This document shows, piece by piece, positions 1-48,007 of a stretch of DNA of 48,007 nucleotides (positions within the stretch are counted from its first letter, which is position 1; each line of letters starts with the position of its first letter). The stretch is from an uncultured Clostridia bacterium (GTDB taxonomy: Bacteria; Bacillota; Clostridia; TANB77; CAG-508), in assembly GCA_947629625.1 (NCBI GenBank), contig CANRES010000004.1, positions 1 to 48,007 on the forward strand. The letters are read 5' to 3'. The position numbers and the translations under genes are program-made. The notes under the pieces are model-generated. The model worked only from the letters and a program-made list of their open reading frames with translations. It was not told where the DNA came from and searched no databases.

Positions 1-1
1 A

Positions 2-1120
2 GATTGTAAAGAATGTAAAACAAGACATAGAGCAGATAAATTAATAGAAGAATGGATGCATGAACATAACTGCGAAGAAATAGTTGACGGATGGCCAGAC
101 GAAAAAATGATAAACTATATAAAAGAAAACAATATTGTATGTCCTAATTGTGGAAAATTAAACTTCACAGATATTAGAAAATTCAATTTAATGTTTAAAA
201 CATTTCAAGGGGTTACAGAAGACTCAAAAGCAGAAATATATTTAAGACCAGAAACAGCACAAGGAATATTTGTAAACTTTAAAAATGTTATGAGAACAAC
301 AAGAAAAAAATTACCAATGGGAATTGCCCAAATTGGTAAAGCATTTAGAAATGAAATAACACCAGGAAACTTTACATTTAGAACACGTGAATTTGAACAA
401 ATGGAATTAGAATTTTTCTGTAAACCAGGAACAGACTTAGAATGGTTTGAATATTGGAGAAATTATTGTAAAAATTGGTTAATAAATTTAGGAATGAAAG
501 AAGAAAATATTAGATTAAGAGACCATAGTAAAGAAGAATTAGTATTTTATAGTAAAGCAACAACAGACATAGAATTTGCATTTCCATTTGGATGGGGAGA
601 ATTATGGGGAATAGCAGATAGAACAAATTATGATTTATCAAGACATATGGAAGTATCAAAAGAAGACTTTTCATACCTAGAAGAAGAAACAGGAGAAAAA
701 TATATACCATATTGTATAGAGCCATCTTTGGGAGCAGATAGAGTTGTATTAGCATTTCTTTGTAATGCTTATGACGAAGAAGAAATTGCCGAAGGAGATG
801 TAAGAACAGTATTACATTTACATCCTGCACTTGCACCATTTAAAGCAGCAATTTTACCACTATCTAAAAAATTAAGTGAAAAAGCAGAAGAAGTTTATCA
901 AAACTTATCAAAAGAATTTATGTGTGATTATGATGAAGCAGGTTCAATAGGAAAAAGATATAGAAGACAAGACGAAATTGGAACACCATATTGCATAACA
1001 ATAGATTTCGATACATTAGAAGATAATTCTGTAACAATTAGAGATAGAGATACAATGGAGCAAGTAAGAGTAAAAATAGACGAAATTAAAGAGTGGATAA
1101 ATGAAAAAATAAAATTTTAA
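2..1120 (+). CDS. glyQS: Glycine--tRNA ligase, dimeric class II type (5' end outside window)
   Basis: Charges tRNA-Gly with glycine in the cytoplasm. The reading frame is open from base 2 and encodes [18 protein letters not shown] before the first in-frame ATG at 56, so that ATG is internal and the gene begins upstream of the window. Class II motif 2 is visible as [20 protein letters not shown], and motif 3 as [14 protein letters not shown]. The last roughly 100 residues ([17 protein letters not shown] onward) form the anticodon-binding domain. This single-chain architecture is the alpha2 form used by many clostridia rather than the GlyQ/GlyS tetramer. The stop is 14 bp before thrS, which has its own AGGAGG, so the two synthetase genes are probably co-transcribed. 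Confidence 0.95.
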
Positions 1121-1134
1121 TTAGGAGGAAAACT

Positions 1135-3054
1135 ATGATAAAAATAACATTAAAAGATGGTTCAAATATGGAGGTTGAACAAGGAACAACAATATTAGAA
1201 GTAGCAAAAAAAATAAGTGAAGGACTAGCAAGAATGGCAACATGTGGAAAAGTAAATGGAGAAGTTCAAGATTTAAGATATAAATTAGAAGAAGACTGTG
1301 AATTAACAATAGAAACATTTGAAAGCAGTTTAGAAGGAAAAAAAGCATATTGGCACACAAGTTCACACATATTAGCACAAGCAGTAAAAAGACTATTTCC
1401 AAATACAAAATTTGCAATAGGACCTGCAATAGATGAAGGATTTTACTACGATTTTGATGTAGAAAAACCATTCTCAGAAGAAGACAAAACAAAAATAGAA
1501 GAAGAAATGAAAAAAATAATAAAAGAAAACATAGAAATAGAAAAATTTGTACTTCCAAAAGAAGAAGCAATAAAATTAATGGAAGGACAAATATATAAAC
1601 AAGAATTAATAAGAGAATTACCAGAAAATGAAGAAATATCCTTCTATAAACAAGGAGATTTTACAGACTTATGTGCAGGACCACACTTAGAAAATACAGG
1701 AAAAATAAAAACAATAAAAATATTATCATCATCAGGAGCATATTGGAGAGGTAGCGAAAAAAATAAAATGCTACAAAGAATTTATGCAATATCATTTCCA
1801 AAAGCAAGTGAGTTAGAAGAATATTTAGCAAAATTAGAAGATGCAAAAAATAGAGACCATAGAAAAATAGGAAAAGAACTAGAATTATTTATGACACATG
1901 AATTAGTAGGATCAGGACTACCAATGTATTTACCAAATGGAGCAACAGTTAGAAGATTATTAGAAAGATATATTCAAGATAAAGAAATAGCATTAGGTTA
2001 TAAACATGTATATACACCATCAATGGCAAATGTACAATTATACAAAACAAGTGGACATTGGGACCATTATAAAGAAGATATGTTTCCTGTTATGAAAATG
2101 GAAAATGAAGAAATAGTATTAAGACCAATGAACTGTCCACATCACATGTTGATATATAAAAACAAAATGCATTCATATAGAGATTTACCAATTAGAATAG
2201 GAGAATTAGCACACGATTTTAGATATGAAGCAAGTGGAAGTGTATGTGGATTAGAGAGAGTTCGTGAAATGTGTCAAAATGATGCACATTTATTTGTAAG
2301 ACCAGACCAAATAAAAGAAGAATTTAGAAAAGTTGTAAACTTAATTCTTTCAGTATATAAAGATTTTGGATTTAAAGATTACACATTTAGATTATCATTA
2401 AGAGATAAAGAAAATAAAGAAAAATACTTTGATAATGACGAAATGTGGGAAAAAGCAGAAAGTCAATTAAGAGAGATTTTGAAAGAATTAAACTTAAACT
2501 TCTATGAAGCAGAAGGAGAAGCAGCATTTTATGGACCAAAACTAGATGTTCAAATAAAAACAGCAATAGGACATGATATAACAATATCAACATGTCAATT
2601 AGACTTTTTATTACCAGAAAGATTTGAACTAGAATATATAGGAGAAGATGGCAAACCACATAGACCAGTAGTAATTCATAGAGCAATATTAGGAACATTA
2701 GATAGATTTATATCATTCTTAATAGAAGAAACAAAAGGAGCATTTCCATTATGGTTATCTCCTATACAAGTAAGAATATTACCAATAGCAGATAAATTTA
2801 TAGATTATGCAAAAACAGTTGTAGAAAAATTAGAAAGTAAAGGTATTAGAGTAGAACTAGACGATAGAAATGAAAAAATAGGATATAAAATACGTGAAGC
2901 ACAACTTCAAAAAATACCATATATGTTAATAGTTGGAGAAAAAGAACAAGAAACAAATTCTGTAAGTGTACGTTCAAGAGAACAAGGAGATATAGGTGCA
3001 GTAGAAGTAGAAAAATTTATTAGAGAAATTGAAGAAAAATTAAATAATAAATAA
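1135..3054 (+). CDS. thrS: Threonine--tRNA ligase
   Basis: 639 aa, full family length. The order is an N-terminal TGS domain (about 1-60), the SAD editing domain (HTSSHILAQAVKRLFP near 75-90), the class II catalytic core and the C-terminal anticodon-binding domain. The three zinc ligands that read the threonine hydroxyl are present: Cys334 (MNCPHHML), His385 (DAHLF) and His515 (VVIHRAILGTLDR). The start is the ATG preceded by TTAGGAGGAAA. The gene follows the glycyl-tRNA synthetase gene by 14 bp, leaving no room for a T-box leader directly in front of thrS. An intrinsic terminator follows the stop. Confidence 0.98.
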   Translation: MIKITLKDGSNMEVEQGTTILEVAKKISEGLARMATCGKVNGEVQDLRYKLEEDCELTIETFESSLEGKKAYWHTSSHILAQAVKRLFPNTKFAIGPAIDEGFYYDFDVEKPFSEEDKTKIEEEMKKIIKENIEIEKFVLPKEEAIKLMEGQIYKQELIRELPENEEISFYKQGDFTDLCAGPHLENTGKIKTIKILSSSGAYWRGSEKNKMLQRIYAISFPKASELEEYLAKLEDAKNRDHRKIGKELELFMTHELVGSGLPMYLPNGATVRRLLERYIQDKEIALGYKHVYTPSMANVQLYKTSGHWDHYKEDMFPVMKMENEEIVLRPMNCPHHMLIYKNKMHSYRDLPIRIGELAHDFRYEASGSVCGLERVREMCQNDAHLFVRPDQIKEEFRKVVNLILSVYKDFGFKDYTFRLSLRDKENKEKYFDNDEMWEKAESQLREILKELNLNFYEAEGEAAFYGPKLDVQIKTAIGHDITISTCQLDFLLPERFELEYIGEDGKPHRPVVIHRAILGTLDRFISFLIEETKGAFPLWLSPIQVRILPIADKFIDYAKTVVEKLESKGIRVELDDRNEKIGYKIREAQLQKIPYMLIVGEKEQETNSVSVRSREQGDIGAVEVEKFIREIEEKLNNK

Positions 3055-3076
3055 TGGTTAAAATAAAAATTAAATA

Positions 3077-3118
3077 AAAAAGCAATATAATTAACAAAAA
3101 ATTATATTGCTTTTTAGT
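3077..3118 (+). terminator. Intrinsic terminator after thrS
   Basis: A perfect 14-bp stem (AAAAAGCAATATAA, 3077-3090, with TTATATTGCTTTTT, 3102-3115) closes an 11-nt loop and ends in a run of T. It closes the synthetase pair. Confidence 0.85.
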
Positions 3119-3181
3119 TATATAATTATAAAAAAATAATATAAATATAAAGAAACTTAACAATAAAAAGAGAGGTTTTTT

Positions 3182-3904
3182 ATGTTTATATTTAGGAAAA
3201 AAAGATTAATAACTTTGTTATCATTAGTTTGTTTAGTAATATTAAGTTGTTCAGTAACAATTAATAAAAATGAAATAGAAGAAAACACAGTAGAAACAGT
3301 ATCACTACCTGTTACAAACAAAGTAATAGTAATAGATGCAGGGCATGGAACACCAGATGAAGGGGCACAAAATGAAAATGGACTTACAGAAGCGGCAATA
3401 AATTTAAAAATTGCATTAAAATTACAAAACCTATTAGAACAAAGTGGTTGTACAGTTATATTAACAAGGTCAGACGAAAATGCAATATATAATGCAGAAA
3501 GTAACACAATAAAACAAATGAAAGTATCAGATATTAAAAATAGAGTAAAAATAGGAAATGAATCCTCAGCAGATATTTTTGTATCTATTCATCTAAATAA
3601 AATACCACAATCCCAATATTATGGGTGGCAAACTTTTTATAAAAATGGAAACGAAAAAAGTGTAAGTTTAGCAACAAATATTCAAGATGGATTAAATGAA
3701 GCAATTAATAGAGAAAATAAAAGAGTACCACTTAAAATTTCTGGAATATATATTGTTGACCATGTTGAAATACCACTTGCCATCGTAGAATGTGGATTTT
3801 TATCTAATAGAGAAGAAGCAGAATTATTACAACAAGAAGAATATCAAGATAAACTTGCTTGGGGAATTTATAATGGCATAAGTAATTATTTCTACACTAA
3901 TTAA
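3182..3904 (+). CDS. cwlD: N-acetylmuramoyl-L-alanine amidase, CwlD-like (Amidase_3)
   Basis: 240 aa. A hydrophobic N-terminal segment (about residues 8-22) acts as signal or anchor; the ILSC at 20-23 could be an imperfect lipobox. The Amidase_3 zinc-hydrolase domain fills the rest: His54 (DAGHG), Glu70 (GLTEA) and His137 (SIHLN) are the expected zinc ligands, and Glu203 (IVECGFLSN) is the catalytic glutamate. In spore formers CwlD strips stem peptides from cortex peptidoglycan so that muramic-delta-lactam can form, acting outside the membrane. Length, lack of extra binding domains and position directly before sigG favour CwlD over a vegetative autolysin. The start is set by AGAGAGG 8 nt upstream of ATG. 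Confidence 0.85.
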   Translation: MFIFRKKRLITLLSLVCLVILSCSVTINKNEIEENTVETVSLPVTNKVIVIDAGHGTPDEGAQNENGLTEAAINLKIALKLQNLLEQSGCTVILTRSDENAIYNAESNTIKQMKVSDIKNRVKIGNESSADIFVSIHLNKIPQSQYYGWQTFYKNGNEKSVSLATNIQDGLNEAINRENKRVPLKISGIYIVDHVEIPLAIVECGFLSNREEAELLQQEEYQDKLAWGIYNGISNYFYTN

Positions 3905-3959
3905 TAATTTACAAGTATAAATTAAGTATATAAATTCAAAAGATACAAACACAAATGAA

Positions 3960-3987
3960 GTATAAAAAAACCAAATTTGGAAATACT
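3960..3987 (+). promoter_or_regulatory. Candidate sigma-F-type (forespore) promoter of sigG
   Basis: GTATA (3960-3964) and GGAAATACT (3979-3987) are separated by 14 bp. This resembles the sigma-F pattern GYATA ... GGnnAnAnT known from Bacillus. In spore formers sigG is switched on by sigma-F in the forespore, so position and motif agree, but the match was judged by eye in AT-rich DNA. Confidence 0.4.
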
Positions 3988-4022
3988 TTTAATTAAGTAA
4001 ATTACCAAAGGAGGTTTTTTAT

Positions 4023-4796
4023 TTGATAAAGAAGGTAGAAATATGTGGAGTAAACACATCAAAATTACCAGTTCTTTCAAATGAAGAAAAAAACGAACTA
4101 TTTATCAAAATAAAAAATGGTGATGAAGAAGCAAGAACAACATTTATAAACGGAAATTTAAGATTAGTATTAAGTGTAATACAAAGGTTTTCAGATAGGG
4201 GAGAAAATGCAGACGATTTATTTCAAGTAGGTTGTATAGGTTTAATAAAATCAATAGATAATTTTGATTTATCACAAGGAGTTCAATTTTCAACTTATGC
4301 AGTACCAATGATAATTGGAGAAATTAGAAGATATTTACGAGATAATAACTCAATAAGAGTAAGTAGGTCAATAAGAGACTTAGCATATAAGGCATTGCAG
4401 TCAAAAGAAAAATTAACAAAAGAAACAGGAAAAGAACCTACAATAGAAGAAATATCAAAAGACCTACAAGTACCAAAAGAAGATGTAATATTAAGTTTTG
4501 ATGCAATACAAGACCCTATATCACTACAAGAACCAATATATAAAGACGGAACAGAAAATATGTATGTAATAGACCAAATAAGAGATACAAAAAATACAGA
4601 CGAAAAATGGACAGACGATTTAACAATTTCACAAGCAATGAAAAAATTAAATGATAGAGAAAAAGTTATAATAACAAAAAGATTTTTTGATGGAAGAACA
4701 CAAATGGAAGTAGCAGAAGAAATAGGCATTTCACAGGCTCAAGTTTCAAGATTAGAAAAAAATGCAATAAGCCGAATAAAAAAATTATATAAATAA
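4023..4796 (+). CDS. sigG: RNA polymerase sporulation sigma factor sigma-G
   Basis: 257 aa, the usual length. It directs late forespore transcription by RNA polymerase. The N-terminus KVEICGVNTSKLPVLSNEE is the diagnostic sigma-G signature (it carries anti-sigma contacts in Bacillus). Region 2 reads NGNLRLVLSVIQRF ... DDLFQVGCIGLIKSIDNFD and FSTYAVPMIIGEIRRYLRD. The region 4 helix-turn-helix is EVAEEIGISQAQVSRLEKNA. The start is TTG at 4023, because AAAGGAGG lies 7-13 nt upstream and the conserved N-terminus begins there. Unlike Bacillus, spoIIGA and sigE are not adjacent; cwlD precedes and a terminator follows. Confidence 0.96.
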   Translation: MIKKVEICGVNTSKLPVLSNEEKNELFIKIKNGDEEARTTFINGNLRLVLSVIQRFSDRGENADDLFQVGCIGLIKSIDNFDLSQGVQFSTYAVPMIIGEIRRYLRDNNSIRVSRSIRDLAYKALQSKEKLTKETGKEPTIEEISKDLQVPKEDVILSFDAIQDPISLQEPIYKDGTENMYVIDQIRDTKNTDEKWTDDLTISQAMKKLNDREKVIITKRFFDGRTQMEVAEEIGISQAQVSRLEKNAISRIKKLYK

Positions 4797-4834
4797 GCAA
4801 TAGAAAAAATTTTTATTTCTATTGCTTTTATTTT
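4795..4834 (+). terminator. Intrinsic terminator after sigG
   Basis: A 12-bp stem (AAGCAATAGAAA, 4795-4806, with TTTCTATTGCTT, 4816-4827) is followed by a T-rich tract. The stem begins within the sigG stop codon. Confidence 0.8.
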
Positions 4835-4849
4835 ATTTTTTGATATAAT
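4822..4849 (+). promoter_or_regulatory. Candidate sigma-A promoter upstream of murE
   Basis: TTGCTT (4822-4827), a 16-bp spacer and TATAAT (4844-4849), with TGA just before the -10 (extended -10). It overlaps the right arm of the sigG terminator, an economical arrangement, but the -35 is only a partial match. Confidence 0.4.
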
Positions 4850-4943
4850 ATTTAATGAAAAAATATTAGTTATATAATACAGATTAAATAAATATATTTA
4901 TAATATATACAACCATAAAGAAAAAAGAAAGGAAAAGATATTT

Positions 4944-6416
4944 ATGGAGTTAAAAAGAATATTAGGAGGCTTAGAAAATTTAAAAGCAAGAGGAAATTTA
5001 GATGTAGATATAACCAACATTAGTAGTGATTCAAGAGAAATAAAAGAAAATGGAATGTTTATAGCAATAAAAGGATATGAAACAGACGGACATAATTACA
5101 TAGATTCTGCTATACAAAATGGAGCAAAAGTTGTAATGGTAGAAGAAGGAATAGATATAAAAACACTAAACATTCCAAAAGAAATTACACTAATTGTAAG
5201 TACAAATACAAGATACGCATTAGCAATATGTGGTTGTAATTTTTATGGGGAACCATCAACTAAATTTAAACTTATAGGAGTTACAGGAACAAAAGGAAAA
5301 ACAACAACAACATATATGATTAAATCTATCTTAGAAAAACAAGGAAAAAAAGTAGGTTTAATAGGAACAATAGCAACATATATAGGAGATAAAAAAATAG
5401 AAGATTCAGATAGAACAACACCAGAAAGTATAAAATTACAAAAAATATTTGCAGATATGGTAAAAGCAAAAGTAGATGTAGTAGTAATGGAAGTATCTTC
5501 ACAAAGCTTAAAATTAGACAGAGTAGCAGGATGCGATTTCGATATAGGAGTATTTACAAACTTTTCAGAAGACCATATTAGCGAAAAAGAACATCCAAAT
5601 ATGCAAGATTACTTTGAATCTAAAATAAAATTATTTAGTATGTGTAAAACAGCATTTGTAAATGTTGACGATATATATGGCCTAAAAATTTCAAAATTAA
5701 ATAATGGATGTGAAATGCACACTTACGGAATAGATAATTTTGCAGAAGTATTAGCAAAAGATATTACAATTACAAATTCATTTGTAGATTTCAAAGTAAA
5801 AATAAATGGAAAAAATGAAAGAATAAAAGTAGGAATACCAGGTAGATTTAGTGTATATAACTCATTAGCTGCAATATGTGTTGCTTTAAAATTAGGAGCA
5901 AGTACAGAAAGCATAAAAGAAGCATTATTAGAAGTTAGAGTTCCGGGAAGAAGTGAATTAATAGATAACAAAAAAGAATTAGTAATAATGATAGACTATG
6001 CACATTCACCTGAAAGCCTAGAAAATATTTTATCAGCAGTAAAATCATATACAAAAGGAAAAGTAATATCACTATTTGGTTGTGGAGGAGATAGAGATAA
6101 AACAAAAAGACCAATAATGGGAGAAATATCAGGAAGAATAGCAGATTACACTATAATAACATCAGATAATCCAAGAACTGAGAATCCAGACGAAATAGTT
6201 AATGAAATAGAACAAGGAATAAAAAAGACAAACGGAAAATATATTTGTATAGTAGATAGAATAGAAGCAATAAAACACGCAATATCAATTGCAACAAAAA
6301 GAGATATAATAGTTCTTGCAGGAAAAGGACACGAGCCATATCAAGAAATAAATCATATTAAACATCCTTTTGATGAAAGAATAATAGTTAAAGAAATTAT
6401 AGACGAAATGAAATAA
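4944..6416 (+). CDS. murE: UDP-MurNAc-L-alanyl-D-glutamate--2,6-diaminopimelate ligase MurE
   Basis: 490 aa. This cytoplasmic ATP-dependent ligase adds the third residue of the peptidoglycan stem peptide. The N-terminal domain has the SSDSREI uridine-binding motif (28-34), the central domain the P-loop GTKGKTT (115-121), and the C-terminal domain the DNPR motif (408-411), which marks specificity for meso-diaminopimelate rather than lysine. GCGGDRDKTKRP is also conserved. It is the first gene of a partial division/cell-wall cluster, 17 bp ahead of mraY; neither spoVD/pbpB before it nor murF after it is present here. Confidence 0.96.
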   Translation: MELKRILGGLENLKARGNLDVDITNISSDSREIKENGMFIAIKGYETDGHNYIDSAIQNGAKVVMVEEGIDIKTLNIPKEITLIVSTNTRYALAICGCNFYGEPSTKFKLIGVTGTKGKTTTTYMIKSILEKQGKKVGLIGTIATYIGDKKIEDSDRTTPESIKLQKIFADMVKAKVDVVVMEVSSQSLKLDRVAGCDFDIGVFTNFSEDHISEKEHPNMQDYFESKIKLFSMCKTAFVNVDDIYGLKISKLNNGCEMHTYGIDNFAEVLAKDITITNSFVDFKVKINGKNERIKVGIPGRFSVYNSLAAICVALKLGASTESIKEALLEVRVPGRSELIDNKKELVIMIDYAHSPESLENILSAVKSYTKGKVISLFGCGGDRDKTKRPIMGEISGRIADYTIITSDNPRTENPDEIVNEIEQGIKKTNGKYICIVDRIEAIKHAISIATKRDIIVLAGKGHEPYQEINHIKHPFDERIIVKEIIDEMK

Positions 6417-6433
6417 AGAAAAGAGGTACATAA

Positions 6434-7411
6434 GTGGAATTTCAAATAAAAATATTATTATTATCTTTTGTTGCAACAACTGCATTAGGAATAATAATTA
6501 TACCAATATTAAGAAGGCTGAAAGTAGGTCAAATTGAAAGAGATGATGGTCCAGAATCACATTTGAAAAAACAAGGAACTCCTACAATGGGAGGAATAAT
6601 AGTAATTTTAGCAACTGCAATTTTAACTGCAACTGCTTATGGCTATTATATAGGAGATGAGCCAGAAGTAGCAAATAAACTATTACCAATATTATTAATA
6701 TCAGCAGGTTTTGGATTAGTAGGTTTAGTTGATGATATAAAAAAATTAATATTAAAAAATACAGATGGATTAAAACCAGCATACAAAATGATAGGATTAC
6801 TTATTATATCAGTAATATATGTATTGTATTTAGTATACTTTTTAAAAATAGATACATATACATATATACCAATTTTAAAAACATATATAAATTTGTGGTT
6901 ACCAATATATATATTATTTAATATATTTGTAATTTTAGGAACAACAAATGCAGTAAATTTAACAGATGGGGTAGATGGATTAGCAACAAGTGTATCAGTA
7001 ATTATAATTGCATGCCTAACTGTAATTGGAATTATATATGATGTTAAAGAAGTTGCAGTATTTGGAAGTATTGTTACAGGAACATGTCTAGGCTTTTTAA
7101 TATTTAACTTACATCCTGCCAAAGTATTTATGGGAGATACAGGCTCATTACTATTAGGAGGAGTTATTGCAGGAATGTCTATATACTTAAAAATGCCATT
7201 ATTACTACTAATAATAGCAATAATACCAATAGCAGAAACAATATCTGTAATAATTCAAGTAGTATACTTTAAGAAAACAGGAAATAGAGTATTCAAAATG
7301 GCCCCATTGCATCATCATTATGAATTATCTGGCTGGAATGAAAATAAAGTTGTATCAATATTTAGTATAATAACCTTAATATTTTGTGTAATAGGATTAT
7401 ACGTTATTTAA
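6434..7411 (+). CDS. mraY: Phospho-MurNAc-pentapeptide transferase MraY
   Basis: 325 aa, polytopic membrane enzyme that makes lipid I from UDP-MurNAc-pentapeptide and undecaprenyl phosphate. Conserved cytoplasmic motifs are DDGPESHLKKQGTPTMGG (37-54), Asp100-Asp101, NLTDGVDG (175-182), the metal and nucleotide-binding MGDTGS (233-238), and the HHH of APLHHHYE (293-295). Start is GTG at 6434, with AAGAGGT upstream and the usual N-terminal hydrophobic helix directly after it. It lies between murE and ftsW/spoVE. Confidence 0.97.
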   Translation: MEFQIKILLLSFVATTALGIIIIPILRRLKVGQIERDDGPESHLKKQGTPTMGGIIVILATAILTATAYGYYIGDEPEVANKLLPILLISAGFGLVGLVDDIKKLILKNTDGLKPAYKMIGLLIISVIYVLYLVYFLKIDTYTYIPILKTYINLWLPIYILFNIFVILGTTNAVNLTDGVDGLATSVSVIIIACLTVIGIIYDVKEVAVFGSIVTGTCLGFLIFNLHPAKVFMGDTGSLLLGGVIAGMSIYLKMPLLLLIIAIIPIAETISVIIQVVYFKKTGNRVFKMAPLHHHYELSGWNENKVVSIFSIITLIFCVIGLYVI

Positions 7412-7437
7412 AAAAATCAAAAGAGAGGAGCATATAA

Positions 7438-8586
7438 ATGCCAAAAAAGAAAAAAGAAAATAAATTTTCAAGTTTTATAGATAAACCATTTGACTTTATT
7501 TTATTTATAGTTATCCTATTGTTATTATCAATAGGAATAATAATGGTATTATCAGCAAGTGCTCCATCTGCATTAGCAGAAACGGGAAATAGTTATTCTT
7601 ATGTTACAACACAAGCGGTAAGTGCAGTATTAGGAATAATATTAATGTTAGTTATATCAAAAATAGATTATAGATTTTATAAAAAGTTTTATAAAATATT
7701 ATATTGGGTATCAATAGGTTTACTTGCAATAGTTTTAATACCGGGAGTTGGTTACGCAGCAAATGGTGCTTTAAGATGGATAGATTTAGGTTTTACAACT
7801 ATACAACCATCAGAAATAGTAAAAATTGCTTTAATAATATTTTATGCAGCATTCTTAACAAATAATAAAGACAAATTATCAAAATGGAAAACAGGATTTT
7901 TAATACCACTTCTAATCTTAGTACCTATAATTTTAGAATTAGTTTTAATACAAGACCATTTAAGTGCTACATTAGTTATAGTTGCAATTATTTCAATAAT
8001 GATGCTAATTGCAGGAACAAAATTGAGACATTTTATTATAACAGGTCTACCAATAGCGGCTGTTGGAGTTATTGGATTAATATTACTTGCAAAATATGCA
8101 GATATAGGTGGATTTAGACTTGCAAGATTAACTGCATTTTTAGACCCATGGCAAGACCCAACAAATACAGGATGGCAGATAATAAATAGTTTATATGCAA
8201 TAGGGTCAGGAGGTTTATTTGGTTTAGGTTTAGGAAATAGTAAACAAAAATATTTATATATACCAGAGCCACAAAACGACTTTATATTCTCAGTATTTGC
8301 AGAAGAATTAGGATTTTTAGGATGTGTAGTAGTAATATTACTATTTGCAATATTTATTTGGAGAGGAATATTAATATCAATGAAAGCACCAGATATGTTT
8401 GGAAGTCTTGTTGCAATTGGAATAACATCACTTGTGGGAATTCAAGCAATTATAAATATAGCAGTTGTAACATCGTCAATACCAAATACAGGAATGCCTC
8501 TGCCGTTTTTTAGTTATGGTGGTACGGCTCTGTTAATACTATTATGTGCAATGCGGAATTTTATTAAATATTTCTCGTGCAAGTAA
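7438..8586 (+). CDS. ftsW: SEDS lipid II polymerase, FtsW/SpoVE family (C-terminus shifted)
   Basis: 382 aa, about ten membrane segments. SEDS proteins polymerise lipid II together with a class B penicillin-binding protein: FtsW at the septum, SpoVE in the spore cortex. Family motifs are SASAPSALAETG in the first external loop, NGALRWIDLGFTTIQPSEIVKI, and IPNTGMPLPFFSYGGTALL. Its place between mraY and murG fits spoVE/ftsW of the Bacillus cluster. The last codons read CAMRNFIKYFSCK, whereas removing one base at about 8554 restores CAMGILLNISRASKKI with a stop at 8594-8596, the family-typical ending. FtsW and SpoVE cannot be told apart by eye. Confidence 0.9.
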   Translation: MPKKKKENKFSSFIDKPFDFILFIVILLLLSIGIIMVLSASAPSALAETGNSYSYVTTQAVSAVLGIILMLVISKIDYRFYKKFYKILYWVSIGLLAIVLIPGVGYAANGALRWIDLGFTTIQPSEIVKIALIIFYAAFLTNNKDKLSKWKTGFLIPLLILVPIILELVLIQDHLSATLVIVAIISIMMLIAGTKLRHFIITGLPIAAVGVIGLILLAKYADIGGFRLARLTAFLDPWQDPTNTGWQIINSLYAIGSGGLFGLGLGNSKQKYLYIPEPQNDFIFSVFAEELGFLGCVVVILLFAIFIWRGILISMKAPDMFGSLVAIGITSLVGIQAIINIAVVTSSIPNTGMPLPFFSYGGTALLILLCAMRNFIKYFSCK

Positions 8587-8647
8587 AAAAATATAAAAGA
8601 AAATTTTTATTAAAGAGTAAATTAAATTACTCGAATGGAGGTTTTTT

Positions 8648-9766
8648 ATGAGAGTTATAATAGCAGCAGCAGGTACAGCAGGACATATAAATCCGGGTAT
8701 TGCAATAGCAAACAAGATAAAAGAAGAAGAAAGTAATTCTCAAATTATTTTTCTAGGAACTTCAAGAGGACTAGAAAAAGATTTAGTTTCACGTGCAGGA
8801 TATGAATTAAAAACAATAGACGCATATGGACTAAGTAAAAAAATAAGTATAGATAGTATAAAAAATTTATTTAAAACATATAAAGGTATTGGGCAAGCAA
8901 ATAAAATAGTAAAAGAATTTAAACCAGATATAATAATTGGTACAGGAGGATATATATGTGGAGCAGCAATACTTGCAGGTAAGAAAAATAATGTACCTAC
9001 AATTTTACATGAAAGCAATGCCTTACCGGGAAAAGCAGTTAGAATGTTATCAAAAAAGGTAGATAAAATTCTATTAGGATTTGAAGACGCAGTACAAAAA
9101 TTAGATGAAAAAGAAAAACTTGTTGTAACAGGAACACCTGTAAAGATAAGAGATTTAAATTTATCAGATAAACAAAAAGAACAAAAATTAAAACAATTAG
9201 CATTTAGCCCAAATAAACCTTTAATTTTAATATTTGGTGGTAGTCAAGGTGCAAAAAAAATTAATGATGCAGTTTTTGAAATTATAAAACAAAAATTAAA
9301 TAACAATTATCAAATAATATGGGCAACAGGACCAACTCAATACGATAATATTGTTGAACAATTTAAAAAAGAAAACATAGATATTGAAACATTAATTGGG
9401 GTAAAAGTTCTTCCATATATATACAATATGGAAGAAATAATGAACATTGCATCAGTATTAGTATGCAGAAGTGGAGCAATGACAGTTACTGAAATTTCAA
9501 AATTAGGAAAACCTGCAATATTTATTCCATTACCTAATGTTAGTGAAAATCATCAAGAATATAATGCAAGAACATTAGAAAAATTGAGTGCAGCAAGAGT
9601 AATTTTAGATGCAGAATTAAATGCAAATATCTTAAATGAAAATATAAATAGTGTAATATCTAATAGAAATAACTTAGAACAAATGGGTATTAATGCAAGA
9701 CTATTAAGCATAAGTAATGTTGAAGATAAGATTTATGACGAAATAACAAAATTAGTTAATAAATAA
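8648..9766 (+). CDS. murG: Lipid II synthase MurG (undecaprenyl-PP-MurNAc-pentapeptide GlcNAc transferase)
   Basis: 372 aa, GT-B fold glycosyltransferase on the inner face of the membrane. It adds GlcNAc to lipid I. The N-terminal loop reads AAAGTAGHINPG, where the usual GGGTxGH glycines are partly alanine. Other family signatures are IGTGGYICGAAILAG, HESNALPGKAVRML, FGGSQGAKKIN and, for UDP-GlcNAc binding, CRSGAMTVTEISKLGKPAIFIPLP followed by the NHQEYNA segment. ATG follows TGGAGG. It ends the cell-wall block; murB and divIB do not follow. Confidence 0.96.
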   Translation: MRVIIAAAGTAGHINPGIAIANKIKEEESNSQIIFLGTSRGLEKDLVSRAGYELKTIDAYGLSKKISIDSIKNLFKTYKGIGQANKIVKEFKPDIIIGTGGYICGAAILAGKKNNVPTILHESNALPGKAVRMLSKKVDKILLGFEDAVQKLDEKEKLVVTGTPVKIRDLNLSDKQKEQKLKQLAFSPNKPLILIFGGSQGAKKINDAVFEIIKQKLNNNYQIIWATGPTQYDNIVEQFKKENIDIETLIGVKVLPYIYNMEEIMNIASVLVCRSGAMTVTEISKLGKPAIFIPLPNVSENHQEYNARTLEKLSAARVILDAELNANILNENINSVISNRNNLEQMGINARLLSISNVEDKIYDEITKLVNK

Positions 9767-9780
9767 TTAAATATATAAAA

Positions 9781-9812
9781 AAGAGGGAATTCTTAATAAA
9801 GAATGCCCTCTT
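9781..9812 (-). terminator. Terminator hairpin between murG and the convergent small gene
   Basis: AAGAGGG-A-ATTCTT (9781-9794) pairs with AAGAAT-G-CCCTCTT (9799-9812), with a single internal mismatch and a 4-nt loop. On the minus strand the stem is followed by TTTTATATATTT, so it best serves the minus-strand gene, but it can also limit readthrough from murG. Confidence 0.7.
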
Positions 9813-9820
9813 AAAGATAA

Positions 9821-10054
9821 TTACGGATTCCAAGTTAATAAAATTTCAAAAACTTCTTCTGATTTTTCTACTGTCTTAGAAAAAAATGAAACATAGTAAT
9901 AATTTTCAATTTTAGTACATGTCATACTTGCTCTAATATTTTTAGATGCTATAAAGTAAATAAAATTTTGAAAATCAGCACTAGATACTTTTATATTGCA
10001 CATATGCCCTAAAAGTATTAATTCATTTTTTTCAGAAAACCGGTCGTAATACAT
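9821..10054 (-). CDS. Small protein of unknown function (77 aa)
   Basis: The only gene on the minus strand. I do not recognise the family. It begins MYYDRFSEKNELILLG and ends EEVFEILLTWNP, with no membrane helix, no signal peptide, only two Cys and no metal motif. The predicted alternation of short strands and helices suggests a small globular cytosolic protein. The start at 10054 is chosen because GAAAGGAGAG lies 6-13 nt upstream; an upstream in-frame TTG overlaps that site and is rejected. It converges with murG across a shared hairpin and diverges from addA. Good SD and terminator support a real gene despite its size. Confidence 0.65.
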   Translation of the reverse strand: MYYDRFSEKNELILLGHMCNIKVSSADFQNFIYFIASKNIRASMTCTKIENYYYVSFFSKTVEKSEEVFEILLTWNP

Positions 10055-10190
10055 TGGAATCTCTCCTTTCAAAAATAAACTGTACTATTAATTATATGTG
10101 GTAATAATTAAAATATGATAAAAAATATAAATAAATTTTAAAATAACAGTAAAATATTTATCTAATATAAAAACAAAAAGAGGTAAAAAA

Positions 10191-13100
10191 ATGGAAAATA
10201 ATAAAGTTAAATGGACAAAAGAACAAGTAGAAGCAATAAATGAAAAAAATTCAAATATATTAGTTGCAGCAGCAGCAGGAAGTGGAAAAACTGCGGTATT
10301 AGTTGAAAGAATAATAAATAAAATAATAAACGAAAAAATAGATATAGATAAAATTTTATTAGTTACATTTACAAATGCAGCAGCAGCAGAAATGAGAGAA
10401 AGAATATTAAGTGCAATATATAAAAAAATAGATGAAGAACCAGAAAATAGAGACTTACAAAGACAAATTACACTATTATCAAGGGCAAGTATATGCACAA
10501 TACACTCATTTTGTTTAGAAGTAATAAAAAACAATTTTTACGAATTAGATATATCACCAAATTTTAGAATAGGTGAAGAAACAGAATTAGAAATAATAAA
10601 AAATGACTGTATAGAAGAACTATTTGAGAATAAATATGAAAATGAAGATAAAGACTTTTTAAAATTAATTGAATGTTATACAGGTTATAGAAATGATGAA
10701 GATTTAAAACAATTAATATTAACAATATATAAATATATTCAAAGTAGTCCATATCCAGAAATTTGGATAGAAGAAAAAATTAATGAATTTGATTTAAAAG
10801 AAAAATTAGACGAAGATTTTTCAAATACAATATGGGGAAAAATAATAATAAAAAATATACAAAAACAATTAGAATCAAATATAATAACATTGACATCAGT
10901 AAAAAATGAATTAAAAAAACTACCAGAATTTGAAAAATTTTATAACATAATATGTAATGACATAATAGAATATGAAAGATTACAAAAAATAGAAGAATGG
11001 GATAAATTATCAGAGAATATTTTAAATTTTAAACCAGATGACTGGATTAAAAATTCAAAAGTAGACCTAGATATAAAAGAAAGAGCAAAAGAAATTAGAG
11101 ATGATGCAAAGAAAAGTATAAATAAATTTAAATATGGAATAATGCAATATAATTCTAAAATGGCTAATGAAGAAATATATGCAATGTATGAAATATTAAA
11201 TTCTTTAAAAAATTTAATATTAGAATTTTCTCAAAAATTTTCAGAAGAAAAAAAGAAAAGAAATCTTATAGACTTTAATGACATAGAGCACTTTGCTTTA
11301 AAAATATTAGATAATGAAGAAATAGCAAAAAAATATAGAGAAAAATTTGTAGAAATTGCAATAGACGAATATCAAGATAGTAACTTAATACAAGAAAAAA
11401 TATTAACAAAAATATCAAATGGAAAAAATATATTTATGGTAGGAGATGTTAAGCAAAGTATATATAAATTTAGGCAAGCAAGACCAGACCTATTTATAGA
11501 AAAATATGAAAATTACGATTTCGTAAATGATTTTAATGAAAATAGCAAGGGTAAAAAAATTCAATTATTTAAAAATTTTAGAAGTATGAGTAATATCCTA
11601 GACATCACAAATTTAATATTTAATAACATTATGAGTAAAGAGTTAGGAGAAATAGAATATACAGAAGAAGAATACTTAAATATTTGTGAAAATTATGAAA
11701 AAATATCATTAGAAAAACCAACAAAATCTGAACTAAATATTATAAATCTTGGAGATGAAGTAATAGAAGAAAAAGAATATGAAGAAGATGATGACGAAGA
11801 TAAAGAAACAGAAGAAGTAGAAGAACAAATAGAAAATACAGTATTAGAAGCAAGGTTAGTTGTAAAAAGAATAAAAGAACTAATGGAAAGCGATTATAAA
11901 GTATATGATAAAGAAGTAGGATATAGAAAGTTAAAGTATAAAGATATAGTAATATTATTAAGATCAACATCAGTACAAGCACAAGTATATGAAAAAGAAT
12001 TAACAAAAGCAAATATACCAGTTTTTACAGATACAAATAATCAATTTTTAGATACAATAGAAATACAAACAATAATTAGTCTATTAAAAATAATAGATAA
12101 CCCTATACAAGATATTCCACTTGTAACAGTTTTAAGAAGCATAATTGGAGGCTTTACAGATAATGAATTAATAGAAATAAGAATTAACAATTATAATATA
12201 TCTTTTTATGAAGCAATGATAAAATACAAAACACAAGAAAATGCAGATAAAAAAATAATAGAAAAAATAGATAATTTATTTAATATGTTAGATAAATACA
12301 GAAAAGAAAAAGAATACTTACCATTAAATGAATTGATATGGAAAATATACATAGATACAGGATTTTATAACTATGTTACATTAATGCCAAATGGCTTAAT
12401 AAGACAAGCAAATTTAAAACTATTATTTGAAAAAGCAAAAAAATATGAAAGTGCAAGTTTTAAAGGACTATACAATTTTATAAATTTTATAGACAAAATG
12501 AAAACAAAAAATGAGGACTTTGGTTCAGCAAAATTAATAGGTGAAAATGAAGATGTTGTTAGAATAATGAGTATTCATAAAAGTAAAGGACTAGAATTCC
12601 CTATTTGTTTTTTATGCAGTACAGGAAAGCAATTTAATTTTCAAGATTTAAGACAAAATATATTGCTACATGAAAATATAGGTTTTGGACCAAAATATAT
12701 AGATGCGGAAAGAAAAATAAAAAATAACACATTAGCAAAAGAAGCAATAAAAATAAAAATGAAAGAAGAAACTCTTGCAGAAGAAATGAGAATTCTATAT
12801 GTTGCATTAACAAGAGCAAAAGAAAAATTAATAATAACTGGAATATCTAAAAATTTAGAAGAAGAAACAAAAAATAAACAAAATCTATTAAAATTATATT
12901 CTATGGAAGATACTAATAAAATAAATCCTAATATAGTTTCAAAATGTAAATCTTATCTTGAATGGATAAATTTAGTATATCTTAATAACAAAGATAAAAT
13001 AAACGATATATTAGAATTAAATACTTATAATAAACAAGAATTAATAGATACATCAAAAGAAGGTATAGAAGCAGAAGATTTTGTTAAAAAATTAGAAAGT

Positions 13101-13835
13101 GTAAATATAGATAATAAAAATATAGAAAAAATAAACTCCTTATTACAATGGCAATATAAATATAAAGAATTATCAAAAATTGAAACCAAAAGTTCTGTTA
13201 CAAAAATAAAACAAATGCAAAATGTGGAAGAAGAAAATATTGAAAATGAATTAAGCATACCAAAATTTTTAAGTGAAGAAACAAAAATAACAAATGCACA
13301 AATTGGTACATTAATACATTTATGCTTTAAGAATTTAGAATTTAATATAGAATATACAGAAGAAAAAATAAAAGAATTAGTTAATTCTCTATATGAAAAA
13401 GAAATTATAACAAAACAGGAAATGGAAAGTATAGACATTAACCAAATATTAAAATTTACAAAATCAAGTTTATGGAACGAATTAAAAAACGCAAAAAAGG
13501 TTTATAAAGAATTACCATTTTATATTAATATACCTGTAAATGAAATATATAGTGATATACCAAAAACAGAAGATAAGATATTAGTTCAAGGTATTATAGA
13601 TTTATTTTTTATTGATAAAAATGATAATGTTGTTTTAGTAGATTATAAAACAGATTTTATAAAACAAGGTCAAGAAAATATTTTAGTTGAAAGATATAAA
13701 AAGCAATTAGATTTATATAAAAATGCACTAGAACATGCTTTAAATAAAAAGGTCAATAGGGTTTTAATATATTCGGTTTGCTTAAACAAAGAAATTGAAG
13801 CGCACGTTGGGGACGTTAAAAATGTGCACGTTTAG
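10191..13835 (+). CDS. addA: AddA: helicase/nuclease subunit of the AddAB recombination complex
   Basis: 1214 aa. AddAB unwinds and resects double-strand breaks for RecA loading. UvrD/SF1 motifs are the Walker A AAAGSGKT (27-34), TFTNAAAAEMRERI, IDEYQDSN, GDVKQSIYKFRQARPDLF, the motif V/VI region IMSIHKSKGLEFPICF, and LYVALTRAKEKL. The C-terminal PD-(D/E)XK nuclease has Asp1137 (GIIDLFF) and Asp1151-Tyr-Lys1153 (VDYKTD). An acidic stretch near 522-545 (EEDDDEDKETEEVEE) is a likely disordered insertion. The partner addB, usually directly upstream, is absent. The last eleven residues are encoded by a GC-richer repeat-like sequence unlike the rest of the gene. Confidence 0.95.
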   Translation: MENNKVKWTKEQVEAINEKNSNILVAAAAGSGKTAVLVERIINKIINEKIDIDKILLVTFTNAAAAEMRERILSAIYKKIDEEPENRDLQRQITLLSRASICTIHSFCLEVIKNNFYELDISPNFRIGEETELEIIKNDCIEELFENKYENEDKDFLKLIECYTGYRNDEDLKQLILTIYKYIQSSPYPEIWIEEKINEFDLKEKLDEDFSNTIWGKIIIKNIQKQLESNIITLTSVKNELKKLPEFEKFYNIICNDIIEYERLQKIEEWDKLSENILNFKPDDWIKNSKVDLDIKERAKEIRDDAKKSINKFKYGIMQYNSKMANEEIYAMYEILNSLKNLILEFSQKFSEEKKKRNLIDFNDIEHFALKILDNEEIAKKYREKFVEIAIDEYQDSNLIQEKILTKISNGKNIFMVGDVKQSIYKFRQARPDLFIEKYENYDFVNDFNENSKGKKIQLFKNFRSMSNILDITNLIFNNIMSKELGEIEYTEEEYLNICENYEKISLEKPTKSELNIINLGDEVIEEKEYEEDDDEDKETEEVEEQIENTVLEARLVVKRIKELMESDYKVYDKEVGYRKLKYKDIVILLRSTSVQAQVYEKELTKANIPVFTDTNNQFLDTIEIQTIISLLKIIDNPIQDIPLVTVLRSIIGGFTDNELIEIRINNYNISFYEAMIKYKTQENADKKIIEKIDNLFNMLDKYRKEKEYLPLNELIWKIYIDTGFYNYVTLMPNGLIRQANLKLLFEKAKKYESASFKGLYNFINFIDKMKTKNEDFGSAKLIGENEDVVRIMSIHKSKGLEFPICFLCSTGKQFNFQDLRQNILLHENIGFGPKYIDAERKIKNNTLAKEAIKIKMKEETLAEEMRILYVALTRAKEKLIITGISKNLEEETKNKQNLLKLYSMEDTNKINPNIVSKCKSYLEWINLVYLNNKDKINDILELNTYNKQELIDTSKEGIEAEDFVKKLESVNIDNKNIEKINSLLQWQYKYKELSKIETKSSVTKIKQMQNVEEENIENELSIPKFLSEETKITNAQIGTLIHLCFKNLEFNIEYTEEKIKELVNSLYEKEIITKQEMESIDINQILKFTKSSLWNELKNAKKVYKELPFYINIPVNEIYSDIPKTEDKILVQGIIDLFFIDKNDNVVLVDYKTDFIKQGQENILVERYKKQLDLYKNALEHALNKKVNRVLIYSVCLNKEIEAHVGDVKNVHV
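13800..13832. repeat. GC-richer repeat-like element at the 3' end of addA
   Basis: GCACGTT occurs at 13802-13808 and 13826-13832, and ACGTT a third time between them. GCGCACGTT (13800-13808) can pair imperfectly with AATGTGCAC (13821-13829). This is the most GC-rich point of the gene and encodes its last residues. Confidence 0.4.
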
Positions 13836-13836
13836 A

Positions 13837-13895
13837 AAAAGCAATATATGAAGAAGAAAGTAATATAGAAAATAAAACTATATTGCTTCTTTTAA
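13837..13895 (+). terminator. Intrinsic terminator after addA
   Basis: Main stem 13852-13868 with 13878-13893 (9-nt loop, one bulge, ending in TTTT). A competing perfect 10-bp pairing joins AAGCAATATA (about 13839-13848) to TATATTGCTT (13879-13888), so two hairpins can form from the same right arm. Confidence 0.7.
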
Positions 13896-13939
13896 TATGA
13901 TTTTTTTTCTGAATTTACAAACTTTTTTACAAAAATTGG

Positions 13940-13968
13940 TTGACATTTATCGTTATTCGAGTTATAAT
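13940..13968 (+). promoter_or_regulatory. Consensus sigma-A promoter of the S10-spc operon
   Basis: TTGACA (13940-13945), 17-bp spacer, TATAAT (13963-13968): a perfect match to both hexamers. Transcription should begin near 13975, about 215 nt before rpsJ. Confidence 0.92.
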
Positions 13969-13974
13969 ATAAAG

Positions 13975-14178
13975 GCATTTAGATTTGCGTTGAAGCGAAA
14001 TGTGGCTACAACCTATGAATAAGTAGGTATGGAGGGAACTTTCGTGGAGTATGTCTTGGCTTAGACCGGGCGGTAAGTAGTTGCACTTATCCCAAGGAAC
14101 ACTTGGGCTTATATATTGGTGAATTATGCAACACCAGGGTGCGTTTAAACTTGCCTAGGTAAATTTTTATTTAAGGAG
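13975..14178 (+). promoter_or_regulatory. Structured 5' leader of the S10 operon (class unknown)
   Basis: This roughly 200-nt untranslated stretch is visibly richer in G and C than the flanking DNA and full of short inverted repeats. They include ACCTA with TAGGT around an 8-nt loop (near 14010-14028), GGTAAGT with ACTTATCC (near 14071-14092), CCCAAG with CTTGGG (near 14092-14108), and GGTG with CACC (near 14119-14136). No open frame with a ribosome site fills it. A leader before rpsJ suggests autoregulation by a ribosomal protein, as L4 does in E. coli, but I do not recognise the fold and no T-box or riboswitch signature is visible. Confidence 0.55.
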
Positions 14179-14188
14179 GGAAAATACT

Positions 14189-14512
14189 ATGGCAAAACAA
14201 ATGGTAGCAAGTGAAAAAATTAGAATAAGATTAAAAGCTTATGACCATGTAGTTTTAGATCAGTCTGCTGAAAAAATAGTAGATACTGCTAAAAGAACAG
14301 GGGCAAAAGTATCAGGTCCTATTCCACTACCAACACAAAAAGAAATCGTAACAATTTTACGTTCACCACACAAAGACAAAGATTCAAGAGAACAATTTGA
14401 AATGAGAACACATAAAAGAGTTATAGATATTCTTTACCCTACACAAAAAACAGTAGATAGCTTAATGAAATTAGAATTACCTGCTGGTGTAGATATAGAA
14501 ATGAAATTATAA
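14189..14512 (+). CDS. rpsJ: 30S ribosomal protein S10
   Basis: 107 aa. Part of the 30S head, also the NusE transcription factor. Motifs: [51 protein letters not shown], ending [11 protein letters not shown]. The N-terminus has about five residues (MVASE) inserted between MAKQ and [11 protein letters not shown] compared with Bacillus S10. First gene of the superoperon; AAGGAGGG precedes the ATG. Confidence 0.98.
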
Positions 14513-14519
14513 AAACCAT

Positions 14520-14536
14520 GCTGATAAAATATCAGC
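14520..14536 (+). other. Intercistronic hairpin between rpsJ and rplC
   Basis: GCTGATA and TATCAGC form a perfect 7-bp stem around a 3-nt loop, with no T-run. It sits just before the rplC ribosome site and may be an RNA-processing or stability element. Confidence 0.45.
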
Positions 14537-14561
14537 CAATAGTTAGGAGGAAAAATTAATT

Positions 14562-15197
14562 ATGAACAAAGCAATCATAGGAAAAAAAGTTGGAATGACA
14601 CAAATCTTTGACGAAAAAGGTTCTGTAATTCCAGTAACAGTTATTGAAGCAGGACCATGTGTTATAGCACAAATAAAAAATGCTGAAACAGATGGATACA
14701 ATGCAATACAATTAGGATATGGAGATGTAAAAGAAAAACATATCAACAAACCAGAACAAGGACACTTTAAAAAATCAAATCTTTCATTTAAGAAACATTT
14801 AAGAGAATTTAAAGTAAACACAATCGAAAACGTAAAAGTTGGAGACGAAGTTAAAGTAGACGTATTTGAAGCAGGAGATAAAATAGACGTACAAGGAACA
14901 ACAAAAGGAAAAGGATTCCAAGGCGTAATTAAACGTCATGGTCAACATAGAGGTCCTATGGGACATGGTTCAATGTATCACAGAAGACCAGGTTCAATGG
15001 GTTCTACATCAACACCAGGTAGAGTATTTAAAGGTAAAAAACTTCCAGGACACATGGGAGTACAAACAGTTACAATACAAAACCTAGAAGTTGTAAGAGT
15101 AGATTTAGATAAAAATGCACTATTAGTTAAAGGTAGCGTACCAGGAAACAAAGGTGCAATATTAAAAATAAAATTAGCAGTAAAATCAGCGAAATAA
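14562..15197 (+). CDS. rplC: 50S ribosomal protein L3
   Basis: 211 aa. It nucleates 50S assembly and reaches toward the peptidyl transferase centre. Conserved start [17 protein letters not shown] and the extended central loop ([20 protein letters not shown], then [20 protein letters not shown] and LPGHMG) are intact. Standard second position of the S10 operon, 49 bp after rpsJ with a small hairpin in the gap. Confidence 0.98.
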
Positions 15198-15214
15198 GAA
15201 AGGAGGAAAATTAG

Positions 15215-15838
15215 ATGCCTAAAATAGATGTATATAATATAGAAGGTAAAAAGGTTAGTGATATCGAATTAAAAGAAGAAATATTCGGTATAATACCAAA
15301 CGAAAATATAGTACATAGTGTACTAAAAAATTATTTAGCAAATCAAAGACAAGGTACACAAAACACAAAAACAAGAAGTGAAGTATCTGGTGGTGGTAAA
15401 AAACCTTGGAGACAAAAAGGTACAGGTAGAGCAAGACAAGGAAGTATACGTGCACCACAATGGATTAAAGGTGGTATAGCATTAGGACCAAAACCACGTA
15501 GTTATAAATACAGTGTAAATAAAAAAGAAAAAAGATTAGCAATAAAATCAATATTAAGTTCAAAAGTAGCAGAAAGTCAATTAGTTGTAGTAGATAAATT
15601 TGATTTTAAAGAAATAAAAACAAAAAATATGGCAACAGCATTAAAAAATTTAAAAATTGCTGAAAAAGCACTAATATTATTACCAGAAAAAGATATGAAT
15701 GTTCAAAAATCAGCAAGAAATATAGAAGGAGTTAAAACAAGCTTAGTAAATACAATAAATGTATATGATTTATTAAAATACAATAAATTAGTTGTAACTC
15801 TTGATACTGTTAAAAAATTAGAGGAGGTGTACGCATAA
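15215..15838 (+). CDS. rplD: 50S ribosomal protein L4
   Basis: 207 aa. L4 lines the exit tunnel. The Gly/Arg-rich tunnel loop is present ([19 protein letters not shown], then [16 protein letters not shown]). In E. coli L4 also represses its own operon through the leader, so it is a candidate ligand for the leader before rpsJ here (inference). AAAGGAGG precedes ATG. Its stop codon overlaps the rplW start by one base (TAATG), implying translational coupling. Confidence 0.98.
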
Positions 15839-16182
15839 TGAGACCAGAAGACATTATAGTAAAACCAATAATAACTGAAAAAAGCAGTTCAGACATACAA
15901 GAAGGAAAGTATACCTTTAAAGTAAATAAAAAAGCCACAAAAATTGATATTGCAAAAGCAGTTGAAAAACTTTTCGAAGTAAAAGTTTTAAAAGTAAATA
16001 CAATATCAGTAAAAGGAAAAGAAAAAAGAGTTGGAGCACATCAAGGAAGAACATCAGACTGGAAAAAAGCAGTAGTTACAATAGATACAAATCCAACTGA
16101 AAAATCATACCTTGCAAAAGGTGGAAAAACAGTAAAGGTATCTAAGAAATATAAAGATTCAATAGAATCATTTACAGCATAA
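15838..16182 (+). CDS. rplW: 50S ribosomal protein L23
   Basis: 114 aa. L23 lies at the tunnel exit and is a docking site for trigger factor and SRP. Conserved [15 protein letters not shown] at the start and [19 protein letters not shown] in the loop. Begins on the last base of the rplD stop codon; GAGGAGG lies upstream inside rplD. Confidence 0.97.
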
Positions 16183-16240
16183 AAAAATAAAATATCGGGA
16201 AATAACCCGGAAAATAAATAAAAGAAAAGGAGATTTAAAA

Positions 16241-17068
16241 ATGGGAGTAAAACATTTTAACGCATACACTCCATCAAGAAGAAATATGACAGTTTCTTCA
16301 TTTGATGAAATTACTAAAAAAACACCAGAAAAATCTTTACTTGCTAAAAAGAAAGAAAAAGCAGGAAGAAACTCTTATGGTAGAATAACAGTAAGACATC
16401 AAGGCGGTGGAAATAGACAAAAATATAGAATAATAGATTTTAAACGTAAAAAAGACGATATGGTAGCAACAGTTATAGGTATAGAATATGACCCAAACAG
16501 AAGTGCAAATATTGCTTTAATAGAATATGAAGACGGAGAAAAAGCATATATATTAGCACCACTTGGATTAACAGATGGAGATAAAGTAATATCTGGAGAA
16601 AAAGCAGATATTAAACCAGGAAATTGTATGGCAATAGAAAATATACCAGTAGGTACTATGATACACAATATAGAATTAAATCCAGGTCAAGGTGGAAAAA
16701 TGGTTAGAGCAGCAGGTCAAGTAGCTCAATTAATGGCAAAAGAAGGAAAATATGCACATATTAGATTACCTTCTGGCGAAATGAGATTAGTAATGACAAG
16801 ATGTAGAGCAACAATAGGAACAGTAGGAAATGCAGACCAAGAAAATATTAAAATTGGTAAAGCAGGAAGAAAAAGACACATGGGTATAAGACCAACAGTT
16901 AGAGGTTCAGTTATGAACCCAGTAGACCACCCACATGGTGGTGGTGAAGGTAGAGCACCAGTTGGTAGACCAGGCCCACTTACTCCTTGGGGTAAACCAG
17001 CACTTGGATACAAGACAAGAAATAAGAAAAAGTCAACTAATAAATATATAGTTAAAAGAAGAAAATAA
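16241..17068 (+). CDS. rplB: 50S ribosomal protein L2
   Basis: 275 aa. Binds 23S rRNA near the peptidyl transferase centre and is needed for subunit joining. The C-terminal signature [20 protein letters not shown] with its invariant His is intact, followed by the usual basic tail ending YIVKRRK. A short CGGG/CCCG hairpin (16196-16209) lies in the 58-bp gap before it. Confidence 0.98.
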
Positions 17069-17088
17069 AAAAGGAGGAAAGAGAATAT

Positions 17089-17370
17089 ATGTCAAGATCT
17101 AGCAAGAAAACACCTTTCGTTCAACCTAAACTATTAAAAAGAATAGAAGCAATGAACGAAACAGGTAATAAAGAAGTATTAAAAACTTGGTCAAGAGCAT
17201 CTACTATTTATCCACAAATGGTTGGACACACAATAGCAGTTCATGATGGTAGAAAACATGTACCAATTTATATAACTGAAGAAATGATAGGACATAAATT
17301 AGGTGAATTTGCTCCTACAAGAACATTTAAAGGTCATGCAGGAGAAAAAGCATCAAATGTAAAAAAATAA
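17089..17370 (+). CDS. rpsS: 30S ribosomal protein S19
   Basis: 93 aa. S19 sits in the 30S head next to S13 and contacts the A-site region. [42 protein letters not shown] and the C-terminal [15 protein letters not shown] match the family. Spaced 20 bp from rplB with AAGGAGGAAA. Confidence 0.98.
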
Positions 17371-17404
17371 ATTATTAATGCTAAGTAATAAGGAGGAAAA
17401 ATAA

Positions 17405-17758
17405 GTGGAAGAATCAACAGTATTAGAAGCTAAAGCAACACTTAAATATGCTAGAATTTCAGCGAGAAAAGTTAAAATAGTAGCAGATTTAATTAAAGGA
17501 AAAAATGTAAATGAAGCTTTAGCTATTGTAAAATTCACACCAAAAGCAGCATCTGAAATAATTGAAAAATTATTAAAATCAGCTATTGCAAATGCTGAGA
17601 ATAATCATAATATGAATAGCCAAAACCTATATGTTGCTGATATATTTGCAAATCAAGGACCAACATTAAAAAGAATAAGACCAGCAGCAAAAGGTTCTGC
17701 AGTTAGAATAAGAAAAAGAACAAGTCATATAACAATAATATTAAGGGAAAAGGAATAA
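17405..17758 (+). CDS. rplV: 50S ribosomal protein L22
   Basis: 117 aa. L22 forms part of the exit tunnel wall. Signatures: [20 protein letters not shown] at the N-terminus, then the beta-hairpin region ending [15 protein letters not shown]. The start is GTG at 17405, set by AAGGAGG 8 nt upstream and by the position of the conserved N-terminus. Confidence 0.97.
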
Positions 17759-17780
17759 TTTAGAAAGGAGGATTTTTAAC

Positions 17781-18443
17781 ATGGGACAAAAAATGAATCC
17801 ACATGGTTTAAGAATTGGCGTAATAAAAGATTGGAATTCAAAATGGTATGCTGATTCAAATAAATTTAGTGATTATTTAGTGGAAGATTATAAAATTCGT
17901 GAATATGTTAAGAAAAAATTATTTATTAGCGGTATTTCTAAAATAGAAATAGAAAGAACAGCTAAATTTGTTAAAGTTAATGTATATTCAGCAAAACCTG
18001 GTCTAGTAATAGGAAAAGGTGGAGCAATAGCAGAAACTTTAAAAGTAGAATTACAAAAAATGATTAATAAAGAAGTAAACTTAAATATAATTGAGGTAAA
18101 AAATATAGATACAGATGCACAATTAGTTGCAGAAAATATCTGTGCTCAATTAGAAAAAAGAATATCTTTTAGAAGAGCAATGAAACAAGCAATGCAAAAA
18201 GCAATGAAGGCAGGTGCTCTTGGAATTAAAACATCAGTATCTGGAAGATTAGCAGGAGCAGATATGGCAAGAACTGAGTTTTATAAAGAAGGAACAATAC
18301 CATTACAAACTTTAAGAGCAGATATAGACTATGGTTTCTATGAAGCAAATACAACTTATGGAAAAATAGGTGTAAAAGTTTGGATATATAAAGGTGAGAT
18401 TCTTCCATCTAAAAAAGCAAAAGTGGAAGGAGGAGAAAAATAA
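17781..18443 (+). CDS. rpsC: 30S ribosomal protein S3
   Basis: 220 aa. Part of the mRNA entry tunnel. [18 protein letters not shown] opens the protein; the KH domain holds [16 protein letters not shown]; the C-terminal domain has [17 protein letters not shown] and [14 protein letters not shown]. The stop overlaps the rplP start by one base. Confidence 0.98.
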
Positions 18444-18886
18444 TGCCATTAATACCAAAAAGATCAAAATTTAGAAAAATGCAAAAAGGTAGAAATAGAG
18501 GTAAAGCAACAAGAGGAAATATGGTTACAGACGGAGATTACGGACTACAAGCAACAGAAGCTGCTTGGATAACAACAAACCAAATAGAAGCAGCCCGTGT
18601 TGCTATGACACGTTATATTAAAAGAGGTGGAAAAGTTTGGATAAAAATATTTGCAGATAAACCAGTAACTAAAAAACCTGCAGATACTCGTATGGGTAAA
18701 GGTAAAGGAGCACCAGAATACTGGGTTGCAGTTGTAAAACCAGGAAGAGTATTATTTGAAATCCAAGGAATTCCAGAAGATGTTGCAAAAGAAGCGTTAA
18801 GATTAGCAGCAAATAAACTACCAGTAAAAACAAAATTTGTAGTAAGAGAAAATAAAGTAGGTGGTGATAGTGATGAAGATAAATAA
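18443..18886 (+). CDS. rplP: 50S ribosomal protein L16
   Basis: 147 aa. L16 organises the tRNA-binding region of the 50S subunit. [36 protein letters not shown] and [18 protein letters not shown] are characteristic. It starts within the rpsC stop codon and its 3' end overlaps rpmC by 14 bp. Confidence 0.98.
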
Positions 18887-19070
18887 AATAGTAGAAATGT
18901 CTTCACCAGAACTAGAAAAAGAGTTAAGTGAATTAAAATCAGAATTATTTAAGTTGAGATTTAGTTTAGCAACAAATGGACTAGACAATCCAATGAAAAT
19001 AAAAGAAATAAAAAAAGACATAGCTAGAATAAAAACAGTATTAAGACAAAGAGAATTGAAAGGAGAATAA
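18873..19070 (+). CDS. rpmC: 50S ribosomal protein L29
   Basis: 65 aa helical hairpin protein at the tunnel exit, binding site for SRP and trigger factor with L23. [20 protein letters not shown] and [16 protein letters not shown] are typical. The ATG at 18873 is preferred over the in-frame GTG at 18861, because the GTG lies inside the ribosome binding site (AGGTGGTGA). Overlaps the end of rplP. Confidence 0.95.
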
Positions 19071-19074
19071 TTCT

Positions 19075-19338
19075 ATGGAAGAAAGAAATCTTCGTAAAGT
19101 TATGATAGGTACTGTAACATCTAATAAAATGGATAAAACAGTAGTTGTATCAGTTGAAAAAAGTGTAAGACATAAAATTTACAATAAAATTGTAAAAAGA
19201 ACATATAAATTAAAAGCACATGATGAAGAAAATAAATGCAACATAGGAGATAAAGTTAAAGTAATGGAAACTCGTCCACTTTCAAAACAAAAAAGATGGA
19301 GAGTTGTTGAAATTGTAGAAAAAGCAATAATAAAATAA
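19075..19338 (+). CDS. rpsQ: 30S ribosomal protein S17
   Basis: 87 aa OB-fold protein binding 16S rRNA early in 30S assembly. [19 protein letters not shown] and [20 protein letters not shown] match the family. It starts 4 bp after rpmC, with AAAGGAG inside the end of rpmC. Confidence 0.97.
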
Positions 19339-19365
19339 AAATTAAAGATAGGAGGAAACCATATT

Positions 19366-19734
19366 ATGGTACAACAACAGACTATATTAAAAGTAGCTGA
19401 TAACACTGGTGCAAAAGAAATAATGTGTATCAGATGTTTAGGTGGTTCTTATAGAAAATATGCAGGAATAGGCGATGTAATCGTTGCTTCTGTTAAAAGT
19501 GCTACACCAGGTGGCGTTGTAAAAAAAGGTGATGTTGTAAAAGCAGTTGTAGTTAGAACAAAGAAAAGTATTAGACGTGCCGATGGTTCATATATTAGAT
19601 TTGATGAAAATGCAGCAGTTCTTATTCGTGACGATAAAACACCAAGAGGAACTCGTATATTTGGACCAATAGCAAGAGAGTTAAGAGATGGAGAGTATAT
19701 GAAAATACTTTCATTAGCACCAGAGGTTTTATAA
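19366..19734 (+). CDS. rplN: 50S ribosomal protein L14
   Basis: 122 aa, normal length. It contributes to intersubunit bridge B8. [38 protein letters not shown] and the C-terminal [15 protein letters not shown] are intact. Confidence 0.98.
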
Positions 19735-19778
19735 ACCTTAAATAAAAAAATCTTGTAATAAAGAGGTGAAAAAATATA

Positions 19779-20087
19779 ATGAAAATAAAAAAAGGCGATA
19801 ATGTTATGGTTTTATCAGGAAATGATAAAGGTAAAACAGGTGAAGTTTTAGAAGTTATACCAAAAACAGAAAAAATAATTGTTAAAGGTGTTAATATAAG
19901 AAAAAAACATACAAAACCTAGAAAACAAGGGGAACAAGGTGGAATTATTCCAGTTGAATGTGCTATACATAGTTCAAAAGTAAATATAGTATGTCCAAAA
20001 TGTAATAAACCAACTAGAATAGGTTATCAAATTGAAAAAGATGAAAAAATTCGTGTTTGTAAAAGATGCGGTAATAAATTGAAATAG
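19779..20087 (+). CDS. rplX: 50S ribosomal protein L24 (zinc-type C-terminus)
   Basis: 102 aa. Assembly initiator protein with an N-terminal KOW motif (MKIKKGDNVMVLSGNDKGK). The C-terminal part has two CxxC pairs (CPKC and CKRC, about 20 residues apart), a likely zinc knuckle found in many but not all bacterial L24 proteins. Confidence 0.97.
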   Translation: MKIKKGDNVMVLSGNDKGKTGEVLEVIPKTEKIIVKGVNIRKKHTKPRKQGEQGGIIPVECAIHSSKVNIVCPKCNKPTRIGYQIEKDEKIRVCKRCGNKLK

Positions 20088-20109
20088 GAAAGGAGGTCTA
20101 TATTAGACT

Positions 20110-20649
20110 ATGGAAAAATTAAGAGAGCAATATGAAAAAGAAGTAGTTCCAGCATTAATGAAAAAATTTAATTATAAATCTATTATGCAAGTTCCAAAAC
20201 TTGAAAAAATAGTTATAAATATAGGTTTAGGAGATATAAAAGAAAATCCAAAATCATTAGAAAATGCTATGAATGATTTAAGTTTAATAACAGGTCAAAA
20301 ACCAGTTGTTACAAAGGCTAAAAAAGCAATAGCAGCATTTAAAATTAGAGAAGGTGTAAATATAGGATGCAAAGTTACATTAAGGTCAACAAAAATGTAC
20401 GAATTTGCATACAAATTCTTTAATGTTGCTCTTCCAAGAGTAAGAGATTTTAGAGGTGTTTCTACAAACTCTTTTGATGGAAGAGGAAATTACTCAATAG
20501 GAGTTAAAGAACAATTAATATTCCCTGAGATTGAATATGATAAAGTAGATAAATTAAGAGGAATGGATATAATATTTGTTACAACAGCAAAATCTGACGA
20601 AGAAGCAAGAGAATTATTAACATTATTAGGTATGCCATTCAAAAATTAA
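20110..20649 (+). CDS. rplE: 50S ribosomal protein L5
   Basis: 179 aa, full length. L5 binds 5S rRNA in the central protuberance. [19 protein letters not shown] at the start, [20 protein letters not shown] in the middle, and the C-terminal [18 protein letters not shown] are typical. Confidence 0.98.
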
Positions 20650-20656
20650 AAAATAA

Positions 20657-20673
20657 TAGGAAGTTAATTCCTA
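20657..20673 (+). other. Intercistronic hairpin between rplE and rpsZ
   Basis: TAGGAA and TTCCTA form a 6-bp stem with a 5-nt loop in the 53-bp gap. No T-run follows, so it is not a terminator. Confidence 0.4.
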
Positions 20674-20702
20674 CACTTAAAAAAGGAGTGTGAATAAATC
20701 AA

Positions 20703-20888
20703 ATGGCAAAAAAGTCAATGAAAGTAAAACAAGCTAGACCACAAAAATACAAAACAAGAGAATATAATAGATGTAAAATTTGTGGTAGACCACATGCTTA
20801 TATAAGAAAATATGGAATATGCCGTGTTTGTTTTAGAGAATTAGCACATAAAGGAGAAATTCCAGGTGTTAAAAAAGCAAGTTGGTAA
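20703..20888 (+). CDS. rpsZ: 30S ribosomal protein S14, zinc-binding type Z
   Basis: 61 aa, the short zinc form. The two pairs CKIC and CRVC, separated by 12 residues, form the zinc ribbon; the zinc-free long paralogue would be about 89 aa. Ends IPGVKKASW, as usual. Standard position between L5 and S8. Confidence 0.97.
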
Positions 20889-20925
20889 AAATTAATTTTA
20901 GAAAAAGATAGGAGGTAAAGATTTA

Positions 20926-21324
20926 ATGAATACTACTGACCCAATAGCAGATATGTTAACAAGAATTAGAAATGCAAATACATCTAAACATAAAACTGTT
21001 GATATACCTGAATCAAATATAAAATTAGCAATAACAAAAATATTATTTAAAGAAGGATATATAAAATCATTTGAAGAAATAAGTACAGAAAATCAAGGAA
21101 TTATAAGAATTACTTTAAAATATGATGAAAAAGGTAAAAGAGTTATAGCAGGTTTAAAAAGAATAAGTAAACCAGGATTAAGAATATATGCAGCAAAAGA
21201 CGAGTTACCAAAAGTATTAAATGGATTAGGAATAGCTTTAATTTCTACTTCAAAAGGAATAATGACAGATAAAGAAGCAAGAGAATTAGGAGTTGGAGGA
21301 GAAGTTCTAGCTTACGTTTGGTAA
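20926..21324 (+). CDS. rpsH: 30S ribosomal protein S8
   Basis: 132 aa. Central-domain assembly protein and, in E. coli, the repressor of the spc operon. [14 protein letters not shown] opens it; the C-terminal [20 protein letters not shown] loop contacts helix 21 of 16S rRNA in the family. Confidence 0.98.
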
Positions 21325-21357
21325 TAAAAATATAATAAATAAGAAAGGAGAATTACA

Positions 21358-21897
21358 ATGTCAAGAATAGGAAATAAACCTATTACAGTACCAAGTGATG
21401 TTGAAGTAAAAATAGATGGTCAAAAAATTACTGTAAAAGGACCAAAAGGAACATTAGAAAGAGAAATACATAAAAATATGAAAATGTCATTAGAAAATAA
21501 TGTTATTACAATAAAAAGACCAGATGATGAACCAGCAAATAGAAGTTTACATGGTTTAACAAGAACATTAATAAATAATATGATAATAGGTGTTAAAGAC
21601 GAATTTAAAAAAGACCTTGAAATAAATGGTGTTGGATATAGAGTACAAAAACAAGGAAATAATTTAGTTTTATCTTTGGGATATTCACATCCAGTAACAT
21701 TTAATGCACCAGAAGGAATAACATTTGACGTTCCAAGTCAAAACCAAATAACAGTAAGAGGAATAGATAAAGAATTAGTTGGTCAAACTGCCGCTGTTAT
21801 TAGAACAAAGAGATTACCAGAAGTTTATAGAGGTAAAGGTATTAAATATGCTGATGAAGTTATTAGACGTAAAGAAGGAAAAGCAGGTAAAAAATAG
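21358..21897 (+). CDS. rplF: 50S ribosomal protein L6
   Basis: 179 aa, full length. Two repeated alpha/beta domains near the sarcin-ricin loop. MSRIGNKPITVPSDVEVKI, VKGPKGTL and the C-terminal VYRGKGIKYADEVIRRKEGK are diagnostic. Confidence 0.98.
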   Translation: MSRIGNKPITVPSDVEVKIDGQKITVKGPKGTLEREIHKNMKMSLENNVITIKRPDDEPANRSLHGLTRTLINNMIIGVKDEFKKDLEINGVGYRVQKQGNNLVLSLGYSHPVTFNAPEGITFDVPSQNQITVRGIDKELVGQTAAVIRTKRLPEVYRGKGIKYADEVIRRKEGKAGKK

Positions 21898-21906
21898 AAT
21901 TCATAT

Positions 21907-21928
21907 TACTAATGCTGTTACATTAGTA
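21907..21928 (+). other. Intercistronic hairpin before rplR
   Basis: TACTAATG and CATTAGTA form a perfect 8-bp stem with a 6-nt loop, ending directly before the rplR ribosome binding site. It could influence translation initiation or mRNA processing. Confidence 0.5.
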
Positions 21929-21941
21929 GAAAGGAGAAAAT

Positions 21942-22301
21942 ATGATAAACAAAGCAAATAGAAATGAAGAAAGAAAAAGAAGACATATTCGTGTTCGTAG
22001 AAAAATAAGTGGTACAGCAGAATGTCCAAGACTATGTATATTTAGAAGCAATAAAAATATATTTGCACAAATAATTGATGATGTTGAAGGTAAAACATTA
22101 GTTAGTGCATCAACATTAGATAAAGAAATAAAAACAAAATATAGTAATATAGAAGCAGCAAAAGAAGTAGGAGCATTAATAGCAAAAAGAGCATTAGAAA
22201 AAAATATAAAAACAGTTGTATATGATAGAGGAGGATACATCTATCATGGTGTTGTAAAAGAATTTGCTGAAAGTGCACGTAGTGCAGGATTAGAATTTTA
22301 A
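21942..22301 (+). CDS. rplR: 50S ribosomal protein L18
   Basis: 119 aa. Binds 5S rRNA with L5. The basic start ([19 protein letters not shown]), [17 protein letters not shown], and the C-terminal [20 protein letters not shown] match the family. Confidence 0.98.
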
Positions 22302-22332
22302 TAAAACTTGTTGAAAGGAGAAAAAAATCTAA

Positions 22333-22818
22333 ATGGAAAATACAGTAGAATTAAAAGAAAAAGTAGTTGCTATTAACAGAGTTGCTAAAGTTGTTAAAGG
22401 TGGTAGAACTTTTAGATTTAGTGCTGTTGTAGTTGTTGGTGATGAACAAGGTCATGTTGGTGTTGGTAGCGGTAAAGCATCAGAAGTTCCAGATGCTATA
22501 AAAAAAGCAATAGAAGATGCAAAGAAAAATTTAGTTGAAGTACCAGTTGTAGGTACAACAATACCTCATGAATATGTTGGAAAATTTGGTAGTGCAAGTG
22601 TTATATTAAAACCAGCAGCAGAAGGTACTGGTGTTATTGCAGGTGGTAGTGTTAGACCAGTATTAGAATTAGCAGGATACAAAGATATAAGAACAAAAGT
22701 TAATGGAACAAATAATCCAAGAAACGTTGTTTATGCTACTATAAATGCTCTTGAAAATATGAGTACTGTTGAACAAATAGCAAGAAAAAGAGGAAAAAAA
22801 GTAGAAGAAATATTATAA
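22333..22818 (+). CDS. rpsE: 30S ribosomal protein S5
   Basis: 161 aa. Decoding fidelity and mRNA helicase role at the entry tunnel. [19 protein letters not shown] and [20 protein letters not shown] are typical. The usual next gene, rpmD (L30), is absent: rplO begins 42 bp later. Confidence 0.98.
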
Positions 22819-22860
22819 TAGTACAATAAAAATAATAAAATTTGAGAGGAGGACAAGGAA

Positions 22861-23295
22861 ATGCAATTAGGTGAATTAAAACCAGCAACTGAAAAAATAC
22901 AAAGAAGAAGAGTAGGACGTGGTATTGGTTCAGGTTTAGGAAAAACATCTGGAAAAGGACATAAAGGACAAAAAGCAAGATCAGGTGGAGGAGTTAGACG
23001 TGGTTTTGAAGGTGGTCAAACTCCATTATATAGAAGATTACCTAAAAGAGGTTTTACAAATATACACGCAAAAAATTATGTAGAAATTACATTAACTATG
23101 CTTAATAAATCTAAAGCAACAGAAGTAACAGCAGAAACTTTACTTGAAGAAGGAATAATAAGTAAAATTAATGATGGAATAGTTGTTTTAGGAACAGGAA
23201 GTTTAGATAAAAAATTAACAGTTAAAGCAAAGAGATTTACAAAAACAGCTGCTGAAAAAATCGAAGCTGTTGGTGGAAAGATAGAGGTGATTTAA
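22861..23295 (+). CDS. rplO: 50S ribosomal protein L15
   Basis: 144 aa. Late assembly protein. The Gly/Arg-rich N-terminal extension ([20 protein letters not shown]) and [15 protein letters not shown] are diagnostic. Its stop is immediately followed by the secY TTG, so translation is probably coupled. Confidence 0.98.
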
Positions 23296-24618
23296 TTGTT
23301 AAAAACTATACAAAACGCATTAAAAACACCTGAAATAAGAAAAAAATTATTATTTACACTTGTATTAATAGTTGTATTTAGATTAGGTTGTTTTATAACA
23401 GTTCCAGGAGTTGATGCACTAGAATTAGAAGAAGCAATGTCAGTATCTAGCAATGGTATAAGTGGATTAATAGATTTAATATCAGGTGGAGCCTTTTCAA
23501 GATTTTCAATATTTGCAATGTCAATAAATCCATATATTACTGCATCAATAGTAATACAATTATTGGCAATGATAATACCTTCATTAGAGAGATTAACTAA
23601 AGAAGGTGGAGAAGAAGGAAGAGCAAAAATTAATAGATATACAAAAATTGCTACAATTATATTAGCATTAATAGAAGCATTAGGATTATTCCTAACATAT
23701 AAATCTTATGGAATATTCATAGATACAAGCTTCTTAACAGGAGTATTAGTTGTATTATCATTAATGACTGGTACAGCATTACTTATGTGGTTAGGTGAAC
23801 AAATAACTGCAAAAGGAATTGGAAACGGAATATCATTAATAATATTTGTTGGTATAGTTTCAGGTTTACCAAGTTTAGTAAATACAATTAAAAATTTAAT
23901 ATTTACTCCAGCAGGTTTCTCTACTACAGGATTATTAACTGCATTGGGTATAATTATAGGTGCTATAATTTTAGTTGCAGGAGTTGTATTTGTACAACAA
24001 GCAGAGAGAAGAGTACCTGTACAATATGCTAAAAAAGTTGTTGGAAGAAAAATGTATGGTGGACAAAATACACATATACCATTAAAACTTGCTATGGCAG
24101 GTGTTATGCCAGTTATATTTGCATCATCATTTATGACATTCCCTGCAATGATATTACAAATATTTATATCAGATATAGCAACAAGAACTGGATTTTGGGC
24201 AGGAGTATATAAATTTTCAATAGCAACATCTACATCAAACGTACCAATAGGATATTCAATAGCAAATGCAATTGTATACTTATTGTTAATAGTAGGATTT
24301 ACATTTTTCTATACTTATGCAACATTTAATCCAGCAGAAGTTTCAAACAATATTAAGAAAAATGGTGGATTTATACCAGGAATTAGAGCAGGAAAACCTA
24401 CAACAGATTATTTAACATCAATTATGAGTAAGTTAACATGGTTTGGAGGATTCTTCTTAGCAATAATAGCAATATTACCAATGCTATTAAGATTTACAGA
24501 CTTAAACTTAACATTTGGTGGAACATCAATATTAATCGTTGTTGGTGTTGCATTAGAAACTGTTCAACAATTAGAATCACAATTAGTAATGAGACATTAC
24601 AAAGGATTCTTAGAATAA
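23296..24618 (+). CDS. secY: Protein translocase subunit SecY
   Basis: 440 aa, ten membrane segments forming the SecYEG channel. Conserved cytoplasmic stretches: ITASIVIQLLAMIIPSLERL, EEGRAKINRYTK, and the C5 loop PGIRAGKPTTDYL. The TTG start at 23296 directly abuts the rplO stop; AGAGGTGA within rplO is its ribosome site and MLKTIQNALKTPEIRKKLLF is the usual SecY N-terminus. Last gene of the spc part, followed by long hairpins. Confidence 0.97.
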   Translation: MLKTIQNALKTPEIRKKLLFTLVLIVVFRLGCFITVPGVDALELEEAMSVSSNGISGLIDLISGGAFSRFSIFAMSINPYITASIVIQLLAMIIPSLERLTKEGGEEGRAKINRYTKIATIILALIEALGLFLTYKSYGIFIDTSFLTGVLVVLSLMTGTALLMWLGEQITAKGIGNGISLIIFVGIVSGLPSLVNTIKNLIFTPAGFSTTGLLTALGIIIGAIILVAGVVFVQQAERRVPVQYAKKVVGRKMYGGQNTHIPLKLAMAGVMPVIFASSFMTFPAMILQIFISDIATRTGFWAGVYKFSIATSTSNVPIGYSIANAIVYLLLIVGFTFFYTYATFNPAEVSNNIKKNGGFIPGIRAGKPTTDYLTSIMSKLTWFGGFFLAIIAILPMLLRFTDLNLTFGGTSILIVVGVALETVQQLESQLVMRHYKGFLE

Positions 24619-24651
24619 TAATTTATAATAAAAATAAAAAATTAATAAAAT

Positions 24652-24737
24652 CACAGCCTTATATAGATTTTTTGAAAAATTATGGCTTTTATAATAAAGA
24701 CCTAATCTTTCAAAAAATTCTATAAAAATAGGCTGTG
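24652..24737 (+). repeat. Long imperfect hairpin between secY and adk
   Basis: The outer arms CACAGCCT (24652-24659) and AGGCTGTG (24730-24737) are perfectly complementary. Inside them, a 15-nt arm at 24663-24677 pairs with 24708-24723 with one bulged base. A 30-nt loop remains. It resembles a small palindromic element or a large terminator/processing structure; no T-run follows directly. Confidence 0.6.
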
Positions 24738-24746
24738 TATAATAAT

Positions 24747-24786
24747 TTTTTTAATTATTATAAAAAATAATAATTAAAAAAGTTAT
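24747..24786 (+). terminator. Perfect 15-bp AT hairpin before adk
   Basis: TTTTTTAATTATTAT (24747-24761) and ATAATAATTAAAAAA (24767-24781) pair perfectly around a 5-nt A loop. It is only weakly terminator-like on the plus strand (no clear T-run after it). On the minus strand the arm supplies a T-run. Confidence 0.4.
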
Positions 24787-24810
24787 TTAATTTAAAGGAG
24801 TTGTTAAAAA

Positions 24811-25476
24811 ATGATTATAATTATGTTAGGGGCACCAGGCACTGGAAAAGGTACAGTAGCAACAATATTAGCACAAGGATTAAATATTCCTCAAATATCA
24901 ACAGGAGATATGTTTAGAAAAGCAATAAGTGAAAAAACAGAAGTAGGAATAGAAGCAAATAAATATATATCAGAAGGAAAACTTGTTCCAGACGATATAA
25001 CAATAAAAATTGTTGAAGAAAGATTAATGCAAGAAGATACTAAAAATGGAGCAATATTAGATGGTTTTCCAAGAACAGAAAATCAAGCAAAAGTATTACA
25101 AAAATTTTTAGAAGAACAAGGAAAAACAGTAAATTATGCAATAAACTTATCTTCACCAGAAGATGAAATAATTGAAAGAATAGTAAATAGAAGAGTTTGC
25201 TCAAATCAAGAATGCAAAACAATATATAATGTTACATTATCACCTTCAAAAGTAGAAGGTATATGCGATAAATGTGGACAAAAATTAATTCAAAGACAAG
25301 ATGATACAGAAGAAACTGTTAAAGAAAGAATAAAAACTTATAAAGCAACATCACAACCAATAATAGATTTCTATAAAGAAAAAAATGTTTTAGTTGATGC
25401 ACTTGTAAGTAAAAAAATAAATAAAATGGGAAAAGACATAGCACAAGATTTAATAAAAATGATAAAAGGAGAATAA
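24811..25476 (+). CDS. adk: Adenylate kinase (zinc LID type)
   Basis: 221 aa. Converts ATP + AMP to two ADP. P-loop GAPGTGKGT (7-15), AMP-binding TGDMFR and DGFPRT (84-89), and a LID with four Cys (130, 135, 152, 155) that probably bind zinc; the first pair is spaced C-x4-C rather than the common C-x2-C. Usual position after secY, but the 192-bp gap with large hairpins may separate its expression from the ribosomal genes. Confidence 0.97.
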   Translation: MIIIMLGAPGTGKGTVATILAQGLNIPQISTGDMFRKAISEKTEVGIEANKYISEGKLVPDDITIKIVEERLMQEDTKNGAILDGFPRTENQAKVLQKFLEEQGKTVNYAINLSSPEDEIIERIVNRRVCSNQECKTIYNVTLSPSKVEGICDKCGQKLIQRQDDTEETVKERIKTYKATSQPIIDFYKEKNVLVDALVSKKINKMGKDIAQDLIKMIKGE

Positions 25477-25488
25477 AAAAGACCTAAA

Positions 25489-26259
25489 ATGATAGAAATT
25501 AAATCTAAAAGAGAAATTGAACTTATGAAGGAAGCATGTAGAATAGCAGCACTAACTCATAAGGCAATAGAAGAAGCAATTAAACCCGGAGTATCTACAT
25601 TAGAATTAGATATGATTGCAGAAAATGTAATTAGAAAAAATGGTGGAATACCAGCAGAAAAAGGGTATCCAAGTGGAATAAAAGGTGTACCAGATTTTCC
25701 TGCATCAATATGTGCCTCAATAAATGATGAGGTCATACATGGAATTCCATCTAAAAATGTTATATTAAAAAATGGAGATATCATAAGTATAGATTTAGTT
25801 GCATATAAAGATGGCTTCAATGGAGATATGGCAAGAACATATATAGTAGGAACTACAAGTAAAGAAAATGAAAGATTAATTGAAATTACAAAACAAGCAT
25901 TTTTTGAAGGTATTAAATTTGCAAAAAAAGGTTATAGAATAGGAGATGTATCTCACGCTATTGGGGAATTTGTAGAAAAAAATGGATATAGTGTTGTAAA
26001 AGAATTTCAAGGGCACGGAATAGGAAGACAAATGCATGAAGATCCGGGAATTCCAAACTATGGAAAAGCAGGTAAAGGTGCAAAATTAGAACCCGGTATG
26101 ACACTTGCAATAGAACCAATGGTAATAATGGGAAAAGAAAATATTTTAGAATTAGATGACGGCTGGACAATCATTACAGAAGATGGTACAAATTCAGCTC
26201 ATTATGAAAATACAATTTTAATTACAGAAAAAGAGCCAGAGATATTGACAAAAATTTAA
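25489..26259 (+). CDS. map: Methionine aminopeptidase, type I
   Basis: 256 aa. Removes N-terminal Met from nascent proteins. All five metal ligands are present: Asp102, Asp113, His176, Glu209 and Glu240. The GHGIG and EPGMTLAIEP motifs are typical. Starts 12 bp after adk. The promoter for infA lies within its last codons. Confidence 0.97.
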   Translation: MIEIKSKREIELMKEACRIAALTHKAIEEAIKPGVSTLELDMIAENVIRKNGGIPAEKGYPSGIKGVPDFPASICASINDEVIHGIPSKNVILKNGDIISIDLVAYKDGFNGDMARTYIVGTTSKENERLIEITKQAFFEGIKFAKKGYRIGDVSHAIGEFVEKNGYSVVKEFQGHGIGRQMHEDPGIPNYGKAGKGAKLEPGMTLAIEPMVIMGKENILELDDGWTIITEDGTNSAHYENTILITEKEPEILTKI

Positions 26260-26273
26260 AAGTGATATATAAT
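26245..26273 (+). promoter_or_regulatory. Consensus sigma-A promoter for infA and the alpha operon
   Basis: TTGACA (26245-26250), 17 bp, TATAAT (26268-26273): both hexamers perfect. The -35 lies inside the end of map. Transcription should start near 26280, giving a short leader to infA. Confidence 0.9.
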
Positions 26274-26315
26274 ATAAAGGCTAATTAATTTTTAATTATT
26301 TAAGGAGGAGTTAAA

Positions 26316-26534
26316 TTGGCAAAAGAAGACATAATTGAGGTAGAAGGAACAGTAGTAGAAACACTACCAAATACTAATTTTAAAGTTGAACTAGAAAATG
26401 GGCATCAAATATTAGCACATATTTCAGGAAAACTTAGAATGAACTACATAAAAATATTACCGGGTGATAAAGTAAAAGTAGAACTTTCACCTTATGACTT
26501 AACAAAAGGTAGAATTATATGGAGGGCTAAATAG
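26316..26534 (+). CDS. infA: Translation initiation factor IF-1
   Basis: 72 aa OB-fold protein that occupies the A site during initiation. [18 protein letters not shown] and [20 protein letters not shown] are diagnostic. The start is TTG at 26316 (AAGGAGGAG 7-15 nt upstream), needed to give the standard N-terminus. The small KOW-domain ribosomal-like gene often found between map and infA in Firmicutes is absent. Confidence 0.97.
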
Positions 26535-26585
26535 AACAAATAAAAATTTGTTTAAAATATAAGATTATTTGAAGAGGTGAAGAAA

Positions 26586-26699
26586 ATGAAAGTAAGACCA
26601 TCAGTAAAAAAAATATGCGAAAAATGCAAAGTAATCAAAAGAAAAGGTGTTATTAGAGTAATATGTGAAAACCCAAAACATAAACAAAGACAAGGGTAA
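26586..26699 (+). CDS. rpmJ: 50S ribosomal protein L36 (zinc form)
   Basis: 37 aa: [20 protein letters not shown] then [17 protein letters not shown]. Three Cys (11, 14, 27) and His32 form the family zinc site. GAGGTGA precedes ATG. Position between infA and rpsM is standard. Confidence 0.98.
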
Positions 26700-26715
26700 T
26701 TAAATTTTGATATTT

Positions 26716-26755
26716 ACACAAAAACGGGTAGCGGCTGTTAAAATCCTTTTTGTGT
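26716..26755 (+). promoter_or_regulatory. Hairpin in the rpmJ-rpsM gap (possible leader element)
   Basis: ACACAAAAA-CGG (26716-26727) pairs with CC-TTTTTGTGT (26745-26755) around a GC-richer loop GGTAGCGGCTG. The 170-bp gap before rpsM also contains an AT palindrome (near 26788-26808). rpsD is in this operon, and S4 controls the alpha operon in E. coli, so a regulatory leader is plausible but unproven. Confidence 0.35.
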
Positions 26756-26869
26756 TTATATATATTTATGCTGGAATGTTTAATGACTATTATTATATAT
26801 AATAATACATTTCACATTAATCAGGAAGGCACACTAATTAAATATTTATTTGGAGGTGCAAAAAAAAAT

Positions 26870-27238
26870 ATGGCTCGTATAGCAGGAGTAGATTTACCAA
26901 GAGAAAAAAGAGTAGAAATAGGGCTTACCTATATATATGGAATAGGAGTTTCTAGTTCTAACAAAATTCTTAAAAAAGCTGGTGTTAATCCAGATACAAG
27001 AATTAAAGACTTAACAGACGAACAAGTAAACAGTATAAGAAAAGTAATAGACGACGAATACAAAGTAGAAGGAGACTTAAGAAGGGAAGTTGCTCTAAAC
27101 ATAAAAAGACTTACTGAAATCGGATGTTATAGAGGTTTAAGACATAGAAGAGGACTACCTGTAAGAGGACAAAGAACAAAAACTAATGCTCGTACAAGAA
27201 AAGGTCCTAGAAAAATAGTTAGTAAAAGTAAAAAATAA
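26870..27238 (+). CDS. rpsM: 30S ribosomal protein S13
   Basis: 122 aa. Head protein contacting the P-site tRNA and the 50S subunit. [20 protein letters not shown], then [20 protein letters not shown] and the basic tail. The frame is open upstream to 26750, but the ATG at 26870 has TGGAGGTG in front of it and begins the conserved sequence. Confidence 0.98.
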
Positions 27239-27254
27239 GGAGGTAAGAAACTAA

Positions 27255-27650
27255 ATGGCTAAGCAAAATGTAGCAAAAAAGACACCTAGAAGAAATAGAA
27301 AAAACATCGATAAGGGTGCTGCTCATATTCATTCTAGTTTTAATAATACAATAGTTACTGTTACTGATGTTCAAGGAAATGTTATATCTTGGGCAAGTGC
27401 AGGAGAACTTGGTTTTAAAGGTTCAAGAAAAAGTACACCATTTGCTGCTGGTCAAGCAGCAGAAACTGCTGCAAAAGCAGGAATGGAACATGGTTTAAAA
27501 TCTGTTGAGGTATATGTAAAAGGACCGGGAGCCGGACGTGAAGCGGCAATTAGAGCACTTCAAACAGCAGGTCTAGAAATTAGCGTTATAAAAGACGTAA
27601 CTGCAATACCACATAATGGATGTAGACCACCAAAAAGAAGAAGAGTATAA
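27255..27650 (+). CDS. rpsK: 30S ribosomal protein S11
   Basis: 131 aa. Platform protein near the E site. [25 protein letters not shown]-like [17 protein letters not shown], and the C-terminal [14 protein letters not shown] are typical. Starts 16 bp after rpsM with AAGGAGGT. Confidence 0.98.
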
Positions 27651-27684
27651 AAAATAATTTTTTAGTGAGGTGAAATTTAATAAA

Positions 27685-28311
27685 ATGGCAAGATATAAAG
27701 ATGAACAATGTCGTATATGCCGTAGAGAAGGACAAAAATTGTTTTTAAAAGGTTCAAGATGCTATACAGATAAATGTAGCGTTTCAAGAAGAAATTATGC
27801 ACCAGGTCAACATGGACAAAAAAAGGCAAAACTTTCTGAATACGGTACACAATTAAGAGAAAAACAAAAAACAAAGTCATTCTATGGAGTAGGAGAAAGA
27901 CAATTTAGAAAATATTTTGAAATGGCTTCAAACAAAAAAGGAATTACAGGTGAAAATTTACTTCAAATATTAGAAAGTAGATTAGACAATGTAGTTTACA
28001 GATTAGGATATGGTAGTTCAAGACCACAAGCAAGACAACTTGTAAACCATGGACATTTTGAAGTAAATGGTAAAAAAGTTGATATAGCATCATACTTAGT
28101 AAAACCGGGTGATGTTATAGCAGTTAGAGAATCTAAAAAAGATTCTGCAATAATCAAAGCAAATGTTGAAGCAAATAGTGCAAGACCAGTACCAGCATGG
28201 CTTGAAAAAAATGTTGAAAAATTAAGTGGTAAAGTAGTAACATTAGCATCTAGAGAGGATGTTGATATCCCAGTTGAAGAGCATTTAATAGTTGAGCTTT
28301 ACTCTAAATAA
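27685..28311 (+). CDS. rpsD: 30S ribosomal protein S4 (four-Cys zinc form)
   Basis: 208 aa. Primary 16S rRNA binder. [20 protein letters not shown] and CYTDKC supply four Cys, the zinc-binding form. The S4 RNA-binding domain reads [20 protein letters not shown]. The ATG at 27685 is preferred to the in-frame GTG at 27670, which overlaps the GAGGTGA ribosome site. Its place inside the alpha operon differs from Bacillus subtilis, where rpsD is separate. Confidence 0.97.
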
Positions 28312-28340
28312 TAATTGTAATTAAATTTTAGGAGGTAAAA

Positions 28341-29288
28341 ATGATAGAATTTGAAAAGCCTAATATTGAATGTTTAGAAATAGACGAAGAAAATAATTAT
28401 GCAAAATTTGTTTGTGAACCATTAGAAAGAGGATATGGTGTAACAATAGGAAATTCTTTAAGGAGAATATTATTATCATCATTGCCGGGAGATGCAATTA
28501 CAAGTGTTAAAATTGATGGAGTAGTACATGAATTTTCTACTATACCAAATGTAGTTGAAGATGTACCAGAAATTATAGTAAATTTAAAAAGTGTAAGATT
28601 TAAGGCTTACGACAGTGAAGAAAAAATAATTAGAATTGATTTTAAAGGTGAAGGAGAAGTTACAGCAGGAGATATAATTACAGATGGATCAATAGAAGTT
28701 TTAAATAAAGATTTACATATTGCAACAGTTGCAGAAGGTGGACATCTTGTAATGGAAATGACTGTTGATAGAGGTAGAGGATATAATAGTTCTACAAAAA
28801 ATAAAAAACCAAACCAAGACATATCAGTTCTTCCAATAGATTCAATATATACACCTGTTAAAAAGGTAAACTATTCAGTTGAAAATACTAGAGTAGGTCA
28901 AATGGTTGATTTTGATAAATTAATAATTGAAATATGGACAGATGGAAGTTTAAAAGCTTATGAAGCATTAAGCTTAGCTGCAAAAGTTTTATCTGGACAT
29001 TTAGAGTTATTTATAGATTTATCAGAAGCAACAAAAAATACACAAGTAATGGTTGAAAAAGAAGAAAATAAAAAAGGCAAAGTTTTAGAAATGTCTATCG
29101 AAGATTTAGAGTTATCTGTTAGATCATATAACTGCTTAAAAAGAGCTGGAATATCTAAGGTAGAAGATTTAGCAAATAAAACAGAATCAGAAATGTTAAA
29201 AGTTAGAAATTTAGGTAAAAAATCTTTTGATGAGGTTACAAACAAACTTCATTCATTAGGACTTGATTTCGCTGAGGAAGAAGACTAA
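28341..29288 (+). CDS. rpoA: DNA-directed RNA polymerase subunit alpha
   Basis: 315 aa. The N-terminal domain dimerises to start core assembly ([37 protein letters not shown]). A linker leads to the C-terminal domain, which binds UP elements and activators ([32 protein letters not shown]). The order rpsD-rpoA-rplQ is standard. Confidence 0.98.
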
Positions 29289-29308
29289 GAGAAAGGAGAA
29301 AAAGTAAA

Positions 29309-29833
29309 ATGGCTAAAAATAGAAAATTAGGTAGAACAACAGACCAAAGATTAGCAATGTTAAAAACACAAACTACTGATGTAATATTACATGGAAAAAT
29401 AGAGACTACTGAATGTAGAGCAAAAGAAGTAAAATCAATAGTTGATTCTTTAATAGCATTAGCAATTAAAGAAAAAGATAATTTTGATATGGTTGATGTA
29501 AAAGTTGTTCGTGCTAAATTAGACAGTAAAGGAAATAAAGTTACAGAAAAAGTAACAAGCAAAAATGGTAAAGACTACTTAAAAGTAGTAAAAGAAGAAA
29601 TTACTGAAAGTAGACAAAAAGATAAGCCAACAAGATTAAATGCAAGAAGAAAAATGATGAGAAAATTAAATAAAGTTAAAGATAGTGAAGGTAAAAATAT
29701 AGATTTACCATCAAAATTATTTAACGAAATAGCTCCAAAATACGAAGGTAGAGTTGGAGGATATACAAGAATAATAAAATTAGGACAAAGAAGAGGAGAT
29801 GCAGCAGAAGTTGTTATTCTTGAATTAATTTAA
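29309..29833 (+). CDS. rplQ: 50S ribosomal protein L17, long form
   Basis: 174 aa, about 50 longer than the usual 113-130. The normal halves are [17 protein letters not shown] at the start and [36 protein letters not shown] at the end. Between them, about residues 59-109 form a Lys/Val-rich insertion ([17 protein letters not shown] and onward). I believe long forms exist in some clostridia. Last gene of the alpha operon. Confidence 0.95.
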
Positions 29834-29857
29834 AAAAATATCAACATATAAGAAAAT

Positions 29858-29891
29858 TGTGCGTTAGCGAAAGCAAAGCTTTCGACGCACA
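29858..29891. repeat. GC-richer palindromic hairpin A after rplQ
   Basis: GTGCGT and CGAAAGC (29859-29864, 29868-29874) pair with GCTTTCG and ACGCAC (29878-29890) around an AAA loop, with a 3-nt bulge. Composition stands out from the AT-rich surroundings. Confidence 0.6.
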
Positions 29892-29893
29892 CA

Positions 29894-29921
29894 TGTGCAT
29901 TTTGCTTCGCAAATATGCACA
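29894..29921. repeat. GC-richer palindromic hairpin B after rplQ
   Basis: TGTGCATTTTGC (29894-29905) pairs with GCAAATATGCACA (29909-29921), 12 bp with one bulged T and a TTC loop. It stands 2 bp from hairpin A; the pair looks like a two-hairpin REP/MITE-like unit. Confidence 0.6.
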
Positions 29922-29942
29922 GCCCAATGTAAATTAACCTTT

Positions 29943-29978
29943 TTGTATACAGAAAAATCTTCGATTTTTCCTATACAA
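29943..29978 (+). repeat. Palindromic hairpin C
   Basis: TTGTATA (29943-29949) with TATACAA (29972-29978), and inside it AAAAATC with GATTTTT around TTC. The right arm TATACAA can instead pair with TTGTATA at 30024-30029 and its neighbours, so hairpins C and D exclude each other. Confidence 0.55.
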
Positions 29979-29979
29979 T

Positions 29980-30021
29980 AAAAAAGAGAAACTAGATAGT
30001 GATTATCTAATTTCTTTTTTT
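29980..30021 (+). terminator. Intrinsic terminator of the alpha operon (hairpin D)
   Basis: TAGATA (29993-29998) with TATCTA (30004-30009), extended by GAAA/TTTC, followed by seven T. A longer version includes TATACAATA and TATTGTATA as outer arms (29972-30029). Confidence 0.75.
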
Positions 30022-30047
30022 ATTGTATAGAAATTCTTATAAAAGTA

Positions 30048-30076
30048 TTGAAAAAGTGAATTTTTTATGTTAAAAT
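30048..30076 (+). promoter_or_regulatory. Promoter of the type III toxin-antitoxin locus
   Basis: TTGAAA (30048-30053), 17 bp, TAAAAT (30071-30076). Transcription would start near 30083, just ahead of a 7-bp hairpin (AGTAATA/TATTACT, 30091-30108) and the tandem repeats. Confidence 0.75.
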
Positions 30077-30108
30077 GAATATACTGAATAAGTAATAGCA
30101 ATATTACT

Positions 30109-30213
30109 AAAAAAGATGGAGTACCCAAGCCATAGTGGGAATTAAAAAAGATGGAGTACCCAAGCCATAGTGGGAATTAAAAAAGATGGAGTACCCAAGC
30201 CATAGTGGGAATC
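30109..30213 (+). repeat. Three perfect 35-bp tandem repeats (antitoxin units)
   Basis: Units at 30109-30143, 30144-30178 and 30179-30213 are identical except for the final base of the third (C instead of T). Each begins AAAAAAGATGG and ends TAGTGGGAAT plus one base. There are no spacers between them, which separates this from a CRISPR array. The 35-nt unit length equals that known for the AbiQ antitoxin and is one less than for ToxI of Pectobacterium. Confidence 0.95.
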
Positions 30214-30221
30214 AAAAAATA

Positions 30222-30252
30222 AGGGGGCAACTTTTTAAAGTTGCCCTTTAAT
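30222..30252 (+). terminator. Leaky terminator between antitoxin repeats and toxN
   Basis: GGGCAACTTT (30225-30234) pairs with AAAGTTGCCC (30237-30246), extended by G-T and A-T pairs. The following tract is only TTTAATAAT, so termination should be partial. In this family that partial stop keeps antitoxin RNA in excess over toxin mRNA. Confidence 0.85.
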
Positions 30253-30270
30253 AATATTTAGGAGGTAAAA

Positions 30271-30750
30271 ATGGAAAAATTAAAACTTTATTATATAGAA
30301 AATAATTATATAGAATATTTAAGAAAATTTGATAGCAAGGTAGCATACAACAAAATACCTAATAGACCATATATAGGAGTTGTATATACATATAATAATT
30401 TTAAATATTTTGCACCTTTAAGTTCACCAAAAGAAAAACATATAAAAATGAATAATAATGTTATAGATTTATTTAAAATAAAAAATGGTGAATTAGGTGT
30501 TATAAACTTAAATAATATGATACCATGCCCAGAAAAAGTATTACACGAAATTATACCAATAGTAAAAGATGATAAATATAAAAAATTATTAGAAAATCAA
30601 ATTACTGAAATTAATTCAAAAAGAGAAAATTTATATAAAAAAGTATATAGATTTCAAAGAGAATATAGAAACAATAGATTATTTCCTAATATTCTAAATA
30701 GATGTTGTAATTTTATTTTATTGGAGCAAAAATGCATAGAATATAAATAA
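30271..30750 (+). CDS. toxN: Type III toxin-antitoxin system endoribonuclease toxin, ToxN/AbiQ family
   Basis: 159 aa, the family length. The family toxin is a sequence-specific endoribonuclease held inactive by its repeat RNA, and it often aborts phage infection. Recognised features in order: YYIENNYIEYLRKFDSKV (7-24, cf. the ToxN N-terminus with YIxYLxxFD), RPYIGVVYTYNNFKYFAPLS (32-51), the active-site segment LSSPKEKH (50-57; Ser51, Ser52 and Lys54 align with Thr52, Ser53 and Lys55 of Pectobacterium ToxN), LGVINLNNMIP (75-85), and a basic C-terminal helical part ending CNFILLEQKCIEYK (cf. CNFSLLEEKY in ToxN). No frameshift or lost active-site residue is visible. AGGAGGT precedes the ATG. 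It follows the repeats and terminator by 18 bp. A CptN relative is the main alternative, but the 35-nt repeats favour ToxN/AbiQ. Confidence 0.92.
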   Translation: MEKLKLYYIENNYIEYLRKFDSKVAYNKIPNRPYIGVVYTYNNFKYFAPLSSPKEKHIKMNNNVIDLFKIKNGELGVINLNNMIPCPEKVLHEIIPIVKDDKYKKLLENQITEINSKRENLYKKVYRFQREYRNNRLFPNILNRCCNFILLEQKCIEYK

Positions 30751-30795
30751 AAAATCATATTTTCTTATAATATTACAAAAATATAGTCTAAATAC

Positions 30796-30824
30796 TAGAA
30801 ATATAATAATTTTTGTGATATTAT
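30796..30824 (+). promoter_or_regulatory. Candidate promoter of dxs
   Basis: TAGAAA (30796-30801), 17 bp, TATTAT (30819-30824), with TGA directly before the -10 (extended -10). It separates dxs from the toxin locus. Confidence 0.5.
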
Positions 30825-30854
30825 ATAGGGGTAAAAAAATTTTGGGAGCAAATT

Positions 30855-32714
30855 ATGGACAAAATAATAGATAACATAAATTCAGTAGAAGATGTAAAGA
30901 AATTAACAATAGAAGAAAAAAAACAACTAGCGCAAGAAATTAGAGAATTCATAATAGAAACAGTATCAAAAACAGGGGGGCATCTTGCATCAAATTTAGG
31001 AGTTGTAGAATTAACAATTGCTTTACATTCAATATTTGATGTACCAAAAGATAAAATAGTATGGGACGTAGGACATCAAACTTACGTGCATAAAATACTA
31101 ACAGGGAGAAAAGATAAATTAAATACAATAAGAACACTAAATGGACTAGCAGGATTTCCAAAAGTGTGTGAATCAGAATGCGATTGTTTTAATACAGGTC
31201 ATAGTAGCACATCAATATCAGTAGCACTAGGAATGGCAAAATCAAGAGATTTAAAACAAGAAAAAAATAGTGTAATAGCAGTAATAGGAGATGGAGCACT
31301 TACAGGAGGAATGGCATTAGAAGCCTTAAATAATGCAGCAAGCCTAAATACCAACATAATTGTAATTTTAAACGATAATGAAATGAGCATATCAAAAAAT
31401 GTTGGTGGAATTTCAATGAGTCTTAGTAGACTTAGAACAAAAAAGTTTTATACAAAATCTAATAAATATGTAAAAAGCGCATTAGGAAAACTACCAAAAC
31501 AAGGTAAAAAATTTATAAGATTTATTAGAAAAATAAAATATAGTATCAAGCAATTAATATTACCAAACATGCTATTTGAAGACTTAGGCTTTAAATATTT
31601 AGGACCAGTTGATGGTCATAATATTGAAAAACTAGAAGACTTATTAAGAATTGCAAAAGACATAGACGGACCAATATTAATACATGTAATAACAAAAAAA
31701 GGCAAAGGTTACAAGCCAGCAGAAGAAAATCCAGATAAATTCCATAGTAGTTCTAGTTTTGATATTGAAACAGGTAAACCTTTAAAAGAAAAGAAAGAAG
31801 ATTATTCTAATACATTTGGAAAAAAGATAGTAGAACTTGCAAAAGAAAACAAAAATATTGTAGCAATTACAGCTTCAATGAAAGATGGTACAGGTTTAAC
31901 AGAATTTGCAAAAGAATTTCCTGAAAGATTTTTTGATGTTGGAATTGCAGAACAACACGCATTAGGAGTTGCAGCAGGACTTGCAAGTCAAGGACTTATA
32001 CCAATAATACCAATATATTCTTCATTTTATCAAAGAGCATATGATCAAGTAATACATGATATATGTATTCAAAAATTACCAGTTATCATGTGTGTAGATA
32101 GAGCAGGAATTGTTGGAAATGATGGAGAAACACATCAAGGAATATATGATTTATCATTTTTTAACATTGTACCAAATCTAACAATTATGGCACCAAAAGA
32201 TTTTAAAGAATTAGAAAATATGTTAGAATTTGCAATAAATTTAAAAGCACCAGTTGTTATAAGATACCCAAAGGGAAGTGAAGGGAAAAATAAAGTTGAA
32301 ACAGAAACAGAAATACAACTTGGAAAAGCAGAAAAAATAAATGATGGACAAGACCTAACAATTGTTGCAATTGGAAAAATGGTAGATAGGGCAATAGAAA
32401 TATCAAAAATATTAAAAGAACAAAATATAAATGTAGACTTAATAAATGCAAGATTTTTAAAACCATTAGATGAAGAAACAATATTAAATTCTATAATAAA
32501 AACTAAAAAAGTAATTACAATAGAAGATAATATTATAAAAGGTGGTTTAGGAAGTAGTATAGAAGAAGTAATAATAAAAAATAATATAAAAGATATAAAA
32601 TTTAAAAAATTTGGATATCCAGATAAATTTATACAACATGGAAATATAGAAGAATTAGAAAAAATATATAAATTAGATACAAATAGTATTATAGAAGAAA
32701 TAAAAAAATTATAA
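30855..32714 (+). CDS. dxs: 1-deoxy-D-xylulose-5-phosphate synthase
   Basis: 619 aa. First enzyme of the MEP isoprenoid pathway, joining pyruvate and glyceraldehyde 3-phosphate with thiamine diphosphate. VWDVGHQTYVHKILTGR, the TPP/Mg motif GDGALTGG (145-152), DGHNIEKL, GIAEQHALGVAAGLA and VCVDRAGIVGNDGETHQG are diagnostic. ispH lies downstream, so two MEP-pathway steps are near each other. GGGAGCAAATT precedes ATG. Confidence 0.97.
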   Translation: MDKIIDNINSVEDVKKLTIEEKKQLAQEIREFIIETVSKTGGHLASNLGVVELTIALHSIFDVPKDKIVWDVGHQTYVHKILTGRKDKLNTIRTLNGLAGFPKVCESECDCFNTGHSSTSISVALGMAKSRDLKQEKNSVIAVIGDGALTGGMALEALNNAASLNTNIIVILNDNEMSISKNVGGISMSLSRLRTKKFYTKSNKYVKSALGKLPKQGKKFIRFIRKIKYSIKQLILPNMLFEDLGFKYLGPVDGHNIEKLEDLLRIAKDIDGPILIHVITKKGKGYKPAEENPDKFHSSSSFDIETGKPLKEKKEDYSNTFGKKIVELAKENKNIVAITASMKDGTGLTEFAKEFPERFFDVGIAEQHALGVAAGLASQGLIPIIPIYSSFYQRAYDQVIHDICIQKLPVIMCVDRAGIVGNDGETHQGIYDLSFFNIVPNLTIMAPKDFKELENMLEFAINLKAPVVIRYPKGSEGKNKVETETEIQLGKAEKINDGQDLTIVAIGKMVDRAIEISKILKEQNINVDLINARFLKPLDEETILNSIIKTKKVITIEDNIIKGGLGSSIEEVIIKNNIKDIKFKKFGYPDKFIQHGNIEELEKIYKLDTNSIIEEIKKL

Positions 32715-32727
32715 AAGGATGTTTAAT

Positions 32728-32919
32728 ATGTTAAAAATATTTTTATTAATATTAGGTTTACTATTAGCAACATTTGGAGTTATAATGATATATGATGCAA
32801 GACTAATAACAAAGAAAATGTTTAGTTTTGGAGACCAAAATGAAGCAACAAGTGGATTAAAAATAGTAGGATTTATATTATCAATAATAGGTGCTTTACT
32901 AATTTACTTTAATTTTTAA
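32728..32919 (+). CDS. Small two-helix membrane protein of unknown function
   Basis: 63 aa. Two hydrophobic segments (about residues 2-22 and 45-62) flank a short polar loop with MFSFGDQNEATSGLK. Short proteins of this kind with the FSFGDQNE core seem familiar from clostridia, but I know no function. The ATG at 32728 is chosen over the in-frame ATG at 32719, because the latter overlaps the AAAAGGA ribosome site. It stands 13 bp after dxs and 12 bp before the next gene, so probably co-transcribed. Confidence 0.75.
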   Translation: MLKIFLLILGLLLATFGVIMIYDARLITKKMFSFGDQNEATSGLKIVGFILSIIGALLIYFNF

Positions 32920-32931
32920 AAGGAGAATAAA

Positions 32932-34083
32932 ATGTTAAAAAGTACAAATAAAATTTTAATAACATTAGTATCTATTCTAATACTTTTATTAATTATAGCA
33001 GTAGTATTATTTTCAATAGTAATAAAAAATACAAGTAAAGAAGAAGAAAATAAAGCAACTGCAATGGCAGAAAATACATTAAATCTTATAGATATTGAAC
33101 AAGTAGAAAAAAATCAAAATGTTTTAGTTGCATATTTAGGAGAAAACAATTTAGATGGTAGTGTTATAGAAATTGGAACAGATAAAATAAATAATGTGGT
33201 AGAAAATAATTTAGCACCATATTATATAAAAGTAAATGTTCAAACAAATACAATAACAATATATAAAAAAGATGGAAATGGAAATTATAATATTCCATTA
33301 AAAGCAATGATATGTTCATGCGGAAGTGAAACACCAGTTGAAGGAACATTTAGTTTAAAAAAATATAATAACTGGCAATGGAAAACAATTTCAGGAAGAC
33401 AATATGTGCAATATGCTTCACAAATATCAGGAGATATATTGTTACAATCAGTTCCATATACTGTAAAAGGAGATAAATCTAGTTTAAATTATGAAGAATA
33501 TGATAAACTAGGAACATTTTCAACACAAAGTTCTATTTCTTTACAAGTAATAGATGCAAAATGGATATATGAAAATTGTCCTGCTGGAACACAAATAACT
33601 TTTTATACAGAAGAAACTCCGGGACCACTTGGAAAACCAACATCACAATTAATAACAGAAGATGAACAAGTAAGAGGTTGGGACCCAACAGATCCAGAAG
33701 AAAATAATCCTTGGAAAAATTATGTAAGACCTGAAAAGAAAGAAGAAGATAATCAAACAAATAACAATGTTTTAAATGAAAATATACTTAACCAAAATAC
33801 AGTAAATGAAAATACATTAAATAATGATATGCAAAACAATAACAATTTAAATAATACATTAGATAATAACAACCTAAATAATAATAACTTAAATAATAAC
33901 ACATTAAACGATAATAATGTAGGAAATTTAGTTAATAGTAATACAGTAGATAACAATAATTTAAACAACAATGAGGTTAATAATAATCAAACAAACAATA
34001 ATAGAGTACCAGAAAATAGGGTATTAGAAGAAAATGATGATGTAGTAATTAAAAGTGAAGTAATAGATACAAATACACTTTAA
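32932..34083 (+). CDS. Exported YkuD-fold (L,D-transpeptidase-like) protein with altered active site and Asn-rich tail
   Basis: 383 aa. One N-terminal membrane anchor (about 8-31) puts the rest outside. Residues about 95-225 look like a YkuD domain: YYIKVNVQTNTITIYKKDG, AMICSCGSETPVEGTF, ILLQSVPY (169-176) and LQVIDAKWIYENCPAGTQI (204-222). In active enzymes the last motifs read HSVPY and SHGCIRL. Here the His is Gln172, and the segment reads TQSSISL (198-204), so His, Gly, Cys and Arg are Gln199, Ser200, Ser201 and Ser203. The fold appears kept but the cysteine transpeptidase chemistry lost. Residues about 275-360 are Asn/Leu-rich repeats of about five residues. It may be a cell-wall binding or regulatory pseudoenzyme (inference). 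Confidence 0.8.
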   Translation: MLKSTNKILITLVSILILLLIIAVVLFSIVIKNTSKEEENKATAMAENTLNLIDIEQVEKNQNVLVAYLGENNLDGSVIEIGTDKINNVVENNLAPYYIKVNVQTNTITIYKKDGNGNYNIPLKAMICSCGSETPVEGTFSLKKYNNWQWKTISGRQYVQYASQISGDILLQSVPYTVKGDKSSLNYEEYDKLGTFSTQSSISLQVIDAKWIYENCPAGTQITFYTEETPGPLGKPTSQLITEDEQVRGWDPTDPEENNPWKNYVRPEKKEEDNQTNNNVLNENILNQNTVNENTLNNDMQNNNNLNNTLDNNNLNNNNLNNNTLNDNNVGNLVNSNTVDNNNLNNNEVNNNQTNNNRVPENRVLEENDDVVIKSEVIDTNTL

Positions 34084-34107
34084 AATAAAAATATGGGAGG
34101 ATAAAAA

Positions 34108-36525
34108 ATGTTAGATAAAAAATATGATGCACAAGAAAAAGAAAAGAAATGGATGGATTATTGGAAAGACAATAAAATATATGAATTTAAAAGAAATGGA
34201 AAAGAAGTATATTCAATAGATACACCACCACCAACTGTTAATGGAAAAATTCATATTGGACACATCTTTTCATATACACAAACAGAAATGCTTGCAAGAT
34301 ATAAAAGATTAAGAGGATATAATATATTTTATCCATTTGGATTTGACGATAATGGTTTACCTAGTGAAAGACTTGTTGAAAAAGAACAAGGAAAAAGAGC
34401 ACACGAAATAGGTAGAGAAGAATTTTCAAAATTATGTTATGAAACAACAAATAAATATGAAGAAGAATTTAAAGAATTATTTAGCAGAATGGGAGTAAGT
34501 ACAGACTGGAATATACAATATAAAACTGTAAGTCCATCAACAATAAAAATAAGTCAAAAATCATTTTTAGATTTAATAGAAAAAAATTGTTGCTATCATA
34601 AAGAAAGTCCTGCATTATGGTGTAATGAATGTTTAACATCTATTGCACAAGCAGAACTAGAAACAAAAACAATAAAAACTACATTTAACTATATAAACTT
34701 TAAAACTGTTGAGGATAATGAAGAATTTACTATTGCTACAACAAGACCAGAATTATTACCTGCAATAGTATGTGTATTTGTTAATCCTAATGACGAAAAA
34801 CGTAAACATTTAATAGGAAAAACCGCAAAAATACCAGTAATAGATGTTGAAGTACCAATAATGGCAGACGAAAAAGTTGCAATGGATAAAGGTACAGGTA
34901 TTGTTATGTGCTGTACATTTGGAGACCAAACAGATATTGAATGGTGGAAAAAATATAAATTACCATTAAAATATATATTAACTGATAATGGAAGAATTAT
35001 AGATTCTGTTCCAAAATATGGTGGATTAAAAATAAAAGAAGCAAGAAAACAAATAATAGAAGATTTACAAAATGGTGGATATGTTGTAAAAATAGAAGAG
35101 TTAGAACATGAAGTACAAACACATGAAAGATGTGGAAAAGAAGTAGAATATGCTGTAATGAAACAATGGTTTATAGATACAATAAATCATAAAGAAGATT
35201 TCTTAAAAATAGGAGACGAAATAAATTGGCATCCAGCACACATGAAAACAAGATATATAGAATGGGTAAATAATATAGCATGGGACTGGTGTATTTCAAG
35301 ACAAAGATATTTTGGTGTACCATTCCCAGTATGGTATTGTAAAAAATGTGGTGAGCCAATATTTGCAAGAAAAGAAGATTTACCAGTAAATCCATTAGTA
35401 GATAAACCAAAATGCTCAAAATGTCCAAAATGTGGTAGTGAAGAAATAGTTCCAGAAACAGATGTAATGGATACATGGGCAACATCATCAGTAACTCCAT
35501 TAATAAATATGAGATATGATGAACAAGAAAATTATGAAGATATATTAAAACCTATGAGTTTAAGAACAAATGCTAGTGAAATAATAAGAACATGGGATTT
35601 TTATACAATAGTAAAAAGTTTCTATCATTTCAAACAAAGACCATGGAACAATGTTATGATTTCAGGCTTTGTTATGGCAAGTAAAGGAGAAAAAATAAGT
35701 AAAAGTAAAGGAAATAGTAAAGTTGAGCCAATAGACTTAATAAATCAATATTCAGCAGATGTAATAAGATATTGGGCAGGAACAGGAAGACTTGGAACAG
35801 ATATAGTATTTAGTGAAGAAACTTTATTACGTGGAAAGAAATTAATAAATAAGATATGGAATGTTTCAAAATTTATTGAAATGCACCTAACAGATTTTGA
35901 AGATAAAGAATTTAATGATTTTGAATATATAGATAAATGGATATTAGGAAATTTCCAAGAAGTAGAAAAATCTTTTATAAATTATTTAGAAGAATATGAA
36001 GTAGGTTTAGCATTAAATACATTAGAAAAATTTTTCTGGGAATTTTGCGATAATTATATAGAAATAGTAAAACATAGATTATATAGACCAGAGGAGTTTG
36101 GAGAAACACCAAGATATAGTGGACAAAAAACAGTATATATTATACTATACAAATTATTACAAGATTTTAGTATATTCTTCCCATTTATAACAGAAGAAAT
36201 ATTCCAAGAACTATATCATAATAATAAATCAATTCATACAACAGAAATAAAACCATTAAACTATAATTTTGTAAACGAAATAAAAAACGGAGATAAAATA
36301 GTTGAAATAATAAGTCAAGCAAGAGGAGCAAAAACAAATAGTAATGTATCTTTAAAAACACCTATAAAAAATTTAGAAATAGGGTTATCAAAAGAATTAG
36401 AAGAAGCGGTTAATAAATCTATAAAAGACTTTAAAGCAACACTATTTATTGAAAATATTAATATAAAACCAATAGATAAAGATTATGAAATATACAATAT
36501 AGAATTAAATTTAGACCAAGAATAA
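34108..36525 (+). CDS. valS: Valine--tRNA ligase, archaeal-like type
   Basis: 805 aa class I synthetase. HIGH signature HIGH (49-52), KMSKS as KISKS (529-533), and the editing domain with TIATTRPELLPA. GFDDNGLPSERLVEKEQG near the start and IRTWDFYTIVKS before the KISKS loop are those of the archaeal/rickettsial ValRS; the usual bacterial form has GTDHAGIATQ and DILFFWVARM. The C-terminal coiled coil of bacterial ValRS is absent, which explains the shorter length. A CxxC zinc module is seen (CKKCGEP, CSKCPKCGSE). Directly upstream of ileS (14 bp). Confidence 0.93.
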   Translation: MLDKKYDAQEKEKKWMDYWKDNKIYEFKRNGKEVYSIDTPPPTVNGKIHIGHIFSYTQTEMLARYKRLRGYNIFYPFGFDDNGLPSERLVEKEQGKRAHEIGREEFSKLCYETTNKYEEEFKELFSRMGVSTDWNIQYKTVSPSTIKISQKSFLDLIEKNCCYHKESPALWCNECLTSIAQAELETKTIKTTFNYINFKTVEDNEEFTIATTRPELLPAIVCVFVNPNDEKRKHLIGKTAKIPVIDVEVPIMADEKVAMDKGTGIVMCCTFGDQTDIEWWKKYKLPLKYILTDNGRIIDSVPKYGGLKIKEARKQIIEDLQNGGYVVKIEELEHEVQTHERCGKEVEYAVMKQWFIDTINHKEDFLKIGDEINWHPAHMKTRYIEWVNNIAWDWCISRQRYFGVPFPVWYCKKCGEPIFARKEDLPVNPLVDKPKCSKCPKCGSEEIVPETDVMDTWATSSVTPLINMRYDEQENYEDILKPMSLRTNASEIIRTWDFYTIVKSFYHFKQRPWNNVMISGFVMASKGEKISKSKGNSKVEPIDLINQYSADVIRYWAGTGRLGTDIVFSEETLLRGKKLINKIWNVSKFIEMHLTDFEDKEFNDFEYIDKWILGNFQEVEKSFINYLEEYEVGLALNTLEKFFWEFCDNYIEIVKHRLYRPEEFGETPRYSGQKTVYIILYKLLQDFSIFFPFITEEIFQELYHNNKSIHTTEIKPLNYNFVNEIKNGDKIVEIISQARGAKTNSNVSLKTPIKNLEIGLSKELEEAVNKSIKDFKATLFIENINIKPIDKDYEIYNIELNLDQE

Positions 36526-36539
36526 GAGGAGGAAACAAT

Positions 36540-39302
36540 ATGTGCGAAGAAAAAAAGGATTATAGTAAAACATTAAATTTGCCACAAACAGATTTCCCAA
36601 TGAGAGGAAACTTACCAGAAAATGAACCAAAAATATTTGAAGAAATATTTGAAAATAATTTATATGAAAAAATGTTGAAAAAAAATGAAGGGAAGAAATC
36701 ATTTGTATTACATGATGGACCACCTTATGCAAACGGTGAAATACATGCAGGTCATGCTATAAATAAAGTATTAAAAGATACAATAGTTAGATATAAAAAT
36801 TTAAGAGGATATTACACACCATTCATTCCGGGTTTTGATACACATGGTATGCCAACAGAGAAAAAAGCAATAGAAAAATTAGGATTAAATAGAGATGAAA
36901 TACCAGTATCACAATTTAGGGATACATGTAAACAATTTACACAAGAATATAAAGATAAACAAATAGAAGGTTTTAAAAGATTAGGTGTATTAGGAGATTG
37001 GAAAAATCCATATATAACTTATGATCCTAAAATAGAAGCAAAACAATTAGGCGTATTTGGGGAAATGTATAAAAGAGGTTATATATATAAAGGATTAAAA
37101 CCTGTATATTGGTGCACAGACTGTGAAACTGCATTAGCAGAAGCAGAAATAGAATATAAAGATGTAAGTTCAAATACAGTATATGTAAAATTTCCTGTAA
37201 TAGATAGTAAAGGATTATTTGATGTAAAAAATACATATATGGTAATATGGACAACTACACCATGGACATTGCCGGGTAATACTGGTATTACAATAGGATC
37301 AGACTTTAAATATAGTTTAGTAGATATAGAAGATTGCAAAGTAATTATAGCAAGTGAACTTGTTGAAAATGTAATGAAAATTGCAAAAATAGAAAATTAT
37401 AAAACTATAAAAGAATTTGAAGGTAAAGATTTAGAAGGAATAAAATGTAAACACCCATTTTTAGATAGAGAATCAAAAGTTGTACTTGGTAGTGATGATA
37501 CAATATTAGTAGAATTAGATACAGGTACAGGTGCAGTTCATACAGCACCGGGTTATGGTAAAGAAGACTATTTATGTGGTATAAAAAATGGATTAGAAAT
37601 AATAGTAACAGTAGATGAAAAAGGACATCAAACAGAAGGTGCAGGAATATTTGCTGGAATGTATTATGCAAAATCAGATAAAGAAATAGCAAAATGGTTA
37701 GAAGAAAATAATTTATTATTAGCAAAACAAGAAATAGTTCACTCATACCCACATTGTTGGAGATGTAAACACCCAGTAATATATAGAGCAACAAGCCAAT
37801 GGTTTGCTTCAATAGAAGGATTTAGAAAAAAAGCGTTAGAAGCAATTAAAACAGTAAAATGGTATCCTGCATGGGGAGAAGAAAGAATTACAAAAATGAT
37901 AGAAGATAGAAACGACTGGTGTATATCTCGTCAAAGAACATGGGGAGTTCCATTACCAATATTCTATTGTAAAGAATGTGGAAAAGAGTATGTAACAAGT
38001 GAAAGTTTAGATAAAATAATAAACATTGTTAGAGAAAAAGGCACAAATGCTTGGTTTGATATGACAGAAAAAGAATTAATGCCAGAAGGTGCAAAATGTA
38101 GTGAATGTGGATGTACAGAATTCAAAAAAGAGACAGACATAATGGACGTATGGTTTGATTCTGGTTCTACACATGAATCAGTTATTGCAGAAAGAGGAAT
38201 AGCAGAACCAGATTTATATTTAGAAGGAAACGACCAATATAGAGGATGGTTCCAGTCTTCATTATTAACATCTGTTGCAACAAAAGATAAAGCACCATAT
38301 AAAGAAATAGTTACTCATGGTATGCTAGTAGATGAGCAAGGAAGAAAAATGTCAAAAAGTTTAGGAAATGTTATATCACCACAAGATATAATAAAAGAAT
38401 TTGGGGCAGATATATTAAGACTTTGGGTTTTATCTTCAGATTATAAATCAGAACTTGCATTATCAAAAAATATATTAAAACAAGTATCAGAAGTTTATAG
38501 AAAAATAAGAAATACTGCAAGATATATTTTAGGAAATATTAACGATTTTAATGTAAATGAACCTGTAAAATATGAAGATTTACAAGAAATAGATAAATGG
38601 GCGTTATTAAAATTAAATAGATTAATAAAAGACTGCATAAAAGCTTATGACGAATACGATTTTAATAAAGCGTACCAAGCATTAAATACATTCTGCGTTG
38701 TAGATATGAGTAATTTCTATTTAGATATTATAAAAGATAGACTTTATACATGTAAATCAAATTCTATTGAAAGAAGATCTGCACAAACGGCAATGTATGA
38801 AATTTTACAAGCATTAGTTAAAATATTAGCACCTATGGCATGTTTTACGGCAGAAGAAATATGGAAATATATGCCTCATAAAGACGGAGAAAATACAGAA
38901 AGTGTTATGCTTTCATATTATCCAGAAGTAAATGAAAAATATGAAAATAGTGAATTAGAAGAAAAATGGAATAAAATTATAAAAGTTAAAGAAATAGTTG
39001 CAAAAGAATTAGAAGTAGCAAGAACAGAAAAAATTATAGGACACTCTTTAAATGCAAAAGTAATAATATATGCAGATGGAGAGGAATATAAATTCTTAAA
39101 AGAAAATGAAGAATTAATATTACCAGTTTTAATTGTTTCAGCATTAGAAATTCAAAATAAAAAGGTAGATAACGAAATTGAAGTAAAAGTAGAAGTTGCA
39201 CCGGGTGAAAAATGTGAAAGATGCTGGATGTATTCTGAAACAGTAGGAGAAGATAAAGAAAATCCTACAATATGTAAAAGATGCAGTAATGCACTTAAAT
39301 AA
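36540..39302 (+). CDS. ileS: Isoleucine--tRNA ligase (bacterial zinc type)
   Basis: 920 aa class I synthetase. HIGH as HAGH (69-72), the editing domain with WTTTPWTLPGNTGI, KMSKS (603-607), and the C-terminal zinc site with CERCWMY and CKRC. The N-terminus LNLPQTDFPMRGNLPENEP is that of bacterial IleRS, so unlike its neighbour valS this gene is of ordinary bacterial type. AGAGGAGG precedes ATG. Confidence 0.97.
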   Translation: MCEEKKDYSKTLNLPQTDFPMRGNLPENEPKIFEEIFENNLYEKMLKKNEGKKSFVLHDGPPYANGEIHAGHAINKVLKDTIVRYKNLRGYYTPFIPGFDTHGMPTEKKAIEKLGLNRDEIPVSQFRDTCKQFTQEYKDKQIEGFKRLGVLGDWKNPYITYDPKIEAKQLGVFGEMYKRGYIYKGLKPVYWCTDCETALAEAEIEYKDVSSNTVYVKFPVIDSKGLFDVKNTYMVIWTTTPWTLPGNTGITIGSDFKYSLVDIEDCKVIIASELVENVMKIAKIENYKTIKEFEGKDLEGIKCKHPFLDRESKVVLGSDDTILVELDTGTGAVHTAPGYGKEDYLCGIKNGLEIIVTVDEKGHQTEGAGIFAGMYYAKSDKEIAKWLEENNLLLAKQEIVHSYPHCWRCKHPVIYRATSQWFASIEGFRKKALEAIKTVKWYPAWGEERITKMIEDRNDWCISRQRTWGVPLPIFYCKECGKEYVTSESLDKIINIVREKGTNAWFDMTEKELMPEGAKCSECGCTEFKKETDIMDVWFDSGSTHESVIAERGIAEPDLYLEGNDQYRGWFQSSLLTSVATKDKAPYKEIVTHGMLVDEQGRKMSKSLGNVISPQDIIKEFGADILRLWVLSSDYKSELALSKNILKQVSEVYRKIRNTARYILGNINDFNVNEPVKYEDLQEIDKWALLKLNRLIKDCIKAYDEYDFNKAYQALNTFCVVDMSNFYLDIIKDRLYTCKSNSIERRSAQTAMYEILQALVKILAPMACFTAEEIWKYMPHKDGENTESVMLSYYPEVNEKYENSELEEKWNKIIKVKEIVAKELEVARTEKIIGHSLNAKVIIYADGEEYKFLKENEELILPVLIVSALEIQNKKVDNEIEVKVEVAPGEKCERCWMYSETVGEDKENPTICKRCSNALK

Positions 39303-39320
39303 TCTTTTTAGGTGATTTAT

Positions 39321-40181
39321 ATGGAAATAATTATAGGTAAAAATGCAGGTTTTTGTTATGGAGTAAAAAACGCAGTAGTAAACACAGAAGAACAACTAAA
39401 AGAAAATAAAAATATATATTGTTTGGGCGAGTTAGTTCATAATAGGCAAGTAGTAGAAAAACTAGAAAATTCAGGTTTAAAAATTGTAGATAAATTAGCA
39501 GATTCTAAAAATAAGATAATAATAAGAGCACATGGAACAGAAAAAAAGACTTATGAAGATGCTAAAAAAATGAATATAGAAATTTTAGATTATACTTGCC
39601 CAAACGTTTTAAAAATACATAATATTGCAAAAGAGTTTGCAAGTAAGGGATACTATATTTTCTTAATAGGTGAAAAAAAGCACCCAGAAACTATTGGAAA
39701 TATTAGCTTTTGCGGAGAAAATTCGTTTTTAATAGAAAACGAAAATGAAATAAAAGAAGCAATTAATAATTTTGAAAATTCTAAATTAAATAAATTATTA
39801 ATAATAACACAAACAACATTTAGCTTAGAAAAATTTAATTTATATGTAGATATTATAAAAAATAATTTAAATGAAAATGTTGAATTAGTAGTAAAAAATA
39901 CAATTTGTAATGCAACAAAAATAAGGCAAGAAGAAACCGAGCAAATTTCAAAAAAAGTTGATTTTATGATAATTGTTGGCGGAAAAAATAGTTCAAATAC
40001 CAAAAAACTTTTTCAAATTGCTAAAACAAATTGTAAAAATTCAATTATTATAGAAACAAAAGAGGAATTAAATTTAGAGGATATAAAAAATTATAAAACA
40101 ATAGGAATTATGGCAGGTGCATCTACACCAGATTATATTATAGAAGATATATATAACACTATAAGTAATTACATAAATTAG
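39321..40181 (+). CDS. ispH: 4-hydroxy-3-methylbut-2-enyl diphosphate reductase
   Basis: 286 aa iron-sulfur enzyme, last step of the MEP pathway, making IPP and DMAPP. The 4Fe-4S ligands are Cys12 (GFCYGV), Cys93 (DYTCPNV) and Cys196 (NTICNAT). Substrate residues His40 (ELVHN), His71 (RAHGT), His121 and Glu123 (HPET) are present. The ATG at 39321 is chosen over the in-frame GTG at 39312, which overlaps the AGGTGA ribosome site. No S1-domain fusion as in some clostridia. Confidence 0.97.
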   Translation: MEIIIGKNAGFCYGVKNAVVNTEEQLKENKNIYCLGELVHNRQVVEKLENSGLKIVDKLADSKNKIIIRAHGTEKKTYEDAKKMNIEILDYTCPNVLKIHNIAKEFASKGYYIFLIGEKKHPETIGNISFCGENSFLIENENEIKEAINNFENSKLNKLLIITQTTFSLEKFNLYVDIIKNNLNENVELVVKNTICNATKIRQEETEQISKKVDFMIIVGGKNSSNTKKLFQIAKTNCKNSIIIETKEELNLEDIKNYKTIGIMAGASTPDYIIEDIYNTISNYIN

Positions 40182-40210
40182 TTATGGAGTAAAATTTTAA
40201 TCTGTTTTAG

Positions 40211-40239
40211 TTGCAATTACTGAACATTTATGATACAAT
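40211..40239 (+). promoter_or_regulatory. Promoter of secG
   Basis: TTGCAA (40211-40216), 17 bp, TACAAT (40234-40239), with TGA before the -10 (extended -10). Confidence 0.7.
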
Positions 40240-40281
40240 ATTTGTTAGAATTTTATTAGTTACATTAAAGAGGAGGAAAAA

Positions 40282-40530
40282 ATGCAAGTATTAAAATATA
40301 TATTCGTAGTAATAGATATAATAGTTTGCTTAGTATTAACAATTTTATGTCTAATACAGTCAAAAGATGATGAAGGACTATCTTCAACAATTACAGGATC
40401 ATCAACTGGAAACTTTTATGAAAAAAATAAAGGAAAAACAAAACAAGGTAAAATGAAAAAAGCAACAATAATATCAGCAGTTTTATTTGTAGTATTATCA
40501 GTAGTAACATCAATATTATATGTAATCTAA
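40282..40530 (+). CDS. secG: Protein translocase subunit SecG
   Basis: 82 aa, two membrane helices (about 3-26 and 61-81) joined by a loop with QSKDDEGLSSTITGSSTGNF, the SecG signature. Accessory subunit of SecYEG that helps SecA-driven export. Has its own promoter and a palindromic terminator. Preceded by GAGGAGG. Confidence 0.92.
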   Translation: MQVLKYIFVVIDIIVCLVLTILCLIQSKDDEGLSSTITGSSTGNFYEKNKGKTKQGKMKKATIISAVLFVVLSVVTSILYVI

Positions 40531-40557
40531 TAGGAAATTATATAATTTCCTATTTTA
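40529..40557 (+). terminator. Terminator after secG
   Basis: AATAGGAAATTAT (40529-40541) and ATAATTTCCTATT (40542-40554) form a perfect 26-nt palindrome ending in TTTT. It directly precedes the tRNA gene. Confidence 0.75.
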
Positions 40558-40560
40558 AAT

Positions 40561-40635
40561 GGCCCGTTGGTCAAGCGGTTAAGACGCAGCCCTCTCAAGG
40601 CTGAGTGATGGGTTCGATTCCCGTACGGGTCACCA
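40561..40635 (+). tRNA. tRNA-Glu (anticodon CTC), CCA encoded
   Basis: A 75-nt cloverleaf. Acceptor GGCCCGT pairs with ACGGGTC (one G-T pair), anticodon stem CAGCC/GGCTG (40587-40591, 40599-40603), loop CTCTCAA with anticodon CTC at 40594-40596, T loop TTCGATT, and the 3' CCA present in the DNA. It reads GAG codons. The body is close to Bacillus tRNA-Glu. Confidence 0.95.
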
Positions 40636-40640
40636 AAATC

Positions 40641-40670
40641 ATTCCTATGCAAAATTGTATGGGATTTTTT
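40641..40670 (+). terminator. Terminator after tRNA-Glu
   Basis: ATTCC-T-ATGCAA (40641-40652) pairs with TTGTATGGGAT (40655-40665), one bulge, ending in six T. Confidence 0.75.
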
Positions 40671-40705
40671 GCTATATAAATATTTAAAATAAAAAGGAAT
40701 AAAAA

Positions 40706-41554
40706 ATGACGATTAAAAAGTTAATAATATATGGAACTAAAAAAATAAAAGAAAATAATATAGAAAATGCAAATTTACAAGCAAAAATAATATTATTAAA
40801 TTTAATAAAACAACCAAAAGAATATCTAATAATAAATCAAGAAGAAAAAATATCAGAAGAAATAGAAGAAAAATATAAAGAAGATATAAACAAAATAATA
40901 GATGGTATGCCAATACAATACATTACGAAAAATCAAGAATTTATGAAACTTAACTTCTATGTAGATAAAAATGTATTAATACCTCAACCAGATACAGAAA
41001 TATTAGTAGAAGAAGTAATAAATATAAGCAAAAAATTAGACAATATAAATATATTAGATATATGTACAGGAAGTGGTGCAATAGCAATTTCACTTGCGAA
41101 ATACATAAAAAATTCTAAAATTTATGCAACAGATATAAGTGAAGAAGCAATTAAAATTGCAAGCAAAAATGCAAAACAAAATGAGGTTAAAGAACGAATT
41201 ACATTTTTAGTATCAGATATGTTTGATAAAATTTCAAATCAAAAATTTGATATAATAGTATCAAATCCACCATATATAGAAAAAAATGTAATAAATAATT
41301 TGCCAAAACAAGTAAAAAATGAGCCGTATATTGCATTAAATGGAGGAGAAGACGGATTAGATTTCTATAAAATAATATCAAATAGTGCATATAAATTTTT
41401 AAATGATGATGGATACTTATGTTTAGAAATAGGATATAATCAAAAAAACGATGTAATAAAACTATTAGAAAATACTAATAAATATAAAGATATATATTGC
41501 AAAAAAGATTTAGCAAATAATGATAGAATAATTATTGCAAGAAAAAAGGTGTGA
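40706..41554 (+). CDS. prmC: Peptide chain release factor N5-glutamine methyltransferase
   Basis: 282 aa. Methylates the Gln of the GGQ motif in RF1 and RF2. SAM-binding motif DICTGSGAIAISLA (118-131), catalytic NPPY (187-190), and GMPIQYI in the N-terminal helical domain. Usually found next to prfA, which is not here. whiA starts 5 bp after its stop. Confidence 0.95.
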   Translation: MTIKKLIIYGTKKIKENNIENANLQAKIILLNLIKQPKEYLIINQEEKISEEIEEKYKEDINKIIDGMPIQYITKNQEFMKLNFYVDKNVLIPQPDTEILVEEVINISKKLDNINILDICTGSGAIAISLAKYIKNSKIYATDISEEAIKIASKNAKQNEVKERITFLVSDMFDKISNQKFDIIVSNPPYIEKNVINNLPKQVKNEPYIALNGGEDGLDFYKIISNSAYKFLNDDGYLCLEIGYNQKNDVIKLLENTNKYKDIYCKKDLANNDRIIIARKKV

Positions 41555-41559
41555 TAAAT

Positions 41560-42441
41560 ATGTCATTTTCATCTGAAATAAAAGAGGAATTAAGTAAATT
41601 AAATACTTTAAGCAACAAAGAAAATGTAATAGCAGAACTTGTAGGATATTTATTAAGCAGTAATATAGTATTAACAAATACTAAGGTAAAATACTCAACA
41701 GAAAATGAGTATAATATAAATAGATTTAATAAATTACTTAAAACATTATCAATAGACTATAAAATAGACATACAAGGTAAAATTTATACAATAACATTTA
41801 AAAACAATATTAATATAAAAGAATTAAATTTTGATAAAAATGTAATTGAAATAAATGATATGGAAGTAAATAATAAATCAGAAAATTATTTAAAAGCACT
41901 TGTAAGAGGAGCATATTTAGGGGCTGGCTCTTTAAATAACCCAAGTACAAAATATCATTTAGAAATAATACTAAGTTCACAAAAAAATGCAGAATATATT
42001 GCAAATATTCTTAACAAATTTGGTATAATAACAAAATTTCTAGAAAGAAAAAAAGGTTACTCAATATACATAAAAGACGGAGAACAAATATCAAATTTAT
42101 TAGCATTTATAGGCTCTAATAAATCAGTATTAAAATATGAAGAAATTAGAGTTGTAAAAGAAACTAGAAATAATATAAATAGATTAGTAAACTGTGAAAC
42201 TGCAAATTTAAATAAAACAATAAATGCATCAATTCAACAAATAGAAGCAATAAAATTAATAAAAAGTAAAAATAAATTTGATACTTTACCAGATATGTTA
42301 AAAGAGATAGCAAATTTAAGAATTAAAAATCCAGATGCAAGTCTAATAGAATTAGGAAATATGTTAAATGAGCCAGTAGGAAAGTCTGGTGTAAATTATA
42401 GATTAAAAAAATTAGTTGAAATAGCAAACGAATTGAGGTAG
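41560..42441 (+). CDS. whiA: DNA-binding protein WhiA
   Basis: 293 aa. N-terminal LAGLIDADG-like domain (LVRGAYLGAGSLNNPSTKYH) without endonuclease function in this family, and a C-terminal helix-turn-helix (SLIELGNMLNEPVGKSGVNY). Conserved NRLVNCETANLNKTINASIQ. In Gram-positives it influences sporulation or cell division and chromosome segregation. The ATG at 41560 is chosen over the GTG at 41551, which lies in the AAAGGTG ribosome site. The usual partners rapZ and yvcK are not adjacent. Confidence 0.94.
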   Translation: MSFSSEIKEELSKLNTLSNKENVIAELVGYLLSSNIVLTNTKVKYSTENEYNINRFNKLLKTLSIDYKIDIQGKIYTITFKNNINIKELNFDKNVIEINDMEVNNKSENYLKALVRGAYLGAGSLNNPSTKYHLEIILSSQKNAEYIANILNKFGIITKFLERKKGYSIYIKDGEQISNLLAFIGSNKSVLKYEEIRVVKETRNNINRLVNCETANLNKTINASIQQIEAIKLIKSKNKFDTLPDMLKEIANLRIKNPDASLIELGNMLNEPVGKSGVNYRLKKLVEIANELR

Positions 42442-42443
42442 AA

Positions 42444-43589
42444 ATGAAAGAATTAGGAATATATATACATATACCATTTTGCAAAAGAAAATGTAATTAT
42501 TGTGATTTTATATCATTTCAAGATAAAGATAATTGTATAAGTAAATATGTAGAATGTTTAAAAGAAGAAATAAATAAAACTATAAAATTAAGTAACTATA
42601 AAGAATATATAGTAAAAACAATATATATTGGAGGAGGTACCCCTTCATATATAGATTCAAAATTTATTGTAGAGATAGTAAATGAAATAAAAGAAAAATT
42701 TAATGTAGATAAAAATGCAGAAATAACAATAGAAATTAATCCGGGTGCAGTTAATGAACAAAAATTATATGATTACTATAATGTAGGAATAAATAGACTT
42801 AGTATAGGTTTACAATCTGATAATGATGAACTTCTAAAAACAATAGGGAGAATACATAATTTTAATGAATTTTTAGATATATATAAAATAGCAAGAAAAA
42901 TTGGGTATAAAAATATAAATATAGATTTAATGTTAGCATTACCAAATCAAACAGTAGAAATGTTAGAAAATACAGTAAATAATGTTATAAGACTAAATCC
43001 AGAACATATTTCACTATATTCTCTAATTGTAGAGGAAGGAACAAAATTAGAAAAACAACTTGAAAATAAGGAACTAACACTTCCAAATGAAGAAACAGAA
43101 AGAGTAATGTATCATTTAACAAGAAAAATATTATATGAAAATAAATATATTCAATATGAAATTTCAAATTTTAGTAAAAAAGGATATGAATCAAAACACA
43201 ATTTAGACTGTTGGAGTCAAAAGGAATATATTGGTTTTGGGCTTGCTTCACATTCATATATAAACATGGAAAGATTTTCTAATACAACAAATATTAATGA
43301 ATATATAACAAACATTCAAAATAATAAAATAGAAAAAAACTATATAACACATGAAAAACAAAATTTAGAAAGTCAAATGAAGGAATATATGATACTAGGT
43401 TTAAGAAAAATTGATGGCGTAAATATTACAGAATTTAAGCAAAAATTTAATCAAAATCCAATTTATTTATTTAGAATTGAATTAAATAATTTAGTAAATA
43501 AAGATTTAATTGAAATACAAGAAAATAATATAAAATTAACTAATAAAGGGTTAAACTTTGCAAACATTGTATGGGAAGAATTTATATAA
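42444..43589 (+). CDS. hemW: HemW-type radical SAM protein (heme chaperone family)
   Basis: 381 aa. Radical SAM cluster Cys13, Cys17, Cys20 (CKRKCNYC), then GGGTPSY, INPGAVNE and RLSIGLQSDNDELLKTIGR with H, typical of HemW, and the C-terminal HemN-like domain (QMKEYMILGLRKIDGVN). Often annotated as oxygen-independent coproporphyrinogen oxidase, but HemW proteins bind heme instead. Starts 2 bp after whiA. Confidence 0.92.
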   Translation: MKELGIYIHIPFCKRKCNYCDFISFQDKDNCISKYVECLKEEINKTIKLSNYKEYIVKTIYIGGGTPSYIDSKFIVEIVNEIKEKFNVDKNAEITIEINPGAVNEQKLYDYYNVGINRLSIGLQSDNDELLKTIGRIHNFNEFLDIYKIARKIGYKNINIDLMLALPNQTVEMLENTVNNVIRLNPEHISLYSLIVEEGTKLEKQLENKELTLPNEETERVMYHLTRKILYENKYIQYEISNFSKKGYESKHNLDCWSQKEYIGFGLASHSYINMERFSNTTNINEYITNIQNNKIEKNYITHEKQNLESQMKEYMILGLRKIDGVNITEFKQKFNQNPIYLFRIELNNLVNKDLIEIQENNIKLTNKGLNFANIVWEEFI

Positions 43590-43603
43590 TTTATATTAAA
43601 ATC

Positions 43604-43632
43604 TAGAAAAAGTAGGAAAAATATGATATAAT
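43604..43632 (+). promoter_or_regulatory. Candidate promoter of the triple-module gene
   Basis: TAGAAA (43604-43609), 17 bp, TATAAT (43627-43632), extended by TGA before the -10. Confidence 0.55.
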
Positions 43633-43663
43633 TACATATAGTATATTGTTTTAGGAGAAAAAT

Positions 43664-44653
43664 ATGAAGGTATATCGAATTTATGATTATATTAATTGGA
43701 AAAGAAACAATAAAGATGAAAATACTGGCAAATATAGAAATCCTAGAAAAAAAATTTTTAAAATGGGTTTAAAACTTAAATATGATGAGTTAACTCAAAG
43801 TGAAAAAGAAGAAATAGAATTAGGAAAATGGCTAAATGAAAACCCTAACATAGATAATAAAATTAAAAAATATGCAAATTCTGATATAACAAAAATGAAA
43901 AGAAGATATAAAAATATTAGATTAAAACCAATAAATTATCAAGAAAAAATAATAAACTATGATGTTTACTTAGAATGGATAAAACAGCATATAAATAAAG
44001 AAACAGGAAAAATATCTAAGCCAACTCAGTTTATATATAGAAATGGGAAATTCTTAAAAAATGTTAATGAAATGACAGAAGAAGATAAATTTCAAATAGA
44101 TTTATATTATTGGTGGTTAAGAAATTCAACTGAAAAATATGTTCTAAAAAAATATAAAGACTATGATTTAGAAGATATACCAGAAAAAGATAGAGAAGTA
44201 GTAAAAAAATATAGAGATATAATAAATTTTGCAAAAGAATTCCAACCAAAAGAAAATAAAAAAATTGAAGCATTTGACACTGAAAAATATAATATGTATT
44301 TAGAATGGAAAAAACAACATAAAATAGAACAATATGTTGGATATAAAGAACCAAGACATGTAATATTAAATTCAAATGGTGAAGCAAAAGAATTAGAAGA
44401 AATGACTGAAAAAGAAAAAATAGAATATGAAATTGGAAAGTGGTGGCACAATAAACCATTAGAAAGAAAAATTTTAGAAAAATATAGATATATAACAAAT
44501 ATAGAATTTGATAATTTATCAAATGACGAAAAAAGAATAATTATAGATTATTATAATTCAGGAATAAAAGATGTTAACAATATAATTGAAAGGATGAAAA
44601 TAAACTATAAAATTAATAGTAAAAAAGAAGAAAAAGATATAGACGATAGATAA
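43664..44653 (+). CDS. Unknown protein built of three copies of one module
   Basis: 329 aa, highly charged, no signal peptide or membrane helix. I do not recognise a named family. Three copies of a module of roughly 80-90 residues start near residues 7, 99 and 209. Common pattern: a Tyr/Trp start (YINWKRN, YLEWIKQH, YLEWKKQH), often TGK or GYK, a proline site (NPRKKI, KPTQFI, EPRHVI), an NG or MG turn, a Thr-Glu-rich helix (LTQSEKEE, MTEEDKFQ, MTEKEKIE), a Trp motif (LGKWLNENP, YYWWLRNS, IGKWWHNKP), and LKKY- or LEKY-like ends. The aromatic and basic pattern would suit nucleic-acid or protein binding, but that is inference. Own promoter and AGGAGAAA site; stands alone. Confidence 0.75.
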   Translation: MKVYRIYDYINWKRNNKDENTGKYRNPRKKIFKMGLKLKYDELTQSEKEEIELGKWLNENPNIDNKIKKYANSDITKMKRRYKNIRLKPINYQEKIINYDVYLEWIKQHINKETGKISKPTQFIYRNGKFLKNVNEMTEEDKFQIDLYYWWLRNSTEKYVLKKYKDYDLEDIPEKDREVVKKYRDIINFAKEFQPKENKKIEAFDTEKYNMYLEWKKQHKIEQYVGYKEPRHVILNSNGEAKELEEMTEKEKIEYEIGKWWHNKPLERKILEKYRYITNIEFDNLSNDEKRIIIDYYNSGIKDVNNIIERMKINYKINSKKEEKDIDDR

Positions 44654-44695
44654 TCTAGAAAAAATTGAAAATAAATACAAATTATAACAATTATA

Positions 44696-44724
44696 TTGAC
44701 TAAAAAAATTTTTTATGATAAAAT
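44696..44724 (+). promoter_or_regulatory. Promoter of the cohesin-like surface protein gene
   Basis: TTGACT (44696-44701), 17 bp, TAAAAT (44719-44724), with TGA before the -10 (extended -10). Confidence 0.7.
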
Positions 44725-44779
44725 TAATACGTTAATATACATAAAATATGAGAAATAAAAAAGGGGAAAGATAAAGATT

Positions 44780-45634
44780 ATGAAAAAAATAATAAATATA
44801 TTTTTAATTACATTATTAGTATTTTTTATAACAAATATTACAACAGAAGTATCTGCTGCAAGTGATTTTAATATATCAATTAAAACAAATAAAACTACAT
44901 ATACAAAAGGAGAAGATGTTATTGTTAGTGTTGTACTAACACAATCTCCTGAAAATGGAATAAATGAAATATTAGCAACATTAAAATATGATTCTACAAA
45001 ATTACAATATGATAGAATAATAGGAAAAAATGGTTTTGGAAGCGCAAAATATAATCCAAATGGAGGAAAATTAACTTTATCTTCTGGTGATTTTGTTAAA
45101 TCTAATACTGAAATATTTCAAATAGTTTTTAAAACTTTAACTGAAAATGCTGAAAATGTAAATATTACATTAGAAAATATTGAAGCAACAGATAGCGAAA
45201 AACTATATGAACAAAGTAATACAGCAACAACTATAAAAATAGAAACAGTTAATAATAATAACAATAATCAAGATGAAGAAAAGGAAGAAGATAATCAAAA
45301 CAGTAACAACCAAAATAATAACCAAAACAATAATAACAATCAAAATAATAGTAATCCAAATGATAATAACAACAATAATAATGGTAATGTTGGTAATACA
45401 GATAATAATAACGATAATAAAAATAATAACAACAGCAATAACTCTAATAATAACAATGCTAATAATAACACTAATACAGCAAACAAAGAAAATGATAATT
45501 CGTTATATGATGGAGAAAAATTACCACAAGCAGGTTCAGATAATTTAACTATTGTTATATTATCAATAATTGCAGTTATACTTATAATAGCAATATTTGC
45601 AGTAGGTTATAAAAGAGGAAAAAGAAGTAGATAA
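44780..45634 (+). CDS. Sortase-anchored surface protein with cohesin-like domain
   Basis: 284 aa. Signal peptide 1-26 or 27 (cut in EVSAAS). Residues about 30-155 resemble a cohesin-type beta-sandwich: YTKGEDVIVSVVLTQSPENG, ILATLKYDSTKLQYDRI, KLTLSSGDFVKSNTEIFQIV. A linker of about 85 residues (157-240) is nearly all Asn with some Asp, Gln and Ser. The C-terminus has the sorting signal LPQAG (248-252), a hydrophobic helix and a KRGKRSR tail. It should be exported and linked to the wall by a sortase encoded elsewhere, showing the domain on a flexible stalk. The ligand is unknown. Own promoter and terminator. Confidence 0.82.
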   Translation: MKKIINIFLITLLVFFITNITTEVSAASDFNISIKTNKTTYTKGEDVIVSVVLTQSPENGINEILATLKYDSTKLQYDRIIGKNGFGSAKYNPNGGKLTLSSGDFVKSNTEIFQIVFKTLTENAENVNITLENIEATDSEKLYEQSNTATTIKIETVNNNNNNQDEEKEEDNQNSNNQNNNQNNNNNQNNSNPNDNNNNNNGNVGNTDNNNDNKNNNNSNNSNNNNANNNTNTANKENDNSLYDGEKLPQAGSDNLTIVILSIIAVILIIAIFAVGYKRGKRSR

Positions 45635-45654
45635 TATTATTAAAATTAAAAAAT

Positions 45655-45689
45655 AAAGAGTTCAGTAAACAAATTCTGAACTCTTTTTT
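45655..45689 (+). terminator. Terminator after the surface protein gene
   Basis: AAAGAGTTCAG (45655-45665) and CTGAACTCTTT (45676-45686), a perfect 11-bp stem with six T. Confidence 0.85.
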
Positions 45690-45719
45690 GATTAAATTTT
45701 AAACAATTGTAATAAATAA

Positions 45720-45748
45720 TTGATAAAATAATAAAACAATGATATAAT
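45720..45748 (+). promoter_or_regulatory. Promoter of the DUF1653-Nudix gene pair
   Basis: TTGATA (45720-45725), 17 bp, TATAAT (45743-45748), with TGA before the -10. Confidence 0.75.
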
Positions 45749-45794
45749 TTTAAAAATAAAATAAAAAAATCTTGAATTAAAGGAGCAAATAAAA

Positions 45795-46079
45795 ATGGTA
45801 AAAGGAGAATATTATAAACATTTTAAAGGAGAAAATATATACGAAATTTTAGAAACAGGTGTAATATATTCTGGTGATGCATCAGATAAACCAATTGAAA
45901 ATTTGGTTATATATAAAAATGTATTTCAAGGAAAAATTTTTGCAAGAGAATTAGAAGATTTAATAGAAGAGTTACCAATAGAAAGACAAAAAATATATGG
46001 ACAAAAACATAGGATGGAAAAACTTTCAGAGGAGGAAGTTGAAAAGTTAAAAAACAAATTAGAATTAATCAAAAAATAA
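45795..46079 (+). CDS. DUF1653-family protein
   Basis: 94 aa. The first 60 residues follow the DUF1653 pattern: GEYYKHFKGENIYEILETG, then PIENLVIYKNVFQGKIFARE. The family is a small beta-rich domain of unknown role. The C-terminal 30 residues are a charged helix (LSEEEVEKLKNKLELIKK). Not far before a Nudix gene (27 bp) and probably co-transcribed. Confidence 0.75.
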   Translation: MVKGEYYKHFKGENIYEILETGVIYSGDASDKPIENLVIYKNVFQGKIFARELEDLIEELPIERQKIYGQKHRMEKLSEEEVEKLKNKLELIKK

Positions 46080-46106
46080 TTATGTGCAATAAATAGAAAG
46101 GTAAGA

Positions 46107-46664
46107 ATGATGATAAAAGTATTTGAAATAAAAGAAGGAAATATACAAGAAGAGCCATCAATTAAAAAGATGAAAGCAAGGGCATTATTAATTAATTCTT
46201 CAAATGAAATATTAATTGCAAATTATGGAGGGGTATTTTTATTGCCAGGAGGCTCAATTGAAAAGGGAGAAGATCCAAATTTGGCAATAATTAGAGAAAT
46301 AAAAGAAGAAACTGGTATTGATAGCAAAATAGAAGATTTAAAACCATTTTTAAAAATGCGATATTATCAAATAGGATATCCAGAAAGAAATGGCAAAAGT
46401 TCAGATAGACTATTAATAACATATTATTATTTAGGAAATGTAGAAAGTTTTTCTATGGAAAATAATCATTTATCTGAAAAAGAAAAAAAGGATGGATTTG
46501 AACTTAAATTTTATTCTTTAGATGAAATAGAAAAACTAATAAAAAATAATGATTTTAATAACCCAAGAAAAAAATATTTTGACAAAGAATTAGAAACAAT
46601 TATAGAACAATATAGAAAATTAGAGAAGAATAATGTGGAGTATTTTGTATCATATTATGATTAA
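46107..46664 (+). CDS. Nudix hydrolase
   Basis: 185 aa. A perfect Nudix box at residues 49-71: G-x5-E-x7-REIKEETGI (GGSIEKGEDP, then REIKEETGID). It should cleave a nucleoside diphosphate-X compound with Mg2+; the substrate cannot be read from sequence. Two adjacent ATG codons (46107, 46110) are possible starts after GAAAGGT. Confidence 0.88.
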   Translation: MMIKVFEIKEGNIQEEPSIKKMKARALLINSSNEILIANYGGVFLLPGGSIEKGEDPNLAIIREIKEETGIDSKIEDLKPFLKMRYYQIGYPERNGKSSDRLLITYYYLGNVESFSMENNHLSEKEKKDGFELKFYSLDEIEKLIKNNDFNNPRKKYFDKELETIIEQYRKLEKNNVEYFVSYYD

Positions 46665-46953
46665 CACCAAAAATAGTTTTATCTATCCACTTTTAGCCCT
46701 TTGTAGTCTTATTTAGTTTAGCAAAAAATTACTAAAAAACCATATAAAACTAAAAAACAAAAAAAGTTTGTGACCGAATTCGTGTAAAATTCGTGTAGAC
46801 TAAAAAATTATTAAACTTTGAAAAAATTTTGTATAGAGAATTTTTAAAAGATCCATATGATAAAATCATTACACATTATAAATTTGATGAAATAAATAAA
46901 ACAGTAATTGAGATGAAAGATAATCTATTCTATTAAAAAAGAGGTGATTTTGA
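46665..46953. other. 289-bp intergenic region with a direct repeat and a short remnant frame
   Basis: No confident gene. AATTCGTGTA occurs twice, 11 bp apart (46777-46786 and 46788-46797). A 35-codon frame starting with TTG at 46829 and ending at 46936 (LYREFLKDPYDKIITHYK onward) has no ribosome site and may be a gene remnant. Confidence 0.4.
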
Positions 46954-48007
46954 TTGAATAATAAATTTCAAGAAGATGAAATAACAGAATTAAAAAAATC
47001 AACAAGTGAATTAAAAGAAGCAATAATATCAATTGTTTCTATATTGAATAAGCATAGACATGGAAAACTATATTTTGGTATAAAAGATGATGGAACAGTA
47101 ATTGGTCAAGAAGTTAGTGGGAAAACACTAAGATATATTTCAGAAGTTATTTCAAATAAGATAGAACCTAAAATCTATCCAAAGATAAGTAATGTAAAAA
47201 TAGAAGATAAAGATTGCATATTAGTAGAGTTTGAAGGAGAAGATGTTCCATATTTTGCAGATGGAAGAGCTTATATAAGAGTAAGTGATAGAGATCAAAA
47301 GCTTTCTATTTCTGAAATGAGAAAAATATTTTTGAAAACAGAAAATGAGAGTGGAAGTTGGGATTCAAGAATTTCAAACAAAACAATAGAGGATGTTAAT
47401 GAAGAAATATTGAAGGATTATATAGAAAGAGCAAATAAAGCTAAGAGGATACCATTTCAATATACAAATAAAGAAGATGTTTTAAACAAGTTGGGATTAT
47501 TAAGAGATAATAAATTATTAAATGCAGGAAAAGTTTTATTTTGTAATAATAATAATGTAGAACTTCAAATGGCAATTTTTGCAACAGATACTAAAACAAC
47601 ATTTATTGATATCGATAAAGTAGAAGGAAATATTTTCGATTTAATAAAAATAGGACAAGAATATATTAGAAAAAATATTATATGGAATGTGAAAATAACA
47701 GATAAAAGAGAAGAATATCCAGAAATTCCACTAGATTCTATAAGGGAAGCTATTATAAATAGTTATGCACACAGGTTATATCAAGACCCTAAAGGAACAG
47801 AAATATCAATATTTAAAAATAAAGTAGAAATATATAATCCTGGAACATTTCCAGAACAATATACACCAGAAGATTATATACAAAATAGAGCTCATTCAGT
47901 ATTTAGAAATCCAATAATTGCTAATATTTTATATAAATCAAATGATACAGAAACGTATTCTTCAGGAATAAGAAGAATATACGAAGAATGTACAGAAAAT
48001 CAAGTTA
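46954..48007 (+). CDS. AlbA_2 (Schlafen-like) domain ATP-binding protein, 3' end outside window
   Basis: 351 codons in the window, open at the end. Residues about 1-125 match the AlbA_2 domain: ITELKKSTSELKEAIISIVS, then HGKLYFGIKDDGTVIGQEVS and EGEDVPYFADGRAYIRVSDR. A C-terminal part resembles a GHKL-type ATPase (IPLDSIREAIINSYAHRLYQ, IYNPGTFP, SSGIRRIYEEC). Such proteins are common in accessory regions and are often called putative transcriptional regulators; the true role is unclear. The start is TTG at 46954, with GAGGTGA 7-13 nt upstream. Confidence 0.85.
   Translation, partial: MNNKFQEDEITELKKSTSELKEAIISIVSILNKHRHGKLYFGIKDDGTVIGQEVSGKTLRYISEVISNKIEPKIYPKISNVKIEDKDCILVEFEGEDVPYFADGRAYIRVSDRDQKLSISEMRKIFLKTENESGSWDSRISNKTIEDVNEEILKDYIERANKAKRIPFQYTNKEDVLNKLGLLRDNKLLNAGKVLFCNNNNVELQMAIFATDTKTTFIDIDKVEGNIFDLIKIGQEYIRKNIIWNVKITDKREEYPEIPLDSIREAIINSYAHRLYQDPKGTEISIFKNKVEIYNPGTFPEQYTPEDYIQNRAHSVFRNPIIANILYKSNDTETYSSGIRRIYEECTENQV

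Follow-up and report, generated by a model that had tools for sequence, protein, structure and literature searches.

A chromosomal ToxIN-type locus of an uncultured Clostridia bacterium whose antitoxin repeats are predicted to form H-type pseudoknots

Three 35-nt repeats located upstream of a toxin gene in an uncultured Clostridia bacterium very probably fold into RNA pseudoknots that would hold a ToxN toxin in check. The repeats were found in the window, a stretch of 48,007 nt from contig CANRES010000004.1 (GCA_947629625.1). We are highly confident that they are part of a ToxIN-family type III toxin-antitoxin locus on the chromosome, operating by the leader-array-terminator-ToxN mechanism proposed below. 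The locus is ToxIN-type, hence of a known kind, and a pseudoknot antitoxin is not new for the type III class. The antitoxins of the ToxIN family are known to be H-type pseudoknots (PMC5086642, PMC8860590). A pseudoknot is present in all type III antitoxins with a crystal structure dating from 2016 or before (PMC5086642), and in the later one from E. coli (PMC8860590).

Organisation of the locus and identity of the toxin

The gene order in the window is rpoA, rplQ, a compact module (30048-30750) and dxs. From 5' to 3', the module contains a promoter-like site, a leader hairpin, the 35-nt tandem array, a terminator-like hairpin, a ribosome binding site and a 159-aa ORF (Table 1). The promoter-like site is weak when taken alone, since about 2.9 equal sites are expected in shuffles of this AT-rich region. 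A TATAAT or TAAAAT hexamer followed by GAATATA is found again 5' of the arrays of relatives. When the terminator-like hairpin was scored against shuffles, the latter gave a mean of 0.3. Between rplQ and the module, an AT-rich long inverted repeat (29974-30027) looks like a bidirectional terminator 3' of rplQ. It is also present in the congeneric genome G002, which has no toxIN.

Table 1. Positions of the module features in the window
Feature	Position	Strand	Basis
Promoter-like site TTGAAA-17-TAAAAT, 5' of the array	30048-30076	+	10/12 matches, TG preceding the second hexamer
Leader hairpin AGTAATA-GCAA-TATTACT, adjoining the first A6 run	30091-30108	+	fold; recurrence in related arrays
ToxI unit 1, A6 junction included	30109-30143	+	Tandem Repeats Finder, unguided search, covariation
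Predicted stems of ToxI unit 1	S1 30116-30119/30130-30133; S2 30124-30127/30136-30139	+	
ToxI unit 2, identical to unit 1 in sequence	30144-30178	+	repeat analysis
ToxI unit 3	30179-30213	+	single change: final base C for T, outside the knot
Fourth A6 run, predicted ToxN cut site	30214-30219	+	cleavage by analogy, PMC8860590
Intrinsic-terminator-like hairpin, antitoxin/toxin spacer	30222-30249	+	12-bp stem, loop of 4, T-rich tail
Ribosome binding site AGGAGG of toxN	30260-30265	+	sequence
toxN, ToxN/AbiQ endoribonuclease toxin, 159 aa	30271-30750	+	PF13958, PDB matches, PADLOC AbiQ
Minimal extent of the module missing in G002, rplQ-dxs interval	30077-30735		comparison of flanks with locus L123

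The ORF matches Pfam PF13958 (ToxN_toxin) with an E-value of 2.1e-40 and the AbiQ model of PADLOC with 8.1e-39. Its closest match in the PDB is B. thuringiensis ToxN (4ato, 1.1e-19), followed by P. atrosepticum ToxN (2xd0, 4.7e-16); further matches are E. coli ToxN (7d8o) and AbiQ (4glk). The active site of P. atrosepticum ToxN has been described as comprising Y29, K33, T52, S53 and K55 (PMC5086642). Segment S51-S52-P53-K54 of the window toxin aligns with the T52, S53, K55 segment, and S51 and S52 are invariant among the relatives aligned; Y29 and K33 fall in a gapped loop of the alignment, so that the match covers Thr/Ser-Ser-x-Lys. Membership of the CptIN family was rejected: a search of solved chains with a limit of E = 1 gave no CptN (4RMO), the matches being to ToxN/AbiQ instead. 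No NCBIfam model scored above threshold, and a search of viral contigs with the window toxin as query did not find a ToxN relative. The array is also unmatched in Rfam, whether the gathering threshold or a limit of E = 5 is applied, with no more than chance hits.

According to published criteria, type III toxin-antitoxin systems are recognised by a toxin homologue, a terminator and tandem repeats. Here, a ToxN-family ORF is preceded by upstream repeats (35 nt, 3.2 copies), with a terminator hairpin between them, and the H-type antitoxin fold of ToxIN emerges from prediction and covariation.

Folding and covariation of the antitoxin units

Tandem Repeats Finder delimits the array as 30108-30219 (period 35, 3.2 copies, 98% matches). 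The unit cores (30115-30139, 30150-30174 and 30185-30209) are each preceded by an A6 run, and one more run follows the last core (30109-30114, 30144-30149, 30179-30184 and 30214-30219). Within each unit, the elements ATGG, AGTA, CCCA, AG, CCAT, AG and TGGG succeed one another, in unit 1 at 30116-119, 120-123, 124-127, 128-129, 130-133, 134-135 and 136-139. The interleaved tetramers on which the original prediction was built are thus exact in every unit, and on the + strand of the window the succession ATGG..CCCA..CCAT..TGGG is found in these three units only. As the three copies are identical in the knot region, evidence from covariation must come from relatives.

Pseudoknot-aware folding had been proposed as a check. 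We ran it unguided, searching the unit for H-type pseudoknots of any loop length in which both stems have 3 pairs or more. The search returned exactly ATGG/CCAT (stem 1, S1) and CCCA/TGGG (stem 2, S2), with loops of 4, 2 and 2; 5 of 1000 dinucleotide-preserving shuffles score as well. The predicted loop lengths are therefore recovered, with the reservation that loop 3 is effectively 3 nt long unless the outer A-U pair forms. In most of the 20 units submitted to the same search, a knot was found on the same stem-2 region. Many units of relatives, taken individually, are unexceptional when compared with their own shuffles.

Covariation was studied with 161 units from 57 loci whose arrays share the general plan of the window array. 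Because of shared ancestry, these are not 161 independent events. The units were picked with a regular expression fixing an (A/G)G dinucleotide and a later C(C/T). Since it fixes those bases, the first two pairs of S1 are partly built into the selection, and S2 and S1 pairs 3-4 alone are free of this bias. Pairs were scored from the positions of the motifs, with swapped partners as controls, rather than from the MAFFT alignment, because MAFFT misplaces the loop-3 gap among units of different loop length.

S2, formed by the four bases after loop 1 and their downstream partner, is fully Watson-Crick in 137 of the 161 units and has at least three pairs in all 161. When the partner strand is borrowed from a unit having another stem, four pairs are attained in 6% of cases. 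The relatives' units display 12 distinct helix sequences, and about seven or eight separate compensated changes can be counted. Several of these changes distinguish units of one and the same array. At L034, whose toxin is 69% identical to that of the window, unit 3 has CCTA/TAGG alongside CCCA/TGGG. The L036 array combines CCCT/AGGG, TCTT/AAGA and TCCT/AGGA, and that of L102 combines GTCA/TGAC, TTCA/TGAA and GCTT/AAGC. Changes of the same type are CCTC/GAGG to CTTC/GAAG in the L074 group and CCCA/TGGG versus TCCA/TGGA in L100 and L063. Such matched changes between units of one array, read from sequence, are the strongest evidence for S2. The CCCA/TGGG stem has thus withstood the proposed refutation, namely homologous repeats lacking compensatory changes.

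The picture for S1 is more limited. Numbering its pairs from the inside, so that pair 4 is the outermost A-U of ATGG/CCAT, pairs 1 and 2 are almost always G-C in relatives. In the AATA group, pair 2 becomes A-U on both sides in 3 of 13 units, with zero mismatches. In the closest group, each of the 15 distinct units forms pair 3, be it U-A, U-G, C-G or G-C. The third pair is A-A in most units of the subgroup L036, L038 and L018, and mostly C-A in the inner units of the larger GCGGTGAA group, which offers U-G or U-A as an alternative inner pair. Pair 4 is formed in 5 of the 15 closest-group units, which is the chance level. The predicted conserved S1 is therefore of 3 bp (UGG/CCA) in the group of the window, with a 2-3 bp G-C core across the family. 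Of the ATGG/CCAT stem initially put forward, three pairs are supported by covariation and the outermost A-U is not conserved. Altogether, the claim that the antitoxin RNA is an interlocked H-type pseudoknot is well supported by the unguided search and by covariation in relatives.

Alternative readings, processing and proposed mechanism

The units could instead form just a CCCA/TGGG hairpin with an 8-nt loop, ATGG/CCAT being a coincidence or a motif read by the toxin. Nested folding of the window unit does return this hairpin alone as the minimum-free-energy structure (-4.6 kcal/mol), at a stability no better than that of shuffles (z = -0.43). Moreover, S1 is no longer than 3-4 bp, and the near invariance of its two inner G-C pairs may reflect conservation of sequence. 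However, the maintenance of pair 3 by four different base pairs, the two-sided change of pair 2 in the AATA group and the interlocked topology common to all solved ToxI RNAs (PMC5086642, PMC8860590) argue against a lone hairpin, which we regard as improbable. Still less credit can be given to the idea that the repeats are DNA sites, operator-like or iteron-like, controlling toxN. Tandem identical 35-nt repeats 5' of a gene can be binding sites, but this array has a promoter-like site on one side and a terminator-like hairpin on the other, and its relatives change in step with RNA pairing, including compensation within arrays, which is not required of DNA sites. In addition, the adjoining gene encodes ToxN, a toxin known to have an RNA array of this type as its antitoxin (PMC5086642). 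The DNA-site reading is thus very unlikely.

The pseudoknot reading leaves the question of how the units are separated. A clean A-run at each junction had led to the suggestion that the A6 runs are self-processing sites, and one may imagine ribozyme-like units. The array matches no known self-cleaving ribozyme family in Rfam, and in known systems A-rich junctions are cut by the toxins ToxN and CptN (PMC8860590, PMC4627078, PMC5086642). Self-cleavage by the units is accordingly very hard to believe, and the self-processing part of the original prediction is best abandoned in favour of ToxN, which is the cutter in characterised ToxIN systems (PMC8860590). In these systems, the cut junctions are AA/AU, GAA/AU and AAA/AA, the latter in the B. 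thuringiensis system, closest to that of the window (PMC8860590). Junction A-runs are present throughout the relatives with 35-39-nt units. By analogy, the A6 runs fit ToxN cleavage, and four runs would allow release of all three knots with both tails.

The following mechanism can be proposed. The promoter would drive synthesis of a short RNA composed of the leader hairpin, three 35-nt antitoxin units and the terminator, and occasional read-through of the terminator would yield ToxN. Each unit would fold into an H-type pseudoknot with S1 = UGG/CCA (the outer A-U being optional), S2 = CCCA/UGGG and single-stranded A6 flanks. As in characterised relatives, ToxN would cut the A6 junctions, thereby freeing the units, and would then be held with them in a closed, inactive ring. 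In line with the nearest solved relatives, this ring would probably contain three toxins and three RNAs. If transcription stops, for instance upon phage infection, the antitoxin RNA would run down and ToxN would cut cellular or phage RNA. A role in phage defence is suggested by the same characterised relatives. Gene order, toxin homology, the covarying fold and the presence or absence of the module as a unit all derive from sequence.

The leader hairpin abuts the first A-run. Among 51 related arrays, 44 have a stem of at least 5 bp that ends at most 6 nt from this run, versus 20.5 expected from shuffles. These hairpins have 24 different 5' arms, and leader folding gives a mean z of -1.48 over 56 loci. 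The evidence is moderate because the chance expectation is high in AT-rich sequence. We found no description of such a hairpin in the ToxIN literature cited here. Tentatively, a 5' leader hairpin, conserved and covarying, might belong to the ToxIN antitoxin transcripts of the order and stabilise the antitoxin precursor as a cap, an idea that we hold to be possible rather than probable. The cap function itself is a guess.

Relation to known systems and distribution

B. thuringiensis ToxIN (4ATO) resembles the window locus most: it has the closest solved toxin, an H-type pseudoknot and a terminator between antitoxin and toxin. Its repeats are of 34 nt, in 2.9 copies, cut at AAA/AA in the A-run (PMC5086642, PMC8860590). 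It is plasmid-borne, whereas the window locus is chromosomal (rplQ-dxs interval), and its unit sequence differs from the 35-nt unit of the window. AbiQ/antiQ of Lactococcus lactis (4GLK) has a toxin of the same family, and antiQ, with 2.8 copies of 35 nt (PMC5086642), is near the 3.2 copies of 35 nt in the window. The likeness concerns toxin family and repeat dimensions; the window toxin is only about 39% identical to ToxN/AbiQ proteins of lactococcal plasmids. CptIN of Eubacterium rectale (4RMO) is also a chromosomal type III system with a pseudoknot antitoxin. In contrast to the window unit, that of CptI is of 45 nt, its loop 1 is a single base and its loop 2 is long and A-rich (PMC4627078).

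The P. atrosepticum and E. coli ToxIN systems (2XDD, 7D8O) share with the window an H-type pseudoknot of two short stems, A-rich single-stranded flanks and a G preceding the final strand of S2 (PMC8860590). Their copy number is 4.6-5.5, as compared to 3.2 in the window. The last pair of S2 in E. coli ToxI is a non-canonical U-U, engaged with the G before it in a U:U:G triplet (PMC8860590). By register, a canonical A-U is predicted at this position in the window, whereas 36-nt relatives such as L025 (CCCT-TG ... G-T-AGGG) retain U-U. The locus is new in detail only, through the recurrent leader hairpin and the canonical A-U in place of the E. coli U-U.

The module is present or absent as a unit. 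In G002, flanks 96.6-96.8% identical to those of the window bring dxs directly after rplQ, with neither array nor toxN (L123). The whole module of about 0.7 kb is missing at this site in G002, so that gain or loss affected promoter, array, terminator and toxin as one block. ToxN is encoded in 135 of 388 genomes of the order. ToxN matches are numerous in some genomes of the same family (9 in G154, 7 in G096), which suggests that type III modules accumulate in small genomes.

The genome of the window itself (G000) contains further ToxN fragments at the ends of contigs C43 (L003) and C65 (L002). At L003, an array of three units with a 58-nt period, read by eye, lies 5' of the ToxN fragment. Also by eye, its S2 differs from unit to unit yet is self-complementary each time (GCAC/GTGC, AATAT/ATATT, GAAAC/GTTTC), and at least one additional hairpin is seen in loop 3. 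Similar unit-specific patterns are visible by eye in L012, L101, L104, L107, L111 and L116.

Nine other loci (L075, L076, L077, L079, L089, L092, L093, L095 and L105) encode ToxN homologues, about 36-40% identical to the window toxin, without upstream tandem repeats. A conserved leader in single copy, around AATCTTTTA.GAAATCCAAGAAAA, is common to these loci and is followed in some by a terminator-like hairpin; they possibly use a non-repeat antitoxin.

The locus leaves the known ToxIN mechanism unchanged. A pseudoknot first noticed by eye has become a tested one within a well-understood family. Because Rfam has no match, the relatives could seed an RNA-family model. Their natural variation, with compensated changes even within single arrays, documents covariation in ToxI and provides direct sequence evidence for a fold otherwise known from a handful of crystal structures.
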